Source: Hydrocarboniphaga sp.
Lineage (GTDB): Bacteria; Pseudomonadota; Gammaproteobacteria; Nevskiales; Nevskiaceae
Reading direction: 5' to 3'
Length of the DNA stretch: 64,000 nucleotides
Assembly (NCBI RefSeq): GCF_028291725.1
Contig: NZ_JAQGNT010000084.1
Coordinates: 1-64,000, forward strand
The notes under the pieces were generated by a model. That model was not told where the DNA came from and did no database searches. It saw nothing but the letters and a program-made list of their open reading frames with translations. Both the position numbers and the translations under genes were made by a program. Positions 1 through 64,000 of the stretch are shown piece by piece. Each line of letters starts with the position of its first letter. Positions within the stretch are counted from its first letter, which is position 1.

Positions 1-300
1 CCGTTCCGCGCACGCTGCTGCGTCAGAAATGCTCGCAATAGTCACCACTATTGCTGTGCTTTCTTCCTTGCATCGCACACGGCCCGGACGCCCGGACCCA
101 TCCGCTTCCTCCGATTCAGCGGACTAGCCGATCGCAGCGGTGCCGGGGCTATCGTCCGTCATTAGTATTTTCGAATACGGCCACAGCACCGAAACGCATG
201 CATTTGTCATCCTGAACCCCTAAACTGTCGCGCGCTGCGAGGCCTTCCGGGCATGGACATTGCCAGACCGGCGGCCCCCGATCTTTTTTTGGAGCGATGC
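1..300. other. Non-coding region upstream of galU with a short inverted repeat
   Basis: No convincing gene is visible here. A perfect 8-bp inverted repeat with a 4-base loop (GCAATAGT / ACTATTGC) lies at 35-54. On the minus strand a frame without an ATG is open from about position 123 to the left edge, with a possible GTG at 78, but it has no ribosome-binding site and I do not call it. The bases before galU should contain its promoter; I did not find a clear -35/-10 pair. The only firm signal is the GGAG ribosome-binding site at 290-293. Confidence 0.5.
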
Positions 301-1215
301 ATGCGAATTCGTAAGGCGGTATTCCCGGTTGCTGGTCTGGGCACGCGGTTTCTCCCCGCGACCAAGGCCAGCGCCAAAGAAATGCTGCCGGTCGTCGACA
401 AGCCCTTGATCCAGTACGCGGTGCAGGAGGCGATCAGCGCTGGCGCCGAAGAACTGATCTTCATCACGGGCCGCTCGAAGAATTCCATCATGGATCACTT
501 CGACAAGGCCTACGAGCTGGAGGCCGAGCTGAGCCAGCGCGGCAAGGAAAAACTGCTGCAGACGGTGCAGGAAATCCTGCCGCCGGGGATCACCTGCATC
601 TTCATCCGCCAGGCCGAAGCCCTGGGTCTGGGCCACGCGGTGCTGTGCGCCTGGCCGGCGGTGGGCGACGAGGATTTTTCGGTGATCCTGGCCGACGACC
701 TGATCGACGGCAAGCTGCGCCCCTGCCTGGCGCAGATGCAGCGCGTCTACCAGGAGTACGGCACCAGCGTCATCGCCACGCAGCGTGTGCCCAAGGAAGA
801 AGTGTCGCAATACGGCATCGTCGAGACCCAGCCGGTCGGGCCGGGCCTGGGCGAGATCCGCCGCATCGTCGAGAAACCGAAACCCGAGGATTGCACCTCG
901 AACCTCGCCGTCGTCGGCCGCTACATCCTGACGCCGCGCATCTTCAAGCTGCTCGAGCGCACGCAGCGCGGCGCCGGTGGCGAAATCCAGCTGACCGATG
1001 CGATCAGCATGATGATCCAGGAGCAGACCGTGCTGGCCTACGAGTTCGAAGGCACGCGCTACGACTGCGGCTCCAAGCTGGGCTACCTGAAGGCCAACGT
1101 CGAATACGGTCTCAAGCACCCTGAGCTGGCCGATGATTTTCGCGAATACCTGACCGAGCTTCAGATCGATCTGAAGAAGCCCGAGAAGATCGAAAAAGTA
1201 CATGCCAAGAAGTAA
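301..1215 (+). CDS. galU: UTP--glucose-1-phosphate uridylyltransferase
   Basis: Makes UDP-glucose from UTP and glucose-1-phosphate in the cytoplasm, for cell-surface polysaccharide, trehalose and glycogen-linked metabolism. The 304-residue product has the nucleotidyltransferase signature GLGTRFLPATKASAKEM near residues 12-28, followed by PVVDKP, and the usual length for bacterial GalU. The frame is open from an ATG at 253, but I chose the ATG at 301 because GGAG lies 7 bases upstream and the protein then begins MRIRKAVFPVAG as in the family. It stands alone, with a GC-rich hairpin after the stop. Glycogen phosphorylase at 13.7-16.3 kb would feed it glucose-1-phosphate. Identification is very secure. 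Confidence 0.97.
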   Translation: MRIRKAVFPVAGLGTRFLPATKASAKEMLPVVDKPLIQYAVQEAISAGAEELIFITGRSKNSIMDHFDKAYELEAELSQRGKEKLLQTVQEILPPGITCIFIRQAEALGLGHAVLCAWPAVGDEDFSVILADDLIDGKLRPCLAQMQRVYQEYGTSVIATQRVPKEEVSQYGIVETQPVGPGLGEIRRIVEKPKPEDCTSNLAVVGRYILTPRIFKLLERTQRGAGGEIQLTDAISMMIQEQTVLAYEFEGTRYDCGSKLGYLKANVEYGLKHPELADDFREYLTELQIDLKKPEKIEKVHAKK

Positions 1216-1233
1216 GTAACAACCCGCCGTGCG

Positions 1234-1250
1234 GGGCGGCTGTGCCGCCC
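1234..1250 (+). terminator. Hairpin after galU, possible terminator
   Basis: A perfect 7-bp stem (GGGCGGC / GCCGCCC) with a 3-base loop is followed by TTGTCT. The T-tract is weak, so this is either an inefficient intrinsic terminator or an mRNA 3'-end stabiliser separating galU from sucA. Confidence 0.5.
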
Positions 1251-1341
1251 TTGTCTCTGCCGCGATCCCTCAAGCGGCTCATTCGCCCCGCACGGTGTTT
1301 CCCTCAAGCCTCAACGCAGAGCATCGCGGCAGCCAAAGAAA

Positions 1342-4224
1342 ATGAGCGGTAACAAATATCAGAGTCTGATCGAGTCGAGCTCGATCCAGGGCGCCAACGC
1401 CGCCTACGTTGAAGCCTACTACGAGCAGTTCCTCGAAGACCCGGAGTCGGTCGACGCGTCCTGGAGAGCCTATTTCAGGCTGATCCAGGATCAGAACGCG
1501 CCGCGCGAAGTCGCCCACAGCGACGTGCTGGCGCGCTTCGAAAAACTGGCGCGCGAGAAGAAGCCGGGCACCATCGTCAACACGGCGTCGGCCGCTCAGG
1601 GCAGCTTCGACGCGCGTGCGGCGGAAAAGCAGGGCGGGGTGCTGCGCCTGTTGAATTACTACCGCGTGCGCGGCCACCAGGCGGCTCGCCTCGATCCGCT
1701 GAATATCGCGCCGCAGGTGATGGTGCCGGATCTCGATCCGGCGTTTCATGGCTTGAGCAACGGCGACATGGATACGGTGTTCAACACCGGGTCCCTGATG
1801 CACGAAGGTCCGGATCGCCTGCCGCTGCGCGAGATTATCCGCATCATCAAGAACGTGTATACCGACACCGTCGGTGCCGAATACATGTACATCACCGAGA
1901 CCGCGCAGAAGCGCTGGATCCAGAAGCGTCTCGAAGGCCAGGCGTTCAAGCCTAAAGTCCCAACCGAGTCCAAGCCCGAGCTGCTCAAGCAGCTGGTCGC
2001 GGCCGAAGGCATCGAGCGCTACCTGCACAACAAGTACGTCGGCCAGAAACGCTTCTCGCTGGAAGGCGGCGACTCGCTGATTCCGGCGATGGACGAAGTG
2101 CTGCGCGGCGCTGCGGTTCGCGACGTCGAGGAGATCGTCATCGGCATGGCCCATCGCGGCCGCCTCAACGTGCTGATCAACGTGCTCGGCAAATCGCCGA
2201 AGGATCTGTTCGCCGAGTTCGAGGGCAAGTACTCGGCCGAGAGCCTGTCACGTGCCGGTGACGTCAAGTACCACATGGGCTTCTCGACCGACGTCGAGGT
2301 GCAGGGCAAGCGCCTGCACCTGGTGCTGGCCTTCAATCCCTCGCACCTGGAGATCGTCAACCCGGTCGTCGAAGGCTCGGTCAAGGCGCGGCAGACGCGC
2401 CGCAACGACGAAGTCGGCCATCGCGTGGTGCCGGTGCTGATTCACGGCGACGCCGCTTTCGCCGGGCAGGGTGTGGTCATGGAGACCATGCAGCTGTCGC
2501 AGGCCAAGGGCTATGGCACCGGCGGCACGCTGCACATCATCGTCAACAACCAGATCGGCTTCACCATGCCGAACCCGATCGAGGCGATGCCCGGCCACGA
2601 TTCGCGCACCAGCCGCTACTGCACCGATCTGGCGAAGATGTTCGAAGCGCCGGTATTCCATGTCAACGGCGACGATCCCGAGGCGGTGGTGTTCGTCACG
2701 CGGCTGGCGATGGACTTCCGCAACGAATTCCACAAGGACGTGATCGTCGATATCTGCTGCTATCGCCGCCTCGGCCACAACGAGGCCGACACGCCCAGCA
2801 TCACCAGCCCGCAGATGTACGAGGCGGTGAAGAAGCAGCCGACCACGATGAACCTCTACGCGCGCAAGCTCGAGGAGGAGGGCACGATCGCCAAGGGCGA
2901 TATCGATGGTCTGGTAAAGGCCTATCGCGACGGCCTGGACAAGGGCGAGAACATTGCTCGCACGACGCTCGGCCTGGTCGGCAACAAGTACACCGTCAAC
3001 TGGGCCAACTACACCAAGGGCGAGTGGGATACGCCGGCGGATACTGCGATCAGCCTGGAAACCCTGCGCACCGCGCATGCTCGCGTCGCCAAGCTGCCGG
3101 ATGGCTTCACGCTGCACCCGCTGGTGAAGAAGCTCTACGACGACCGCGCCAAGATGGCGGCCGGCGATCTGGCGATGGACTGGGGCTTTGCCGAAACCAT
3201 CGCGTACGCGACGCTGGTCAACGACGGCTTTTCGGTGCGCCTGTCCGGTCAGGACGTGCGCCGTGGCACGTTCTCGCATCGTCACGCCACCGTGCACGAC
3301 GCGGTTACCGGCAACCGCCATACCGCGCTGCGGCATCTCGATCCCGACAAGTACCGCTTCGTCGCCACCGACACGCTGTTGTCCGAAGAGGGCGTGCTCG
3401 GCTTCGAGTACGGCTACTCGACCGCCGATCCGGATTGCCTGGTGATCTGGGAGGCGCAGTTCGGTGACTTCGCCAACGGTGCGCAGGTGGTATTCGACCA
3501 GTTCATTGCATCCGGTCAGGCCAAGTGGGGCCGCGCCTGTGGTCTGGCGGTGTTCCTGCCGCATGGCTACGAAGGGCAGGGTCCGGAACATTCTTCCGGC
3601 CGCCTGGAGCGCTGGCTACAGCTGTCGGCCGGCAACAATCAGCAGGTCTGCGTGCCATCGACGCCGGCGCAGATGTTCCACATGCTGCGCCGCCAGATGA
3701 AGCGCGGCCTGCGCCTGCCGCTGATCGTGATGACGCCGAAATCGCTGCTGCGTCATCCGCTATCGGTGTCGACGCTCGACGACATCACCAAGGGACGCTT
3801 CCAGCCGATCATCGCCGACAGTGAGATCGATGCGGCAGGCGTCGATCGCATCGTGTTCTGCGCGGGCAAGGTTTATTACGACCTGTACCAGGCGCGCCTG
3901 AAGCAGCAGCTCGGCAATGTCGCGATCGTGCGTATCGAGCAGCTGTACCCGTTCCCGCGTCAGGATTACGAGAACATTCTGGCGACCTATCCGAACGCCA
4001 AGGACGTGATCTGGTGCCAGGAAGAGCCGGAGAACCAGGGCGCGTGGTACCAGATCAAGCATCGTCTGAGCGCGTACCTGCTGCCGCAGCACCGCCTGCT
4101 GTATGCGACGCGTCCGGGTATGTCGACCACCGCGGTCGGCTACCTGAAAGTGCACAACAAGGAGCAGGAAGAAGTCGTCAACGGCGCACTGAGCGGCGGC
4201 AAGCCGGCCGGTCACAACGCCTGA
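1342..4224 (+). CDS. sucA: 2-oxoglutarate dehydrogenase E1 component
   Basis: Thiamine-diphosphate-dependent E1 subunit of the 2-oxoglutarate dehydrogenase complex, which decarboxylates 2-oxoglutarate in the TCA cycle and passes the succinyl group to the E2 lipoyl arm. The 960-residue length is typical. The N-terminus (EAYYEQFLEDPESVDASW) is the E2-interacting segment. The central domain has the family motifs AFNPSHLEIVNPVVEG and GDAAFAGQG (ThDP and Mg binding), and HNEADTPS follows. The C-terminal transketolase-like domain includes EAQFGDFANGAQV. sucB follows after 58 bp, so they are probably co-transcribed. lpdA, the usual E3, is not here but about 12 kb downstream. The ribosome-binding site is weak (AAAGAAA). 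Confidence 0.98.
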   Translation: MSGNKYQSLIESSSIQGANAAYVEAYYEQFLEDPESVDASWRAYFRLIQDQNAPREVAHSDVLARFEKLAREKKPGTIVNTASAAQGSFDARAAEKQGGVLRLLNYYRVRGHQAARLDPLNIAPQVMVPDLDPAFHGLSNGDMDTVFNTGSLMHEGPDRLPLREIIRIIKNVYTDTVGAEYMYITETAQKRWIQKRLEGQAFKPKVPTESKPELLKQLVAAEGIERYLHNKYVGQKRFSLEGGDSLIPAMDEVLRGAAVRDVEEIVIGMAHRGRLNVLINVLGKSPKDLFAEFEGKYSAESLSRAGDVKYHMGFSTDVEVQGKRLHLVLAFNPSHLEIVNPVVEGSVKARQTRRNDEVGHRVVPVLIHGDAAFAGQGVVMETMQLSQAKGYGTGGTLHIIVNNQIGFTMPNPIEAMPGHDSRTSRYCTDLAKMFEAPVFHVNGDDPEAVVFVTRLAMDFRNEFHKDVIVDICCYRRLGHNEADTPSITSPQMYEAVKKQPTTMNLYARKLEEEGTIAKGDIDGLVKAYRDGLDKGENIARTTLGLVGNKYTVNWANYTKGEWDTPADTAISLETLRTAHARVAKLPDGFTLHPLVKKLYDDRAKMAAGDLAMDWGFAETIAYATLVNDGFSVRLSGQDVRRGTFSHRHATVHDAVTGNRHTALRHLDPDKYRFVATDTLLSEEGVLGFEYGYSTADPDCLVIWEAQFGDFANGAQVVFDQFIASGQAKWGRACGLAVFLPHGYEGQGPEHSSGRLERWLQLSAGNNQQVCVPSTPAQMFHMLRRQMKRGLRLPLIVMTPKSLLRHPLSVSTLDDITKGRFQPIIADSEIDAAGVDRIVFCAGKVYYDLYQARLKQQLGNVAIVRIEQLYPFPRQDYENILATYPNAKDVIWCQEEPENQGAWYQIKHRLSAYLLPQHRLLYATRPGMSTTAVGYLKVHNKEQEEVVNGALSGGKPAGHNA

Positions 4225-4282
4225 AAACGATCGCTAAAAAGCTCCTGACTACGAACAAACAAAAAAAGGACTCTCATTCAAG

Positions 4283-5554
4283 ATGAGCATCGAGATCAAA
4301 GTACCTGCGCTACCGGAATCGGTGGCGTCGGCAACCATTTCCACCTGGCATCTGAAGGCCGGCGAAGCGGTGAAGCGCGAGCAGAACCTGGTCGATCTGG
4401 AGACTGACAAGGTGATGCTGGAAGTGCCGTCGATGGTCGACGGCATCCTCAAGGAAATCCGCATCCAGCCGGGCGCGACGGTCAATGCCGGCGACGTGAT
4501 CGGCATCATCGAAGAGGGCGCAACCGCCGCCAGCCCGCCGGCTGCGGAACCGCAGATGATGGGCAAGGCCGAGGCGCGAGCTTCTGCGCCGGGCAGCTCG
4601 ACGACGACGCCGGTTCCGGCCACCAACGGCGCCGGTGACGACGGCCAGAGCCCGGCGGTCCGCAAGCTGCTCAGCGAACTCGGCCTCAGCTCGGCGAACA
4701 TTCCGGCGACCGGCAAGGGTGGTCGTCTGACCGTCGAAGACGTGAAGGCCGTCGCCGGCGCTCAGCCGGCCAAGGCGGCCCAGGCTCCGGTATCGACGCC
4801 GGCTCCGGTCAGGAGCGAGGCGCCGGCGACCGCGCCGCGTACTTCCGCCGGTCTGCGTGAAGAACAGCGCGTGCCGATGACGCGCATTCGCGCGCGTATC
4901 GCCGAGCGTCTGAAAGAAGCGCAGAACACCGCGGCGATGCTGACGACTTTCAACGAAGTCGACCTGAAGGCGGTCAACGATCTGCGCGCCAAGTTCAAGG
5001 ACAGCTTCGAGAAGACCCACGGCACCAAACTCGGCTTCATGTCGTTCTTCGTCAAGGCCGCGATCGAAGCGCTGAAGAAGTACCCGCTGGTCAATGCCTC
5101 GATCGACGGCAGCGATGTCGTGTATCACGCGTACTACGACATCGGCGTTGCCGTCTCGAGCGATCGCGGCCTGGTCGTGCCGATTGTGCGCGATGCCGAC
5201 ACGCTGTCGTTCGCTGAAATCGAAAAAACCATCGCCGGTCTCGGCGCGAAAGCGAAAGCCAACAAGCTGACGATGGAAGATCTCACCGGCGGCACATTCT
5301 CGATCACCAACGGCGGCATTTTCGGCTCGATGATGTCGACGCCGATCCTGAACCCGCCGCAGGCCGCGATCCTCGGCATGCACGGCATCTTCGACCGCCC
5401 GGTCGTGGTAGAGGGGCAGATCGTGATCCGCCCGATGATGTACCTGGCGCTGACCTACGATCACCGCATCATCGACGGCCGCGACGCTGTGCTGTTCCTG
5501 AAGACCATCAAGGAAGGCCTGGAAGATCCCAGCCGCCTGCTGCTGCAGGTCTGA
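4283..5554 (+). CDS. sucB: Dihydrolipoyllysine succinyltransferase (E2 of 2-oxoglutarate dehydrogenase)
   Basis: Core subunit of the 2-oxoglutarate dehydrogenase complex; moves the succinyl group from the lipoyl arm to CoA. Domains in order: an N-terminal lipoyl domain with the lipoylated lysine in [13 protein letters not shown] (about residue 43), an Ala/Pro-rich linker, a peripheral subunit-binding domain around 115-155 ([10 protein letters not shown]...[10 protein letters not shown]), a second linker, and a catalytic domain from about 190 ending with the active-site motif [13 protein letters not shown]. The 423 residues and single lipoyl domain are normal for SucB. AAGGA lies 13 bases before the ATG, somewhat far. 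A strong hairpin terminator closes the sucAB unit. Confidence 0.97.
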
Positions 5555-5570
5555 TCGCTCGTTTTCATTC

Positions 5571-5597
5571 AAAAAGCCCGCGAAAGCGGGCTTTTTT
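5571..5597. terminator. Bidirectional intrinsic terminator between sucB and the histidine kinase
   Basis: A GC-rich 6-bp stem (GCCCGC / GCGGGC) with a GAAA tetraloop is flanked by AAAAA on the left and TTTTTT on the right. It can end transcription from sucB on the plus strand and from the convergent two-component operon on the minus strand. Confidence 0.9.
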
Positions 5598-5633
5598 GTC
5601 ACTGCGGACGATTCCGGCCGAAGTCGCTCCCAA

Positions 5634-7037
5634 TCACGCGGCGCGGTTGCCGGGCGGGAGCGGAAACCGCAGTATCACGACCAGACCCGGCACTGCGTCC
5701 GCCAGCACCAGCTCCGCACCGTGCAGACGTGCCACGGCCTGCACCAGACTCAGTCCGAGGCCATTGCCCGGCAGGTTGCGCGACTGGTCGAGTCGCACGA
5801 AGCGCTCGAGCACGCGTGCGCGGTCTACCGCGGCAATACCCGGCCCGGTGTCGCTGGTCGCGAGTTCCACGCTGTTGCCGATGCGCCGGACGCTCAGACC
5901 TACTTGACCGCCCGAGGGTGTGTATTTGATGGCATTGTCGAGCAGATTGCCCAGCGCCTGCGCGAGCAAGTCGCGGCTTCCGAGGATGCTCACTTGCTGG
6001 CGATCGCTGCTGTCGAGCGTCTGGCCTTTTTCTTCCGCCAGCGGACCGTAAAGATCGGCGACATCGTGAGCCAGCGCGTCGAGGTTCACCGGCTCCCAGC
6101 CATTGCTCGCACTGCCGGCCTCGGCCTGGGCAATGCCGAGCAGCGCATTGAAAGTACGGATCAGCTGGTCGACGTCGTCGAGGCTGTGGCCGAGCGTCTC
6201 GCGGTACTCGGCACCGTCGCGCGGCTCGAGCAGCGCCACTTCGAGTTGCGAGCGCAGGCGTGCCAGCGGGCTGCGCAGGTCATGTGCGACATTGTCGGTG
6301 ACTTCGCGCAGGCCCCGTACCAGTTGCTGGATACGATCGAGCATCGTGTTGAGACGCGCGGCGAGCGTGTCGAACTCGTCATTGCGCTCGCTGACCGGTA
6401 CGCGCCGCGCCAGATCTCCGGCTGCGATATCGGCTGCGGTGCGGCCGATATCGTCCATGCGTCTCAGCATCGTGTGCGAGAGGCTCAAGCTCAGCGGCAG
6501 CGCGAGCAAACCCGCGACGCCGAGCACTTCGCTGAGATAGTCGGTGATCTCCAGCAATTGCTCTGCTTCAGCGTCTCGGTGTATCAGCAGCAGGCGGCTG
6601 CCATCGGCAAACATCCAGGCGACGGCCAGGCCGAAAACGTCGGAGTCCGAGAGGTCTTTCGGAACGACTTCCTCCTCGATCAATACGAGGTGGGCACGGC
6701 CATCGAGTGTTATCGATTGTTCGCTTGGCCAGGCGATCAGGTTGCCCTCACGACGCGCGCCCTCCGCAGTGACCAGCAGGAACAGACGATCGTCCCGCTT
6801 TGCACCGGCCTGCAGCTGCCGGAGCCCTTGGATCATTTCGGCTTCTCTACCGTTGTCGTGTGCGAGGACAAGAACGTGCAGCTTGCTTTCGATCTCGGCG
6901 CGTGTCCGATCGTCGATGTGGCTATGCTCTACCCACATCAACGCCGCCAGGGCGCCGCCGAGCACCAGCACGTAGATCAGCGCATAACGCAGCGCAAAGC
7001 GTACGGCGGTAGTTCGCAGCAGGCGCGGCAAGCGCAC
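5634..7037 (-). CDS. Two-component sensor histidine kinase (HAMP-HisKA-HATPase)
   Basis: Inner-membrane sensor kinase of an OmpR-type two-component system. From the chosen GTG the product is 467 residues: a first membrane helix at about 13-35, a periplasmic sensor region of about 130 residues, a second helix near 168-188, HAMP about 190-240, the phospho-accepting histidine at about 252 in AHDLRSPLAR, and an ATPase domain with LLDNAIKYTPSGG, DTGPGI and GNGLGLSLV. The frame is open further upstream, but that extension lies inside the regulator gene. The GTG at 7037 starts 1 base after the regulator stop; a TTG at 7055 is the alternative. The signal sensed cannot be read from sequence. The overall form resembles metal-responsive kinases such as CusS. 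Confidence 0.9.
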   Translation of the reverse strand: MRLPRLLRTTAVRFALRYALIYVLVLGGALAALMWVEHSHIDDRTRAEIESKLHVLVLAHDNGREAEMIQGLRQLQAGAKRDDRLFLLVTAEGARREGNLIAWPSEQSITLDGRAHLVLIEEEVVPKDLSDSDVFGLAVAWMFADGSRLLLIHRDAEAEQLLEITDYLSEVLGVAGLLALPLSLSLSHTMLRRMDDIGRTAADIAAGDLARRVPVSERNDEFDTLAARLNTMLDRIQQLVRGLREVTDNVAHDLRSPLARLRSQLEVALLEPRDGAEYRETLGHSLDDVDQLIRTFNALLGIAQAEAGSASNGWEPVNLDALAHDVADLYGPLAEEKGQTLDSSDRQQVSILGSRDLLAQALGNLLDNAIKYTPSGGQVGLSVRRIGNSVELATSDTGPGIAAVDRARVLERFVRLDQSRNLPGNGLGLSLVQAVARLHGAELVLADAVPGLVVILRFPLPPGNRAA

Positions 7038-7038
7038 G

Positions 7039-7713
7039 CTAGCTCGCTTCGCCAAGCTGATACCCGGCTCCGCGCACGGTATGCAGTAGCTGCAGCTCGA
7101 AATCCTTGTCGATCTTGTTGCGCAGCCGGCTGATCTGCACGTCGATGACATTGGTCTGCGGATCGAAGTGGAAGTCCCAAACCTGTTCCAGCAGCATCGT
7201 GCGCGTGACGACGTGTCCGGCGTGGCGCATCAGGCACGCCAGCAGCCGGAATTCCCGCGGCTGCAGTCGCAGCAGGCGGCCTGCGCGTTTTACGGTCTGG
7301 CACTGCAGATCGAGTACCAGATCGCCGACGACGAGCGCTTCGCCCATTGGCGCGGGCTGGCGACGTTGCAAGGCCTCTAGCCGTGCCAGCAGTTCTCTGA
7401 ACGCGTAAGGCTTCACCAGATAGTCATCGCCCCCGGCGCGCAGTCCGGCGACGCGGTCGTCCACTTCGCCGAGCGCCGACAACACCAGCACCGGTGTCCG
7501 ATTCCCGTCCGCGCGCAACATGCGGATGATGGAAAGCCCGTCGCGCTTCGGCAGCAGGCGGTCTGCGACGATCACATCGTAGGAACCGCGCAACGCGAGC
7601 TGCAGGCCGCTGTCGCCGTCGGCGGCGTGATCGACGACGTGCGCACACTGTCCCAGTCCCTTCACCAGGTATTCGGCGGCGCGCGCGTCGTCTTCGATCA
7701 TCAGGATATGCAT
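7039..7713 (-). CDS. Two-component response regulator, OmpR/PhoB family
   Basis: DNA-binding partner of the kinase encoded immediately downstream. The 224-residue protein has a receiver domain with acidic pocket EDD (7-9), phospho-accepting Asp51 (VIVADRLLP), conserved threonine/serine region VLVLSAL and lysine in YLVKPY. It ends with a winged-helix domain including VWDFHFDPQTNVIDVQISRLRNKID and the final TVRGAGYQLG. An ATG 16 codons upstream exists, but MHILMIEDD is the family start. The close spacing to the kinase shows one operon. It resembles CusR/IrlR-type regulators, but the target is unknown; the divergent secreted protein at 7852 is a reasonable candidate by position only. Confidence 0.92.
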   Translation of the reverse strand: MHILMIEDDARAAEYLVKGLGQCAHVVDHAADGDSGLQLALRGSYDVIVADRLLPKRDGLSIIRMLRADGNRTPVLVLSALGEVDDRVAGLRAGGDDYLVKPYAFRELLARLEALQRRQPAPMGEALVVGDLVLDLQCQTVKRAGRLLRLQPREFRLLACLMRHAGHVVTRTMLLEQVWDFHFDPQTNVIDVQISRLRNKIDKDFELQLLHTVRGAGYQLGEAS

Positions 7714-7851
7714 GCCCCGATCATAGTCCCGCGCCGCCGCGTCGCCATTACCGGATCGCAATGTATTGGAAAGGGCCGCGACAGGGCACCGGAATCAGAA
7801 TGGGACGCTGCGATTCCCGCCAGCTTTTCCACTGCGTAAAGGAGTACGACG

Positions 7852-8865
7852 ATGATAGCGATCGAGAGATTGATCAGTGCCGCCAGAAAGCGTTTGGGCC
7901 CGGAAGGGAAACATCAATGGACGCGATCGGCCCTGCTCTGTCCCTTGCTGCTGGCGGGGCTGCCCGGCAACAGCAGCGCGGCGGGACTGGTGCAGGCCGT
8001 TACCGGGAACTTTTGCTCCGCCGCCGCCGCCGACATGAGGACCGCCTGCGGTTTCGATACCGCGGACAATTTCTGGGTGAAGTCCGCGATCTGCGCGAAC
8101 CTTGCCGATGCTGACGAGCGGGCGGCCTGCGAGGAGGAGAAGAGGCAGGACTTCGCCGACGATCACGCGCTCTGCGCGGCTCAGTACGCGGGCCGGGCCG
8201 ATGTCTGCAAAGACCTCGGCGAAGCACGCTACGATCCGGTGGTCGACCCGGCCAATTTCGTCGATCCTGCGGCGATCGGCACCTCGGTTGCCGCCAATCC
8301 TTTCCTGATTCTGACGCCGGGCTATACCCGGATTTATAGCTCGCCGACAGAGCTGATTACGGTCACCGTCACGAAGAAGACGGTAAAGATCGATGGCGTG
8401 ATCTGCACCGTCGTCCATGACATTTCAAAATCGGGCAACTACGTAAACGAAGATACCGACGACTATTTTGCGCAGGACCTTCAGGGCAATGTCTGGTACT
8501 TCGGGGAATTGTCGACGGCCTACGACAAGGGCGAGCTGCCGAGTACCGATGGCTCGTTCAAGGCCGGCATCGACGGGGCCAAGCCCGGCATCGTCATGTT
8601 CGCCGCAGCGCAGCTGGGCCAGGAGTATCGCGAGGAGTTCGCTCTCGGCGAAGCCGAAGATATTGCCAAGGTGGAAAGTCTCACCGCCACGGAAACCGTC
8701 CCGGCAGCGAGCTGTGCCGGCAACTGTCTCAAGACGCTCAATTTCACACCGCTGGAACCCGACGCGACCGAGAACAAGTTCTACGTCCCCGGCATCGGCG
8801 AGATTGTGTCCTTCGATTCTGCCGATCCTAGCCAGCGTGAGGAGTTGGTCGAGTACCACTACTGA
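7852..8865 (+). CDS. Conserved secreted protein of unknown function
   Basis: A 337-residue protein with a hydrophobic stretch at about 27-43 (SALLCPLLLAGLPGNSSAAG) that looks like a signal peptide preceded by an unusually long charged segment. The N-terminal third is cysteine-containing (about residues 55-117). The C-terminal half (DGVICTVV, DDYFAQDLQGNVWYFGE, GIDGAKPGIVMFAA, EYREEFALGEAEDIA, FYVPGIGEIV) matches a pattern I associate with uncharacterised exported or lipoprotein families in proteobacteria; no activity is assigned. AAAGGAG 8 bases before the ATG supports the start. It is divergent from the two-component regulator (138 bp apart), suggesting but not proving regulation by it. Confidence 0.75.
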   Translation: MIAIERLISAARKRLGPEGKHQWTRSALLCPLLLAGLPGNSSAAGLVQAVTGNFCSAAAADMRTACGFDTADNFWVKSAICANLADADERAACEEEKRQDFADDHALCAAQYAGRADVCKDLGEARYDPVVDPANFVDPAAIGTSVAANPFLILTPGYTRIYSSPTELITVTVTKKTVKIDGVICTVVHDISKSGNYVNEDTDDYFAQDLQGNVWYFGELSTAYDKGELPSTDGSFKAGIDGAKPGIVMFAAAQLGQEYREEFALGEAEDIAKVESLTATETVPAASCAGNCLKTLNFTPLEPDATENKFYVPGIGEIVSFDSADPSQREELVEYHY

Positions 8866-8904
8866 GCCGCTGTTTTAGGGGTTCTATAACGGCGATTTCC
8901 GAAG

Positions 8905-8984
8905 CGCAACTGTAGGAGCGGGTCATACCCGCGACTGTGCCGGCGGGGACTCAGTCGCGGGTATGACCCGCTCCTACAGTTGCG
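8905..8984. repeat. Inverted pair of GTAG-hairpin (REP-like) elements, type A
   Basis: Two perfect 32-bp arms (8905-8936 and 8953-8984) around a 16-base centre. Each arm contains GTAG followed by a hairpin (GCGGGTcatACCCGC), with GTAG on the outer ends. It lies between the convergent ends of the secreted-protein gene and zwf and may also act as a bidirectional transcription stop. The GTAG-plus-hairpin form is that of REP elements mobilised by RAYT transposases; no RAYT gene is in this window. Confidence 0.85.
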
Positions 8985-8993
8985 GATCGAGGT

Positions 8994-10475
<1,482 letters not shown>

Positions 10476-10488
10476 AATTTCTCCTGTC

Positions 10489-10504
10489 GTGAAATCGTTT
10501 TCAC
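10489..10504. promoter_or_regulatory. Palindrome between zwf and edd, candidate operator
   Basis: GTGAAA-TCGT-TTTCAC is a perfect 6+6 dyad in the divergent zwf/edd promoter region, 14 bp before the zwf start and overlapping a plausible edd -35. Sugar-phosphate regulators of the RpiR/HexR type control such genes in other proteobacteria and use 16-bp dyads, so a HexR-like site is possible. The sequence does not closely match the published HexR consensus as I know it. Confidence 0.4.
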
Positions 10505-10526
10505 AGACGCCAGTTTTGCATAGAAT
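10498..10526 (+). promoter_or_regulatory. Candidate sigma-70 promoter for edd
   Basis: TTTTCA (10498-10503) and TAGAAT (10521-10526) are separated by 17 bp and point towards edd. The -35 shares bases with the GTGAAA/TTTCAC palindrome, an arrangement that would allow repression. Confidence 0.5.
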
Positions 10527-10656
10527 CCGCTGGTGATGCGACTGCTGCGGCGTTCCAGGAGTTGGAACATGCAGTGTTGCAACGGGTCAAGCCCATATCC
10601 CGAGCCGGCTGCTGGCTCAGCTTTTGCCAGTCCGATTATCCGGACAGGGAGACGTC

Positions 10657-12540
10657 ATGCAACATGCCGAGCTGCACCCCGTCATCGCAGCGGTCACGCA
10701 GCGCATCGTCACGCGCAGTGCGCCCTTGCGCGGTGCCTACCTGGCGCGGATGAACGCGGCGAAGCGGGCCGGCACGGTGCGTTCGCACATGTCGTGCACG
10801 AATCTCGCGCATGCCTTCGCCGCATCCGACGAAGTGGACAAGCGCGAGCTGCGCCAGGGGCGCTGGCCGAATATCGCGATCGTGTCGGCCTACAACGACA
10901 TGCTGTCGGCGCATCAGCCGCTGCAGCACTATCCCGAGATCATCAAGCAGGCGGCGCGCAAGGCTGGCGCGGTCGCCCAGTTTGCCGGCGGTGTCCCGGC
11001 GATGTGCGACGGCGTCACCCAGGGCGAGCCGGGCATGGAACTGTCGCTGTTCTCGCGCGATGTGATCGCGATGGCGACCGCGGTGGCGCTGTCGCACAAC
11101 AGCTTCGACGCGGTGCTGTGCCTGGGCGTCTGCGACAAGATCGTGCCGGGCCTGCTGATGGGCGCGCTGCATTTCGGCCATCTGCCGGTGATCTTCGTGC
11201 CGGCGGGCCCGATGACCTCAGGCATCTCCAACGACACCAAAGCCAAGACGCGCCAGCTTTATGCCGAGGGCAAGGTCGGCCGCGAAGCCTTGCTGGAATC
11301 GGAGGCGCAGTCCTATCACGGCGCCGGCACCTGCACCTTCTACGGCACCGCGAACTCCAACCAGATGCTGATGGAGATCATGGGCCTGCATCTGCCGGGC
11401 GCGGCCTTCATCAATCCGTACACGCCGCTGCGCGATGCGCTGACCGCCGCGTCGGCGCAGCGCGCGGCCAAGATCACGGCGCTCGGCGACGAGTATCGCC
11501 CGCTGTGCGACATCGTCGACGAGCGCAGCATCGTCAATGGCATCATCGGCCTGCACGCCACCGGTGGTTCCACCAATCACACCATTCACATGGTCGCGAT
11601 CGCGCGGGCCGCCGGCATCCTGATCAACTGGGATGATTTTGCCGATCTTTCCGCGGTAATCCCGCTGATGGCCAAGGTCTATCCGAACGGCAAGGCCGAC
11701 GTGAATCACTTCCATGCCGCCGGCGGCATGGCCTATCTGATCGGCAATCTGCTCGATCACGGCCTGCTGCATGGCGATGTCGAAACCGTAGCCGGGCACG
11801 GGCTGCGGCATTACGCAAAACAGCCGCAGCTGGTCGATGGCACTTTGAGCTGGCGCGATGCGCCGGCAAAGAGTCTGGACGATTCGATCCTGCGTCCCGC
11901 GGATGCGCCTTTCAGCGCCGATGGCGGCCTGCGGCTGCTGACCGGCAATCTCGGCCGCTCGGTGATCAAGGTGTCCTCGGTCAAGCCCGAGCATCGCGTC
12001 GTCGAAGCGCCGGCCATCGTGTTCGACAGCCAGGAGGCGGTGCAGGCCGCGTTCAAGCGCGGCGAACTGAAGCGCGATTTCGTCGCGGTCGTCCGCTTTC
12101 AGGGCCCGCGTGCCAACGGCATGCCGGAGCTGCACAAGCTGACCCCGAGTCTCGGCGTGCTGCAGGACGAAGGCTACAAAGTCGCGCTGGTCACCGACGG
12201 CCGCATGTCCGGTGCGTCCGGCAAGGTGCCGGCCGCGATACACGTGACGCCGGAATGCCTGGCCGGCGGACCGCTGGCGCTGGTGCGCACCGGCGACATC
12301 ATCCGGCTCGATGCCGACACCGGCGAGTGCTACGTGCGCGTGCCCGCTTCGGAATGGGAGCTGCGCTCGCCATCAATGGTCGACACCAGCGCCAATGAAC
12401 ACGGCATGGGTCGCGAGCTGTTCACCAATGCGCGCCTGCATGCGGCCGGAGCGGAGCAGGGTGCGCAGATGTATGCGCCGTATGAAGTGCCGATGCAGGT
12501 GAACGTTCCCGAGGTCGAGGCGGTCGAAGCCTCCGCGTAG
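10657..12540 (+). CDS. edd: Phosphogluconate dehydratase
   Basis: Dehydrates 6-phosphogluconate to 2-keto-3-deoxy-6-phosphogluconate (KDPG), the committed Entner-Doudoroff step, using a [4Fe-4S] cluster. The 627 residues match the IlvD/Edd family, with cysteine-bearing motifs [37 protein letters not shown] and [16 protein letters not shown], and the late motif [22 protein letters not shown]. An ATG 11 codons upstream is possible, but AGGGA lies 6 bases before the ATG at 10657. The stop codon TAG is part of the GTAG of a repeat element. eda follows 70 bp downstream, so the repeat lies inside the edd-eda unit. Confidence 0.97.
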
Positions 12541-12600
12541 CCCGGGTGCAACCCGGGTTTGTTGCGAATCCCAAGCCTCCCGGGTTTCCACCCGGGCTAC
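12537..12600. repeat. Inverted pair of GTAG-hairpin elements, type B, between edd and eda
   Basis: Left unit GTAG-CCCGGGT-gca-ACCCGGG (12537-12557) and right unit CCCGGG-tttcca-CCCGGG-CTAC (12579-12600) face each other. The left GTAG overlaps the edd stop codon. The same architecture as the elements at 8905, 19764, 36040 and 62073, but a different stem sequence. Confidence 0.8.
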
Positions 12601-12610
12601 GAGTGCTGAC

Positions 12611-13243
12611 ATGAAGATCGACGATATTCTCGCGCTGGGCCCGGTGATTCCGGTGATCGTGATCAAGCAGCTCGAGCACGCGGTGCCGCTGGCGCGCGCG
12701 CTGGTCGGTGGCGGTATCCGCGTGCTCGAAGTGACGCTGCGCACGCCGGCCGCGCTCGCCGCGATCCGCGCGATCGGCGAGCAGGTGCCGGACGCGGTGG
12801 TGGGCGTCGGCACGATCACGCGAGTGCAGGATCTGAAAGATTCGCTGGCCGCCGGCGCCAAGTTCGGTGTCAGCCCGGGCGTGACTCCGGCGCTGCTCGA
12901 GGCGATCCGCGATTCCGGCATGCCGTTTCTGCCGGGCGCGATGACGCCGTCCGATGTGATGCTACGCCGCGACGCCGGCTTCACCGCGATGAAATTGTTC
13001 CCCGCGCAACAGGCGGGCGGCATCGGCATGTTGAAGGCCCTGGGCAGCGTCTTCGCCGATGTGCGTTTCTGCCCCACCGGCGGCATCGATGCCGCGACGG
13101 CGCCGCAGTTCCTGGCTCTGCCGAACGTGGCCTGCGTTGGCGGCTCCTGGCTCGCGCCGCCCGATCTGGTCGAGCAGGGGCGCTGGAGCGAGATCACGGC
13201 GCTGGCGAAAGCGGCCGTGCAACTAGGTGTGAAAACCCGCTGA
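12611..13243 (+). CDS. eda: KDPG aldolase (2-dehydro-3-deoxy-phosphogluconate aldolase)
   Basis: Class I aldolase splitting KDPG to pyruvate and glyceraldehyde-3-phosphate, the last step of the Entner-Doudoroff pathway. The 210-residue protein has the catalytic glutamate in LEVTLRTP (about residue 41), the loop GVSPGVTPALL, and the Schiff-base lysine in TAMKLFPAQQAGG (about residue 129), followed by FCPTGGID. It is immediately downstream of edd, separated by an inverted GTAG repeat pair. The next gene starts within its stop codon. Confidence 0.97.
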   Translation: MKIDDILALGPVIPVIVIKQLEHAVPLARALVGGGIRVLEVTLRTPAALAAIRAIGEQVPDAVVGVGTITRVQDLKDSLAAGAKFGVSPGVTPALLEAIRDSGMPFLPGAMTPSDVMLRRDAGFTAMKLFPAQQAGGIGMLKALGSVFADVRFCPTGGIDAATAPQFLALPNVACVGGSWLAPPDLVEQGRWSEITALAKAAVQLGVKTR

Positions 13244-13698
13244 TGCGCGCTGGCGTGTTTATGGCCGTCGGCATCATCGCGACGTCCGCGCCGGCCTTCG
13301 CCGCTGATCCCGATTCGACATCCGCGACGCCGGACGCAGCGACGACCCGTTCGGTGGTGATTCCGCCGGAACCAGAGCCGGAGCCGGGCGGACTGGTCTT
13401 CGACGTGCCGCTGCCGCAGCAGCGCAGCCTGCGAGAAAACGCCCCGAAGTTCGATCGCCTGCTGCAAGGCCTGCCTGATCTGGAGACCCACGGCGTGCCG
13501 TTCAAGAAAGGCTGGACCGAAGCGATTGTCGATTCCTTCAATTCGCAGTGGAAGGACGGCCCGCCGCCTTGCAAGCCGAACCAATGTGTCGGTGCGGATC
13601 AGGTGGGGCAGCGCCTGCAACAACTCGACACCGACTACGGTCCGCAGGACGACTGGACCTGGACGCCGCCCAGCCGCTCAGCGGGCGAGGGCGAATAA
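13243..13698 (+). CDS. Small secreted proline-rich protein of unknown function
   Basis: A 151-residue product beginning with a clear Sec signal peptide (MRAGVFMAVGIIATSAPAFA, predicted cut after AFA). A low-complexity Pro/Glu stretch (PPEPEPEPGG) follows, then a short domain with two cysteines in PPPCKPNQCVG. I recognise no family. The ATG overlaps the eda stop as TGATG, so translation is probably coupled to eda despite the unrelated cellular location. It converges on glgP, whose stop lies 21 bp further on. It might be a periplasmic accessory protein; no function is supported. Confidence 0.65.
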   Translation: MRAGVFMAVGIIATSAPAFAADPDSTSATPDAATTRSVVIPPEPEPEPGGLVFDVPLPQQRSLRENAPKFDRLLQGLPDLETHGVPFKKGWTEAIVDSFNSQWKDGPPPCKPNQCVGADQVGQRLQQLDTDYGPQDDWTWTPPSRSAGEGE

Positions 13699-13719
13699 GC
13701 CGCCACCGCTGCGCGGTGG

Positions 13720-16254
13720 CTACTGCATGAAATCCGCCTCGACATCTTCCTGGGTCAGCAGCCGCACCGGCACCTTGGTCACGGTCCAGATCTCCTTGCA
13801 GTACTGCTGGATCGTGCGATCCGAGGAGAACTTGCCGGAACGCGCGCTGTTGATGATCGCCATCCTGGTCCAGCGTGTCTGATCCTGGTAGACGCGGCTG
13901 ACTTCGTCCTGACAGGCAAGATAGGCATCGAAGTCGGCGAGCAGGAAGTAGGGATCGTATTGCAGCAGCACATCGACCAGAGGCTTGAACACGCTGGTGT
14001 CGCCGCGGGCGAAATAGCCGCTGCTGATCAGGTCGAGCACTTCGCGCAGCGGCGCGCTTTTCTCGTAGCAGTCCATCGGCCGATAGCCGCGCGCCTGCCA
14101 GGCATAGACCTCCTGAGTGGTCAGGCCGAACTGGAAGAAATTCTCGGCGCCAACCTCTTCCATGATCTCGATGTTGGCGCCGTCCATCGTGCCGATGGTC
14201 AGCGCGCCATTCATCTGGAACTTCATGTTGCCGGTGCCGGAAGCCTCCTTGCCTGCGGTGGAGATCTGCTCGGACAAATCCGCTGCCGGATAAATGCGCT
14301 GGCCGTTGGTGACGCTGAAGTTCGGCAGGAACGCGACTTTCAGGCGGTCGCGCACATGCGGGTCGACATTCACCACATCGCCGATCGCGGTGATCAGTTT
14401 GATCATCAGCTTGGCCATGTGATAGCCCGGCGCGGCCTTGCCGCCGAAGATGAACGTGCGCGGCACGATGTCGGCGTTGGGGTCGGCCTTGATCCGCAGA
14501 TACAGCGCGATGATATGCAGCGCCGCCAGATGCTGGCGCTTGTATTCGTGGATGCGCTTCACCTGCACGTCGAACAGCGAATCCGGATCGACGGTGATAT
14601 GCAGGCGCCGGCCGATATGGGCCGCAAGCTCGGCCTTGTTGCCGCGCTTGACGGCCTGCCAGCGTTGCACGAACGCTGCATCCTGCACATGTGCTTCCAG
14701 ACCGCGCAGCTGGTCGAGATCGCGGATCCAGCCGTCGCCTAGGGTTTCGGTGATCAGCGAGGTCAGCTTCGGATTCGCCAGCACGATCCAGCGGCGCGGC
14801 GTGACGCCGTTGGTCTTGTTGCTGAACTTGTCGGGCCACAGCTCGTAGAAATCTTTCAGCACGTCCTGCTTCAGCAACTCGGTGTGCAGATCGGCGACGC
14901 CGTTGATCGCGTGGCTGCCGACGCAGGCCAGATTCGCCATGCGCACGTAGCGTGGGCCGTGTTCTTCGATCAGCGACATGCGCGCTAGGCGCTCTTCATC
15001 GCCGAAGAAGCGCAGGCGCACCTGGTCCAGAAAACGGGCGTTGATCTCGTAGATGATCTCCAGATGCCGCGGCAGCGTGCGCTCGAACAGCGGCAGCGAC
15101 CAGCGCTCCAGCGCTTCCGGCATCAGCGTGTGATTGGTGTAGCCGAAGCTTCTGCAGGTGATGTCCCAGGCGGTGTCCCAGTTGACCAGGTGTTCGTCGA
15201 CCAGCAGGCGCATCAGTTCGGCGACGCCGATCGACGGATGCGTGTCGTTGAGCTGCACCGCGAATTTTTCGTGGAAGCGATCGATCGGAATGCCCTGGAC
15301 TTTCAGGATGCGCAGCATGTCCTGCAGCGAGCAGGAGACGAAGAAATACTGCTGCTGCAGCCGCAGCTCCTTGCCCTGCTCCTGCTCGTCGTTCGGATAC
15401 AGAACTTTCGACAGGTTCTCGGAGACGATCTTCTGCGTCACCGCCCCGGCGTAGTTGCCGCTGTTGAACTGGCCGAAGTCGAAAGACTCCGGCGCCTCGG
15501 CCTTCCACAGCCGCAGCGTGTTCGCGGTGTTGACGTGATAGCCGAGGATCGGCGTGTCGTAAGGCACGCCGTTGACGATGCGCGCCGGCACCCAGCGCAC
15601 GCGCAGCCGCTGATGTTCGTCGGTGTATCGCTCGGTGCGGCCGCCGATCTTGATCTCGACCACCCATTCCGGGCGCGCCAGTTCCCAGGGGTTGCCGTAG
15701 CGCAGCCACTTGTCGGTTTTCTCGACCTGCCAGCCATCGACGAGTGTCTGGTGGAAGATGCCATATTCGTAACGTATGCCATAGCCCAGCGCCGGCACTT
15801 CCAGCGTCGCCAGGGAGTCGATGAAACAGGCGGCGAGGCGGCCCAGGCCGCCGTTGCCGAGGCCGGGTTCTTCTTCCTGATACAGCAGCTCTTCGATGTC
15901 GAGGCCGAGTTCACCGAGCATCTCGGCCGCGGTGTCGTAGATGCCGAGGTTGATCAGGTTGTTGCCCAGATGCGGGCCCATCAGGAACTCGGCGGACAGA
16001 TAGCAGACCGTGCGCGACGCCTGCGTGGTATAGGCCGCTGCCGTGCTGATCCAGCGCTGCATCAGGCGGTCGCGGACCGTATGCGCGAGCGCCAGGTAAT
16101 AGTCGGTCTGGGTCGCGAGCCTTGGAAACTTGCCCTGTACGTAAAGCAGGTTGTCGAGGAACGAGCGGTGCAGCGCGCGCTGGTCGAGTGCGGCGCGTTC
16201 GCTGACCGCACGGCGTTCGGGTTCGCGGTCCTTGTCAGGTGTTGTGCTGTCCAT
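13720..16254 (-). CDS. glgP: Glycogen/alpha-glucan phosphorylase
   Basis: Pyridoxal-phosphate enzyme releasing glucose-1-phosphate from glycogen or maltodextrin ends in the cytoplasm. The 844-residue protein carries the family motifs EPGLGNGGLGRLAACF, GYGIRYEYGIF, LNDTHPSIG, KRIHEYKRQ and the PLP-lysine motif EASGTGNMKFQMNGALTIGT. The frame is open from 16302, but I chose the ATG at 16254 because GGAG lies 6 bases before it; the ATG at 16266 is an alternative. It is transcribed away from lpdA. The other glycogen genes (glgA, B, C, X) are absent from the window. The product feeds GalU and, through glucose-6-phosphate, the zwf-edd-eda route nearby. Confidence 0.96.
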   Translation of the reverse strand: MDSTTPDKDREPERRAVSERAALDQRALHRSFLDNLLYVQGKFPRLATQTDYYLALAHTVRDRLMQRWISTAAAYTTQASRTVCYLSAEFLMGPHLGNNLINLGIYDTAAEMLGELGLDIEELLYQEEEPGLGNGGLGRLAACFIDSLATLEVPALGYGIRYEYGIFHQTLVDGWQVEKTDKWLRYGNPWELARPEWVVEIKIGGRTERYTDEHQRLRVRWVPARIVNGVPYDTPILGYHVNTANTLRLWKAEAPESFDFGQFNSGNYAGAVTQKIVSENLSKVLYPNDEQEQGKELRLQQQYFFVSCSLQDMLRILKVQGIPIDRFHEKFAVQLNDTHPSIGVAELMRLLVDEHLVNWDTAWDITCRSFGYTNHTLMPEALERWSLPLFERTLPRHLEIIYEINARFLDQVRLRFFGDEERLARMSLIEEHGPRYVRMANLACVGSHAINGVADLHTELLKQDVLKDFYELWPDKFSNKTNGVTPRRWIVLANPKLTSLITETLGDGWIRDLDQLRGLEAHVQDAAFVQRWQAVKRGNKAELAAHIGRRLHITVDPDSLFDVQVKRIHEYKRQHLAALHIIALYLRIKADPNADIVPRTFIFGGKAAPGYHMAKLMIKLITAIGDVVNVDPHVRDRLKVAFLPNFSVTNGQRIYPAADLSEQISTAGKEASGTGNMKFQMNGALTIGTMDGANIEIMEEVGAENFFQFGLTTQEVYAWQARGYRPMDCYEKSAPLREVLDLISSGYFARGDTSVFKPLVDVLLQYDPYFLLADFDAYLACQDEVSRVYQDQTRWTRMAIINSARSGKFSSDRTIQQYCKEIWTVTKVPVRLLTQEDVEADFMQ

Positions 16255-16377
16255 AACCGGCTCCATTGTTCTGTTCTTGTTGGTCCAGCCTGAGCGTCGC
16301 AAGTTTCATGCTGATGTTTTTCTGCGCCAGCGGCCAACACTAGGCGTTACAATATGCGCGATCAACGAGAGGAAAAA

Positions 16378-17820
16378 ATGAGCGAAAACTACGACGTTAT
16401 CGTGATCGGCGGCGGTCCGGCCGGTTATCCCGCCGCAATCCGCGCCGCCCAGCTCGGTTTCAAGACGGTCTGCATCGATGCCTGGATGAACACCGACAAG
16501 ACGCCGGCTTTCGGCGGCACTTGCCTCAATGCGGGCTGCATTCCGTCCAAGGCCCTGCTGGAATCCTCGGAGCTGGTGCATCGCGCCCAGCACGAATTCG
16601 AAAAACACGGTATCAGTTCCGGCCCGGTCAGCTTCGACCTGGCCAAGATGCAGGCGCGCAAGACCAAGGTCTCGCGCGATCTCACCGGCGGTATCAAGGC
16701 GCTGTTCCAGGCGAACAAGGTCACCGGCCTGTTCGGTTACGGCAGGCTGCTCGGCGACGGCAAGGTCGAGTTCAAGGATCACGAAGGCAAGACCCAGGAG
16801 CTGGTCGGCAAGCACCTGGTGATCGCCACCGGCTCGGCACCGGTCAATCTGAAGATCGCGCCGTTCGACGGCGAGCGGATCATCGACAGCTGGGGCGCGC
16901 TGGACCTGGCCGAAGTGCCCAAGCGCCTGGGCGTGATCGGCGCCGGCGTGATCGGCACCGAGCTGGGCAGTGTCTGGAACCGGCTCGGCGCCAAGACCGT
17001 CATCATCGAAGCGCTGCCGAGCTTCCTGCCGATGGTCGATCAGGCCGTCGCCAAGGAGACACTGAAGCATTTGCTCAAGCAGGGCCTCGACATCCGACTG
17101 GGTGCCAAGGTGCTAGCCGCCAAGGCCGGCAAGGACAGCGTCACCGTCGAGTACGAGCAGAACGGCGAATCGAGGACCGAAGAGTTCGACAAGCTGGTGG
17201 TCGCGGTCGGCCGGCGCCCGTACACCGATGGTGTCGGAGCCAAGGAGCTGGGGGTCGCGTTCGACGAGCGCGGCTTCGTCAAGGTCGATGCGCACTACAA
17301 GACCAGTGTCCCCGGCATTTACGCGGTCGGCGACGTGATCGGCAATCCGATGCTGGCGCACAAGGCGATCGAAGAGGGCGTGGCGCTGGCCGAGCAGCTC
17401 GCCGGTCATCACACGCAGCTGAACTACAACGCGATCCCGTCGGTGATCTACACCTCGCCGGAAGTGGCCTGGGTGGGCTTGTCCGAGGAGCAGGCCAAGG
17501 CCGCGGGGTTCGAGGTCAAGACCGGCACCGCGTCGTTCGTGCCGTCCGGCCGTGCCAAGGCGATGGAGCAGAATATCGGCATCTGCAAGGTGATCGCCGA
17601 CGTCAAGACCGATCGCATACTCGGCGTGCATATGGTCGGCCCTCACACTTCGGAGATGATCGCCGAGTCGGTGCTGGCGCTGGAATATTCGGCGACCTGC
17701 GAAGACATCGCGCTGACCATTCATGGCCATCCTTCGTTGTCGGAAACCTTTCATGACGCGGTGTTGCTGGTCGACGGCCGCGCCGTGCACGCGGTCAACA
17801 AGCCGCCGCGCAAAGCCTGA
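16378..17820 (+). CDS. lpdA: Dihydrolipoyl dehydrogenase (E3)
   Basis: FAD enzyme that reoxidises the dihydrolipoyl group of 2-oxo-acid dehydrogenase E2 subunits, reducing NAD+. The 480-residue protein has the FAD Rossmann motif VIVIGGGPAGYPAA, the redox-active disulfide GGTCLNAGCIPSKAL (about 45-59), an NAD-binding motif GVIGAGVIGTELGSVW, AVGDVIG, and the C-terminal catalytic HGHPSLSETFHDAV. AGAGGA precedes the ATG at 16378; an in-frame ATG 8 codons earlier is less likely. It is about 11 kb from sucAB and not in their operon, and could serve several complexes. A YfaZ-like gene follows 61 bp on. Confidence 0.97.
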   Translation: MSENYDVIVIGGGPAGYPAAIRAAQLGFKTVCIDAWMNTDKTPAFGGTCLNAGCIPSKALLESSELVHRAQHEFEKHGISSGPVSFDLAKMQARKTKVSRDLTGGIKALFQANKVTGLFGYGRLLGDGKVEFKDHEGKTQELVGKHLVIATGSAPVNLKIAPFDGERIIDSWGALDLAEVPKRLGVIGAGVIGTELGSVWNRLGAKTVIIEALPSFLPMVDQAVAKETLKHLLKQGLDIRLGAKVLAAKAGKDSVTVEYEQNGESRTEEFDKLVVAVGRRPYTDGVGAKELGVAFDERGFVKVDAHYKTSVPGIYAVGDVIGNPMLAHKAIEEGVALAEQLAGHHTQLNYNAIPSVIYTSPEVAWVGLSEEQAKAAGFEVKTGTASFVPSGRAKAMEQNIGICKVIADVKTDRILGVHMVGPHTSEMIAESVLALEYSATCEDIALTIHGHPSLSETFHDAVLLVDGRAVHAVNKPPRKA

Positions 17821-17881
17821 AAAAATGGCCTAAAAAAAAGCGCTACAAAAGCACGCTACAAAAGCAAAGGAACGAAAAATA

Positions 17882-18463
17882 ATGACCAAGCTCCATGGAT
17901 GGCTGGCTGTCGTACTACTCACCGCGACGGCCTTGCCGGCGCATGCGGAAACCTTCGACCTCAACATCAACGACGCCGCCGTGTTCGGCCAGTTCAACGG
18001 CCCCTTGTCTCATGTGTTCAACAATACCGATGGCGAATACCAGCTCGGCGGCCTGTACAGCGACGACAAGAACACCCGCCTGACCAACCTCCACGCCGGC
18101 CTGATGTTGACCGGCGACGCCGGTGCACAGGAAGCAAGGCTGACGGCCGGCATCGGCTTGCGCGGCCAGTACACCGACACCAAGTACGACACCGGCGGTG
18201 GCGGCGCGATCGGCGGCCAGTTCGACCTGCGTTTTGCCGGTTTCGAGCGCCTGGGGTTCCAGGGCTACCTCTGGTACCAGCCGAAGGTGTTGAGCCTCGG
18301 CGATATCGAGGATCAGCTCGAATTCGCGCTGACGGCCGACTACCAGGTCCTGCGTAACGCCGCGGTTTATCTGGGCTATCGCAAGCTGCGCCTCGACCCG
18401 GACAACGGCCACGCCTATACCGCGGATGACGGCGCCATTTTCGGTCTGCGCCTGACGTTTTGA
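17882..18463 (+). CDS. YfaZ-like outer membrane protein
   Basis: A 193-residue protein with a Sec signal peptide (about 1-22, ending AHAE) and a body made of alternating beta segments with aromatic girdles, ending ...FGLRLTF with C-terminal phenylalanine, typical of beta-barrel outer membrane proteins handled by BAM. It resembles the YfaZ family (GEYQLGGLY, NLHAGLML, GIGLRGQYT, YLGYRKL). Function of the family is unknown. AAAGGAA upstream serves as ribosome-binding site. The short leader contains a 12-base direct repeat (GCTACAAAAGCA at about 17841 and 17855) of unknown meaning. Confidence 0.75.
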   Translation: MTKLHGWLAVVLLTATALPAHAETFDLNINDAAVFGQFNGPLSHVFNNTDGEYQLGGLYSDDKNTRLTNLHAGLMLTGDAGAQEARLTAGIGLRGQYTDTKYDTGGGGAIGGQFDLRFAGFERLGFQGYLWYQPKVLSLGDIEDQLEFALTADYQVLRNAAVYLGYRKLRLDPDNGHAYTADDGAIFGLRLTF

Positions 18464-18506
18464 GCTGACGTTTTAGAGTTTAGAAAACACCAGGAGGAAG
18501 GCCTTC

Positions 18507-19226
18507 ATGGGTCGTGGTCCGAGTATCGAAGGCCGCAAGAATGCGGTCGATGCGGTCAAGGCGAAGCTGTTCACCAAGCTGATCCGCGAGATCGGCTTGT
18601 CGGTGCGCGCAGCCGGCCCCGACCCGGCCGGCAATCCGCGCCTGCGGCTGGCGGTGTCGCGCGCGCTGGACGTCAACATGACCAAGGACCGTATCGAGGC
18701 GGCGATCAAGCGTGCCAGCGGCGAAGGTGCCGAGGCGCCGCAGGAAGTCCGCTACGAAGGCTATGGTCCGGGCGGCATCGCGGTGCTGGTCGACTGTGTG
18801 ACCGACAATCCGACGCGCACCGTCGCCGAAGTCCGCCATGCGTTCTCGAAAAACGGCGGCCACATGGGCACCAGCGGCTCGGTCGCGTTCCAGTTCACCG
18901 AGGTCGGCCAGCTGTGGTTCGACCTCAGCGACGATGCCTCGCTGGAAGAAAAGATCATGGAAGCCGCTCTCGAAGCGGGCGCCGACGACGTACAGGCCGA
19001 TGCGGGCTGGTGCGAGGTGCTGACCACTCCCGGGACTTTCGAGTCGGTGAAGGCCGCGCTGCTCGCGGCCGGCCTTAGGCCAGCGCAGTCGCGCGTGTTG
19101 CAGCGGCCTTCCAACCGGGTCGCGGTCGAGGGCGAGGCGGCGGACTCGCTGCGCAAGCTGCTGGAGCGGATCGAAGAGCTCGACGACGTGCAAGAGGTCT
19201 ATCACAACGCCGACCTGCCGGACTGA
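18507..19226 (+). CDS. yebC: YebC/PmpR-family protein (transcriptional regulator / translation factor)
   Basis: Cytoplasmic protein of the YebC/PmpR family, described in other bacteria both as a DNA-binding regulator and as a factor relieving ribosome stalling at proline stretches. The 239-residue protein has the family core (KLFTKLIREIG, NPRLRLAVSRA, NMTKDRIEAAIKRASGEG, YEGYGPGGIAVLV, NGGHMGTSGSVAFQF). Its N-terminus MGRGPSIEGRKNA differs from the common MAGHSKWANIKHRK, a variant I associate with Xanthomonadales and relatives. AGGAGGA precedes the ATG. It heads the ruvCAB run, as in many gammaproteobacteria. Confidence 0.95.
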   Translation: MGRGPSIEGRKNAVDAVKAKLFTKLIREIGLSVRAAGPDPAGNPRLRLAVSRALDVNMTKDRIEAAIKRASGEGAEAPQEVRYEGYGPGGIAVLVDCVTDNPTRTVAEVRHAFSKNGGHMGTSGSVAFQFTEVGQLWFDLSDDASLEEKIMEAALEAGADDVQADAGWCEVLTTPGTFESVKAALLAAGLRPAQSRVLQRPSNRVAVEGEAADSLRKLLERIEELDDVQEVYHNADLPD

Positions 19227-19237
19227 GCGGCGCGAGC

Positions 19238-19762
19238 GTGGCCACGCCGACCGTGCGGATACTTGGCATCGACCCTGGCTCCAGAACGACGGGTTGGGGC
19301 GTCATCGATTCCAGCGGCTACAAGAGTCTGCATATCGCGCATGGCTGCCTGGCCGTCGGTGCGGGTGAGCTGCCGGAGCGCTTGCTGAAGATCCTGCGCG
19401 GCCTGTCCGAGCTGATCGGCGAATACCGGCCCGAGGAAGTCGCGATCGAAGAGACTTTCGTCAATCGCGCGAACCCGCAGAGTGCCCTGGTGCTGGGGCA
19501 GGCGCGCGGCGCCGCGATCTGTGCGATCGCCGGCGCCGGGGTGCCGATGGCGGAGTACGCGGCCGCCCAGGTCAAGATGGCGATCGTCGGCAATGGCCGC
19601 GCCGACAAGGACCAGGTCCAGCACATGGTCAAGGTGCTGCTGAACCTGCAGCAGAAGCTGGCCACCGATGCCTCGGACGCGCTGGCGGTGGCGTTGACCC
19701 ACGCCCATGTGCGCGGCACGCGCGTCCGCGCCGGCATCGCGCTGAGCAAGAGCTGGGGTTGA
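19238..19762 (+). CDS. ruvC: Crossover junction endodeoxyribonuclease RuvC
   Basis: Holliday-junction resolvase acting with RuvAB. RNase-H-fold protein of 174 residues with the four catalytic acidic residues visible: Asp in RILGIDPGS, Glu in VAIEETFV, and two Asp in DASDALAVAL. The GTG at 19238 is the start used here; a second GTG at 19253 would give MRILGIDPGS, the more usual family start, and cannot be excluded. It lies 11 bp after yebC. An inverted GTAG repeat pair separates it from ruvA. Confidence 0.96.
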   Translation: MATPTVRILGIDPGSRTTGWGVIDSSGYKSLHIAHGCLAVGAGELPERLLKILRGLSELIGEYRPEEVAIEETFVNRANPQSALVLGQARGAAICAIAGAGVPMAEYAAAQVKMAIVGNGRADKDQVQHMVKVLLNLQQKLATDASDALAVALTHAHVRGTRVRAGIALSKSWG

Positions 19763-19763
19763 T

Positions 19764-19834
19764 GTAGGTCGGCAATCCCTTGCCGACGTGCGCCCTTTCC
19801 CAACTGACACGTCGGCAAGGGATTGCCGACCTAC
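19764..19834. repeat. Inverted pair of GTAG-hairpin elements, type C, between ruvC and ruvA
   Basis: Perfect 27-bp arms (19764-19790 and 19808-19834) around a 17-base centre; each arm is GTAG followed by GTCGGCAA-tccc-TTGCCGAC. The unit recurs at 36040-36118 with one mismatch, so it is a dispersed family. It begins 1 base after the ruvC stop, within an operon. Confidence 0.9.
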
Positions 19835-19902
19835 GGTCGATGCGCGTCGGGAGCAACGGAGTTTCGTTGGGTCGACGTACAAAAGCCGGCATACTTCGCC
19901 TC

Positions 19903-20482
19903 ATGATCGGACGACTCAGCGGCAAACTCATCGCCAAGCAACCGCCGCTGTTGCTGCTCGACGTCGGCGGCGTCGGCTACGAGCTCGAGGCGCCGATGTC
20001 GACCTTCTACAAGCTGCCGCCACTGGGCGAGCAGGTCACGCTGCAAACCCATCTGACGATCCGCGAAGACGCGCACCTGCTGTTCGGCTTTGCGTCGAAT
20101 GTCGAAAAAAGCCTGTTTCGCGAACTGATCAAGGTTTCCGGCGTGGGCCCGAAGCTCGCCCTGGCGCTGCTGTCCGGCACCAGCGTCGATGATTTCTGGA
20201 CTACGGTCCGCGCCAGCGATGTGATGCGCCTGACCAAGATTCCCGGCGTCGGCAAGAAGACCGCCGAGCGCCTGATCGTCGAGATGCGCGACAAGGCCGG
20301 AGCCGGCGGCGACGTCGTCACGCTGCCCGGCGCGATACCGTCCGGCCCGGCATCGCCGCTGCAGGAAGCGCGCACCGCGCTGGCGGCGCTGGGCTACAAG
20401 CCGGTCGAGATCCAGCGTTTCACCGAGGCTGTGCACAAGGACGGCATGAGCACCGAGCAGATCATCCAGGAGGCGCTGCGCC

Positions 20483-20496
<14 letters not shown>
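19903..20496 (+). CDS. ruvA: Holliday junction branch migration protein RuvA
   Basis: Tetrameric junction-binding protein that loads RuvB helicase. The 197-residue protein starts [12 protein letters not shown], has an OB-fold domain (1-63), tandem helix-hairpin-helix motifs ([15 protein letters not shown] and [16 protein letters not shown]) and a C-terminal UBA-like domain III ([15 protein letters not shown]) that contacts RuvB. The frame is open upstream through the repeat, but the ATG at 19903 is the family start. Its end overlaps the ruvB GTG by 14 bases. Confidence 0.97.
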
Positions 20497-21540
<1,044 letters not shown>

Positions 21541-21544
<4 letters not shown>

Positions 21545-21963
21545 CTTCGCCGACCTCCGCAGCAACCTCTGGCCCGACTCATATCCATCCGCTGCGGGTC
21601 TACTGGGAGGACACCGACGCCTCGGGCGTGGTCTATCACGCCAACTACCTGCGCTGGTTCGAGCGCGCCCGCACCGAATGGCTGCGCGCGCTGGGCTACA
21701 GCCAGGACAAGCTGATGAGCGAAGTCGGCATCGCCTTCACGGTCGCCAGTATCGACATCCTGTATCGGCGGCCGGCGCGGCTCGACGACCAGGTCGAGGT
21801 GTTCACCTCGATCGCCGAGTTGAAGAATGTCAGCCTGATTTTCAGCCAGGTGCTGCGGCGTACCGAAGCGCCCGACGAGGTTCTGGCCAAGGCCAGCGTG
21901 CGCGTTGCCTGTGTGGACGCGAAGACTTTCATGCCCAAGCGGATTCCGGCACTGGGTTGGTGA
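21541..21963 (+). CDS. ybgC: Tol-Pal-associated acyl-CoA thioesterase
   Basis: Hotdog-fold acyl-CoA thioesterase at the head of the tol-pal genes, interacting in E. coli with phospholipid synthesis. The 140-residue protein has the catalytic 4-hydroxybenzoyl-CoA thioesterase-type motif [17 protein letters not shown] with its aspartate at about residue 25, and [17 protein letters not shown] overlap with ruvB couples the repair and envelope genes. A hairpin follows the stop, and tolQ starts 189 bp later behind its own -10 element. Confidence 0.95.
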
Positions 21964-21990
21964 CCCTGGCAGCCAGTCGGGCTGCCAGGG
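21964..21990 (+). terminator. Perfect hairpin directly after ybgC
   Basis: An 11-bp perfect stem (CCCTGGCAGCC / GGCTGCCAGGG) with a 5-base loop begins on the base after the ybgC stop. No T-tract follows, so it may attenuate or stabilise the mRNA rather than terminate fully. Confidence 0.5.
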
Positions 21991-22045
21991 TGCCGCAAGG
22001 CAGCATTCACCGTCGATTCATTCCCAGACGACACAGTGTTCACCC

Positions 22046-22051
22046 TATAAT
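22046..22051 (+). promoter_or_regulatory. Consensus -10 element upstream of tolQ
   Basis: A perfect TATAAT about 100 bp before the tolQ ATG. No good -35 lies 16-18 bp upstream (TTCCCA is at 19 bp), so it could be activator-dependent. It fits a tol operon promoter separate from yebC-ruv-ybgC. Confidence 0.45.
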
Positions 22052-22152
22052 TCGGGTGCTTTGCGGCCGGCGATGCGCTGGCCGCTGCAAGTGCTTCCCG
22101 TGTTTCTACAATTCCAATCAATCAGATTCAATCAAGCAGAGGTTCTCAGGGA

Positions 22153-22833
22153 ATGAACGGCAACCTGTCGCTGGCGCAACTGATCACGCAAGCGAGCGTC
22201 CCGGTCCAATTCATCATGGCCTTGTTGATCCTGGCGTCCGTCAGCTCCTGGGCGGTGATCTTCGCCAAGCGCAGCCTGCTGTCGCGCACCCGCAAGCAGG
22301 CCGAAGGTTTCGAGAACCGTTTCTGGTCCGGCGGCACGCTGGTCGATCTCTATGAGAGCACCCGCCGCGGCAAGGAAGACGAGGGCCTGATCCCGATCTT
22401 CACCGCCGGTTTCGAGGAATATTCGCGCCAGCAGCAGGGCGGACGCATGGACCCGGAAGACGTGATCGCCGCAGTTCAGCGCCAGATGCGCGTCGCCCAG
22501 GTGCGTGAAATCGAGAAGCTCGAAGGCGGCCTGTCGATGCTCGCCACGGTCGGTTCGGTGAGCCCCTACGTCGGTCTGCTCGGCACGGTCTGGGGCATCA
22601 TGAGCGCGTTCATCGCGATCGGCAGCGCCAAGAACGCCTCGCTGGCGATGGTCGCTCCCGGCATCGCCGAAGCGCTGATCGCCACCGCGATCGGCCTGTT
22701 CGCGGCGATCCCGGCGGTCGTCGCCTACAACTTCTTCACCAATTCGGTCGAGAGCCTCGAGAACCGCTACGCCACGTTCACCGACGAGATGATCGGCATC
22801 ATCGAGCGCGCGCTGCGCACTGCCAAGGCTTGA
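22153..22833 (+). CDS. tolQ: Tol-Pal system proton-channel subunit TolQ
   Basis: Inner-membrane MotA/ExbB-family protein that, with TolR, uses proton-motive force to energise TolA. The 226-residue protein has three predicted membrane helices (about 15-37, 130-160 and 170-195), with the conserved GLLGTVWGIMSAFIAIG and APGIAEALIATAIGLFAAIPAVVAYN segments. It is separated from tolR by about 470 bp containing a large palindromic element, whereas these genes are normally adjacent. Confidence 0.97.
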   Translation: MNGNLSLAQLITQASVPVQFIMALLILASVSSWAVIFAKRSLLSRTRKQAEGFENRFWSGGTLVDLYESTRRGKEDEGLIPIFTAGFEEYSRQQQGGRMDPEDVIAAVQRQMRVAQVREIEKLEGGLSMLATVGSVSPYVGLLGTVWGIMSAFIAIGSAKNASLAMVAPGIAEALIATAIGLFAAIPAVVAYNFFTNSVESLENRYATFTDEMIGIIERALRTAKA

Positions 22834-22848
22834 TGAAGCGGCTATCGG

Positions 22849-23304
22849 ATGCCTAGAAAAATGAGCGAGCTGGACGATACTAAGCCCAACGCCAGTAAAG
22901 CCTCACGCAGAGCCTTCGCCGCCGTCTGCCTGCAAGGCGCGGCTGCGCCGGCAGGGTCATTCCCTGTCAAGCAGACGCAACGCAGCAGGCGGGCGGCGGC
23001 GAAGGCTCCCTCCGGGCGAGGCCTGTCGGCCCTTCTGGCGGCGTTGCCGTCGCTCGCCATAGGCTCGCTATGCCAGCGCGCCGGCGCCTTGCCACAAGCG
23101 CCGACAGGCCTCGCTGCGCGAGGCTTTACTGGCGTTGGGCTTAGTATGCGCGGCGCTAGCCGGCTCCTGCGGGATGGCCGCTTCATCAAAACGGAGCATG
23201 GCTTTTTGCTTGTTGCTCCGGCCACTATCGGGTGCGTTAACAGGAGCGGTGTAAGCATGCGAGCTGAGGTTCCCCGTTTTGATTGTCAGTGGCCGGAGCA
23301 GTAA
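22849..23304 (+). CDS. Doubtful ORF running through the palindromic element between tolQ and tolR
   Basis: An open frame of 151 codons from the ATG at 22849 to the TAA at 23304. The translation is Ala/Arg/Gly-rich with no membrane or domain features. Two thirds of it is palindromic sequence, which alone can keep frames open on both strands; a minus-strand frame of 138 codons covers the same DNA. No good ribosome-binding site precedes it. I think it is a by-product of the repeat, although a translated ORF would keep ribosomes moving from tolQ to tolR. Only the last 15 codons have their own ribosome-binding site (separate entry). Confidence 0.2.
   Translation: MPRKMSELDDTKPNASKASRRAFAAVCLQGAAAPAGSFPVKQTQRSRRAAAKAPSGRGLSALLAALPSLAIGSLCQRAGALPQAPTGLAARGFTGVGLSMRGASRLLRDGRFIKTEHGFLLVAPATIGCVNRSGVSMRAEVPRFDCQWPEQ
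22877..23147. repeat. Cloverleaf-like palindromic element inserted between tolQ and tolR
   Basis: The outer arms 22877-22910 and 23114-23147 are 34 bp with one mismatch. Directly inside them lie two further stems: 22911-22932 with 22986-23007 (20 of 22 paired) and 23016-23030 with 23100-23114 (15 of 15). The second encloses a small hairpin (CATAG/CTATG near 23058-23072). Folded, this gives a stem opening into at least two branches, a four-way-junction or cloverleaf layout. No transposase is encoded. It resembles a non-autonomous mobile repeat or a structured RNA element; I know no name for it. Confidence 0.8.
23215..23299. repeat. Inverted repeat flanking the duplicated tolR start region
   Basis: GCTCCGGCCACT (23215-23226) and AGTGGCCGGAGC (23288-23299) form a perfect 12-bp inverted repeat. 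The right arm contains the GGAG ribosome-binding site of tolR, so pairing would hide it. Between the arms lies a second copy of the ribosome-binding/start motif. Confidence 0.6.
23257..23304 (+). CDS. 15-codon ORF immediately before tolR, possible leader peptide
   Basis: ATG at 23257 is preceded by GGAGC and GTGTAAGC; the tolR start has GGAGC and AGTAAGC. The two start regions look like duplicates 50 bp apart. The reading frame encodes MRAEVPRFDCQWPEQ and stops with TAA 2 bases before the tolR ATG, covering tolR's ribosome-binding site. Ribosomes translating it would open the hairpin of the flanking inverted repeat and could reinitiate at tolR. This role is inferred; too short for homology judgement. 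Confidence 0.35.
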   Translation: MRAEVPRFDCQWPEQ

Positions 23305-23306
23305 GC

Positions 23307-23762
<456 letters not shown>

Positions 23763-23768
23763 GCGCGC

Positions 23769-24761
23769 ATGCCTGCGAATTCTCGCCACTTCGGGCTTGC
23801 GATTGCGGTCCACGTCATCCTGTTGCTGTTCCTGCTGGTTGGCGTGCATTGCTCGCCGACCATGGTGCCGCCGACGCCGATGACCGTCGTGATGGTCAAT
23901 CCCGCATCGACCAAGGCGAACACTCAGACGCCGACCCCGGTCGTTATCGACGAGCAGAAGCGCGACGATCACGACGATCAGGTCAAAGCCGAGCAGGCGC
24001 AGAAGCGGCAGGAAGAACAGAAAAAAGTCGAGCAGAAGAAGCAGGACGACGCCAAGCAGGCCGAGCAGCAGAAAACCGAGCAAAAAAAGCAGCAGGACGA
24101 CCTGAAGAAGCAGCAGGAAGACCAGCAGAAAAAAGCCGACGATGCCAAGAAACTGGCCGAGACCGAGCAGAAGAAGCAGGCTGATCTGGCGCTGAAAAAA
24201 GCTCAGGAAGAAGAGCAGAAAAAGCAGGCTGACGCCGCCGCAAAAGCCAAGGCTGAGGCCGAAAAGGCCAAGGCCGACGCTGACGCCAAGAAGGCGGCCG
24301 CCGAGGCGGAAGCCAAGGCTCAGGCCGAGGCCGAGGCCAAGCGCAAGCAGGAAGAAGCGCGCAAGGCCGCCGAAGAGAAGAAGCGCCAGGAAGAAGCCGC
24401 ACGCCGGGCACAGGAAGATCTGGCGCGTCAGGCAATGGCGGAAGAAGCCGCCCGCATGGAGGCCGAGCGTATAGCTGGCATTCAGGCGAGTTGGGGTCAG
24501 ATCCTCGCGGCGTATATCGCGCAGTACTGGGAGCGCTCGCTGAATCTGCCCGCTGGCCTGAAGTGCCGTGTCGCAATTACCCTGCTGCCGAGTGGCTCGG
24601 TCCAGGATGTCCGGATCGTGCAGGGCTCGGGTGTTCCGGCCTTCGACGATTCGGTGATTCGCGCGGTCCAAAAGGCGAGTCCGCTGCCGCTGCCGCAGGA
24701 TCCGAAAGCGTTTCAGCGCAACATCACCGCCGTGTTCACTCCCGAAATGCTCAAGCAGTAA
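23769..24761 (+). CDS. tolA: Cell envelope integrity protein TolA
   Basis: Links the inner-membrane TolQR motor to Pal and TolB at the outer membrane. The 330-residue protein has one N-terminal membrane helix (about 8-27), a long Lys/Glu/Gln/Ala-rich helical region (about 60-235, repeats of EQKK, KAEAEKAKAD), and a C-terminal domain with LKCRVAITLLPSGSVQDVRIVQGSGVPAFDDSVIRAVQ, matching the TolA/TonB-like fold. The poly-K/A/E region keeps several false frames open. Starts 6 bases after tolR. Confidence 0.95.
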   Translation: MPANSRHFGLAIAVHVILLLFLLVGVHCSPTMVPPTPMTVVMVNPASTKANTQTPTPVVIDEQKRDDHDDQVKAEQAQKRQEEQKKVEQKKQDDAKQAEQQKTEQKKQQDDLKKQQEDQQKKADDAKKLAETEQKKQADLALKKAQEEEQKKQADAAAKAKAEAEKAKADADAKKAAAEAEAKAQAEAEAKRKQEEARKAAEEKKRQEEAARRAQEDLARQAMAEEAARMEAERIAGIQASWGQILAAYIAQYWERSLNLPAGLKCRVAITLLPSGSVQDVRIVQGSGVPAFDDSVIRAVQKASPLPLPQDPKAFQRNITAVFTPEMLKQ

Positions 24762-24776
24762 ACCCTTGGTGTGTCT

Positions 24777-26084
24777 ATGAGAAATGCCTCGATGAAAGGA
24801 ATCTATCGCTTCATCCTCGTGCTGTCGGTGTTCTGTGCGAGCCCGGCTTTTGCAGACCTGGATATCACCGTGACCGGTGGTGTCGCCGGCGCGCAGCCGA
24901 TCGCGATCGTGCCGTTTTCGAGCAACGACGGCCTGCAGACCGATGTTGCCAGTGTGATCGACGCTGATTTGTCACGCAGCGGCATGTTCCGGACCTTGCC
25001 GCGCGGCGACATGCTGGAGAAGCCGGACGATCCCAGCCGCGTCGATTTCCGCAACTGGCGTTCGGTCAACATGAACAACGTCGTGGTCGGCAAGCTCAAC
25101 CATGCTCCGGGCAGCGACCGGGTTTCCTCACGCTTCTTCCTTCTCGATGTGATCACTGGCCAGCAGTTGATCGCGTATGACATGCCGCCAGTGGCGCCGG
25201 ATCAGCTGCGCTACGTGGCGCATCAGATCGCCGATCTGATCTTCGAGCGCCTGACCGGCATCCCCGGCGTATTCAACACAAAGATCGCCTACGTGACCTC
25301 GGCCGGTCTGGGCCCGACGCGCAGCTATCAGTTGATCATCGCCGACGCCGACGGCTACAACCCGCGCACCATCGCCAGCTCGCGTGAAACGCTGATGTCG
25401 CCGTCGTGGTCGCCAGATCGCAAGAAGCTCGCTTATGTCGGTTACGAACGCGGCCGCTCCGGCATCTACATCCACGACATCGCCAGCGGCCAGGTCAAGA
25501 AGATCCTCGCCGAGAAGGGCATCAACGGCTCGCCCGCGTGGTCGCCGGATGGCACCAAGCTCGCCATTACTCTGTCGTTCGAGACCAACCCCGACATCTA
25601 TATTCTGGATTTGCAGAGCGGCCAGCGTAAGCGTCTGACCGATCATTACGGCATCGATACCGAGGCTTCGTTCTCGCCGGATGGACAATCGATCGTGTTT
25701 ACGTCGGATCGTGGCGGACAGCCCCAGATTTACAAGATGTCGGTCGCGGGCGGCGAACCCCAGCGCATCACTTTCCAGGGCCGGCAGAATCTGGACGCCA
25801 GTTTTTCTCCGGACGGAAAGTCCCTGACTCTGGTGAATCTGGACGAAGGGCGCTATCGTATCGCGCTCCTTGATTTGGCTAATGGCAATCTTCGCATTCT
25901 CAGTGAGGGCGGACTGGACGAAAGTCCCAGCTTCGCTCCCAACGGCGCGGTGATCATCTACGCGACCCAGGTTCGCGGTGGTGGCGCCGAGCTTGCAACC
26001 GTTACCACGGACGGTCGTGTACGGCAGAGGCTGCATCAGCCAGGCGAGGTTAGAGAACCATCATGGTCTCCGTTGGCAAAATAA
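24777..26084 (+). CDS. tolB: Tol-Pal system beta-propeller protein TolB
   Basis: Periplasmic protein that binds Pal and modulates the Tol machine. About 435 residues: signal peptide ending SPAFAD, an N-terminal domain (ITVTGGVAGAQPIAIVPF) and a six-bladed propeller with repeated WSPDGxKLA-type blades (SPSWSPDRKKLAYV, SPAWSPDGTKLAIT, EASFSPDGQSIVFTSDRGG, DASFSPDGKSLTL). Start choice is uncertain: GTG at 24771, ATG at 24777 and ATG at 24792 all fit; the last gives the most typical signal peptide. None has a strong ribosome-binding site. Confidence 0.95.
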   Translation: MRNASMKGIYRFILVLSVFCASPAFADLDITVTGGVAGAQPIAIVPFSSNDGLQTDVASVIDADLSRSGMFRTLPRGDMLEKPDDPSRVDFRNWRSVNMNNVVVGKLNHAPGSDRVSSRFFLLDVITGQQLIAYDMPPVAPDQLRYVAHQIADLIFERLTGIPGVFNTKIAYVTSAGLGPTRSYQLIIADADGYNPRTIASSRETLMSPSWSPDRKKLAYVGYERGRSGIYIHDIASGQVKKILAEKGINGSPAWSPDGTKLAITLSFETNPDIYILDLQSGQRKRLTDHYGIDTEASFSPDGQSIVFTSDRGGQPQIYKMSVAGGEPQRITFQGRQNLDASFSPDGKSLTLVNLDEGRYRIALLDLANGNLRILSEGGLDESPSFAPNGAVIIYATQVRGGGAELATVTTDGRVRQRLHQPGEVREPSWSPLAK

Positions 26085-26141
26085 GTCTCATAGTTTCAGC
26101 ATTCCCATAAAAATCGGGTCGTTTCTTCAGGAGTTGGAAAA

Positions 26142-26657
26142 ATGTTCAAGCAAATTCTCGTTTCTTCGGTTGTCGTCGCGAGCCTCGCGCTCACCGCCTG
26201 CGCCAGCAGCGGCAAAAAGAATGCACCGCCGCCTCCGCCGCCGGTCAATAACAGCGGCATGGCCGGCTACGGTGCGTCCGACAGCAGTGTCAGCGGTACC
26301 GGTCTCGGCGGCGGTCTGGCTGATCTGGCCAACAAGAAGACGGTGTACTTCGAGTACGACAGCAGCGATCTGAGCGCCGAAGGCCAGGGTGTTGCCGCCG
26401 CCTGGGCCAAGTACCTGGCCGCCAACCCGAGCGTTCGCGTTCGCCTGGAAGGCAATGCCGACGAGCGCGGCACCCGCGAATACAACGTCGGCCTCGGCGA
26501 GCATCGCGCCAATGCCGTGCAGGCTGCGCTGGCCTCGGGTGGTGTTTCTGCCAGCCAGATCAGCGTCGTCAGCTATGGCGAAGAGCGTCCGGTCGCTGCC
26601 GGGCACGACGAAGCCGCTTATGCGCTGAATCGTCGCGTCGACATCGTTCAGCAGTAA
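26142..26657 (+). CDS. pal: Peptidoglycan-associated lipoprotein Pal
   Basis: Outer-membrane lipoprotein that binds peptidoglycan and closes the Tol-Pal bridge. The 171-residue precursor has a lipobox LTAC with Cys20, a proline-rich linker (PPPPPPV), and an OmpA-like domain with the diaminopimelate-binding pattern VRLEGNADERGTREYNVGLGEHRAN and NRRVDIV. CAGGAG lies upstream of the ATG. Sits between tolB and cpoB as usual. Confidence 0.97.
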   Translation: MFKQILVSSVVVASLALTACASSGKKNAPPPPPPVNNSGMAGYGASDSSVSGTGLGGGLADLANKKTVYFEYDSSDLSAEGQGVAAAWAKYLAANPSVRVRLEGNADERGTREYNVGLGEHRANAVQAALASGGVSASQISVVSYGEERPVAAGHDEAAYALNRRVDIVQQ

Positions 26658-26702
26658 GCTTCGCGCGTTCAGCTGATCCGTATCCTGAAGGAGTAGGTCT
26701 CA

Positions 26703-27518
26703 ATGATGGGTCACCGTCTTTCCGCGTTGATGGGCGTGTCTCTGCTTGCTCTCAGTGGCTGCGCGGATTTCGGTGGGCCGATCAACGGTTCCGGGCAGCC
26801 GGTGCTCTCGCCACAAGAGCGCCGGCTGCAGGATCTGGAGAACAAGACGGCGCAGATGTCGCGCCGGCTCGATGCGATCAACTCGAGCGGACAGGATCAG
26901 GATCTGATCCGCCTGCGCGACGAGGTTCGCGATCTGCGCGGCATGGTGGAAAAACTGCGCTACGACAGCGATCAGCGGGATCGCGCCGCCAAGGATCAGT
27001 ACCAGGATCTGAACGGCCGTCTGCAGCGTTTTGAAGGTAGCGCTCCGCCGGTGGTGTCCGGCGCGCCAGCTACCTATCCGGGTGCAACTCCGGGCACGAT
27101 TTCGTCGGGCCCGACGCCGCAGCGTCCGACCGTCGCTTCGCCGGAGGAGGAGTCCGCGTATCTTGCGACTTTCGATCTGCTGAAGAACGGCAAGTACGAC
27201 GATGCGATCCGCGGTTTCAAATCGATGCTCGAGCAGTGGCCGCAGGGCCGCTACGCGGACAACGCCTGGTACTGGATGGGCGAAGCCAACTACGTCAAGC
27301 GCGACTACAGCGCGGCGCTGAGCAGTTTCCAATCGCTGGTGGATCGTTTCCCCACCAGCCCCAAGCTGGCCGACGGCCTGTACAAGGTCGGTCTGTGCCA
27401 GATCGAACTCAGGCGCACCAGCGAGGCCAAGGCCACGCTGCAACGCGTGACCCGCGAGTTCCCGACATCCAATGCTTCCAATCTGTCACGGCAGAAATTG
27501 GAACAGCTAGGCGGTTGA
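26703..27518 (+). CDS. cpoB: Cell division coordinator CpoB (YbgF)
   Basis: Coordinates peptidoglycan synthesis and Tol-driven outer membrane constriction at division. The 271-residue protein has an N-terminal coiled-coil (about 35-105) that trimerises and a C-terminal TPR domain (about 145-270; YLATFDLLKNGKYDDAIRGF, WYWMGEANYVKRDYSAALSSF). The N-terminus MGVSLLALSGC looks like a lipoprotein signal with Cys20, whereas E. coli CpoB is a soluble periplasmic protein. AAGGAG lies 9 bases before the first ATG. The stop overlaps the queE start. Confidence 0.93.
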   Translation: MMGHRLSALMGVSLLALSGCADFGGPINGSGQPVLSPQERRLQDLENKTAQMSRRLDAINSSGQDQDLIRLRDEVRDLRGMVEKLRYDSDQRDRAAKDQYQDLNGRLQRFEGSAPPVVSGAPATYPGATPGTISSGPTPQRPTVASPEEESAYLATFDLLKNGKYDDAIRGFKSMLEQWPQGRYADNAWYWMGEANYVKRDYSAALSSFQSLVDRFPTSPKLADGLYKVGLCQIELRRTSEAKATLQRVTREFPTSNASNLSRQKLEQLGG

Positions 27519-28207
27519 TGCATGAGTTGGGCATGACTTCGGCCGTCGCGGCGCCGGTGGCGCGACAGACACGGCTGAAGATCACCGAGATTTTCCTGTC
27601 GCTGCAGGGCGAGTCCTCCAGCATCGGCTGGCCCACGGTGTTCGTGCGGCTCACCGGTTGCCCCTTGCGCTGCCAATACTGCGATACCGAATACGCGTTC
27701 TACGGCGGCGCCTGGCGTGCTATCGACGATGTGCTGGCCGAAGTATCCAGGCTCGGCGCCCGGCATGTTTGCGTGACCGGCGGCGAACCGCTGGCCCAGA
27801 AGAACTGCTTCCAATTGCTGACCCGACTCTGCGATCTCGGGCATTCGGTGTCGCTGGAAACCAGCGGCGCGCTCGACGTGAGCGCGGTCGATCCGCGGGT
27901 GACGCGAGTCATCGACGTCAAGACGCCGGGCTCGGGCGAGCAGGCGCGCAACCACTGGCCGAATCTCGATGCGCTGCGTGCGCATGACGAAATCAAGTTC
28001 GTGCTGTGCTCACGCGAGGATTACGACTGGGCGCGCGCGATCGTGCAGCAGCGGGATCTGAGCAGCCGATGCATGGTGCTGTTCTCGCCCAGCCATCACC
28101 AGCTCAGCCCGCGCGAACTTGCTGACTGGATCGTCGCGGATCGTCTGCCGGTCCGCTTCCAGATGCAGTTGCACAAGCAGTTGTGGGGAGAGGAGGCAGG
28201 GCGATGA
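27518..28207 (+). CDS. queE: 7-carboxy-7-deazaguanine synthase QueE
   Basis: Radical-SAM enzyme converting 6-carboxytetrahydropterin to 7-carboxy-7-deazaguanine in queuosine biosynthesis. About 229 residues with the Fe-S motif CxxxCxxC in [14 protein letters not shown] and the early signature [20 protein letters not shown], then [10 protein letters not shown]. The ATG at 27518 overlaps the cpoB stop (TGATG); an ATG at 27533 is an alternative start, and the long upstream extension of this frame lies inside cpoB and is rejected. queC follows with an ATGA overlap. Confidence 0.95.
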
Positions 28208-28881
28208 GCGATCAACCTCGCGGTGTGATTCTGCTGTCGGGCGGCCTGGATTCGGCCACGGTGCTGGCGATCGCGCGCGATCAGGGCTACGAGACCTACG
28301 CCATCTCGGTGGCCTACGGACAGCGCCACTCCGCCGAGATAAAAGCCTCGGCAGACGTGGCGCTGAGCCTGGGCGCGAAACGCCATCAGGTGATGCATGT
28401 GAACCTCAACGACGTCGGCGGATCGGCGCTGACCGATCGCTCGATCGCGGTTCCGGAGTCGCCCGGCGATGGCATTCCCGTCACCTATGTGCCGGCGCGC
28501 AACACGCTGTTCCTGTCGCTGGCGCTGGGCTGGGCCGAGATTCTTGGATCCACCGATATCTTCATCGGCGTCAACGCGGTCGACTACTCCGGCTACCCGG
28601 ACTGCCGTCCCGAGTTCATCGCGGCATTCGAGCGGCTGGCCAATGTGGCGACCAAGGCCGGCGTCGAAGGCAAGCGCTTCAAGGTGCACACGCCCTTGAT
28701 CGATCTGAGCAAGGCCGACATCGTGCGCTGGGGCACGAGGCTGGGCGTGAACTACGCCGAGACCGTGTCCTGCTATCAGGCCGATGATCGCGGCTACGCC
28801 TGCGGCCGTTGCGACTCCTGCCGCCTGCGCCGTGCCGGTTTCGACAGCGCCGGCGTCCCGGACCCGACGCGCTATTACTGA
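28204..28881 (+). CDS. queC: 7-cyano-7-deazaguanine synthase QueC
   Basis: ATP-dependent amidation/dehydration of carboxydeazaguanine to preQ0, the step after QueE. The 225-residue protein has the PP-loop [13 protein letters not shown] near residues 12-24, [21 protein letters not shown], and the C-terminal zinc site [17 protein letters not shown] with four cysteines. GGAGGCAGGGCG precedes the ATG, which overlaps the queE stop. Other queuosine genes (queD, queF, tgt) are not in the window. Confidence 0.97.
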
Positions 28882-28936
28882 TCATTGCCGCGATGCGGCA
28901 CCGGTGAAGTTTCCAGTGCTGCGTCGCGGCCCGCTA

Positions 28937-28965
28937 TTCAACGATGCGGCCTCATCCAGTATGAT
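28937..28965 (+). promoter_or_regulatory. Promoter for tRNA-Lys
   Basis: TTCAAC and TATGAT separated by 17 bp, followed by a GC-rich discriminator (GCGCGG) typical of stringently controlled stable-RNA promoters. Transcription would start about 35 bp before the tRNA. Confidence 0.55.
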
Positions 28966-29005
28966 GCGCGGCTCGCCGGACCGGCATCGCCGTTTTTGGT
29001 TCTGG

Positions 29006-29081
29006 GGGTCGTTAGCTCAGTCGGTAGAGCAGTTGACTTTTAATCAATTGGTCGATGGTTCGAATCCATCACGACCCACCA
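29006..29081 (+). tRNA. tRNA-Lys(UUU)
   Basis: 76 bases with acceptor stem GGGTCGT / ACGACCC, D-arm GCTCAGTCGGTAGAGC, anticodon loop CTTTTAA (anticodon TTT), T-arm GATGGTTCGAATCCATC and encoded CCA. All stems pair. It is the only tRNA gene I see in the window. No repeat of its 3' end is visible downstream, so there is no sign of an integrated element. Confidence 0.98.
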
Positions 29082-29105
29082 ATAAGTAGTCCGGCGGCTG
29101 GATCG

Positions 29106-30164
29106 CTATCGTGTGTAGCGCGCGAAGAAATCGAACAGGATGCTGGTCGCATCGATATCCGTGCTCGTGGTGCCGATAAGCGGAATCGGTAAATACTGCC
29201 AACCGCCCGGCCAGGCATGTCCGCCCCCGGTAACGGCATAACGGGCCACCTCTTTGCCTGAGCCGCAGGTCTCGTTGACGATTCGCTGGACCGTGGTCCC
29301 GTCAGCGGTGCTGTCCGGCAGGTCGGTAACGACTGCAGCACTGGTGTCGCATCCGTTGCGCTGTGCCCAGAACGCCAGAGTGTTGTCGGCGGAACGGATG
29401 TTGCCAATTCCGCCGTAGGGAACAATCGGATCAGAGGTGCCGACGATGAGCGTTATCGGCCGCGGCAGGCCAGTCGTGCAGGAACCGGCTAGGCCATTGC
29501 GCAGCGCGGCGGAAACCACGCCCACCGCCGCCAGGCGATCCGACAATTCGCAGCTGAGCCGCTGGCTCATGAAGCCGCCATTGGAAAGGCCCGCTGCATA
29601 AACCCGGTCGGGATCGAGGCCATAGCCGGTGACGGCGATGTCGATGACGCGCGAAATGAAGCCGACATCGTCCTTGCTCGGATCCGAATTTGCCGGATCG
29701 TCGTCCCAGACTCCATTCACCGCAGCCGGCAGAAAAACCCAGAGACCGCGCGCCGCGACCTGCGGCGCGATCTCGGCCAGGTTCGCCTGATTCTGCGGGG
29801 TGCCGCCGTTTCCATGGAGCATGACGACGGCCGCCACCCCGGTGGTCGCCGGCTCTGGCCTGACGACGATGATGGTGCGGCTGTTGCCGTTATGAGTCAC
29901 GGTCAGATCGAAAGCCGCGGTGCCCGGTACCAGTTCCAGGGTACGGCCTTGAATGCGGATGACCGTGTGCTGGACAAATTCAGGTGCGATTTGCGTCACG
30001 CCGACCAGCACTCCAGCGAAAGGATCCGTCACGGTTCCGATAACGTTCGAGACGGTACTCACCACGCCGCCATAGATCTCTGTCACCAGGTTGCTGGCAT
30101 ATCCGCCGAACGAACAAAGGCTCAGACTGCCTAGCGCGACCCATCTCGCAATGGAAAATTTCAT
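29106..30164 (-). CDS. Secreted PHB-depolymerase/LpqC-like esterase
   Basis: Probable exported alpha/beta-hydrolase. The 352-residue precursor has a signal peptide (about 1-23, ending GYAS) and about 75 residues unlike the catalytic domain. The hydrolase domain has an oxyanion segment VVMLHGNGGTPQNQ, nucleophile serine in AGLSNGGFMSQ, aspartate in VGTSDPIVPYGG and histidine in GGGHAWPGG. These features match the polyhydroxybutyrate depolymerase/feruloyl esterase family (LpqC). The substrate is not readable and no PHB genes are nearby. It ends 24 bp after the tRNA gene on the opposite strand. AGGAGACAAA precedes the ATG. Confidence 0.85.
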   Translation of the reverse strand: MKFSIARWVALGSLSLCSFGGYASNLVTEIYGGVVSTVSNVIGTVTDPFAGVLVGVTQIAPEFVQHTVIRIQGRTLELVPGTAAFDLTVTHNGNSRTIIVVRPEPATTGVAAVVMLHGNGGTPQNQANLAEIAPQVAARGLWVFLPAAVNGVWDDDPANSDPSKDDVGFISRVIDIAVTGYGLDPDRVYAAGLSNGGFMSQRLSCELSDRLAAVGVVSAALRNGLAGSCTTGLPRPITLIVGTSDPIVPYGGIGNIRSADNTLAFWAQRNGCDTSAAVVTDLPDSTADGTTVQRIVNETCGSGKEVARYAVTGGGHAWPGGWQYLPIPLIGTTSTDIDATSILFDFFARYTR

Positions 30165-30543
30165 TTTGTCTCCTGCACGTTTTCAGGCAACCTCGCCTCA
30201 AAAGGTTTTGCCTGATTTATTGTTGGTAAAGCAGCGACATGGTCGCAGAGGCGGCTTCAGCGGCTTCCCGGGAAGACCGCGCGCTCGATGCTAGCGGACC
30301 CTGATCGAGCTGTCATGAGCGCCGAGCGATGAGGGTTGGCGGAACCCAATCAGAAGGCTCCGCCGGACGCTGCGGCGAGCGGTTGGAGCGCGCCGGTCCT
30401 GACGATGTTCTTGATCCGCCCAAAAATTCCGCTTGAGTGGAGGCCAAACCACACGTAGAGTCGCCGCTCCCCGATCGCAGGTCCATCGCGGCACGCATGA
30501 CCGATCCGGCAACATCTACGATCCGTTCCAGGCTTCTCAATCC
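30165..30543. other. 379-bp intergenic region between the esterase and trpA
   Basis: Divergent promoter space for the esterase (minus) and trpA (plus). I looked for the 3' end of trpB, the usual upstream neighbour of trpA, and see none. No strong -35/-10 pair, riboswitch or tRNA-like fold is obvious. The trpA frame is open back to 30433, but that extension looks non-coding. Confidence 0.4.
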
Positions 30544-31362
30544 ATGAGTCGAATCTCTGCCCGTCTCGCTGCGGTTAAAGACCGTGGGCGCAAGGCTCTG
30601 ATCCCGTATATCACCGCCGGTGATCCACACCCCGGCCAGACCGTCGGGCTGATGCATGCGCTGGTCGAAGGCGGTGCCGACCTCATCGAACTCGGCGTTC
30701 CTTTCTCCGACCCGATGGCGGACGGCCCGGTAATCCAGCTAGCCTGCGAACGCGCGCTGGCACACGGCACCAGCCTGCGCCAGGTCATCGGCATGGTCGC
30801 GGAGTTCCGCAAGCGCGACGCGCAGACGCCGGTCGTGCTGATGGGGTATCTGAACCCGATCGAGCACATCGGCATCGCTGCGTTCGCCGTCGAGGCCAGC
30901 GCCGCCGGCGTCGACGGCGTATTGATCGTCGATCTGGCGGTGGAGGAGGCGGCCGATTTCATCGGGCCGCTGCGTGAATCCGGCATCGACCTGATTTTCC
31001 TGATCGCGCCGACCAGCCCGGCGGCGCGGATACAGGCGGTGGCCTCGCAGGCGGGGGGCTATCTGTATTATGTTTCAGTCAAGGGAGTAACCGGCTCGTC
31101 ACAACTGGATGTCGCCAGCGTGGAAGCGAAATTGCAAGAGATCCGACGCTATACCGCATTGCCGCTCGCGGTCGGCTTCGGCATCCGAGATCCGGAGTCG
31201 GCGGCGAAAGTCGCCCGGATCGCCGACGGCGTGATCGTCGGCAGTGCACTGGTCAGCGAAATCGAGAAGCACCAGGGGCAGGCGCAGGTTTTGCCTGAGA
31301 TATTGAAGGGGAAGCTCCGCGCGATGCGCCGGGCGATGGACAACGAGGGAGTGCCGTCATGA
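30544..31362 (+). CDS. trpA: Tryptophan synthase alpha chain
   Basis: Cleaves indole-3-glycerol phosphate to indole and glyceraldehyde-3-phosphate; indole is channelled to TrpB. The 272-residue TIM-barrel protein has the two catalytic acids in [28 protein letters not shown] near the start, LMGYLNPI and [10 protein letters not shown]. The family start [12 protein letters not shown] sets the ATG at 30544, though no clear ribosome-binding site precedes it. trpB is not adjacent. Its stop overlaps accD (ATGA). A trpA-accD-folC order is common in proteobacteria, usually with trpF-trpB in front. Confidence 0.96.
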
Positions 31363-32228
31363 GCTGGCTCGACAAGATCGCGGGATCGCAGTTGCTTACT
31401 CACGGCGTGCGCAAGCACAACGTGCCCGAGGGCCTGTGGGTCAAGTGCGATGGTTGCGCATCGGTGCTGTATCGCGCCGAGCTCGAACGCACGCTGGAAG
31501 TCTGTCCCAAGTGCGGCGCGCATCGTCCGATCAATGCCCGGGCCCGCCTGAACCAGCTGCTCGACCCGGAAGGCCGCATCGAGATCGCCAAGCATCTCGC
31601 TTCGGCCGATCCGCTCAAGTTCAAGGATTCACGCAAGTACACCGATCGCATCAAGGAAGCGCAGAACGACACCGAGGAGAAAGATGCGCTGATCGTGATG
31701 AGCGGCCAGATCATCGGCCTGCCGCTGGTGGTTTCGGTGTTCGAATTCGGCTTCATGGGCGGCTCGATGGGCTCGGTCGTCGGGGAGAAATTCGTGCACG
31801 GCGCCAATGCCGCACTCGAAGCGGGCATTCCCTACGTGTGCTTCTCGGCCACGGGCGGCGCGCGCATGCAGGAGTCGCTGTTCTCGCTGATGCAGATGGC
31901 GAAGACCTCGGCGGTGCTGGCGCGGCTGTCGGATCGCGGTCTGCCGTTCATTTCGGTGCTGACCCATCCGACGATGGGCGGCGTATCAGCGAGCCTGGCG
32001 ATGCTCGGCGACATCATCATTGCCGAGCCGCGCGCGCTGATCGGCTTCGCCGGTCCGCGCGTGATCGAGCAGACCGTGCGCCAGAAACTGCCGGAGGGTT
32101 TCCAGCGCGCCGAGTTCCTGCTCGAGCATGGCGCCATCGACATGATCGTGGATCGTCGCGAACTGCGCGAGAAGATCCACCGCCTGCTGGCGATGATGAC
32201 CCATTGGGCGCCGTCGCCAAAGGCTTGA
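31359..32228 (+). CDS. accD: Acetyl-CoA carboxylase carboxyltransferase subunit beta
   Basis: With AccA forms the carboxyltransferase that makes malonyl-CoA, the first committed step of fatty-acid synthesis. The 289-residue protein has an N-terminal zinc ribbon ([11 protein letters not shown]...VCPKCGAH, four cysteines) and a crotonase-like carboxyltransferase core ([55 protein letters not shown]). ATGA overlap with trpA couples their translation. Confidence 0.97.
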
Positions 32229-33538
32229 TACTCGACCCGAAGCTGCTCTCCGCCGCGTCCCCGGCCACAGCGCCGGGGCCCGACGCCAGCCTGGATGCCT
32301 GGCTCAACTACCAGCAGCGGGTGCATCCGAATGCGATCGAGCTGGGTCTCGGGCGCGTGCGCATGGTCGCCGCGCGCATGGGCCTGCCTGCGGCCGGCAT
32401 CGTCACGCTGACCATCGGCGGCACCAACGGCAAAGGCTCCAGTGCGACACTCGCTGCGCTGATCTATCAGCGGGCGGGCTATCGAACCGGCCTGTATCGC
32501 TCGCCGCATCTGCTGCGCTACAACGAGCGCGTGGTCATCGATGGAGTCGAGGCGAGCGACGCGGCCCTGTGCGCCGCATTCGCCGAGATCGAGAAAGCAC
32601 GCGGTGAAATTGCGCTGACGTATTTCGAATTCGGCACGCTGGCGGCGCTGTGGCGGTTCCGCGAAGCGGGCGTGCAAATCCAGGTGCTGGAAGTCGGTCT
32701 CGGCGGCCGCCTAGACGCGGTCAACATCGTCGATGCCGACTGCGCGATGGTCACCAATATCGGACTGGATCACCAAGACTGGCTGGGTACCGGGCGCGAG
32801 GCGATCGGTTTCGAGAAAGGCGGGATTTTCCGCAGCGGCCGGCCTGCGGTGCTGGTCGATCCGATGCCGCCGCAGAGTTTGCTGGATCAGGCGCGGAACC
32901 ACGGTGCGGAGCTGTTGCAGCTCGATACCGACTATCGCTACCAGGCCAGTGAAAGCGGCTGGCGTTGGCAGTCGGCGCAGATCGCGTTCAAGGATCTGCC
33001 TTTGCCGGGATTGAGCGGCGCAGTGCAACTGCGCAACGCCGCCGGCGTGCTCGCCGCAATTACCGCCTTGCAGCAGCGGCTCCCGGTCGGGGAGCACGCG
33101 ATCCGTGCGGCACTGCCGGATCTCAGGCTCGCCGGCCGTTTCGAGAATCGTGGCCGCTGGTGGTTCGACGTGGCACACAACACCGAAGCCGCCGAAGTGC
33201 TCGCCGACAACATCGCGCGGACGATGCCCGGGCGAGCGCCCTGGCTGGTGCTCGGCATGCTGTCGGACAAACCGGTGGAGAACGTGGCGCGCCTGCTGGT
33301 GCCGCACGTGGCCGGCGCGAGCTTCGTCAGCCTGCCGCCGCCGCGCGGCCTGGATGCGAAAGGCCTGCAGCAGCGGGCCGCCTCTGCGGGTCTCAAAGGT
33401 AATGCAGTGCCCGACATGGCCGATGCGCTGATCGAGGCCCGCGCCAACACCGGCGCGGACACGCCGATTCTGGTCTGCGGTTCTTTCCTGACGGTGGCGA
33501 TGGCGATGGACTTGCTGGATCGGGGTGCGATCGCATGA
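32225..33538 (+). CDS. folC: Bifunctional folylpolyglutamate/dihydrofolate synthase
   Basis: Adds glutamate to dihydropteroate and folates. The Mur-ligase-type ATP-binding loop is [17 protein letters not shown], followed by [41 protein letters not shown] and the C-terminal [10 protein letters not shown]. The frame is open far upstream inside accD, so the start must be chosen. A TTG at 32225, overlapping the accD stop, gives a 437-residue protein of normal length; a TTG at 32204 is an alternative and no ATG lies close by. Its stop overlaps the next ATG. Confidence 0.94.
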
Positions 33539-34326
33539 ACCGTGTGCTGATGCGAAGGCTGCTGGGCGCCAGCGTGATGCTGATGATGCTGTTCATCGCC
33601 AGCCTGCTGTTGCCCGCGCCGAGCGATCCCAAGCCCGCCGAGCCCGGCATGCGCCGGGTCGAAATCGCGGTAGACGACCGCCATCCGATCGAAACGCCGA
33701 AGCCGGTGCCGTCCGCTGTCGGTCTGGCCGCGGATGAGGGCGCAAGCGCATCGGGTCGGCCGCAACCGCCGCAGGCGTCACAGAAAGAACTGGCGGATTC
33801 CGCGGAGGCCGCTGCAGCGCGCTTCTCCGGGATGACGCCTGAAACCGTGACCCGCCCTGAAGTCGCGGGTGTCCCCGCCGAGGAAGACGACGATATCGCC
33901 GCCGCGCCGGTGGCCGAGACGGCTGCGCCGGAGGAGCCGGAGCCGAACCCGGCACCAGCGGTGCCGCCGATCGGGCAGCGCACGCCGCCGGCGATGGTGA
34001 TAGCAAAGCCGAAACCCGCGCCGCCGGTCGAGCAGGCCCCGCCCAAACCCGCTGCAGCCGCGACACCGGCGCCCAGCCCCGCAGGCAAAGGACAGCGCTG
34101 GGCAATACAGGCCGGCAGCTATGCCGACATCGCGAACGCGCGACAAATCGAAGCCCAACTCAAATCGCTGGGATTCGCGGCTTCGATTTCGCTGACCGAA
34201 TCCAGCGGCAGCGCGCGCTATCGAGTGCGCAGCGGCCCTTATGCTACGCGCGACGCGGCCGACGCCGCGCGCCAGCGCCTGCAGCAGAACCGCATCCCCG
34301 CGAACGTGGTGTCTGATGGCGGTTGA
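33535..34326 (+). CDS. SPOR-domain inner-membrane protein (DedD-like)
   Basis: A 263-residue protein with one N-terminal membrane helix (about 8-28), a long Pro/Ala-rich periplasmic linker, and a C-terminal SPOR domain (about 188-260; WAIQAGSYADIANARQIEAQLKSLGF, YRVRSGPYATRDAADAARQRL) that binds denuded glycan strands at the division septum. Position after accD-folC matches dedD of E. coli. ATGA overlap with folC; its end overlaps recJ by 11 bases. Confidence 0.88.
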   Translation: MNRVLMRRLLGASVMLMMLFIASLLLPAPSDPKPAEPGMRRVEIAVDDRHPIETPKPVPSAVGLAADEGASASGRPQPPQASQKELADSAEAAAARFSGMTPETVTRPEVAGVPAEEDDDIAAAPVAETAAPEEPEPNPAPAVPPIGQRTPPAMVIAKPKPAPPVEQAPPKPAAAATPAPSPAGKGQRWAIQAGSYADIANARQIEAQLKSLGFAASISLTESSGSARYRVRSGPYATRDAADAARQRLQQNRIPANVVSDGG

Positions 34327-36043
34327 GCGTCGGCTCATCCGTCGTCGTGCGATCCCCGCGCATCGCCTGCCGGCCACGCTGAATCCGGTCCTGCAGCGCG
34401 TTTACGCGGCGCGAGGTCTGATCGAGCCGCAGGAGATCGGTCTGGATCTGGCGCAGATGCTGCCGCCGGATCAACTGCTGGGCCTGCCGCTGGCGGTGCA
34501 GATTCTGGCCGACGCGATTCGCCTCAGGCGCAAGATCGTCATTGCCGGCGACTACGATGCGGATGGTGCGACCGGCGTTGCGCTCGCAGTGCTGGGCCTG
34601 CGCGCACTGGGCGCCGAGTCGGTCGCATACGTGGTGCCGCATCGCGTGACGATGGGCTATGGCCTGTCGCCGGCGCTGGCGCAGACCGCGCACGCGATGA
34701 ACGCGCAAGTGCTGGTCACCGTCGACAACGGCATCGCCAGCATCGCCGGTGTCGCGGCGGCGCGCGAACTCGGTATGCAGGTGGTCGTCACCGATCATCA
34801 TTTGCCGGGCCCGGTGCTGCCGCAGGCCGATGCGCTGGTGAATCCGAATCAGCCCGGCTGTCCGTTTGCCAGCAAGGCACTCGCCGGTGTCGGCGTGATG
34901 TTCTACCTGCTGGTGGCGCTGCGTGCGCATCTGCGTGAAGGCGGCGCCTTCGATTTGCAGCCGGCGCCGCGGCTGGCCGACTGGCTCGATCTGGTGGCGC
35001 TCGGCACCGTCGCCGACGTGGCCCGGCTCGATCGCAACAACCGCATCCTGGTGTCGCAGGGCCTCGCAAGATTGCGCAGCGGCCGCGCGCGTCCCGGCCT
35101 GCTGGCGATGCTCAGTGGTGCAGGGCGGGCCGTGGATACGATCAGCGCGCTCGACCTGGGCTTCGTGCTCGGCCCGCGAATCAATGCGGCAGGGCGTCTG
35201 GCCGACGCGCGCATCGGCATCGAATGCCTGCTTGCCGATGACGCTGTGCGTGCCGCGGAACTCGCGGCGGCGCTGGAGCAAATCAACCGGGAGCGCCGTG
35301 AAATCCAGCAGGGCATGACCGACACCGCGATCGCCATCGCCGAGCGTCAGCAGCTGGAGGATCGCAATGGCGTCTGCGTGTTCGACGAGGACTGGCACGA
35401 GGGCGTGCTCGGGCCTGTCGCCGCGCGGATCAAGGAGCGCCTGCACCGGCCGACGATCGCGTTTGCGCCGTCGCAGGATCGCGAGCTGTTGAAGGGCTCG
35501 GCGCGCTCGGTGCCGGGTCTGAATATTCGCGACGCGATTGCCGCCGTCGATGCGGCGCATCCGGGTTTGATCGAACGCTTCGGCGGTCACGCGATGGCGG
35601 CCGGATTGAGCCTGAGCAAGCGCGCTTATCCAGTATTCCGCGAAGCCTTCAATGCCGCTTGTGCAGCGGCGATGCTGCCGTTGGAACGCGAAGCAAGGCT
35701 GGACAGCGACGGACCTTTGTCGGCGACCGAATTGCAGATCGAAACCGCGCGATGCCTGGAGCAAGGCGGCCCCTGGGGCGCGGGTTTCGGCGAGCCGCGT
35801 TTCGACAATCGCTTCGAGGTGATCGATGCGCGCATCGTCGGCGGCGATGGCACGCACGCCAAGTATCGGCTGCGGCTCGCCGGCGGCAGTGGCGCCGACA
35901 TCAGCGCGATTCATTTCGGAGGCGCCGACCGGCTATGCCGCCGCGGCCAGCTGCACGCGCTTTATGCGCTCGGCATCAACCGCTACCGTGATCGTGAAAG
36001 CATTGATCTGCGCATCGACTATCTGGAAGCGATCACGGCGTAG
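34316..36043 (+). CDS. recJ: Single-stranded-DNA-specific exonuclease RecJ
   Basis: 5'-3' single-strand DNA exonuclease in RecF-pathway recombination, base excision and mismatch repair. The 575-residue protein has the DHH-family motifs AGDYDADGATGVALA (motif I), VDNGIAS, VTDHHLPGP (DHH), and the DHHA1 region GGHAMAAGLSL, with an OB-fold end. The ATG at 34316 inside the end of the SPOR gene gives the usual start; upstream extension of the frame is rejected. The stop TAG is the first part of a GTAG repeat. Confidence 0.96.
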   Translation: MAVERRLIRRRAIPAHRLPATLNPVLQRVYAARGLIEPQEIGLDLAQMLPPDQLLGLPLAVQILADAIRLRRKIVIAGDYDADGATGVALAVLGLRALGAESVAYVVPHRVTMGYGLSPALAQTAHAMNAQVLVTVDNGIASIAGVAAARELGMQVVVTDHHLPGPVLPQADALVNPNQPGCPFASKALAGVGVMFYLLVALRAHLREGGAFDLQPAPRLADWLDLVALGTVADVARLDRNNRILVSQGLARLRSGRARPGLLAMLSGAGRAVDTISALDLGFVLGPRINAAGRLADARIGIECLLADDAVRAAELAAALEQINRERREIQQGMTDTAIAIAERQQLEDRNGVCVFDEDWHEGVLGPVAARIKERLHRPTIAFAPSQDRELLKGSARSVPGLNIRDAIAAVDAAHPGLIERFGGHAMAAGLSLSKRAYPVFREAFNAACAAAMLPLEREARLDSDGPLSATELQIETARCLEQGGPWGAGFGEPRFDNRFEVIDARIVGGDGTHAKYRLRLAGGSGADISAIHFGGADRLCRRGQLHALYALGINRYRDRESIDLRIDYLEAITA

Positions 36044-36118
36044 GTCGGCAATCCCTTGCCGACATGAGGCCCCGGTTGCGCATCGAGTGCGCACGTCGGC
36101 AAAGGATTGCCGACCTAC
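36040..36118. repeat. Inverted pair of GTAG-hairpin elements, type C copy 2
   Basis: Arms 36040-36063 and 36095-36118 (24 bp, one mismatch) with the unit GTAG-GTCGGCAA-tccc-TTGCCGAC, the same as at 19764-19834. The left GTAG provides the recJ stop codon. The pair lies between convergent recJ and the GGDEF/EAL gene. Confidence 0.88.
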
Positions 36119-36121
36119 TGC

Positions 36122-39100
36122 TCAACCACCCGGTGCGTAGAACACCACCGGCGAGGGTTTGGCGATCGCAAGCCCGAGCAGGTAATCGGCACCGAGACGA
36201 CGCCAGGCATCGAGCGCACCGGCGTCGCCGAGATTGGCGACGACGACGCGTTTGCGCAGCGTGCGTGCCAGGCGCACCAGCGATTCCGCCAGCAGCTGTT
36301 CGACCGGGTCGGTGCCGAGGCTGCGGAAGTGCAGCGCGTCGATCTTGACGAAGTCGATATTCAGCCGGCGGATCAGCGCGACGTCGGACGCGCTGCGGCC
36401 GGCGAAGTGATCGACTCCGACGCGCACGCCCAGCGAGCGCATTGCCTCGCAGAAGATCTGCGCCTGGTTCGGGAATTCCGCCAGCGCGTCTTCGCGTAGC
36501 TCGAAACACAGCTTGCGCGGCGTTACATCCGGATGGCGTTGGAACTGCTCGGCCAGATATTCGACCAGCGAATGATCCGACAGCGTGCCGGCCGACAGAT
36601 TGATGCTGCAGAACGCCAGGCGCTCCAGCGTATCCGGCGAGCGCGCCAGGTATTCGAGCGTATTGCGGATCACCCAGCGATCCATCTCCGGCACCAGGTG
36701 GTGGCGCTCGGCGACCGGCAGGAATGCGCTGGGCGATGCCCAGAAACCTTCTTCGTCTTCGAGCGCGAGCAGGATGTCGAAGACATGCCCTTCGCTCTGG
36801 TGGGTCTGTGCCGGCATCGCCCATTGCGTCGTCAGGTGAAACAGGCTTTGTTCGAGACCGGCGCGGATACGCCGCACCCAGATCGCATCGTCGGAGCTGC
36901 GCTCGGCTCGATCCTGGCTGTTGTCGTAGATCATCACCGCATTGCGGCCGGCACGCTTGGCTGCGGCGCAGGCATCTTCGGCGCGGCGCATCAGATCGAC
37001 CGGGCCATAAGTCTCGTCCGTGATCGCGGTCAGGCCGATGCTGACGGTGACGTTGACCGACTTGGATTCCCAGTAGATGCGCGTGTTGCCGAGCAGCTCA
37101 CGCAGCGCCTCGGCGAATACGCGGCCGCGCTCCTCGTCGAAATTGCTCAGCAGCACCGCGAACTGATCGGCGCCCATGCGGAATACTTCGCCTGCACTGG
37201 CCACGCGCGACACGATCGACTCGCCCAGGCGCGTCAGCACTTCGTCGCCGGCCTGCTGGCCGGCGCTGTCGTTGACGCGCTTCAGATGATCGACGTCGAT
37301 AACCAGCAGCACGTGAGGCCGCGCGGTGATGCGCACGCCATCGAGCAGGGCTCGTATCGCCCGGTCGCAGGCGATACGGTTCGGCAGGCCGGTGACCGCG
37401 TCGACCATGCGGCGGTCCTGCAGAGCCGGGTCGGCCTCGCTGATCTCGGCCGCGGGGCGGAACACGACGATCGCGCCGATCACGCGGTTCAGCCGCGTAC
37501 GGATCGGTGTGACCGAGACATGGACCTCGAGCTCGCGCCGGCTGTCGTTGTGCAGGAAGACGCCGTTGGCATACTCGAGCCGCGTGCCGCGCTGGATCGC
37601 CAACTCGGCGAGGTTCGGCAGCGGGCTGTCGGCCGCGGTGTTTTCCCGCGTCGCCTGGGCTTTGAATACCTCGGTAAAGATGCGGCCGCGAGCCGCCCGG
37701 GCCGTGACGCCGACCAGTTGCTCGGCGACCGGATTGATGTCCTCGACGATGCCGCGCTCGTTGGTCATGATCACGCCGTCGGCGACCGCCTGCAGCGCCA
37801 GCGTTGCGCGCTCCTGCGCTTTGGCGAGCGCTTCCTGCGCGGTGCGGCGTTCGTCGGACTCGACCACCAGCTGTGAGTTGGTGGCGACGGTGCGCTCCAT
37901 CAACTCGCGCAGTTGCCGCACGCGCTCGTTGTGCCAGTGCGAAAGCACCCCGATCTCGTTGTCGGAGTTTTCGTCGAACTGCACGTGCAGTGCGTCTTCG
38001 GCGGTGTCGACATTGGCGAGATCGCTGGTCATCCGCCGCAACGGGCGCAGCACCAGCCAGTTGATGCTTAGATAAATCAGCAGTGCGGTAACGAGCGCGG
38101 CGCCGCCGACGATCAGCAGGGTCTGATTGAAGAAGTAGTGGACGCCGTTGAAGCCTTCACGCTCCGAGGTCACCCTGACGATGCGCCAGAAGGTCTGCGG
38201 CAGTTCGATCAGCGTGGCGAACGCGGGTTCGTTGAGCACCGCATCGTCGTCGAAACGCAGCAGTCGCGGTGCTTCGGGCTGGCTGCCACGCCTTGCGATC
38301 TGGTTCCAGATCGAGGCCAGCGCAAGCTCGGATTCCTGGCGCGACAGGTCGCGCGTGCCGTCCTTGAGAGCCGAAACCGTGGCCGCGTCGTAGGCCGGCG
38401 ATTGCACCGCGGCACTGATGAAGGCTTCGTCCTGCTGATGGATCGTCAGCGCTAGCGGATTGAACTTGGGTTGCTGCTGGGCCAGCTGCACCAGGTTGGC
38501 TGGCTGCTTGATACCGAACTGGCGCGCGGCGATGTCGGAGATGCCGATCAGGCGCGTGTCGCGGCCGATCAGCAGGCTGTAGCCCGGGCTGCCGGCAGTG
38601 AAGCGCGCGAACATCTCGTTGAGACGGATCACCGACAGGCTGATCGTGATCGCGCCAATGAAGCCGCGGCCGTCGCGCAGCGGCAGCGTGCACGACACGA
38701 CCTCCTGGCGGGTTAGCGGCTCGCGGTAGATCGGCGTCCAGTAGCAGCGATCGGCGGCGGCGTAGCGCGCCGGTGTGAACCAGCTTTCTCCGTAGTACGG
38801 CGCCGCGCGCTCGTCGTTGTAGTCGTCACGCGCGTTGAACACGCCGGAGGCATCGCGCTGCAGAAACAGGCTCGCCCGATCGACGGCGGGGTCCAGGGTG
38901 TGCGGCAGCGGCCAGACACCGACCGCGACGATCAGGCTGCTGGCGGCGCTGCGCTCGACCAGGATCGGCGTCACCGCGACGAACTGGGCCCGCGCCGGCA
39001 CACCTGGCTGCACGGCCAGTGTTCCCAGGGTATTGGAAAGCTCCTGGACCTGATCGGACAGTGCGGTGAAGCGGTCGGCGACGCGCTGCGCGCTTTCACG

Positions 39101-39292
39101 TTCGTAGCGGAAGCTGTCCGCCATCAACTCGGCGCGGACCAGGTATCCGCCCGCCAGCCAGGTCGATACGCCCAGCACAAACAAGCTGCCGACCAGCAGC
39201 ATCGCCAGCTTGAACTGGAGCCCCTGCCGCCAATGCAAAGGCCGCACCCGCGCCGGTGCACGCATCGGGATGCTGGGTCTTGATCGGCTCAT
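36122..39292 (-). CDS. Membrane sensor with PAS and degenerate GGDEF and EAL domains
   Basis: A 1056-residue inner-membrane protein. In order: membrane helix about 28-48, a large extracytoplasmic region (about 50-390, Cache-like), second helix about 391-411, HAMP, PAS (about 490-610), GGDEF domain (about 625-790) and EAL domain (about 805-1056). The GGDEF signature reads MGADQF (706-711). The EAL motif position reads FDILLAL (838-844), and the catalytic DDFG loop reads VDHFA (960-964). Both enzymatic sites are therefore altered, pointing to a c-di-GMP sensor or scaffold such as LapD or CsrD rather than an active enzyme. The ATG at 39292 is chosen; a GTG at 39319 is possible. Confidence 0.9.
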   Translation of the reverse strand: MSRSRPSIPMRAPARVRPLHWRQGLQFKLAMLLVGSLFVLGVSTWLAGGYLVRAELMADSFRYERESAQRVADRFTALSDQVQELSNTLGTLAVQPGVPARAQFVAVTPILVERSAASSLIVAVGVWPLPHTLDPAVDRASLFLQRDASGVFNARDDYNDERAAPYYGESWFTPARYAAADRCYWTPIYREPLTRQEVVSCTLPLRDGRGFIGAITISLSVIRLNEMFARFTAGSPGYSLLIGRDTRLIGISDIAARQFGIKQPANLVQLAQQQPKFNPLALTIHQQDEAFISAAVQSPAYDAATVSALKDGTRDLSRQESELALASIWNQIARRGSQPEAPRLLRFDDDAVLNEPAFATLIELPQTFWRIVRVTSEREGFNGVHYFFNQTLLIVGGAALVTALLIYLSINWLVLRPLRRMTSDLANVDTAEDALHVQFDENSDNEIGVLSHWHNERVRQLRELMERTVATNSQLVVESDERRTAQEALAKAQERATLALQAVADGVIMTNERGIVEDINPVAEQLVGVTARAARGRIFTEVFKAQATRENTAADSPLPNLAELAIQRGTRLEYANGVFLHNDSRRELEVHVSVTPIRTRLNRVIGAIVVFRPAAEISEADPALQDRRMVDAVTGLPNRIACDRAIRALLDGVRITARPHVLLVIDVDHLKRVNDSAGQQAGDEVLTRLGESIVSRVASAGEVFRMGADQFAVLLSNFDEERGRVFAEALRELLGNTRIYWESKSVNVTVSIGLTAITDETYGPVDLMRRAEDACAAAKRAGRNAVMIYDNSQDRAERSSDDAIWVRRIRAGLEQSLFHLTTQWAMPAQTHQSEGHVFDILLALEDEEGFWASPSAFLPVAERHHLVPEMDRWVIRNTLEYLARSPDTLERLAFCSINLSAGTLSDHSLVEYLAEQFQRHPDVTPRKLCFELREDALAEFPNQAQIFCEAMRSLGVRVGVDHFAGRSASDVALIRRLNIDFVKIDALHFRSLGTDPVEQLLAESLVRLARTLRKRVVVANLGDAGALDAWRRLGADYLLGLAIAKPSPVVFYAPGG

Positions 39293-39424
39293 TTTTATGA
39301 AGAGTCTCGGTTCCCACACCTTATCTCGGCATGGTTGGCCGAATAATTACACAGGCCGTGCTGTTTTGTGCTTTAAGGCGATCAGCGCGCTATCGCAGGA
39401 CGATCGCCGGATCTGCCGGGCCGA

Positions 39425-40663
39425 CTAGCGCAGCAGCCGGCTGGCCTTGCGCAGTGCCGCGGCGAGCTGATCGATGTCGTCATGGCTGTTGTACACCGCC
39501 AGCGAAGCGCGGACTGTCGCCGACACGCCAAAGCGCTCCATCAGCGGCATCGTGCAGTGGTGGCCGGTGCGGACCGCGACGCCTTCCTGATCCAGGATTG
39601 CGCCCACGTCGTGCGGATGTGCCTGATCCAGCACGAAGGACAGGATGCCGGCCTTGTTCGCAGCGGTGCCGATCAGGCGCAGGCCGTCGACGCCCTTGAG
39701 CGCCTCGGTGCCGTAGGCGAGCAGTTCGTGTTCGTGCGCGGCAATCCTGGCCAGGCCGAGCTGGTCGATCCAGCCGAGCGCCGCGGCGAAGCCGATCGCG
39801 CCGCTGATGTCGGGCGTGCCAGCCTCGAACTTGTAGGGCACCTCGTTCCAGGTGCTTTTGTCGAAGCTGACGGTGCGGATCATGTCGCCCCCACCTTGCC
39901 AGGGGAGCATCGCCTCCAAATGCTCGCGGCGTGCCCAGAGCACGCCGAATCCGGTCGGGCCGTAGGCCTTGTGCGCCGAGCAGCAATAGAAATCCGCGCC
40001 CAGAACCGACAGATCCACCTTTGTGTGGGCGATCGCCTGGGCGCCGTCGATCAGCACCGGAATGCCGCGAGCCTTGGCTTCCGCAATCATCTCGGCGATC
40101 GGGTTGATCGTGCCCAGCGAGTTCGATACCTGCACAACCGCAACCAGCCGCGTGCGTGGGTTTAGCATCGCTTTCCAGGCTTTGAGATCCAGGCTGCCGT
40201 CGTCGAGCACCGGTGCGGCTACGGTTTTTGCGCCGACCAGCTGCCAGGGCACGATGTTGGAGTGATGCTCCATGCCGGTGACCAGTACCTCGTCGCCGGG
40301 CTGCAGCAGCGGCTGCAGATAGCTGCGGGCGACCAGGTTGATGCTCTCGGTCGTGCCGCGCGTGAAAACGATCTGCTCGCGCGACGTATTGAAGAACGCG
40401 CCGATGTGATCGCGCGCCGACTCAAAGCGGCTGGTCGCGCGCGCGGCGAGTTCGTGTACCGCGCGATGTACGTTGGCGTTCGCGTGGCGGTAGTAGTCGT
40501 CGAGTGCCGCGAGCACGGCCTCGGGTTTCTGTGTCGTCGCCGCATTGTCCAGGTAGGCAAGGCGCTTGCCGTGAATGCTCTCGGCCAGTATCGGGAACTG
40601 GGCGCGGATCGCATCCAGGTCCAGCGCGGCGGCGCGAGTCAGATCCGGTCCGCGGTCGTTCAT
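39425..40663 (-). CDS. sufS: Cysteine desulfurase SufS
   Basis: PLP enzyme that takes sulfur from cysteine as a persulfide for the SufBCD scaffold. The 412-residue protein shows YLDNAATTQKP, MEHHSNIVPWQ, the PLP lysine in SAHKAYGPTGFG, and the catalytic cysteine in RTGHHCTMPLMERFG. The frame continues 71 codons upstream, but GAGGA 7 bases before the ATG at 40663 and the ATGA overlap with sufD set the start. It is the last gene of the operon here; no sufE or sufU follows, so its sulfur acceptor must be encoded elsewhere. Confidence 0.96.
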   Translation of the reverse strand: MNDRGPDLTRAAALDLDAIRAQFPILAESIHGKRLAYLDNAATTQKPEAVLAALDDYYRHANANVHRAVHELAARATSRFESARDHIGAFFNTSREQIVFTRGTTESINLVARSYLQPLLQPGDEVLVTGMEHHSNIVPWQLVGAKTVAAPVLDDGSLDLKAWKAMLNPRTRLVAVVQVSNSLGTINPIAEMIAEAKARGIPVLIDGAQAIAHTKVDLSVLGADFYCCSAHKAYGPTGFGVLWARREHLEAMLPWQGGGDMIRTVSFDKSTWNEVPYKFEAGTPDISGAIGFAAALGWIDQLGLARIAAHEHELLAYGTEALKGVDGLRLIGTAANKAGILSFVLDQAHPHDVGAILDQEGVAVRTGHHCTMPLMERFGVSATVRASLAVYNSHDDIDQLAAALRKASRLLR

Positions 40664-41834
40664 ATCAAATCCTCGTAGGCGGTGGAGCCGGGCAAGCGGT
40701 TGGCGAGCCGACGTTCCATCTCGCGGCGCGCATCTTCTGCGCCGACTTTTGCCAGCACTTCGTGAGCGAACGCGAACAGCAGCAGATTGCGCGCGGTGTC
40801 GGAATCGAGCCCGCGCGAGCGCAGGTAATACAGCGCCATTTCGTCGAGCTGGCCGCAGGTCGCACCGTGCGCGCACTTGACGTCGTCGGCGTAGATCTCG
40901 AGCTCCGGCTTGGCGTTGATCTCGGCTCCGGGCGACAGCAGCAGCGACGCCAGCTTTTGTTCCGAGTCGGTTTTCTGCGCGGCTTTCTCGACGACGATGC
41001 GGCCGTTGAACACCGCATGCGCCCGGTCGGCGACCAGGCCGCGGAATACTTCGCGGCTGGTCGTGTGCGGCGCCTGATGCAGGATGCGTGTGTGGGTGTC
41101 GACATGCGTGCTGCCTCCGGGTGCGAACACGCCGTGCACTTCCGCATAGGCGCCAGGCTCACACAGCTGCACGTTCAGATCGTGACGCACCAGCGCGCCG
41201 CCGAGATCCAGCCCGACATATTCCAGGCGTGCGTCGCGGCCGACCCGGATCTGGCTGCGGAACAGATCGGTGGAAGCCTGGCCGCCATCCTGGATGCGCA
41301 GCAGCCGAAGCCGCGCGTTCGCACCGATTTCGACTTCGAGCACGCCGGTCGCCAGCGTCGCGCTGTCGTCGCCGCGCGTGTCGATCAGCAGGGTCGCCTC
41401 GCTGCCGGCTTCGAGCACGACGCGATGGCGCAGATGAGTCATTGCTGCAGCGGAATTCAGGCACAGCAGATGCAGTGGCTCGGCCTTCTGCTTGCGCGCG
41501 ACGCGCAGATCGAGGCCGTCACGCGTCAGCGCTGCGTTCAGCGCGGTAATGCCGTCGTCGGCCAGCGGTGTTTCAAATGCGCGGACTTCGCCGTTCTGGC
41601 GCTGGCCGTTGGCGAAGACCAGTGACTGCCAGTTCTGAAGTGTCGTCGCGACTATGGAGGTTTCGGTTGCTTCCGCAAAGCGGGCGTCGTTCAGCGCGCT
41701 CAGGTCGGTATAACGCCAGTCTTCTTCGCGCTTGCTCGGAAAGCCCTTGGCAACGAACTGCTTCCAGGCGCCGGCGCGTGCAACACGCAGCGTTTCGGGC
41801 AACTGGTCCCAGGCTTTTTGGTAGGAAGCTGCGC

Positions 41835-41838
<4 letters not shown>
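40660..41838 (-). CDS. sufD: Fe-S cluster assembly protein SufD
   Basis: Scaffold partner of SufB and SufC in the SUF complex. The 392-residue beta-helix protein has KREEDWRYTDLSAL near the N-terminus and the SUF core motif AEINAKPELEIYADDVKCAHGATCGQLD, with YLRSRGLD following. ATG overlaps the sufC stop; its stop overlaps the sufS start. All four suf junctions from sufC onwards are overlapping or touching, indicating coupled synthesis. Confidence 0.96.
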
Positions 41839-42578
<740 letters not shown>

Positions 42579-42580
42579 GT

Positions 42581-42781
42581 CTATTTTTTATCCTGAATCT
42601 GGTCGGCCATCAGCGTGCCGCCGACGGCCCAGTTGTCTTTTTTGTGTTCGTCGATGACGACGGTGACGCCTGCCTCGGTACAACCCGCGATACGGGCCAG
42701 CTCGCGCGTGAACACGGCCGCGATTTCGCGCTTCTGCTCGATGCTGCGGCCTTCCAGCATTTCGACTCGGATAATCGGCAT
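42581..42781 (-). CDS. 4-oxalocrotonate tautomerase family protein inside the suf operon
   Basis: A 66-residue protein starting MPIIRVEMLEGRS. After loss of Met the catalytic base Pro1 is exposed and Arg11 is present, with the hydrophobic/tryptophan region KKDNWAVGGTL near 50-60, so it looks enzymatically intact. The frame extends 28 codons further upstream into the sufB spacer, but Pro must follow the initiator Met, which fixes the ATG at 42781; GGGGG lies upstream. It sits between sufB and sufC, 2 bp before sufC. A link between this tautomerase and Fe-S assembly is not known to me. Confidence 0.85.
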   Translation of the reverse strand: MPIIRVEMLEGRSIEQKREIAAVFTRELARIAGCTEAGVTVVIDEHKKDNWAVGGTLMADQIQDKK

Positions 42782-42825
42782 GGCTACGCCCCCCGCGCGC
42801 GCGAAACGCGCGGGCGTTCGCCGCT

Positions 42826-42852
42826 GTAAAAGCCGCTTAATGTGGCTTTTAC
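42826..42852 (-). other. Hairpin between sufB and the tautomerase gene
   Basis: Perfect 9-bp stem (GTAAAAGCC / GGCTTTTAC) with a 9-base loop, 20 bp after the sufB stop. The pyrimidine run inside the stem is short, so it may tune expression of the genes downstream of sufB rather than stop transcription. Confidence 0.45.
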
Positions 42853-42872
42853 TTGCCTTCGGCAACCGCGCC

Positions 42873-44330
<1,458 letters not shown>

Positions 44331-44366
44331 TGGGTTGCCGTTGGTCTGTCTTGGGGTTTGCCGCGA

Positions 44367-44864
44367 TTACTCTGGCGTCGGCCAGAGTACGGTGGATTTG
44401 GTGCTCTTCGCGGATTTGGCGCGTGGATGGAAAGTCAGCGGATTTTCGTTGCTGCTGCGACGCAGCGGCGCGGCGATCTGCGCCAGCGTCACCGCTTCCA
44501 GCGCCTGACGGATCGCGGTATTGATCAGCCGCCAGTTGGCGCGCGTGCCGCAGCTGGTTTCGATGTTGCAGTCGCCGGTGTGGATCGAGCATCGCGTGAC
44601 AGCGATCGGGCCCTCGACTGCGTCGACGACGTCGGCGACGGTGATCTGCTCGGCGCTGCGCGTCAGCCGGTAGCCGCCCTGGGCACCGCGGGTCGCTTCG
44701 ATCAGCCTGGCCTTGGCCAGCTGCTTCAGCAGCTTGGATACCGTTGCCGGCGGGAGATGCGAACGGTCGGCGAGTTCCTGCGCGCTGTGCAGCCGCGCCG
44801 GGTCGGCCGCGATTGCGGTCATCACGACCGCCGCGTAATCCGTCAGTTTGGCGAGTTTGAGCAT
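44367..44864 (-). CDS. Rrf2-family SUF operon regulator (IscR/SufR-like)
   Basis: Winged-helix Rrf2 protein, 165 residues, that probably senses Fe-S status and controls the suf genes. The DNA-binding part has LTDYAAVVMTAIA, LPPATVSKLLKQLAKA and GAQGGYRLTR. Three cysteines at 92, 99 and 105 (RCSIHTGDCNIETSC) are spaced much like the cluster ligands of IscR. First gene of the suf operon, so autoregulation is likely. A TATAAA lies only 6 bases before the ATG and no ribosome-binding site is visible, so the mRNA may be leaderless. Confidence 0.93.
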   Translation of the reverse strand: MLKLAKLTDYAAVVMTAIAADPARLHSAQELADRSHLPPATVSKLLKQLAKARLIEATRGAQGGYRLTRSAEQITVADVVDAVEGPIAVTRCSIHTGDCNIETSCGTRANWRLINTAIRQALEAVTLAQIAAPLRRSSNENPLTFHPRAKSAKSTKSTVLWPTPE

Positions 44865-44870
44865 AGGCTG

Positions 44871-44904
44871 TTTATACAGGACTAATTTGGTACGGATTAA
44901 ATTT
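44871..44904 (-). promoter_or_regulatory. Candidate suf promoter and Rrf2 operator
   Basis: On the minus strand a TATAAA (44876-44871) faces the regulator gene. Upstream is an AT-rich imperfect dyad with AATTT / AAATT arms (44884-44903), which stands out from the GC-rich surroundings. The -35 is poor. The layout fits a promoter overlapped by an Rrf2-protein site. Confidence 0.4.
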
Positions 44905-44971
44905 TAGACTCTCCGGCCCGTCATAACAAGAAGCTGAGATGGTGGATTCTGTTCAGGCGAGCCGATAACCG

Positions 44972-45204
44972 ATGCCAGACACGCACAAAGCCCGGCTGAT
45001 CGCGGCGGCGATCGAGCGCCGGCGAGGCCTGTCGATCGACTACGACGGCGGTCAGCGGGTAACTGGGCCGCATACGCCGGGCGCGGATGCGGTGGATCGA
45101 TGATGGTTTGCGGCCATCAGCTACGCGGCGAGAGCCGCTCCGGCCAGGGCAGTGGCTTGAAGACGTTCACGCCGGCGCACATGCGAGGTCTCGCGACCGG
45201 ATCG
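44972..45204 (+). pseudogene. Frameshifted remnant of a WYL-like / 'YDGxxRxVEPH' protein
   Basis: From the ATG at 44972 the frame reads AAIERRRGLSIDYDGG, then QRVTGPHTPGADAVDR, and stops at 45103. Moving back one base at about 45100 continues as QLRGESRSGQGSGLKTFTPAHMRGL. Together these follow the layout of small proteins that begin 'I...AI..RR.L.I.YDGG.R.VEPH..G' and continue '...QLRG.SRSGQ.SGWK.F...RM.GL', a family I recall by pattern only. The 3' end is cut off by the convergent GST gene. The conserved VEPH reads TGPH, another sign of decay. Confidence 0.5.
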
Positions 45205-45861
45205 TCAATCCGGGGTATGTCCCTTGAGCGGGTAGTATTCGCGCCACGGCCTCGCCTCGTCGACGACCCGTGCGATCGACGGGCGAGCGAGCAGGCGTGC
45301 GCGATAATCCCGAAGCGCCGTGTGAGACTCCGGGATCGGGTAAGCCCAATGCGCGTAGAAGAGCGCCGGCGCCGCCGCGCAGTCAGCGATGCTGAAGACA
45401 TCGTTCGCCGCCCATTCGCGCCCCGTCATCCAACGGTTCAGCCACGCATAGCTCTTGTCTAAGCTCGCTTTCGCCTCGGCGCCAACATGCGGATCGCGTT
45501 TGTCCTCATCGCGCAGGGCGTTGAACACCATCCGCGACTGTGGAGCCATGACGTAATCGTCAAAGACACCGTCCATCTGCCGCGCTTCGATAGCGGCGCG
45601 TGGATCGGCCGGGACCATCGGCGGCGCGTTGCCATAATGAAGGTCGAGATACTCGATGATCGCCGCCGATTCGATGACCGTTCGATCGCCGTCAACCAGG
45701 ACCGGAAATTGACCGGTCGGGCCGAGGCGGCTGACGGCTTCGGCGTTTTCCGGGTGATCGGCGTCGATCATCAGAAATTCGAACGGCAGCTTGCGCTCGT
45801 ACAGTGCAATGAGCGCCTTCCAGTAGAAGGCGGCGAAAGGGTGGCCATAAATTCGCACCAT
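45205..45861 (-). CDS. Glutathione S-transferase family protein
   Basis: A 218-residue cytosolic GST. The thioredoxin-fold domain (about 1-80) contains the glutathione-binding segments LGPTGQFPVLVDGD and VIESAAIIEYL; the helical C-terminal domain has the folding motif FSIADCAAAPALFYA. The substrate is unknown. It is divergent from an HxlR regulator 95 bp away and is probably controlled by it. The pair lies on a degraded gene and may have been acquired as a unit. Confidence 0.9.
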   Translation of the reverse strand: MVRIYGHPFAAFYWKALIALYERKLPFEFLMIDADHPENAEAVSRLGPTGQFPVLVDGDRTVIESAAIIEYLDLHYGNAPPMVPADPRAAIEARQMDGVFDDYVMAPQSRMVFNALRDEDKRDPHVGAEAKASLDKSYAWLNRWMTGREWAANDVFSIADCAAAPALFYAHWAYPIPESHTALRDYRARLLARPSIARVVDEARPWREYYPLKGHTPD

Positions 45862-45890
45862 CGATTTGCTCTCCCGGCGGGTTAAACTGG

Positions 45891-45942
45891 TTGCTTAGTG
45901 CAAGCGGTTTGATCGTACTGAATGCGTTTGCATGCTGCAAGC
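45891..45942. promoter_or_regulatory. Two repeated operator-like sites between GST and hxlR-type genes
   Basis: TTGCttagtGCAAGC (45891-45905) and TTGCatgctGCAAGC (45928-45942) share the TTGC-N5-GCAA dyad plus the flanking GC, in the same orientation, 37 bp apart. They sit in the 95-bp divergent region, where an HxlR dimer would be expected to bind. Confidence 0.6.
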
Positions 45943-45956
45943 CAATTGGAGGGACG

Positions 45957-46469
45957 ATGCCGGACGACCATCGCTCGGGGTGCCCGATTAACCTAACGAT
46001 GGAAGCGCTCGGCGACCGTTGGAGCCTCATTGTCATCCGCGACCTCATGTTCGGAAACCGCCGGTCATTTCGGGATCTGCTTACCCAGTCGGAGGAAGGC
46101 ATCGCCTCGAATATCCTGTCGGCCCGGCTCAAGCGCCTCCTGTCGCTAGGGCTTCTGAGCAAACAGGACGATCCTCGACACCGCCAAAAGACCATCTACA
46201 GCTTGACCGAACCGGCGATCCAGCTGGTGCCGGTGCTCGCCGCGATCGGCGCCTGGGGCCGTCGCCACCTGGAGGTGAGCGAGGCGCTCGCCATCAGGGC
46301 GCAGCTCTTGGAGGAGGGCGGTCCGATCCTGTGGGACGCATTCATGGATGACCTTCGTGCAATGCACGTGGAAGATCCAGTGGGTGGCGCCACCGGAACC
46401 CGGCGGTCGGGGGTGCTCGACGATTTGACTGAAGCGTTCTTGAAGCTCGCAGGTGGGGACCGCGGGTAG
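45957..46469 (+). CDS. HxlR-family transcriptional regulator
   Basis: Winged-helix regulator of 170 residues with the typical HxlR start CPINLTMEALGDRWSLIVIRDLMFG, including a conserved cysteine near residue 10 that can serve as a redox or electrophile sensor in this family. FRDLLTQSEEGIASNILSARLKRL and the wing segment DPRHRQKTIYSLTE follow. The frame begins 22 codons earlier, but GGAGGGACG directly before the ATG at 45957 decides the start. Divergent from the GST gene, the likely target. Confidence 0.92.
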   Translation: MPDDHRSGCPINLTMEALGDRWSLIVIRDLMFGNRRSFRDLLTQSEEGIASNILSARLKRLLSLGLLSKQDDPRHRQKTIYSLTEPAIQLVPVLAAIGAWGRRHLEVSEALAIRAQLLEEGGPILWDAFMDDLRAMHVEDPVGGATGTRRSGVLDDLTEAFLKLAGGDRG

Positions 46470-46560
46470 ATCGATCGAAGCTACCCGGCCGGGAGACTGC
46501 AGCCACGCGTTGCTCGCTCTGTCGCTATGGTTGTGAGCGAACGTCCGCACTTCGGCGAAG

Positions 46561-47895
46561 TCATTCCGGCAGCAGCGGGCTCGGCGTGCGCGGAGTCGAC
46601 AGGAGGTCGAAGAACGCGCGCCACTGCGCCCACAGCGGCTCGTCGGGTCCGGTGGTGCGCTGCAGATAGTCCTTGATTACCCGCTCGCCATAGGAGTAAT
46701 TGATGATGTACGCGCCGTAGGTGTCGAAGAACGTGATCCGCTGCTGCGCGCGCTCCGGCGTCGCCAGGCCGAACGTACGCAGCCAGTCGACGGTTTCTTC
46801 CATGCTCGCCGAGCCGTCGCGATAACGCCGGCCGGCTTCGAGTACCGCGGCGCCGCTGGGTTTGGCGGCTTCGCTGATCGCGTCGTAGTTCTCGACTTCG
46901 AACGGATCGAAGCCGGCGAGTTCGAACAGCTGGCGCTCCAGCGCGAGCCGGGCGTCCGGGGGAAATGCCATCTGCACGCCGTAGTCGGCGGTGCCTTCGG
47001 CGATGAAGGATTGCGGCGAATACAGCGGATACACCGTGAATTCCTTCCAGCCGCGGCCTTTCACCAACTGGTCTTCGAGCAGTACGTTGTAGACATGATG
47101 GCCGGGGTAGCCTTCGTGCGAAGCCAGGCCAATTGCGCGCGAAATCGTGATCGGCTGATCGACATTGACCTCGATCTTGCTGACGTAGCCGCCCTGGTAC
47201 CAGTTGTAGGCGCTCCAGGGCTTGTCGTGCACTAGCGTGAGTTCAAAGCGCTCGCCTTCGGGAAGACGGAAGTACTGCAGAGTCCGGGCACGCGCCGCAT
47301 TGATCGCGAATGTCATCACCGCTTCGATCCGGTCACGCGGAATCGCGTAGCGCTCGATGTAGCGGTTGTAGCGATCCGACACGCTGCCTTCGCCCGGCGG
47401 TAACAGCTTGTCGAGCGCTTTGATCATCGGCGAGAAATCCTCGCGGCCGTAGAACGGCGCGGACACGTCGAACAGCGCCAGCGACTCGTCGTCGAAGCTC
47501 GGCTTCCAGTCCTCGAGCATGCGCGCGCGCGCTTCGAGCGCGCCGAGCTGGTTGCGCAGGAAGCGTTTGCGCAGGGCCCACAGCTCCGGCGGCACGTTCG
47601 GATCCACCGGCGCGGTCTCGATGTCCTTGACCAGGCGGGCGTTGAAATTGCGGATCGCCAGCAGCGAGCGCTTCTCCTTCTTCTCGGAGTCGCGCCAAGC
47701 GGCGGGGCCGTAGTAGGCATCGACATAGTTCGGGTCGTGCTCGCCCATCGCGATCACCTGGCGCACGTAACCTTCGGCGATTTTGTCCATGCTCAGCTGC
47801 GGTGGTGGGACTGCTTTATGCGGGCCCGAGGTGGTGCAGGCGCTGAGCGCCGCGATGGAAAGCGCTGTGGTCAGCGCGGCAAACCGATAGTTCAA
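46561..47895 (-). CDS. DUF885-family lipoprotein, probable metallopeptidase-like
   Basis: A 444-residue precursor with a lipoprotein signal (lipobox LSAC, Cys20). The body matches the DUF885 pattern, including the putative zinc motif HEGYPGHHVYN (about 261-271) and a downstream EGTADYG glutamate. The family is structurally related to thermolysin-like peptidases, but the substrate is unknown. The protein should be membrane-anchored in the periplasm. It lies next to a VapBC-type cassette with no apparent functional link. Confidence 0.8.
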   Translation of the reverse strand: MNYRFAALTTALSIAALSACTTSGPHKAVPPPQLSMDKIAEGYVRQVIAMGEHDPNYVDAYYGPAAWRDSEKKEKRSLLAIRNFNARLVKDIETAPVDPNVPPELWALRKRFLRNQLGALEARARMLEDWKPSFDDESLALFDVSAPFYGREDFSPMIKALDKLLPPGEGSVSDRYNRYIERYAIPRDRIEAVMTFAINAARARTLQYFRLPEGERFELTLVHDKPWSAYNWYQGGYVSKIEVNVDQPITISRAIGLASHEGYPGHHVYNVLLEDQLVKGRGWKEFTVYPLYSPQSFIAEGTADYGVQMAFPPDARLALERQLFELAGFDPFEVENYDAISEAAKPSGAAVLEAGRRYRDGSASMEETVDWLRTFGLATPERAQQRITFFDTYGAYIINYSYGERVIKDYLQRTTGPDEPLWAQWRAFFDLLSTPRTPSPLLPE

Positions 47896-47908
47896 GCTTG
47901 AGCCCTCC

Positions 47909-48343
47909 TCAAGGCGGCAATTCGATGCTCAGCGTTCCCGGCCGCGAAAGCGCGGTGAAATGACGGACATTGAGCGTATACAGAATGCTGGCCTTGGCTT
48001 TCCGGGCCACGGCCAGATGAAGAAAATCGTATAACGCGCCACCACGCACGCCGGCTGCTGAAGTCTTGCCGATCGCCGCCAGCAATTCACGCGAAGTCAG
48101 GTCGACGGATTTGAGTCGCGGCGCCAGCGAACTTTGAATCAGCTCAGTGGCCAGCGCCGGCGGAACACGCAGCCCGAGTTTGCCGCCGGTCAGCGTTGCG
48201 AAGGTTTCCGCCAGCGCGTGGCTCCAGATGCACGCCGATTTGCGCGCGAGCAAGCGCAGACAGGCTTCGTGATGGGTTTCGTCCTCCACCAGGGCCGCGA
48301 CCAGTACCGAGGAGTCCAGCAGCACGATGCTGCCAGGGGTCAC
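47909..48343 (-). CDS. vapC: PIN-domain toxin-like ribonuclease (VapC family)
   Basis: A 144-residue PIN-domain protein with the acidic residues of the nuclease centre: Asp10 in VLLDSSVLV, Glu in HALAETFATLTGG and Asp in ALYDFLHLAVA, and a TLNVRHF end motif. VapC toxins cut RNA, often initiator tRNA or rRNA. GTG start overlapping the upstream antitoxin-like gene (GTGA), the standard type II toxin-antitoxin layout. Confidence 0.88.
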   Translation of the reverse strand: MTPGSIVLLDSSVLVAALVEDETHHEACLRLLARKSACIWSHALAETFATLTGGKLGLRVPPALATELIQSSLAPRLKSVDLTSRELLAAIGKTSAAGVRGGALYDFLHLAVARKAKASILYTLNVRHFTALSRPGTLSIELPP

Positions 48344-48609
48344 CGGCGTGTGCCCCGGGCTTCTTGGTCACCGCGCTCGGCTGCGACAGCGGCGGCGGCA
48401 TCGACCGGCTTGCCGGTCGCGGCGAGTACCATCAAGCCGGATTTCCTCACCACGGCCGGTTGTTCCTCGTCGGAAACCGGGATCAGCTCCAAATGACCGG
48501 CGACGACAGAGGCCTGCAAGCGGGCGCCGCCCTGGAGATTGAGCCGCTGGCGGATCGCCTTGGGCAGTACCAGGCGTCCGCTGGCATCCATGGAAATGGT
48601 CGTCGTCAT
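48340..48609 (-). CDS. vapB: AbrB/MazE-type antitoxin (VapB-like)
   Basis: An 89-residue protein starting MTTTISMDASGRLVLPKAIRQRLNL, a SpoVT/AbrB swapped-hairpin DNA-binding domain (about 1-45). The C-terminal tail would bind and neutralise the PIN toxin. The frame is open for 99 codons upstream through repeat DNA; the ATG at 48609 is the domain start. It overlaps the toxin gene by 4 bases and probably represses its own promoter, which would lie next to the repeat at 48668. Confidence 0.85.
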   Translation of the reverse strand: MTTTISMDASGRLVLPKAIRQRLNLQGGARLQASVVAGHLELIPVSDEEQPAVVRKSGLMVLAATGKPVDAAAAVAAERGDQEARGTRR

Positions 48610-48667
48610 GGCTGAATTTCTACCATGAAGTCCGCCATGAAACCAGCCGCGGGGTCGTTTCGTCCGC

Positions 48668-48769
48668 CCGTTCCTCCCGAGTAGCCGCAACGCGGCGTAT
48701 CGAGGGACGCATTGAAGCTCGACGCGATCCCTCGATACGTCCCCTGCGGGGACTACTCGGGAGGAACGG
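48668..48769. repeat. Inverted pair of GTAG-hairpin elements, type D
   Basis: Outer arms CCGTTCCTCCCGAGTAG (48668-48684) and its complement (48753-48769) are perfect. Inside, each half has its own hairpin (GCCGCaacGCGGC and GTCCCCtgcGGGGAC) and a shared GTATCGAGGGA. So both halves follow GTAG-hairpin-GTATCGAGGGA with GTAG outermost. It lies between vapB and the acnA terminator. Confidence 0.8.
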
Positions 48770-48791
48770 AGGGAACGGAAGCGGCGAGCAC

Positions 48792-48821
48792 AAAAAAGGG
48801 GCGGCTTTCGCCGCCCCCTTT
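48792..48821 (-). terminator. Intrinsic terminator of acnA
   Basis: On the minus strand an 8-bp GC-rich stem (GGGGCGGC / GCCGCCCC on the plus strand) with a 4-base loop is followed by six Ts. It begins 22 bp after the acnA stop. Confidence 0.88.
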
Positions 48822-48842
48822 CACTGCATCGACAGCCTGCGC

Positions 48843-51506
<2,664 letters not shown>

Positions 51507-51617
51507 GGCTCGAAATCTCCGGGAGGAAGTGGCTAGCGGTTGCAGCGATCACACGTGACGCGGGCAGGGCGCGCATCGGGCGAAACAGTGCCGAATTGGG
51601 CGCCGAATTGGCACGGA

Positions 51618-51623
51618 ATTATA
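51618..51623 (-). promoter_or_regulatory. Consensus -10 upstream of acnA
   Basis: A perfect TATAAT on the minus strand about 112 bp before the acnA ATG. The expected -35 position (about 51641-51646, AGGCGT on the minus strand) is a poor match, so an activator may be needed. Confidence 0.4.
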
Positions 51624-51700
51624 GCGGATGCGCACTCCCGACGCCTGCAGGAAACGGGCTTTGTTGGCCCCGATTCGGATAAAACCAGAAGCGAATCGGC

Positions 51701-52984
51701 TCAGGCAGCAACGGTCCGCCCCCGGCTGGCCGGCGTGATCCGCGCATCTTTCACCGCGTTGGCCTGGGTCTCGGTGATCTCGAACAGATAGCCGTCGATC
51801 TCAACCTGCCGCCCTGGCTGCGGGATCTGTTCGAGCCGTTCCATGACCAGGCCATTGACGGTCTTGGGACCATCCAGTGGCAGTTTCCAGCCGAGGCTGC
51901 GGTTGAGGCTGCGCAAGGTCACCGAGCCGCTGACGCGATAGCTGCCGTCGGCCTCGGCGTAGAAGTTCTTCACGCGCAGGCTGGGGTCGGTGGTGAACTC
52001 GCCAACCACTTCCTCGAGGATGTCGTCGAGCGTGACCAGGCCGCGGATGTCGCCGTATTCATCGACGACGAAGCCCATGCGGCGGCGCTGGTTCTGAAAG
52101 TTCAGCAACTGCTGGTTAAGCGGCGTGCCTTCCGGAATGTAGTAGGGCTCGCGCACGTATTCCATCAGCGTATCGGCGTCGAGGCGGCTCTCGGCAGCCA
52201 GGCGCATCAGCCGGCGCAAATGCACCACGCCGAGCAACTCGTCGATCGACCCGCGAAACACCGGCAGCCGCGTGTGCTGAGACTCGATGATCTGGTTGCG
52301 CACTTCGTCCCAGGGCTCGGAGACGTCGACGCCGATGATCTCGTTGCGCGGCACCATGATGTCCTCGACGGTGCTGTGCTCCAGGTCGAGGATCGACAGC
52401 AGCATCTTCTGGTGGCGTTGCGGGATCATCGCGCCGGCCTCGGCGACGACGGTGCGCAGTTCCTCGGCCGACAGCGAGTGCTGGGCCGCGTCCTCGGGCG
52501 ACACGCCGAACAGACGCAGTATCCGGTTGCCGATGATGTTGACCAGGTCGACCAGCCAGCCCATCGCGCGCAGCAGCGGCCAGTAAACGAAGGCGGCCCG
52601 CAGCGCGACACGTTCCGGATGCAGTGCACCCAGGGTTTTGGGCATCGACTCGGAGAAGATGAAGATCAGCAGCGCGGTTGCGACCGTGGCAATCACCACC
52701 GCGGTTTCAGGATCGCCGGTCAGACGCAGCGCTATCGCCACCAGCAGCATCGGGATCAGCGCCTGCACGATGTTGTTCATCAGCAGGATCAGGCCGATCA
52801 GCCGGTCGGGACGCCGCAGCAGATCCTGGGCCATCCTGGCGCCGCGTTCGCCCTGCTGTGCACGGTGGCGCAGGCGATAGCGGTTCAGCGTCATCAAGCC
52901 GGTCTCGGAGCCGGAGAAAAAACCCGACAACAGCAGGCACGCGATGAGCGCGGCCACCAAAACTGCTAGGGGAATATCGTTCAA
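51701..52984 (-). CDS. CNNM/CBS-domain transporter-like protein (CorB/HlyC-CorC family)
   Basis: A 427-residue inner-membrane protein: DUF21/CNNM membrane domain with about four helices (residues 1-135; GFFSGSETGLMTLNRYRLRH, FSESMPKTLGALHPERVALR), a CBS pair (about 195-320; DIMVPRNEIIGVDV, MGFVVDEYGDIRGLVTLDDILEEVVGE) and a C-terminal CorC_HlyC domain (about 335-420). Relatives are implicated in magnesium/cobalt export or resistance. Next to ypjD and ffh, an order seen in other gammaproteobacteria. Confidence 0.92.
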   Translation of the reverse strand: MNDIPLAVLVAALIACLLLSGFFSGSETGLMTLNRYRLRHRAQQGERGARMAQDLLRRPDRLIGLILLMNNIVQALIPMLLVAIALRLTGDPETAVVIATVATALLIFIFSESMPKTLGALHPERVALRAAFVYWPLLRAMGWLVDLVNIIGNRILRLFGVSPEDAAQHSLSAEELRTVVAEAGAMIPQRHQKMLLSILDLEHSTVEDIMVPRNEIIGVDVSEPWDEVRNQIIESQHTRLPVFRGSIDELLGVVHLRRLMRLAAESRLDADTLMEYVREPYYIPEGTPLNQQLLNFQNQRRRMGFVVDEYGDIRGLVTLDDILEEVVGEFTTDPSLRVKNFYAEADGSYRVSGSVTLRSLNRSLGWKLPLDGPKTVNGLVMERLEQIPQPGRQVEIDGYLFEITETQANAVKDARITPASRGRTVAA

Positions 52985-53066
52985 GCGCCGTGCGATCGTC
53001 CGTGAAGGCTAATCTAGTTACTGAATCTGGTCTGAAGCTGTCAACCGGCGGCCCGCCCTGACGGCT

Positions 53067-53873
53067 TTAAGTTCCGGTCCAAAGCCAATGTTTCTGCAGA
53101 ATTTGTTCCAGGATAATCTTGGTGCCGAAATAGGCGAGAATCAGCAGCCCGTAGCCGGACAGCGCCCAGCGGATCGCAATCCGGCCACGCCAGCCGTAAC
53201 GCCAGCGGCCCCACAGCAGCACGCCGAATACCATCCAGGCGATGATCGACAGGATCGTCTTGTGGGCAAGGTGCTGGGCCAGCCAGTCTTCGATGAACCA
53301 GAGCCCGGTGAACAGGGTCAGCGACAGCAGCGCAAAGCCGACCGCGACCATCTGGAACAGCAGGCGCTCCATCAGTTGCAGTGGCGGCAGGTGGCCGGTA
53401 CGCGAGGCGATAGCGTGATTGCGCAACAGCCGCTCCTGAATGGCCAGCGCGACCGCCTGCACCGCGGCCAGGGTGAGAACGCCGGCAGCCAGCAGCGAGA
53501 TCAGGATGTGCAGGCTGACTTTCCAGCTCAGAACATCGACATCGTTGACCGGCGAGGGCCAGAACGCGGCACAGGCGGCGAACAGGCCTGCCAACGGATA
53601 GATCAACAGGCCATTGACCGACACCGGCTCGCGCCAGCTGAATGCCCACAGCAGCAGCGCCGACTGCCAGGCAAACAGCGACAGCGCTTCGGTCACGCCG
53701 ATGTGCAGGCCGCCGCCGTGCCACAGCTGGCCGGACAAGGCGGCGGTGTGCAGGATCAGGGCGGCAGCGACCGCCCAGGACAGCCATCGGTTGCCGCGCC
53801 AGGCGAGAAACCCGGCAAGGGCATACAGACCAGCGGCAAGGACCGTCAGCGCAAGGATGAGGGAAGATGACAT
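53067..53873 (-). CDS. ypjD: Inner-membrane cytochrome c assembly-like protein YpjD
   Basis: A 268-residue integral membrane protein of the CcsA/YpjD family, with about eight hydrophobic helices spread over its length (LILALTVLAAGLYALAGFLA at the start, then ISLLAAGVLTLAAVQAVALA). The frame runs far upstream antisense to ffh, but the ATG at 53873 starts the hydrophobic protein and is typical. Its physiological role is unclear; heme handling is suggested by the family. Between the CorB-like gene and the divergent phosphodiesterase and ffh genes. Confidence 0.85.
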   Translation of the reverse strand: MSSSLILALTVLAAGLYALAGFLAWRGNRWLSWAVAAALILHTAALSGQLWHGGGLHIGVTEALSLFAWQSALLLWAFSWREPVSVNGLLIYPLAGLFAACAAFWPSPVNDVDVLSWKVSLHILISLLAAGVLTLAAVQAVALAIQERLLRNHAIASRTGHLPPLQLMERLLFQMVAVGFALLSLTLFTGLWFIEDWLAQHLAHKTILSIIAWMVFGVLLWGRWRYGWRGRIAIRWALSGYGLLILAYFGTKIILEQILQKHWLWTGT

Positions 53874-53981
53874 GACGCGAGAATACCGGTTTTCGCTCGA
53901 TTGCCGGGGTCGATCCGCATCTGCCCGAGGCGCGCCGGGCCTGCTAGCATCCCCGGTTATATCGGGCCGCACGACAGACGA

Positions 53982-54749
53982 ATGCGTATCCAAGTGTTGG
54001 GGTGCAGCGGTGGAGTGGGGCCCGATCTGCGGACCACCAGTCTGCTGATCGATGACCACATCCTGATCGATGCCGGCTCCGGCGTCGGCGACCTGTCGCT
54101 GGCCGAGATGGGCCGCATCAAGCAGATCTACCTGACGCACTCGCATCTTGACCACATCTGCGGCCTGGCGTTCATGGCCGACAACCTGTTCGATCTGGTC
54201 GAAGACCCGATCGTGGTGCACGCACTGCCGGCGACGATCGATGCCTTGCGCAGGCACATCTTCAACTGGGTGATCTGGCCGGACTTCACGGAGCTGCCCA
54301 ATACACAGAACCCGATCATGCAGTTCAAGCCGATCCAGCCGCTGCAGGCCGAGATCGCGCCAGGGCCACTGCAGATCACGCCGTTCCCGGTCAATCACAC
54401 GGTGCCGGCGGTCGGTTACAGCGTGCTCGGCGACAGCGGCGTGTTCGCGTTCAGCGGCGACACCGCGGCCAGCGACAGCTTGTGGGCGCATCTGAACGGC
54501 CTGCCGCGGCTGGACAAGCTGATGATCGAGATCGCGTTCCCGAACGAGCAGGCCGAGATCGGTTCGACTTCCCGGCATTTCACTCCCGATTCGCTGGGCC
54601 GTGAACTCGCCAAGCTGCGCCATCGGCCGCAGCTGCTGCTGACCCATCACAAGCCCGGCAGCGAGGTGGTGATCGCGAGCCAGTGCATCCGGGCGCTCGA
54701 GGGCTGGGACTATCACCACCTGCGACGCGGCGACCTGATCGAAATTTGA
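53982..54749 (+). CDS. Metallo-beta-lactamase-fold 3',5'-cyclic-nucleotide phosphodiesterase
   Basis: A 255-residue metallo-hydrolase related to class II cAMP phosphodiesterases. The metal-binding signature is HSHLDHICGL, with further ligands in FPVNHTVPAVGY, AFSGDTAASD and LLTHHKPGSE. It starts MRIQVLGCSGGVGPDLRTTSLLIDD without a signal peptide, so it should be cytoplasmic. The frame extends 27 codons upstream, but the family start sets the ATG at 53982. The substrate (cAMP or another cyclic nucleotide) is inferred. Confidence 0.85.
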   Translation: MRIQVLGCSGGVGPDLRTTSLLIDDHILIDAGSGVGDLSLAEMGRIKQIYLTHSHLDHICGLAFMADNLFDLVEDPIVVHALPATIDALRRHIFNWVIWPDFTELPNTQNPIMQFKPIQPLQAEIAPGPLQITPFPVNHTVPAVGYSVLGDSGVFAFSGDTAASDSLWAHLNGLPRLDKLMIEIAFPNEQAEIGSTSRHFTPDSLGRELAKLRHRPQLLLTHHKPGSEVVIASQCIRALEGWDYHHLRRGDLIEI

Positions 54750-54831
54750 GCTCCTGACGAGGATCATCCACACGGTCGAGGAAGCGGGCGGGGCTCGCGT
54801 ACACTCTCGCACCGTCATATAAGGCAGCAAC

Positions 54832-56196
54832 GTGTTCGAGAACCTGACCTCCCGCCTGACCCGCGTCCTCGATTCGATCCGCGGGCAGGGCCGCCTCACC
54901 GAAGAGCAGATCACCGCCGCCGCGCGCGAACTGCGCATGGCGCTGCTGGAAGCCGACGTCGCGCTGCCGGTGATCAAGGACTTCATCGACAAGGTCAAGG
55001 AGCGCGCGCTCGGCGCCGAGATCACGCAGTCGCTGACGCCGGGACAGGCGTTTTTACGGGTGGTGCAGTCGGAGCTGACCGCGACGCTCGGCGGAACCGC
55101 CGAGCCGCTGAATCTGCGCGCGCAGCCTCCGGCGGTGATCCTGATGGCCGGCCTGCAGGGCTCGGGCAAGACCACGACCACCGGCAAGCTGGCGCGGCGT
55201 CTTAAAGAGGACGAGAAAAAGAACGTCATCGTCGTATCCTGCGACGTGTATCGCCCGGCCGCGATCGAGCAGCTGCGCATCGTCGCCGCCGCTGTCGGCG
55301 TCGAATTCTTCCCGTCCGAAGTTGGACAATCTCCGGTCGCGATCGCCGCCGCCGCGCTGGCGCATGCGCGCAAGCAATACGCGGATGTACTGATCGTCGA
55401 CACTGCCGGCCGCACCAGCATCGATCAGGCGATGATGGCCGAGATCGCCGAGTTGCATGCGGCGCTCAACCCGGTCGAAACCCTGTTCGTGGTCGACTCG
55501 ATGACCGGCCAGGACGCGGCGAAAACCGCACGCGCGTTCGCCGACGCGCTGCCGCTGACCGGCGTGATCCTGACCAAGATCGACGGCGACTCGCGCGGCG
55601 GCGCGGCGCTGTCGGTGCGTCATGTCACCGGCCGCCCGATCAAATTCCTCGGCGTCGGCGAGAAGTCCGACAAGCTCGAAGTGTTCCATCCGGACCGCAT
55701 CGCCAACCGCATCATCGGTCAGGGCGACATGCTGAGCCTGATCGAGGAGACCGCGAAGAAGGTCGATCAGGAGAAGGCTGCCAAGCTTGCCAACAAGCTC
55801 AAGAACAAGAAGAGCTTCGACCTCGAGGATTTCCGCGAGCAGATGCAGCAGGTGCAGAGCATGGGCAGCATGGAGTCTCTGCTCGAGAAGCTGCCCGGCG
55901 GTGCGCAGATCCAGGCGCAGATGAAGAACGTCAACACGGCCAAGGAAATGGGCAAGGTCGTCGCGATCATCAACTCGATGACGCCGCAGGAGCGCAAGCA
56001 TCCCGATCTGATCAAGGCCTCGCGCAAGCGCCGCATCGCCGCCGGCAGCGGCGTGCAGGTGCAGGACGTCAACAAGCTGATGCGCCAGTTCGAGACCACC
56101 CGCGACATGATGAAGAAAGTCATGAGCGGCGGCATGGCGAAGATGATGCGCGGCCTGGCCGGGCGTCTGCCGCCGGGCATGATGCCGCGGCGCTAG
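54832..56196 (+). CDS. ffh: Signal recognition particle GTPase Ffh
   Basis: SRP54 homologue that binds 4.5S RNA and signal sequences and targets ribosomes to FtsY at the membrane. The 454-residue protein has the N domain (1-85), the G domain with GLQGSGKTTTTGKLA (P-loop), DVYRPAAIEQL, VDTAGR and TKIDGDSRGGAALS, and a methionine-rich M domain ending with MMKKVMSGGMAKMMRGL. GTG start with AAGG upstream. A small hairpin overlaps its stop. Confidence 0.97.
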   Translation: MFENLTSRLTRVLDSIRGQGRLTEEQITAAARELRMALLEADVALPVIKDFIDKVKERALGAEITQSLTPGQAFLRVVQSELTATLGGTAEPLNLRAQPPAVILMAGLQGSGKTTTTGKLARRLKEDEKKNVIVVSCDVYRPAAIEQLRIVAAAVGVEFFPSEVGQSPVAIAAAALAHARKQYADVLIVDTAGRTSIDQAMMAEIAELHAALNPVETLFVVDSMTGQDAAKTARAFADALPLTGVILTKIDGDSRGGAALSVRHVTGRPIKFLGVGEKSDKLEVFHPDRIANRIIGQGDMLSLIEETAKKVDQEKAAKLANKLKNKKSFDLEDFREQMQQVQSMGSMESLLEKLPGGAQIQAQMKNVNTAKEMGKVVAIINSMTPQERKHPDLIKASRKRRIAAGSGVQVQDVNKLMRQFETTRDMMKKVMSGGMAKMMRGLAGRLPPGMMPRR

Positions 56197-56210
56197 TGCT
56201 TAGCACTAGC
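56192..56210 (+). other. Small palindrome across the ffh stop codon
   Basis: GCTAGTGC-TTA-GCACTAGC is a perfect 8-bp stem with a 3-base loop that contains the ffh TAG stop. No T-tract follows, so it is not a convincing terminator. Confidence 0.4.
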
Positions 56211-56234
56211 CCACTCGGAACCACACTCCGCCAT

Positions 56235-56789
56235 ATGCCGCTTTCTTCGTTCGCCGTTTCATTCCGTGTTCGCTGCGCGGCCTTGCTTGTGATGGGCCTG
56301 GCCATCAGCACCCGCTCGTCGGCGGCAGCGCCTTTCGTCGTCGGCATCGGCGACCAGGCGCCGGAAGCGGCGGGCATCGTGCTGCAGGGTCCGGCCGGCA
56401 CCAAGCTGACCCAGCTGCGCGGCAAGGTCGTGCTGGTGGATTTCTGGGCGTCTTACTGCGGGCCCTGCCTGGAGTCGATGCCCGAGCTCAACCGGATGCG
56501 CGACGAGCTGTTCCGCGAAGGCTACGGGCAGGATTTCGAGATCCTGTCGGTGGCCACCGACAACGAGGTTGCCAAATCGCGGCGCTTCCTGGAGCGGGTC
56601 AAGGTTGATTTCCCGGTGGTCGCGGATCAGATCGGCATCTCGGTCCAGACCTATAAATTGTGGAGGCTGCCTTCGGCCTATCTTGTCGACCGCAACGGCC
56701 GCGTCCGCATGATCTACGCCGGCTACGGCAGCGGGTACACGGCCGAAGTCAAAGAGCGCATTCTGGCCCTGCTGACCCAGCCCCGATAA
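56235..56789 (+). CDS. TlpA/ResA-like periplasmic thioredoxin
   Basis: A 184-residue thiol-disulfide protein exported by an N-terminal signal (about 1-36, hydrophobic core ALLVMGLAIS, cut near SSAAAP). The thioredoxin domain has the active site CGPC in DFWASYCGPCLESMPELN, followed by RLPSAYLVDRNGRV. It probably reduces or exchanges disulfides in periplasmic partners such as cytochrome c apoproteins; YpjD nearby is a possible but unproven link. The ATG at 56235 is preferred over the GTG at 56196 that overlaps the ffh stop. Confidence 0.88.
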   Translation: MPLSSFAVSFRVRCAALLVMGLAISTRSSAAAPFVVGIGDQAPEAAGIVLQGPAGTKLTQLRGKVVLVDFWASYCGPCLESMPELNRMRDELFREGYGQDFEILSVATDNEVAKSRRFLERVKVDFPVVADQIGISVQTYKLWRLPSAYLVDRNGRVRMIYAGYGSGYTAEVKERILALLTQPR

Positions 56790-56810
56790 CCCCGGCGATC
56801 GCATCCGGGG
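56790..56810 (+). terminator. Hairpin after the TlpA-like gene
   Basis: CCCCGG / CCGGGG stem with a 9-base loop begins on the base after the stop codon. No T-run follows; moderate evidence for termination before the rpsP promoter. Confidence 0.4.
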
Positions 56811-56840
56811 AGCGGCTGGCGATCTCTTTGTGTTATTAGC

Positions 56841-56868
56841 TTCACATTTGCGCAATAGCGGCTACAAT
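56841..56868 (+). promoter_or_regulatory. Promoter of the rpsP operon
   Basis: TTCACA and TACAAT separated by 16 bp, about 70 bp before rpsP, followed by a GC-rich discriminator (ACGCGCCC). Confidence 0.6.
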
Positions 56869-56939
56869 ACGCGCCCTTTGACGGCCCGGACCCGGGTTGT
56901 CGGCACGATTGACACGATGTTCAAGAGGTTGGATTCGGC

Positions 56940-57197
56940 ATGGTAAAGATTCGTTTGGCTCGCGGTGGCGCCAAGAAGCGCCCGTTCTACCACGTGGTGG
57001 CGACCGAGAGCCGCAGCTCCCGCGACGGCCGTTTCATCGAGCGCCTGGGTTATTACAACCCGAGCGCCAAGGGTGGCGAGCAGAAGCTGGTTCTGGACGT
57101 GGCCCGCGTCGAGCACTGGACCAAGAATGGCGCGCAGGTGTCTGAGCGCGTTGCCTTTCTGGTCAAGACTGCGCCGACGGCGGTTGCGGCAGCCTAA
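56940..57197 (+). CDS. rpsP: 30S ribosomal protein S16
   Basis: Small-subunit ribosomal protein of 85 residues with the signature [18 protein letters not shown] and [17 protein letters not shown] lies upstream of the ATG. First gene of the conserved rpsP-rimM-trmD-rplS operon. Confidence 0.98.
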
Positions 57198-57208
57198 GGG
57201 CTTACGTC

Positions 57209-57736
57209 GTGCAGCGGCTGGGAGAGCGGCTCGTTCTCGGCCGCATTGCCGGCGTGTTTGGAGTTCGCGGTTGGGTGAAGTTGCGTTCTCACACCCGGCC
57301 GATCGAGAACCTGCTGGACTATCCGCGCTGGTGGCTGGTCCACGAGGGCCGGGAGTTCCCGGCAACGATGATCGAAGGCCGGATGCATGGAGATGGTCTG
57401 GTCGCCCAGATCAGCGACGAGCACGGCAAGCCGATCGATGATCGGGATGTTGCCGCCGCACTGATCGGGGCCGAGATTCATGTGGCGCGCCACGAGTTGC
57501 CAGAACCGGAAGAGGGCCAGTATTACTGGTTCGATCTGGTGGGTCTGAAGGTCAGGAATATCGAAGAGGTCGATCTCGGTGAGGTCGATAGCGTGACCAG
57601 CAACGGTGCCCAGGATGTGTTGGTGATCAAGCAGGGCGAAGTCGAAAGGCTGATCCCGTTTGTCAAAGGGCCGATCATCCAGGCGGTCGATCTGGAGCAG
57701 GGTCTGATCGTTGCCGATTGGCAACCGGATTTCTGA
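57209..57736 (+). CDS. rimM: Ribosome maturation factor RimM
   Basis: Assists 30S 3'-domain assembly by binding S19. The 175-residue protein has the N-terminal RimM domain (VLGRIAGVFGVRGWVKLRS) and a C-terminal PRC-barrel (YYWFDLVGLKV...LIPFV). GTG start 11 bp after rpsP. trmD begins 1 base after its stop. Confidence 0.96.
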   Translation: MQRLGERLVLGRIAGVFGVRGWVKLRSHTRPIENLLDYPRWWLVHEGREFPATMIEGRMHGDGLVAQISDEHGKPIDDRDVAAALIGAEIHVARHELPEPEEGQYYWFDLVGLKVRNIEEVDLGEVDSVTSNGAQDVLVIKQGEVERLIPFVKGPIIQAVDLEQGLIVADWQPDF

Positions 57737-57737
57737 A

Positions 57738-58493
57738 GTGAAGATTGAAGTACTGACGCTGTTTCCGGATTTGGTGGAACAGGTCGGAATGTTCGGCATG
57801 CCGAGGGTGGCCGTCGAACAAGGTGTGCTGCAACTGTCGACGAGACAGCTGCGCGATTACAGCGGGAACCGCTGGCGTCGTGTCGATGAGCGCACTTACG
57901 GAGGCGGGCCCGGCATGGTGATCCAGGCCGAGCCGCTGACGCAGGCGATCGATGCAGCCAAGGCTGCGATCGGGCCAGAGGCAAAGGTGGTGAGCCTGTC
58001 GCCGCAGGGCGAGCGCTACGACCAGAGCTGGGCGGAGCGTTTGAGCCACGAGCCGGGGCTGATCCTGGTTTGCGGAAGATACGAAGGGATCGACGAGCGG
58101 CTGATGCCGCAGATCGATCTGGAGCTGTCGGTGGGTGATTACGTGCTCAGCGGCGGCGAACTGGCAGCGATGCTGCTGGTCGACAGCGTCGCGCGGCTGT
58201 TGCCGGGCGTGCTGGGACATGAGCAGTCGGCGTCCAGCGATTCGTTTTCGGACGGGCTGCTCGATCACCCGCACTATTCGCGGCCGGAAGTCTGGCGCGA
58301 GCAGTCGGTGCCGGAAGTTTTGATGAGCGGCGATCACGCGGCGATTCGTCGCTGGCGCCGTAAACAGGGTTTGGAGCGGACGCTGCTGCGCCGGCCGGAT
58401 CTGCTGGATTCACTGAAGTTGGATGCGGAACAGATCAAACTGCTCCGTGAAATCATTACCGAGCAGTTGCACGAGCAGGAAGATAGAACATGA
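57738..58493 (+). CDS. trmD: tRNA (guanine-N1)-methyltransferase TrmD
   Basis: Methylates G37 of tRNAs reading CNN-type codons, preventing frameshifting. The 251-residue SPOUT protein has the knotted SAM-binding region [11 protein letters not shown] and [15 protein letters not shown], and YGGGPGMV earlier. The GTG at 57738 (start [10 protein letters not shown]) is chosen; the frame is open 9 codons upstream inside rimM. Its stop overlaps rplS. Confidence 0.97.
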
Positions 58494-58843
58494 GCATGAG
58501 CAAGATCATCCAGGCGATCGACGCCGAGCAGATGAGCAAGAAGATCCCGGCCTTCAATCCGGGCGACACGATCGAAGTCAAGGTCAAGGTCAAGGAAGGC
58601 GACCGCGAGCGTCTGCAGGCTTTTGAAGGCGTCGTGATCGCCAAGCGTTCGCGCGGCATCAACTCCGCGTTCACGGTTCGCAAGATCTCGCACGGCGAAG
58701 GCGTGGAACGCGTGTTCCAGACCTACAGCCCGCAAGTTGCCGAAATCTCAGTGAAGCGCCGCGGCGACGTCGTCCGCGCCAAGCTGTACTACCTGCGCAA
58801 TCTGCAGGGCCGTGCTGCTCGCATCAAGGAAAAGTTGGGCTGA
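58490..58843 (+). CDS. rplS: 50S ribosomal protein L19
   Basis: Large-subunit ribosomal protein of 117 residues with [26 protein letters not shown] and [18 protein letters not shown]. The ATG at 58490 overlaps the trmD stop; the ATG at 58496, better spaced from AGGAAG, gives the same protein less two residues. A double hairpin terminator follows. Confidence 0.97.
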
Positions 58844-58923
58844 GCTTTGTTGAGCTGTGTCCTCCTACGCGGCGCGCGCCGTGCAGGATGCTCGCTTGAC
58901 TGATGCGCTGAGCCGCTGAGCTT

Positions 58924-58986
58924 GGCGGGCTTGCGCCCGCCGGTTCTCGAAATAGCCCGCACGGCTGCCGCCGGCGGGCTTTTTTG
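58924..58986 (+). terminator. Terminator of the rpsP-rplS operon
   Basis: A first perfect hairpin (GGCGGGC-ttgc-GCCCGCC, 58924-58941) is followed by a second stem (GCCCGC / GCGGGC, 58955-58979) ending in TTTTTT. Confidence 0.8.
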
Positions 58987-59032
58987 TTGCTACTGTCCCG
59001 ATCGCCAGCGTTCAGACCGGAGGATCGCCGCC

Positions 59033-60001
59033 ATGCAAATGTTTCGCTGCCTGCACCGGGCCGTGCTCCTGGCCGTGGTGGTATTGCTGGCCGGTTGCGA
59101 GCGCGAGTCGGACGTGACTCGCTACCAGGGCTATGTCGAAGGCGATTACCTGCGCATCGCGCCGGCGATCGGTGGACGCATGGACCGGCTGAATGTCGAG
59201 CGCGGCGCGCAGATCCAGGCCGGTGCACCGCTGTATGCGCTGGATGCGGTCGCTGAACTGGCCGCGCTGGACGAGTCGCAGGCGCGGCTGTCCGCGGCGC
59301 GCGCACGGTTGGCGGACATCGAAAAGGGGCAGCGGCCGGACGAGCTGGACGTGACCCGCGCCCAGCTCGATCAGGCCCGCGCGCAGCGCGAGCTTTCCGC
59401 GGCGCAGCTGCAGCGGCAGCGCAAGCTGCGCGAGCAGCAGGTGATCAGTCAGGACCAGTTCGATCAGGCGGCCACCCAGCATCAGCACGACCGCGCAAGG
59501 GTCGCTGAACTCGAGGCGCAGCTGCGCACGGGTGGGCTCGCCGGCCGCGCCGACGCGCTGCAGGCGGCGCGCGACGAGGCCGAGGCCGCAGCGGCGGTGG
59601 CCGCGCAGAATCAATGGAAGCTCGATCAGAAAACCCAGCTAGCGCCTGCGGCCGGCAGCGTCGAGGATGTCTACTACCGTCCCGGCGAATGGGTGGCTGC
59701 CGGCGCACCGGTGATTTCGCTACTGCCGCCGCAGAACCGGAAGCTGCGCTTCTTCGTGCCCGAGGCCGACCTCGGCAGTCTGAACATCGGCCAGCCAATG
59801 ACGGCACGCTGCGATGGCTGCGCAGCGCCGATCGCGGCGCGCATCGCCTTCATCGCCAGCAGCGCCGAGTACACGCCGCCGGTGCTCTACAGCCAGCAGC
59901 AGCGGGCGCGCATGGTGTTCCTGGTCGAGGCGGTGGTCGCGCCGGAAGTCGCGGCCGGCCTGCATCCCGGCCAGCCGGTGGATATTGAGCTGGCGCGGTG
60001 A
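59033..60001 (+). CDS. HlyD-type membrane fusion lipoprotein of an ABC exporter (YbhG-like)
   Basis: A 322-residue periplasmic adaptor. It starts with a lipoprotein signal (lipobox LAGC, Cys22), then half of a biotinyl-lipoyl domain (GGRMDRLNVERGAQIQAG), a long coiled-coil (about 80-185), the second lipoyl half (LAPAAGSVEDVYYRPGEWV) and a beta-barrel domain. GGAGG lies 8 bases before the ATG; upstream extension of the frame crosses the rplS terminator and is rejected. GTGA overlap with the ATPase gene. Substrate unknown. Confidence 0.9.
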   Translation: MQMFRCLHRAVLLAVVVLLAGCERESDVTRYQGYVEGDYLRIAPAIGGRMDRLNVERGAQIQAGAPLYALDAVAELAALDESQARLSAARARLADIEKGQRPDELDVTRAQLDQARAQRELSAAQLQRQRKLREQQVISQDQFDQAATQHQHDRARVAELEAQLRTGGLAGRADALQAARDEAEAAAAVAAQNQWKLDQKTQLAPAAGSVEDVYYRPGEWVAAGAPVISLLPPQNRKLRFFVPEADLGSLNIGQPMTARCDGCAAPIAARIAFIASSAEYTPPVLYSQQQRARMVFLVEAVVAPEVAAGLHPGQPVDIELAR

Positions 60002-60921
60002 GCGATCGGGTCATCGACGTCGAGGGTGTCAGCAAATCCTTTGGCGCCAAGCGCGTCGTCGACAAGCTGAGCCTGCAAGTCCAGCGCGGCGAGATTTTCG
60101 GGTTTCTGGGCCCCAACGGCAGTGGCAAGACCACCTCGATCCGCATGCTCTGCGGCCTGCTGACGCCGGATGAAGGCCAGGGAACCTGCCTCGGCTACGA
60201 CATCCGCACGCAGTCGGCCGCGATCAAGAGCGAGGTCGGCTACATGACCCAGCGCTTCAGCTTCTACGAGGATCTGTCGATCCGCGAGAACCTGGAGTTC
60301 GTCGCCAGCATCTATCAGCTGGTCAACACCCGCGAGGCCGTGGACGCGGCATTGCAGAACCTCGGCCTGCAGGACCGCCAGCGGCAACTGGCCGGTGCGC
60401 TATCCGGCGGCTGGAAGCAGCGCATGGCGCTGGCCGCCTGCCTGCTGCACCGGCCGAAACTGCTGCTGCTAGACGAGCCCACCGCCGGCGTCGACCCCAA
60501 AGCGCGTCGTGATTTCTGGGCCGAGCTGCATCGGCTCGCTGCCGAGGGCATTACCGTGCTGGTGTCCACGCACTATATGGACGAGGCCGAGCGCTGCACG
60601 CGGCTGGCCTACATCGCCTACGGCAAGCTGCTGGTCCAGGGCACGCCGGAGGAGCTGGTCGCCGGCTCCGGCCTGAGCAACTGGACCGTCACCGGTAATG
60701 GGCTCGCCGAATTGCAGAACGAGCTGGCGCACACGGCCGCGGCGGAACAGGTGGTGCCTTTCGGCAGCTCGCTGCATGTCAGCGGCACTGACGGCGCGGC
60801 GCTGGAGCACGCGCTGCAGCCTTATTTCGCGCGATCCGGCATTCGCTGGGAGCGCGGCGATGTGCGGCTGGAGGACGTCTTCATCCACCTGATGCGCGAC
60901 ACCGCGGATGCGCCGCCATGA
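59998..60921 (+). CDS. ABC transporter ATP-binding protein (YbhF-like, single cassette)
   Basis: A 307-residue ATPase with Walker A FLGPNGSGKTTSIRML (about 39-50), signature LSGGWKQRMALA, Walker B LLLLDEPTAGVDPKA and the H-loop STHYMDEAERC. E. coli YbhF has two cassettes fused; this one has a single cassette and a C-terminal regulatory tail. GTG start overlapping the adaptor gene; the permease ATG overlaps its stop. Powers export by the ABC-2 permease. Confidence 0.93.
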   Translation: MSDRVIDVEGVSKSFGAKRVVDKLSLQVQRGEIFGFLGPNGSGKTTSIRMLCGLLTPDEGQGTCLGYDIRTQSAAIKSEVGYMTQRFSFYEDLSIRENLEFVASIYQLVNTREAVDAALQNLGLQDRQRQLAGALSGGWKQRMALAACLLHRPKLLLLDEPTAGVDPKARRDFWAELHRLAAEGITVLVSTHYMDEAERCTRLAYIAYGKLLVQGTPEELVAGSGLSNWTVTGNGLAELQNELAHTAAAEQVVPFGSSLHVSGTDGAALEHALQPYFARSGIRWERGDVRLEDVFIHLMRDTADAPP

Positions 60922-62048
60922 ACGGCTTCTCCTGGCGACGCCTGCGGGCGATGGTGCGCAAGGAATTCGTGCAGGTGAGCCGCGACCGGCTGACTTTCGC
61001 GATGATGATCGGCGTTCCGATGATACAGCTGGCGCTGTTCGGCTTTGCCATCAACTCCGATCCCAAGCACCTGCCGACCGCGGTGCTCGGCGCCGAGCAG
61101 ACCGAGTTCACACGCAGCCTGGTGGCGGCGGTGCGCGCCAGCGGCTATTTCGACATTCGTGCGACACCGGCGAGCGCCGACGAGGCTTTCGAGCTGTTGC
61201 ATCGCGGCGACGTGCAGTTCGTCATCGCGATTCCGCCTGACTTTTCGCAGCGTCTGGTGCGCGGCGAGACACCGGCCGTGCTGCTGGAGGCAGACGCCTC
61301 CGACCCGGCTGCGACCGGCAACGCGGTGGCTGCGTTATCGGTTCTGACCTCCGGCGCGCTACGCCACGATCTGAAAGGTGTGCTGGCGCCGCAGCAGGCG
61401 GCCGCGCCTTTCGAGTGGCGCATCCACCGCCGCTACAACCCGGATGGCATCACCCAGTACAACATCGTGCCCGGCCTGATGGGCGTGATCCTGACGATGA
61501 CGATGATCATGATGACGGCGCTGGCGATGACCCGCGAGCTGGAGCGCGGCACCATGGAAAACCTGCTGGCGATGCCACTGCGCCCGGCCGAGATCATGAT
61601 CGGCAAGATCCTGCCCTACGTGCTGGTCGGCTACGTGCAGGTGGCGGTGACCCTGCTCGGCGGCCATTTTATTTTCGGCGTGCCGATGGTCGGCAGCCTG
61701 TGGCTGCTGCTGGCCTGCGTGCTGGTGTTCATCGTCGCCAACCTTACCGTCGGCATCACCTTCTCCAGCCTGGCGCGCAACCAGACCCAGGCGATGCAGA
61801 TGAGCTTCTTTTTCTTTCTGCCCTCGATCCTGCTGTCGGGCTTCATGTTCCCGTATCGCGGCATGCCGGTCTGGGCGCAATGGCTGGGCGAGCTGCTGCC
61901 GCTGACGCATTTCCTCAGGCTGGTGCGCGGCATTCTGCTCAAAGGTTATGGCGCCGGCGAAGCCTGGCCGCACCTGTGGCCACTGCTGCTGTTCATCATC
62001 GTGGTGATGACGGTTGGGCTGCAGCGCTTCCGTCGTACGCTGGATTGA
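60918..62048 (+). CDS. ABC-2 type permease (YbhS/YbhR-like)
   Basis: A 376-residue inner-membrane permease: one N-terminal helix (about 25-45), a large periplasmic domain (about 50-170), then five hydrophobic helices to the C-terminus. It has the ABC-2 pattern TRELERGTMENLLAMPLRPAEIMIGKILPY and SILLSGFMFPYRGMPVWAQWLGELLPLTHFLRLVRGI. The E. coli Ybh system has two permeases; here only one gene follows, so it may work as a homodimer. Drug, lipid or polymer export cannot be distinguished. Confidence 0.9.
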   Translation: MNGFSWRRLRAMVRKEFVQVSRDRLTFAMMIGVPMIQLALFGFAINSDPKHLPTAVLGAEQTEFTRSLVAAVRASGYFDIRATPASADEAFELLHRGDVQFVIAIPPDFSQRLVRGETPAVLLEADASDPAATGNAVAALSVLTSGALRHDLKGVLAPQQAAAPFEWRIHRRYNPDGITQYNIVPGLMGVILTMTMIMMTALAMTRELERGTMENLLAMPLRPAEIMIGKILPYVLVGYVQVAVTLLGGHFIFGVPMVGSLWLLLACVLVFIVANLTVGITFSSLARNQTQAMQMSFFFFLPSILLSGFMFPYRGMPVWAQWLGELLPLTHFLRLVRGILLKGYGAGEAWPHLWPLLLFIIVVMTVGLQRFRRTLD

Positions 62049-62072
62049 GCCGAACAGGCCTAGGCCGAGTGT

Positions 62073-62146
62073 CCGTAGGGCGGGTCATGACCCGCCGTCT
62101 TTCTGTCTGAGTGTGTCAAAACGGCGGGTCATGACCCGCCCTACGG
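62073..62146. repeat. Inverted pair of GTAG-hairpin elements, type E
   Basis: Perfect 26-bp arms (62073-62098 and 62121-62146), each GTAG followed by the self-complementary GGCGGGTCATGACCCGCC. The stem is close to that of the type A element at 8905 (GCGGGTcatACCCGC), so the two may be related subfamilies. Lies between the permease gene and htpG. Confidence 0.9.
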
Positions 62147-62221
62147 CTCCCTGCCCCTTGAAAAGCCAATGTATGGCCGCACAAGCAGCTCAGCCTTTAC
62201 CAACGCAAACCAACCGAAGCC

Positions 62222-64000
62222 ATGACTGCCGAACGCCACGAATTCCAGACCGAGACGCGCTCGCTGCTGCGTCTGATGATCCACTCGTTGTACTCGAACA
62301 AGGAAATCTTCCTGCGCGAGCTGATCAGCAATGCCAGCGACGCCTGCGACAAGCTGCGCTTCGCCGCGATCCAGAAGCCGGAGCTGCTGGGCGAGGCTGA
62401 ACTGGCGGTCGAGCTGCAGATCGACAAGTTCACCGGCACGCTGACGATCCGCGACAACGGCATCGGCATGTCGCGCGAAGACGTGATCGACAACCTCGGC
62501 ACCATCGCCCGCTCCGGCACCAAAAAATTCATGGAATCGCTGTCCGGCGACCAGGCCAAGGACGCCCAGCTGATCGGCCAGTTCGGCGTCGGTTTCTACT
62601 CGGCCTTCATCGTCGCCGACCGCGTCACCGTGAAGACCAAGCGTGCGGATGTCGACGAGTCGGTGATCTGGGAGTCGAGCGGCGAAGGCGACTACAGCAT
62701 CGAGGCCGGTAGCAAGCAGGACCGCGGCACCGAAGTGACGCTGCATCTGCGCGAGGACGAGAAGGAATTCCTGGAAGAAAGCCGGCTGCTGGAAATCGTG
62801 CGCCGCTATTCGGACCACATCGGCCTGCCGATCAAGCTGCGCCGCGCCGAAGGCGAGCCGGAGGCGATCAACCAGGCGCGCGCGCTGTGGACGCGGCCGA
62901 AGTCCGAAATCTCCGAGGACGACTACAAGAGTTTCTACGAGCACCTGAGCCACGACTACGAGCCGCCGCTGGCCTGGACGCACCAGAAAGTCGAAGGCAA
63001 CCTCGAATACACCTCGCTGCTGTACATCCCGCAGCGCGCGCCCTTTGATCTCTGGGATCGCGAGCAGCAGCGCGGCGTCAAGCTGTATGTGAAGCGCGTC
63101 TTCATCATGGATCGCGCGGCCGAGTTGCTGCCGCCTTACTTACGCTTCGTGCGCGGCCTGGTCGACACTGCCGATCTGCCGCTGAACGTGTCGCGCGAAA
63201 TCCTGCAGGGCAATCGCACCGTCGACAAGATCCGCGCGGCGCTGGTCAAGCGCGTGCTCGATCTGCTCGACGATCTCGCCGCGAACAAGCCCGAGGACTT
63301 CAAGACCTTCTGGACGCAGTTCGGCAAGGTGCTGAAGGAAGGCGTCGTCGAGGACAACGCAAATCGCGAGCGCATCGCCAAGCTGCTGCGCTTTGCCAGC
63401 ACCACCACGCCCGACGCGCAGAGCGTGTCGCTGGACGAGTACGTCGCGCGCATGCCGGCCGGCCAGGAAAAGATTCTGTATCTGACCGGCGAATCATCGA
63501 GCGCACTGCGCAACAGCCCGCATCTGGAAGGCTTCCGCAAGGTCGGCTACGAGGTGCTGCTGCTGTCGGATCGCATCGACGAATGGGTCGTCGGCCATCT
63601 GACCGAATTCCAGAACAAGAAGCTCGAATCCGCGGCGCGTGGCGATGCGGAAGCGGCCGGCAAGATCGAGACTTTCGACAAGGCCAGGCATGAAGCCGAC
63701 TTCAAGACCGTGCTCGAACTGCTGCCGAAGGCGCTGAACTCGCGCATCGCCAGCGCGCGCGTGTCGGCGCGTCTGACCGAGTCGCCGTCCTGCCTGGTCG
63801 CACCGGAGCACGGCCTATCGCGTCAGCTGCTAGAAATCCTGAAGCAGTCGGGTGAAAGCGCGCCCGATGTCAAGCCGATTCTGGAGCTGAACCCCGAGCA
63901 TCCGCTGGTCGAGCGCCTGAAGGAAACCTCCGGCGACGAGGCCGCGTTCGCCGATCTCGCCGAGATTCTGTACGGCCAGGCGGTGCTTGCCGAAGGCGGC
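62222..64000 (+). CDS. htpG: Molecular chaperone HtpG (Hsp90), C-terminus beyond the window
   Basis: Bacterial Hsp90 that assists folding of client proteins with DnaK. 593 codons are present without a stop, against about 630 for the full protein, so only the end of the dimerisation domain is missing. The GHKL ATPase domain shows FLRELISNASDACDKLR, IRDNGIGMSREDVI, LGTIARSGTKKF and GQFGVGFYSAFIVAD; the middle domain has LYIPQRAPFDLW and LPLNVSREILQ with the catalytic arginine. ATG at 62222; no heat-shock promoter was identified upstream. Confidence 0.97.
   Translation, partial: MTAERHEFQTETRSLLRLMIHSLYSNKEIFLRELISNASDACDKLRFAAIQKPELLGEAELAVELQIDKFTGTLTIRDNGIGMSREDVIDNLGTIARSGTKKFMESLSGDQAKDAQLIGQFGVGFYSAFIVADRVTVKTKRADVDESVIWESSGEGDYSIEAGSKQDRGTEVTLHLREDEKEFLEESRLLEIVRRYSDHIGLPIKLRRAEGEPEAINQARALWTRPKSEISEDDYKSFYEHLSHDYEPPLAWTHQKVEGNLEYTSLLYIPQRAPFDLWDREQQRGVKLYVKRVFIMDRAAELLPPYLRFVRGLVDTADLPLNVSREILQGNRTVDKIRAALVKRVLDLLDDLAANKPEDFKTFWTQFGKVLKEGVVEDNANRERIAKLLRFASTTTPDAQSVSLDEYVARMPAGQEKILYLTGESSSALRNSPHLEGFRKVGYEVLLLSDRIDEWVVGHLTEFQNKKLESAARGDAEAAGKIETFDKARHEADFKTVLELLPKALNSRIASARVSARLTESPSCLVAPEHGLSRQLLEILKQSGESAPDVKPILELNPEHPLVERLKETSGDEAAFADLAEILYGQAVLAEGG

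Follow-up and report, generated by a model that had tools for sequence, protein, structure and literature searches.

A palindromic cloverleaf between tolQ and tolR of Hydrocarboniphaga sp., probably one of a family of MITE-like elements that keep their fold while stem letters change

The palindromic cloverleaf that separates tolQ and tolR in a 64,000-nucleotide stretch of Hydrocarboniphaga sp. DNA (the whole stretch that was analysed, called the window below) is real. It probably belongs to a large MITE-like family of short transposable elements that are non-autonomous, in which the cloverleaf is kept while the letters of the stems change. What is unusual is that a conserved cloverleaf occurs under several types of ends, and that simpler cousins made of a single palindrome (the single class) show a strand preference. 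No earlier description of these elements was found in the available part of the open-licence PubMed Central literature.

The initial annotation had described a nested palindrome at 22877–23147, with a 34-bp outer stem containing one mismatch and two abutting inner hairpins. This description stands, and it was refined by a mini-hairpin and new ends. The outer arms (22877–22910 and 23114–23147) are complementary at 33 of 34 positions, and the arms of the inner hairpins (22910–22933 with 22985–23008, and 23016–23039 with 23091–23114; 24 nt each) are 92% complementary. Folded as RNA, 22877–23147 yielded −210.8 kcal/mol, compared to a mean of −127.5 (sd 5.15) for shuffled sequences (z = −16.2; 0 of 200 as good). 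The fold has an outer stem of 32 pairs that encloses two 99-nt hairpins with a 7-nt mini-hairpin between them, all directly abutting. Fold and palindrome search place the arms of the outer stem, that is, the terminal inverted repeats, at 22877–22909 and 23115–23147 (+ strand). Hairpin 1 (22910–23008) has its core, CAAGGCGC...GCAACGC, on the + strand at 22933–22983; hairpin 2 (23016–23114, − strand, core at 23041–23091) is an inverted copy of the hairpin-1 cassette. Since the mini-hairpin (23009–23015, + strand, inside CCCTCCGGG at 23008–23016) lies between the two big hairpins, the junction is four-way. The interior is made up of two inverted copies of a cassette of about 99 nt plus the mini-hairpin, closed by the terminal inverted repeats. 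The ends follow from the pattern of the relatives, TA-CTAAG...CTTAG-TA (266–269 bp, at unrelated sites), which places the element proper at 22880–23144 (265 bp, or 269 bp with both TA). The TA on either side (22878–22879 and 23145–23146) is presumed to be a target duplication, on the basis that TA flanks both ends of 9 of 10 copies in another genome (G205) whose flanks are otherwise unrelated. A known RNA family was ruled out: an Rfam search of 22600–23500 gave no family at the gathering score (best E 0.049, far below it), and eight related loci gave nothing at E ≤ 0.05.

The flanking genes, by sequence resemblance probably tolQ (22153–22833, + strand) and tolR (23307–23762, + strand), were read from the list of open frames. 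The tolR frame could start at TTG 23283 or at the in-frame ATG 23307, the latter matching the start in two genomes of the same genus (G001 and G003). tolQ and tolR are co-transcribed as a rule. A separation of about 470 bp had been noted, and comparison with same-genus relatives bears this out, with 472 extra bp (22834–23305). In a third genome of the genus (G002) the tolQ match runs to window position 22833, and the base next to it already belongs to the tolR match, which takes up the window at 23306; the genes abut there, without a counterpart of 22834–23305. G001 and G003 also have the two genes side by side, with junctions reading ...CTGAGCATGGGCGC and ...CTGAGCCATGGGCGCC. The pair is uninterrupted in all three same-genus genomes, which differ from the window not only in the cloverleaf: about 203 of the 472 extra bases lie outside it. 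These comprise 22834–22877 on the 5′ side, where 22830–22846 pairs with 23173–23189, and 23147–23305 on the 3′ side, with a palindrome at 23207–23226/23288–23307; both are missing from G002, and the own-genome search listed no other match for 23161–23310. They may be what is left of an earlier insertion that later received the cloverleaf. A regulatory RNA specific to tol-pal would suit the position between genes that are normally co-transcribed, but the three relatives lack an insert and the relatives of the element lie at unrelated loci, and such an RNA is very improbable. An open frame of 151 codons (22849–23304, + strand) in the list of open frames runs through the insert, although nothing indicates a gene: its translation had no Pfam match at E ≤ 0.1 and no relative in a plasmid collection, and on both grounds a coding gene in the insert was ruled out. 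The likeness to Ala/Arg-rich hypothetical proteins of Xanthomonadales that the initial annotation had suggested thus gained no backing from Pfam or the plasmid collection.

The window contains two other strong hairpins, at 8900–8989 (arms of 38 nt) and 62073–62146 (arms of 29 nt). A stretch resembling the former (GTAGGAGCGGGTCATACCC) recurs beside elements at two loci (L085 and L092), and the 8900–8989 hairpin is therefore probably another dispersed repeat.

Both hairpins of the tolQ copy have a core motif in common, GCGTTGC followed by about 36 bases and GCGCCTTG (on the other strand, CAAGGCGC...GCAACGC). Copies were searched with the pattern GCGTTGCN{28,48}GCGCCTTG, using the reversed pattern as control. 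This pattern needs an exact core, so that diverged copies are missed and some chance matches included, and one cloverleaf can yield two matches, as the tolQ copy and the C10 copy described below each do. The own genome gave 53 matches compared to 1 for the control; three of the 53 (on C94, C101 and C110) look like chance matches inside coding sequence. A same-genome search with the insert, which the initial annotation had proposed, brought up a second full element (C10:162384–162655), equal to the tolQ copy in geometry and different in its stem letters, as well as several single palindromes; the core motif is common to all of them. Two size classes were apparent, single palindromes mostly of 163–164 bp and cloverleafs mostly of 270–273 bp from TA to TA; the tolQ copy is 269 bp measured from its TACTAAG ends. 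Several contigs of the assembly end within copies.

Four sites in the own genome (L104, L110, L111 and L114) have the outer stem alone, 56–60 bp without cassettes; a locus of 97 bp in G214 (L408) lies at a contig end. Solo outer stems could be either a minimal mobile form or the product of repeated clean loss of the interior. Lone tolQ-type ends without a partner in reach were seen at three own-genome sites (L435, C75:75228; L448, C99:27014; L449, C116:22093), apparently decayed copies. Apparent nested insertions occur at L119 (G000:C100), L369 (G017) and L443 (G205); the kinds seen are a further palindrome nested in a cloverleaf, TAGGGCCTGTTA ends that enclose an IS630-type element, and a pair of different cloverleaf types joined end to end. 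Among the single-class copies of G000, direct repeats (CTTAG...CTTAG or CTAAG...CTAAG) flank some of the AGTGCC subfamily (L010, L011 and L013), and in several places the element edge seemingly supplies the TAG stop of the preceding gene.

Of 117 related genomes, 92 had at least one core match, chance matches included. The richest (matches, control) were G068 (134, 3), G076 (77, 0), G081 (60, 3), G077 (52, 0) and G042 (34, 0), and the same-genus G001, G002 and G003 gave 7, 8 and 2 matches, which were judged, by their letters alone, to be chance. A scan of named genomes showed 9 cloverleafs and 14 single palindromes among at least 116 matching stretches, with hosts that include Thioalkalivibrio thiocyanoxidans ARh2, Pseudomonas atagonensis, Chitinimonas viridis, Massilia rubra and Variovorax boronicumulans; records titled Gemmatimonadetes, Acidobacteria and Crossiella also have palindromic elements, and contamination is possible in binned records. 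The tolQ-type end TACTAAGNCNAACGCNAGTAAAGC (≤ 3 mismatches) was found in 16 of 373 genomes, chance matches and the own genome included, with 41 matches in G205. Paired ends of this type span 266–269 bp in G205, G147, G342 and G348. All ten G205 copies retrieved measure 267 bp and occupy unrelated sites; the one without TA at both ends adjoins an apparent second element. When the tolQ copy and five tolQ-type relatives were refolded, all six gave a three-branch cloverleaf (branches of 96–100, 7 and 95–101 nt, or the mirror image). A plasmid collection gave no match to a G205 copy, and of at least 120 matches in viral contigs, one of those listed had palindromic arms, so that there is no sign of a phage vehicle. 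Overall, the scans suggest that the element family is widespread, with many copies in Pseudomonadota.

Conservation of the fold was assessed on 232 distinct core matches; an outer palindrome of 255–300 bp defined the cloverleaf set (53 elements), and a cut-off on the arms the single set (49 elements). Strict geometry, with branches of 90–103, 7–9 and 90–103 nt, was found in 40 of the 53 cloverleaf-sized elements, and most of these 40 have CCCnnnGGG or a near form as mini-hairpin. Eighteen representatives with 5′ arms less than 55% identical were used for covariation. Watson-Crick pairing was 0.853 in the outer stem, a value inflated by the use of the outer palindrome for selection, 0.775 in hairpin 1, which was unselected except by the geometry filter, and 0.785 in hairpin 2. 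With 3′ arms swapped between elements, mean pairing was 0.305, 0.325 and 0.329, respectively (top of 500 trials: 0.383, 0.424 and 0.414), and with arms slid by 1–3 positions it was 0.23–0.33. A mean of 3.5–3.75 of the 4 Watson-Crick pairs was observed per position. Among nine tolQ-type and similar elements, two-sided changes occurred in 76 of 101 consensus pairs. The least variable parts are unpaired or adjoin unpaired bases (CAAGG opposite AACG, and CAAG on the 3′ side of the hairpin), together with the CCCnnnGGG mini-hairpin and, in the tolQ type, TTCAG/CTGAA at the junction. The fold, and not the letters, appears to be what evolution keeps. The initial annotation had named, as its own counter-case, a palindrome without second copy or compensatory changes; dispersed copies and two-sided changes were both found. 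A chance or private palindrome was rejected on z = −16, the dozens of copies and the covariation. Taken together with a small coding gene, for which the 151-codon frame could speak and against which the missing Pfam match stands as well, this explanation is barely credible.

The core gives single-class elements a direction, which allows mismatches in the arms to be assigned to a strand. On the GCGTTGC strand, the 49 single-class arms contained 63 A.C and 11 G.T mismatches, and 21 representatives of less than 60% identity contained 29 and 4, respectively (P = 1e-5). All 21 representatives fold better on the CAAGGCGC strand, on which 30 of 36 cloverleaf hairpins are also more stable; these stability counts are partly due to the common core, whereas the arm mismatch counts are not. 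If the DNA mutated as a double strand, the two kinds of mismatch would be expected in about equal numbers; at least in the single class, selection therefore seems to act on one folded strand, either RNA or single-stranded DNA.

For the cloverleafs the strand claim has to be taken as weaker, because the hairpin tallies are mixed and the per-element over-dispersion test on whole cloverleafs was not significant (P = 0.062). A first tally (39 arms, in a different register) gave 28 G.T and 31 A.C, without strand asymmetry. A second, taken over 22 bases from each junction of three-branch elements, gave 40 G.T and 26 A.C for hairpin 1 and 36 G.T and 72 A.C for hairpin 2, both on the + strand. The 36 hairpins of the 18 representatives, read on the CAAGGCGC strand, had 50 G.T compared to 22 A.C (P = 0.0013). 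The outer stems, which are symmetric between strands, showed no asymmetry (35 G.T, 33 A.C).

Gene calls from a simple GC-based script span 2 of the 49 single elements and none of the 53 cloverleafs, leaving 100 of the 102 elements without a called gene across them. By the same calls, the orientation of single-class elements relative to co-directional neighbours was even (12 versus 10; 12 convergent, 5 divergent), and a role in sense mRNA is thus unsupported by position. The structured RNA that had been suggested for the insert is supported in part: the fold prefers a strand in single-class elements but has no sense preference relative to co-directional neighbours, and RNA is indistinguishable from single-stranded DNA in these data.

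The elements could be MITEs whose palindromes stay perfect only through copying (template switching or quasi-palindrome correction), with a functionless fold, and the near-perfect arms in subfamilies that swap letters wholesale are as correction would give. However, correction should erase mismatched internal loops, whereas the CAAGG/AACG loop and the loop lengths are kept, and it should act without the strand preference that is seen as G.T versus A.C asymmetry in the single class. We regard this explanation as unlikely and keep to a MITE-like element with a conserved fold.

Mobility was assessed from the ends, the target sites and the insertion sequences (IS) of other genomes. The genus of G077 has insertion sequences of about 858–866 bp with PF01609 transposase genes, some of them broken, whose ends read CTAGGGCGTGTTGAGGTTTC (G076), CTAGGGCGTGTTGCCGTTTC (G062 and G083) or, at one end, CTAGGGCCTGTTGATGTTTC (G068). 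In G076, the insertion sequences L331 and L346 and the cloverleaf L283 are identical over the terminal 20 bases (CTAGGGCGTGTTGAGGTTTC, CTAG edge included) and then diverge. Of the cloverleafs in G077, L278 ends in AGGGCCTGTTGCCGTTTC, one base off the G062/G083 insertion sequence end, and L296 ends in GGGCCTGTTGATGTTTC, as does the G068 insertion sequence at one of its ends. The N-terminus of the L346 transposase matches PF13340, transposase of the IS4/5 family. For the single class, 5 of 29 PF13358 (IS630-type) loci have ends of its kind (CTAGTGTCCTG or similar); with about 12–13 terminal bases shared, and between different genomes, this link is only suggestive. No insertion sequence with tolQ-type ends was present in the 30 loci examined. 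In the own genome, PF01609 matched at three places and PF13358 at two stretches of one broken gene, with the best nearby inverted repeats unlike the element ends; 26 TAGGGCCTGTTGACATTG sites (≤ 3 mismatches) included no same-contig pair at insertion-sequence distance, and those inspected were cloverleafs, solos, halves or contig ends. The own-genome transposase partner may be lost or unassembled.

An empty site was found in G068, reading GATAGTTC-TA-ACGACC, with the element of G077 directly after GATAGTTC. The empty site has a single TA; the filled site reads GA/TC instead of TA, and the alignment with G068 fails over the adjoining 17 bases to the right. In-register TA at both ends was seen in 51 of 102 elements (26 of the 53 cloverleafs, 25 of the 49 single elements), and CTAG in 14 cloverleafs and 18 single elements. 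Where TA is not in register, the element may have decayed, its edges may have been misplaced, or a different target rule may apply. The non-autonomous mobile repeat that had been proposed for the insert is thus upheld by dispersed copies, by the empty site of a relative and, in another genus, by cloverleaf ends equal to those of an IS5-family element in the same genome. A different route would be for the element to be a folded single-stranded DNA substrate of an HUH or tyrosine recombinase (like REP/RAYT, IS200/IS605 or attC), its likeness to IS5 ends being secondary. The strand-preferring fold and the free stem letters agree with such a substrate, but the 20 bases in common with a same-genome IS5-family element do not, and the ends, which are symmetric and in half of the elements flanked by TA on each side, fit DDE transposition; we consider a recombinase substrate quite unlikely.

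By most tests the MITE-like element preferred here is a MITE. It is short and without a transposase gene (265 bp, the spanning frame lacking a Pfam match), and its terminal inverted repeats pair at 33 of 34 positions. Copies are many and dispersed (53 core matches versus 1 for the control; 41 tolQ-type ends in G205), and presence and absence were both seen, in G077 versus G068 and in the uninterrupted tolQ-tolR of three of three same-genus genomes. The evidence on target duplication is made up of TA at 9 of 10 G205 copies, half of the elements in register and the unequal empty and filled sites; that on autonomous partners, of the end identity in G076 and a tolQ type without partner. The end identity in G076 would imply that an IS5-family transposase acts in trans on the L283 cloverleaf at TA/CTAG, and by analogy with that member the tolQ copy may have been mobilised in trans by a putative transposase. 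We infer that each cassette would work as a folded single strand on the CAAGGCGC...GCAACGC side, and two inverted cassettes would make the cloverleaf equivalent on either strand. Our best guess is an RNA role, in which the fold would be bound or processed within read-through transcripts, so that an element landing next to or within an operon like tol-pal would be tolerated; a role of folded single-stranded DNA in transposition is nearly as likely.

A broader reading is offered tentatively, as one that is possible and on balance doubtful: the hairpin of about 99 nt would be an unrecognised folded cassette (RNA or single-stranded DNA) with conserved internal loops, carried widely, perhaps across phyla, under at least two unrelated transposase end types (IS5 and IS630), its fold kept and its letters lost, and read by a conserved factor of the host or element. 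The usual definition of a MITE rests on sequence, and MITEs are commonly regarded as insertion sequences with deletions; in this family it is the shape that is conserved. The interior is not a remnant of the insertion sequence whose ends it carries, because the transposase gene fills 804 of 866 bp in L346 and L334, and most stem pairs have compensatory changes. The family is a testable case of mobile DNA that is selectable for a single-stranded fold, and its core and geometry provide a search handle for many Pseudomonadota elements, some inside important operons.

Among known systems, integron attC sites fold in a strand-specific way, keep their structure and leave the stem letters free to vary. 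The cloverleaf family is like them in its conserved structure and free stem letters and, most clearly in the single class, in its strand preference; it is unlike them in its symmetric ends and two cassettes. REP/REPIN sequences with their RAYT transposases are similarly dispersed intergenic palindromes, but the available text of PMC3733652 and PMC2817692 gives REPs as 20–40 bp, mostly with GTAG or CGTC tags, whereas the cloverleaf family has elements of 163 or about 270 bp and IS5- or IS630-like ends; at 265 bp and with CTAAG...CTTAG ends, the tolQ copy was rejected as a REP/REPIN. The available parts of a review of prokaryotic MITEs (PMC10969869) and a paper on pneumococcal repeats (PMC3049150) mention stable folds and IS mobilisation; the word cloverleaf is absent from the main text of the review, as available. 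BOX of Streptococcus pneumoniae is modular, dispersed and folded, and its ends are proposed to be IS-like, but in the available text of PMC3049150 it is found in pneumococcus and close relatives and built of sequence modules, whereas what the cloverleaf family has in common is structure and not sequence. The same text describes prokaryotic MITEs thought to be mobilised by insertion sequences, RUP with IS630-Spn1 and Nezha with an ISNpu3-like element, which are like the cloverleaf in being short and without transposase, with IS-like terminal inverted repeats and a tight fold if transcribed. In contrast to RUP and Nezha, the cloverleaf combines one interior fold with several end types and occurs in many bacterial families, its stems covary nearly completely, and inside it two hairpin cassettes, whose internal loops are conserved, lie inverted to each other.
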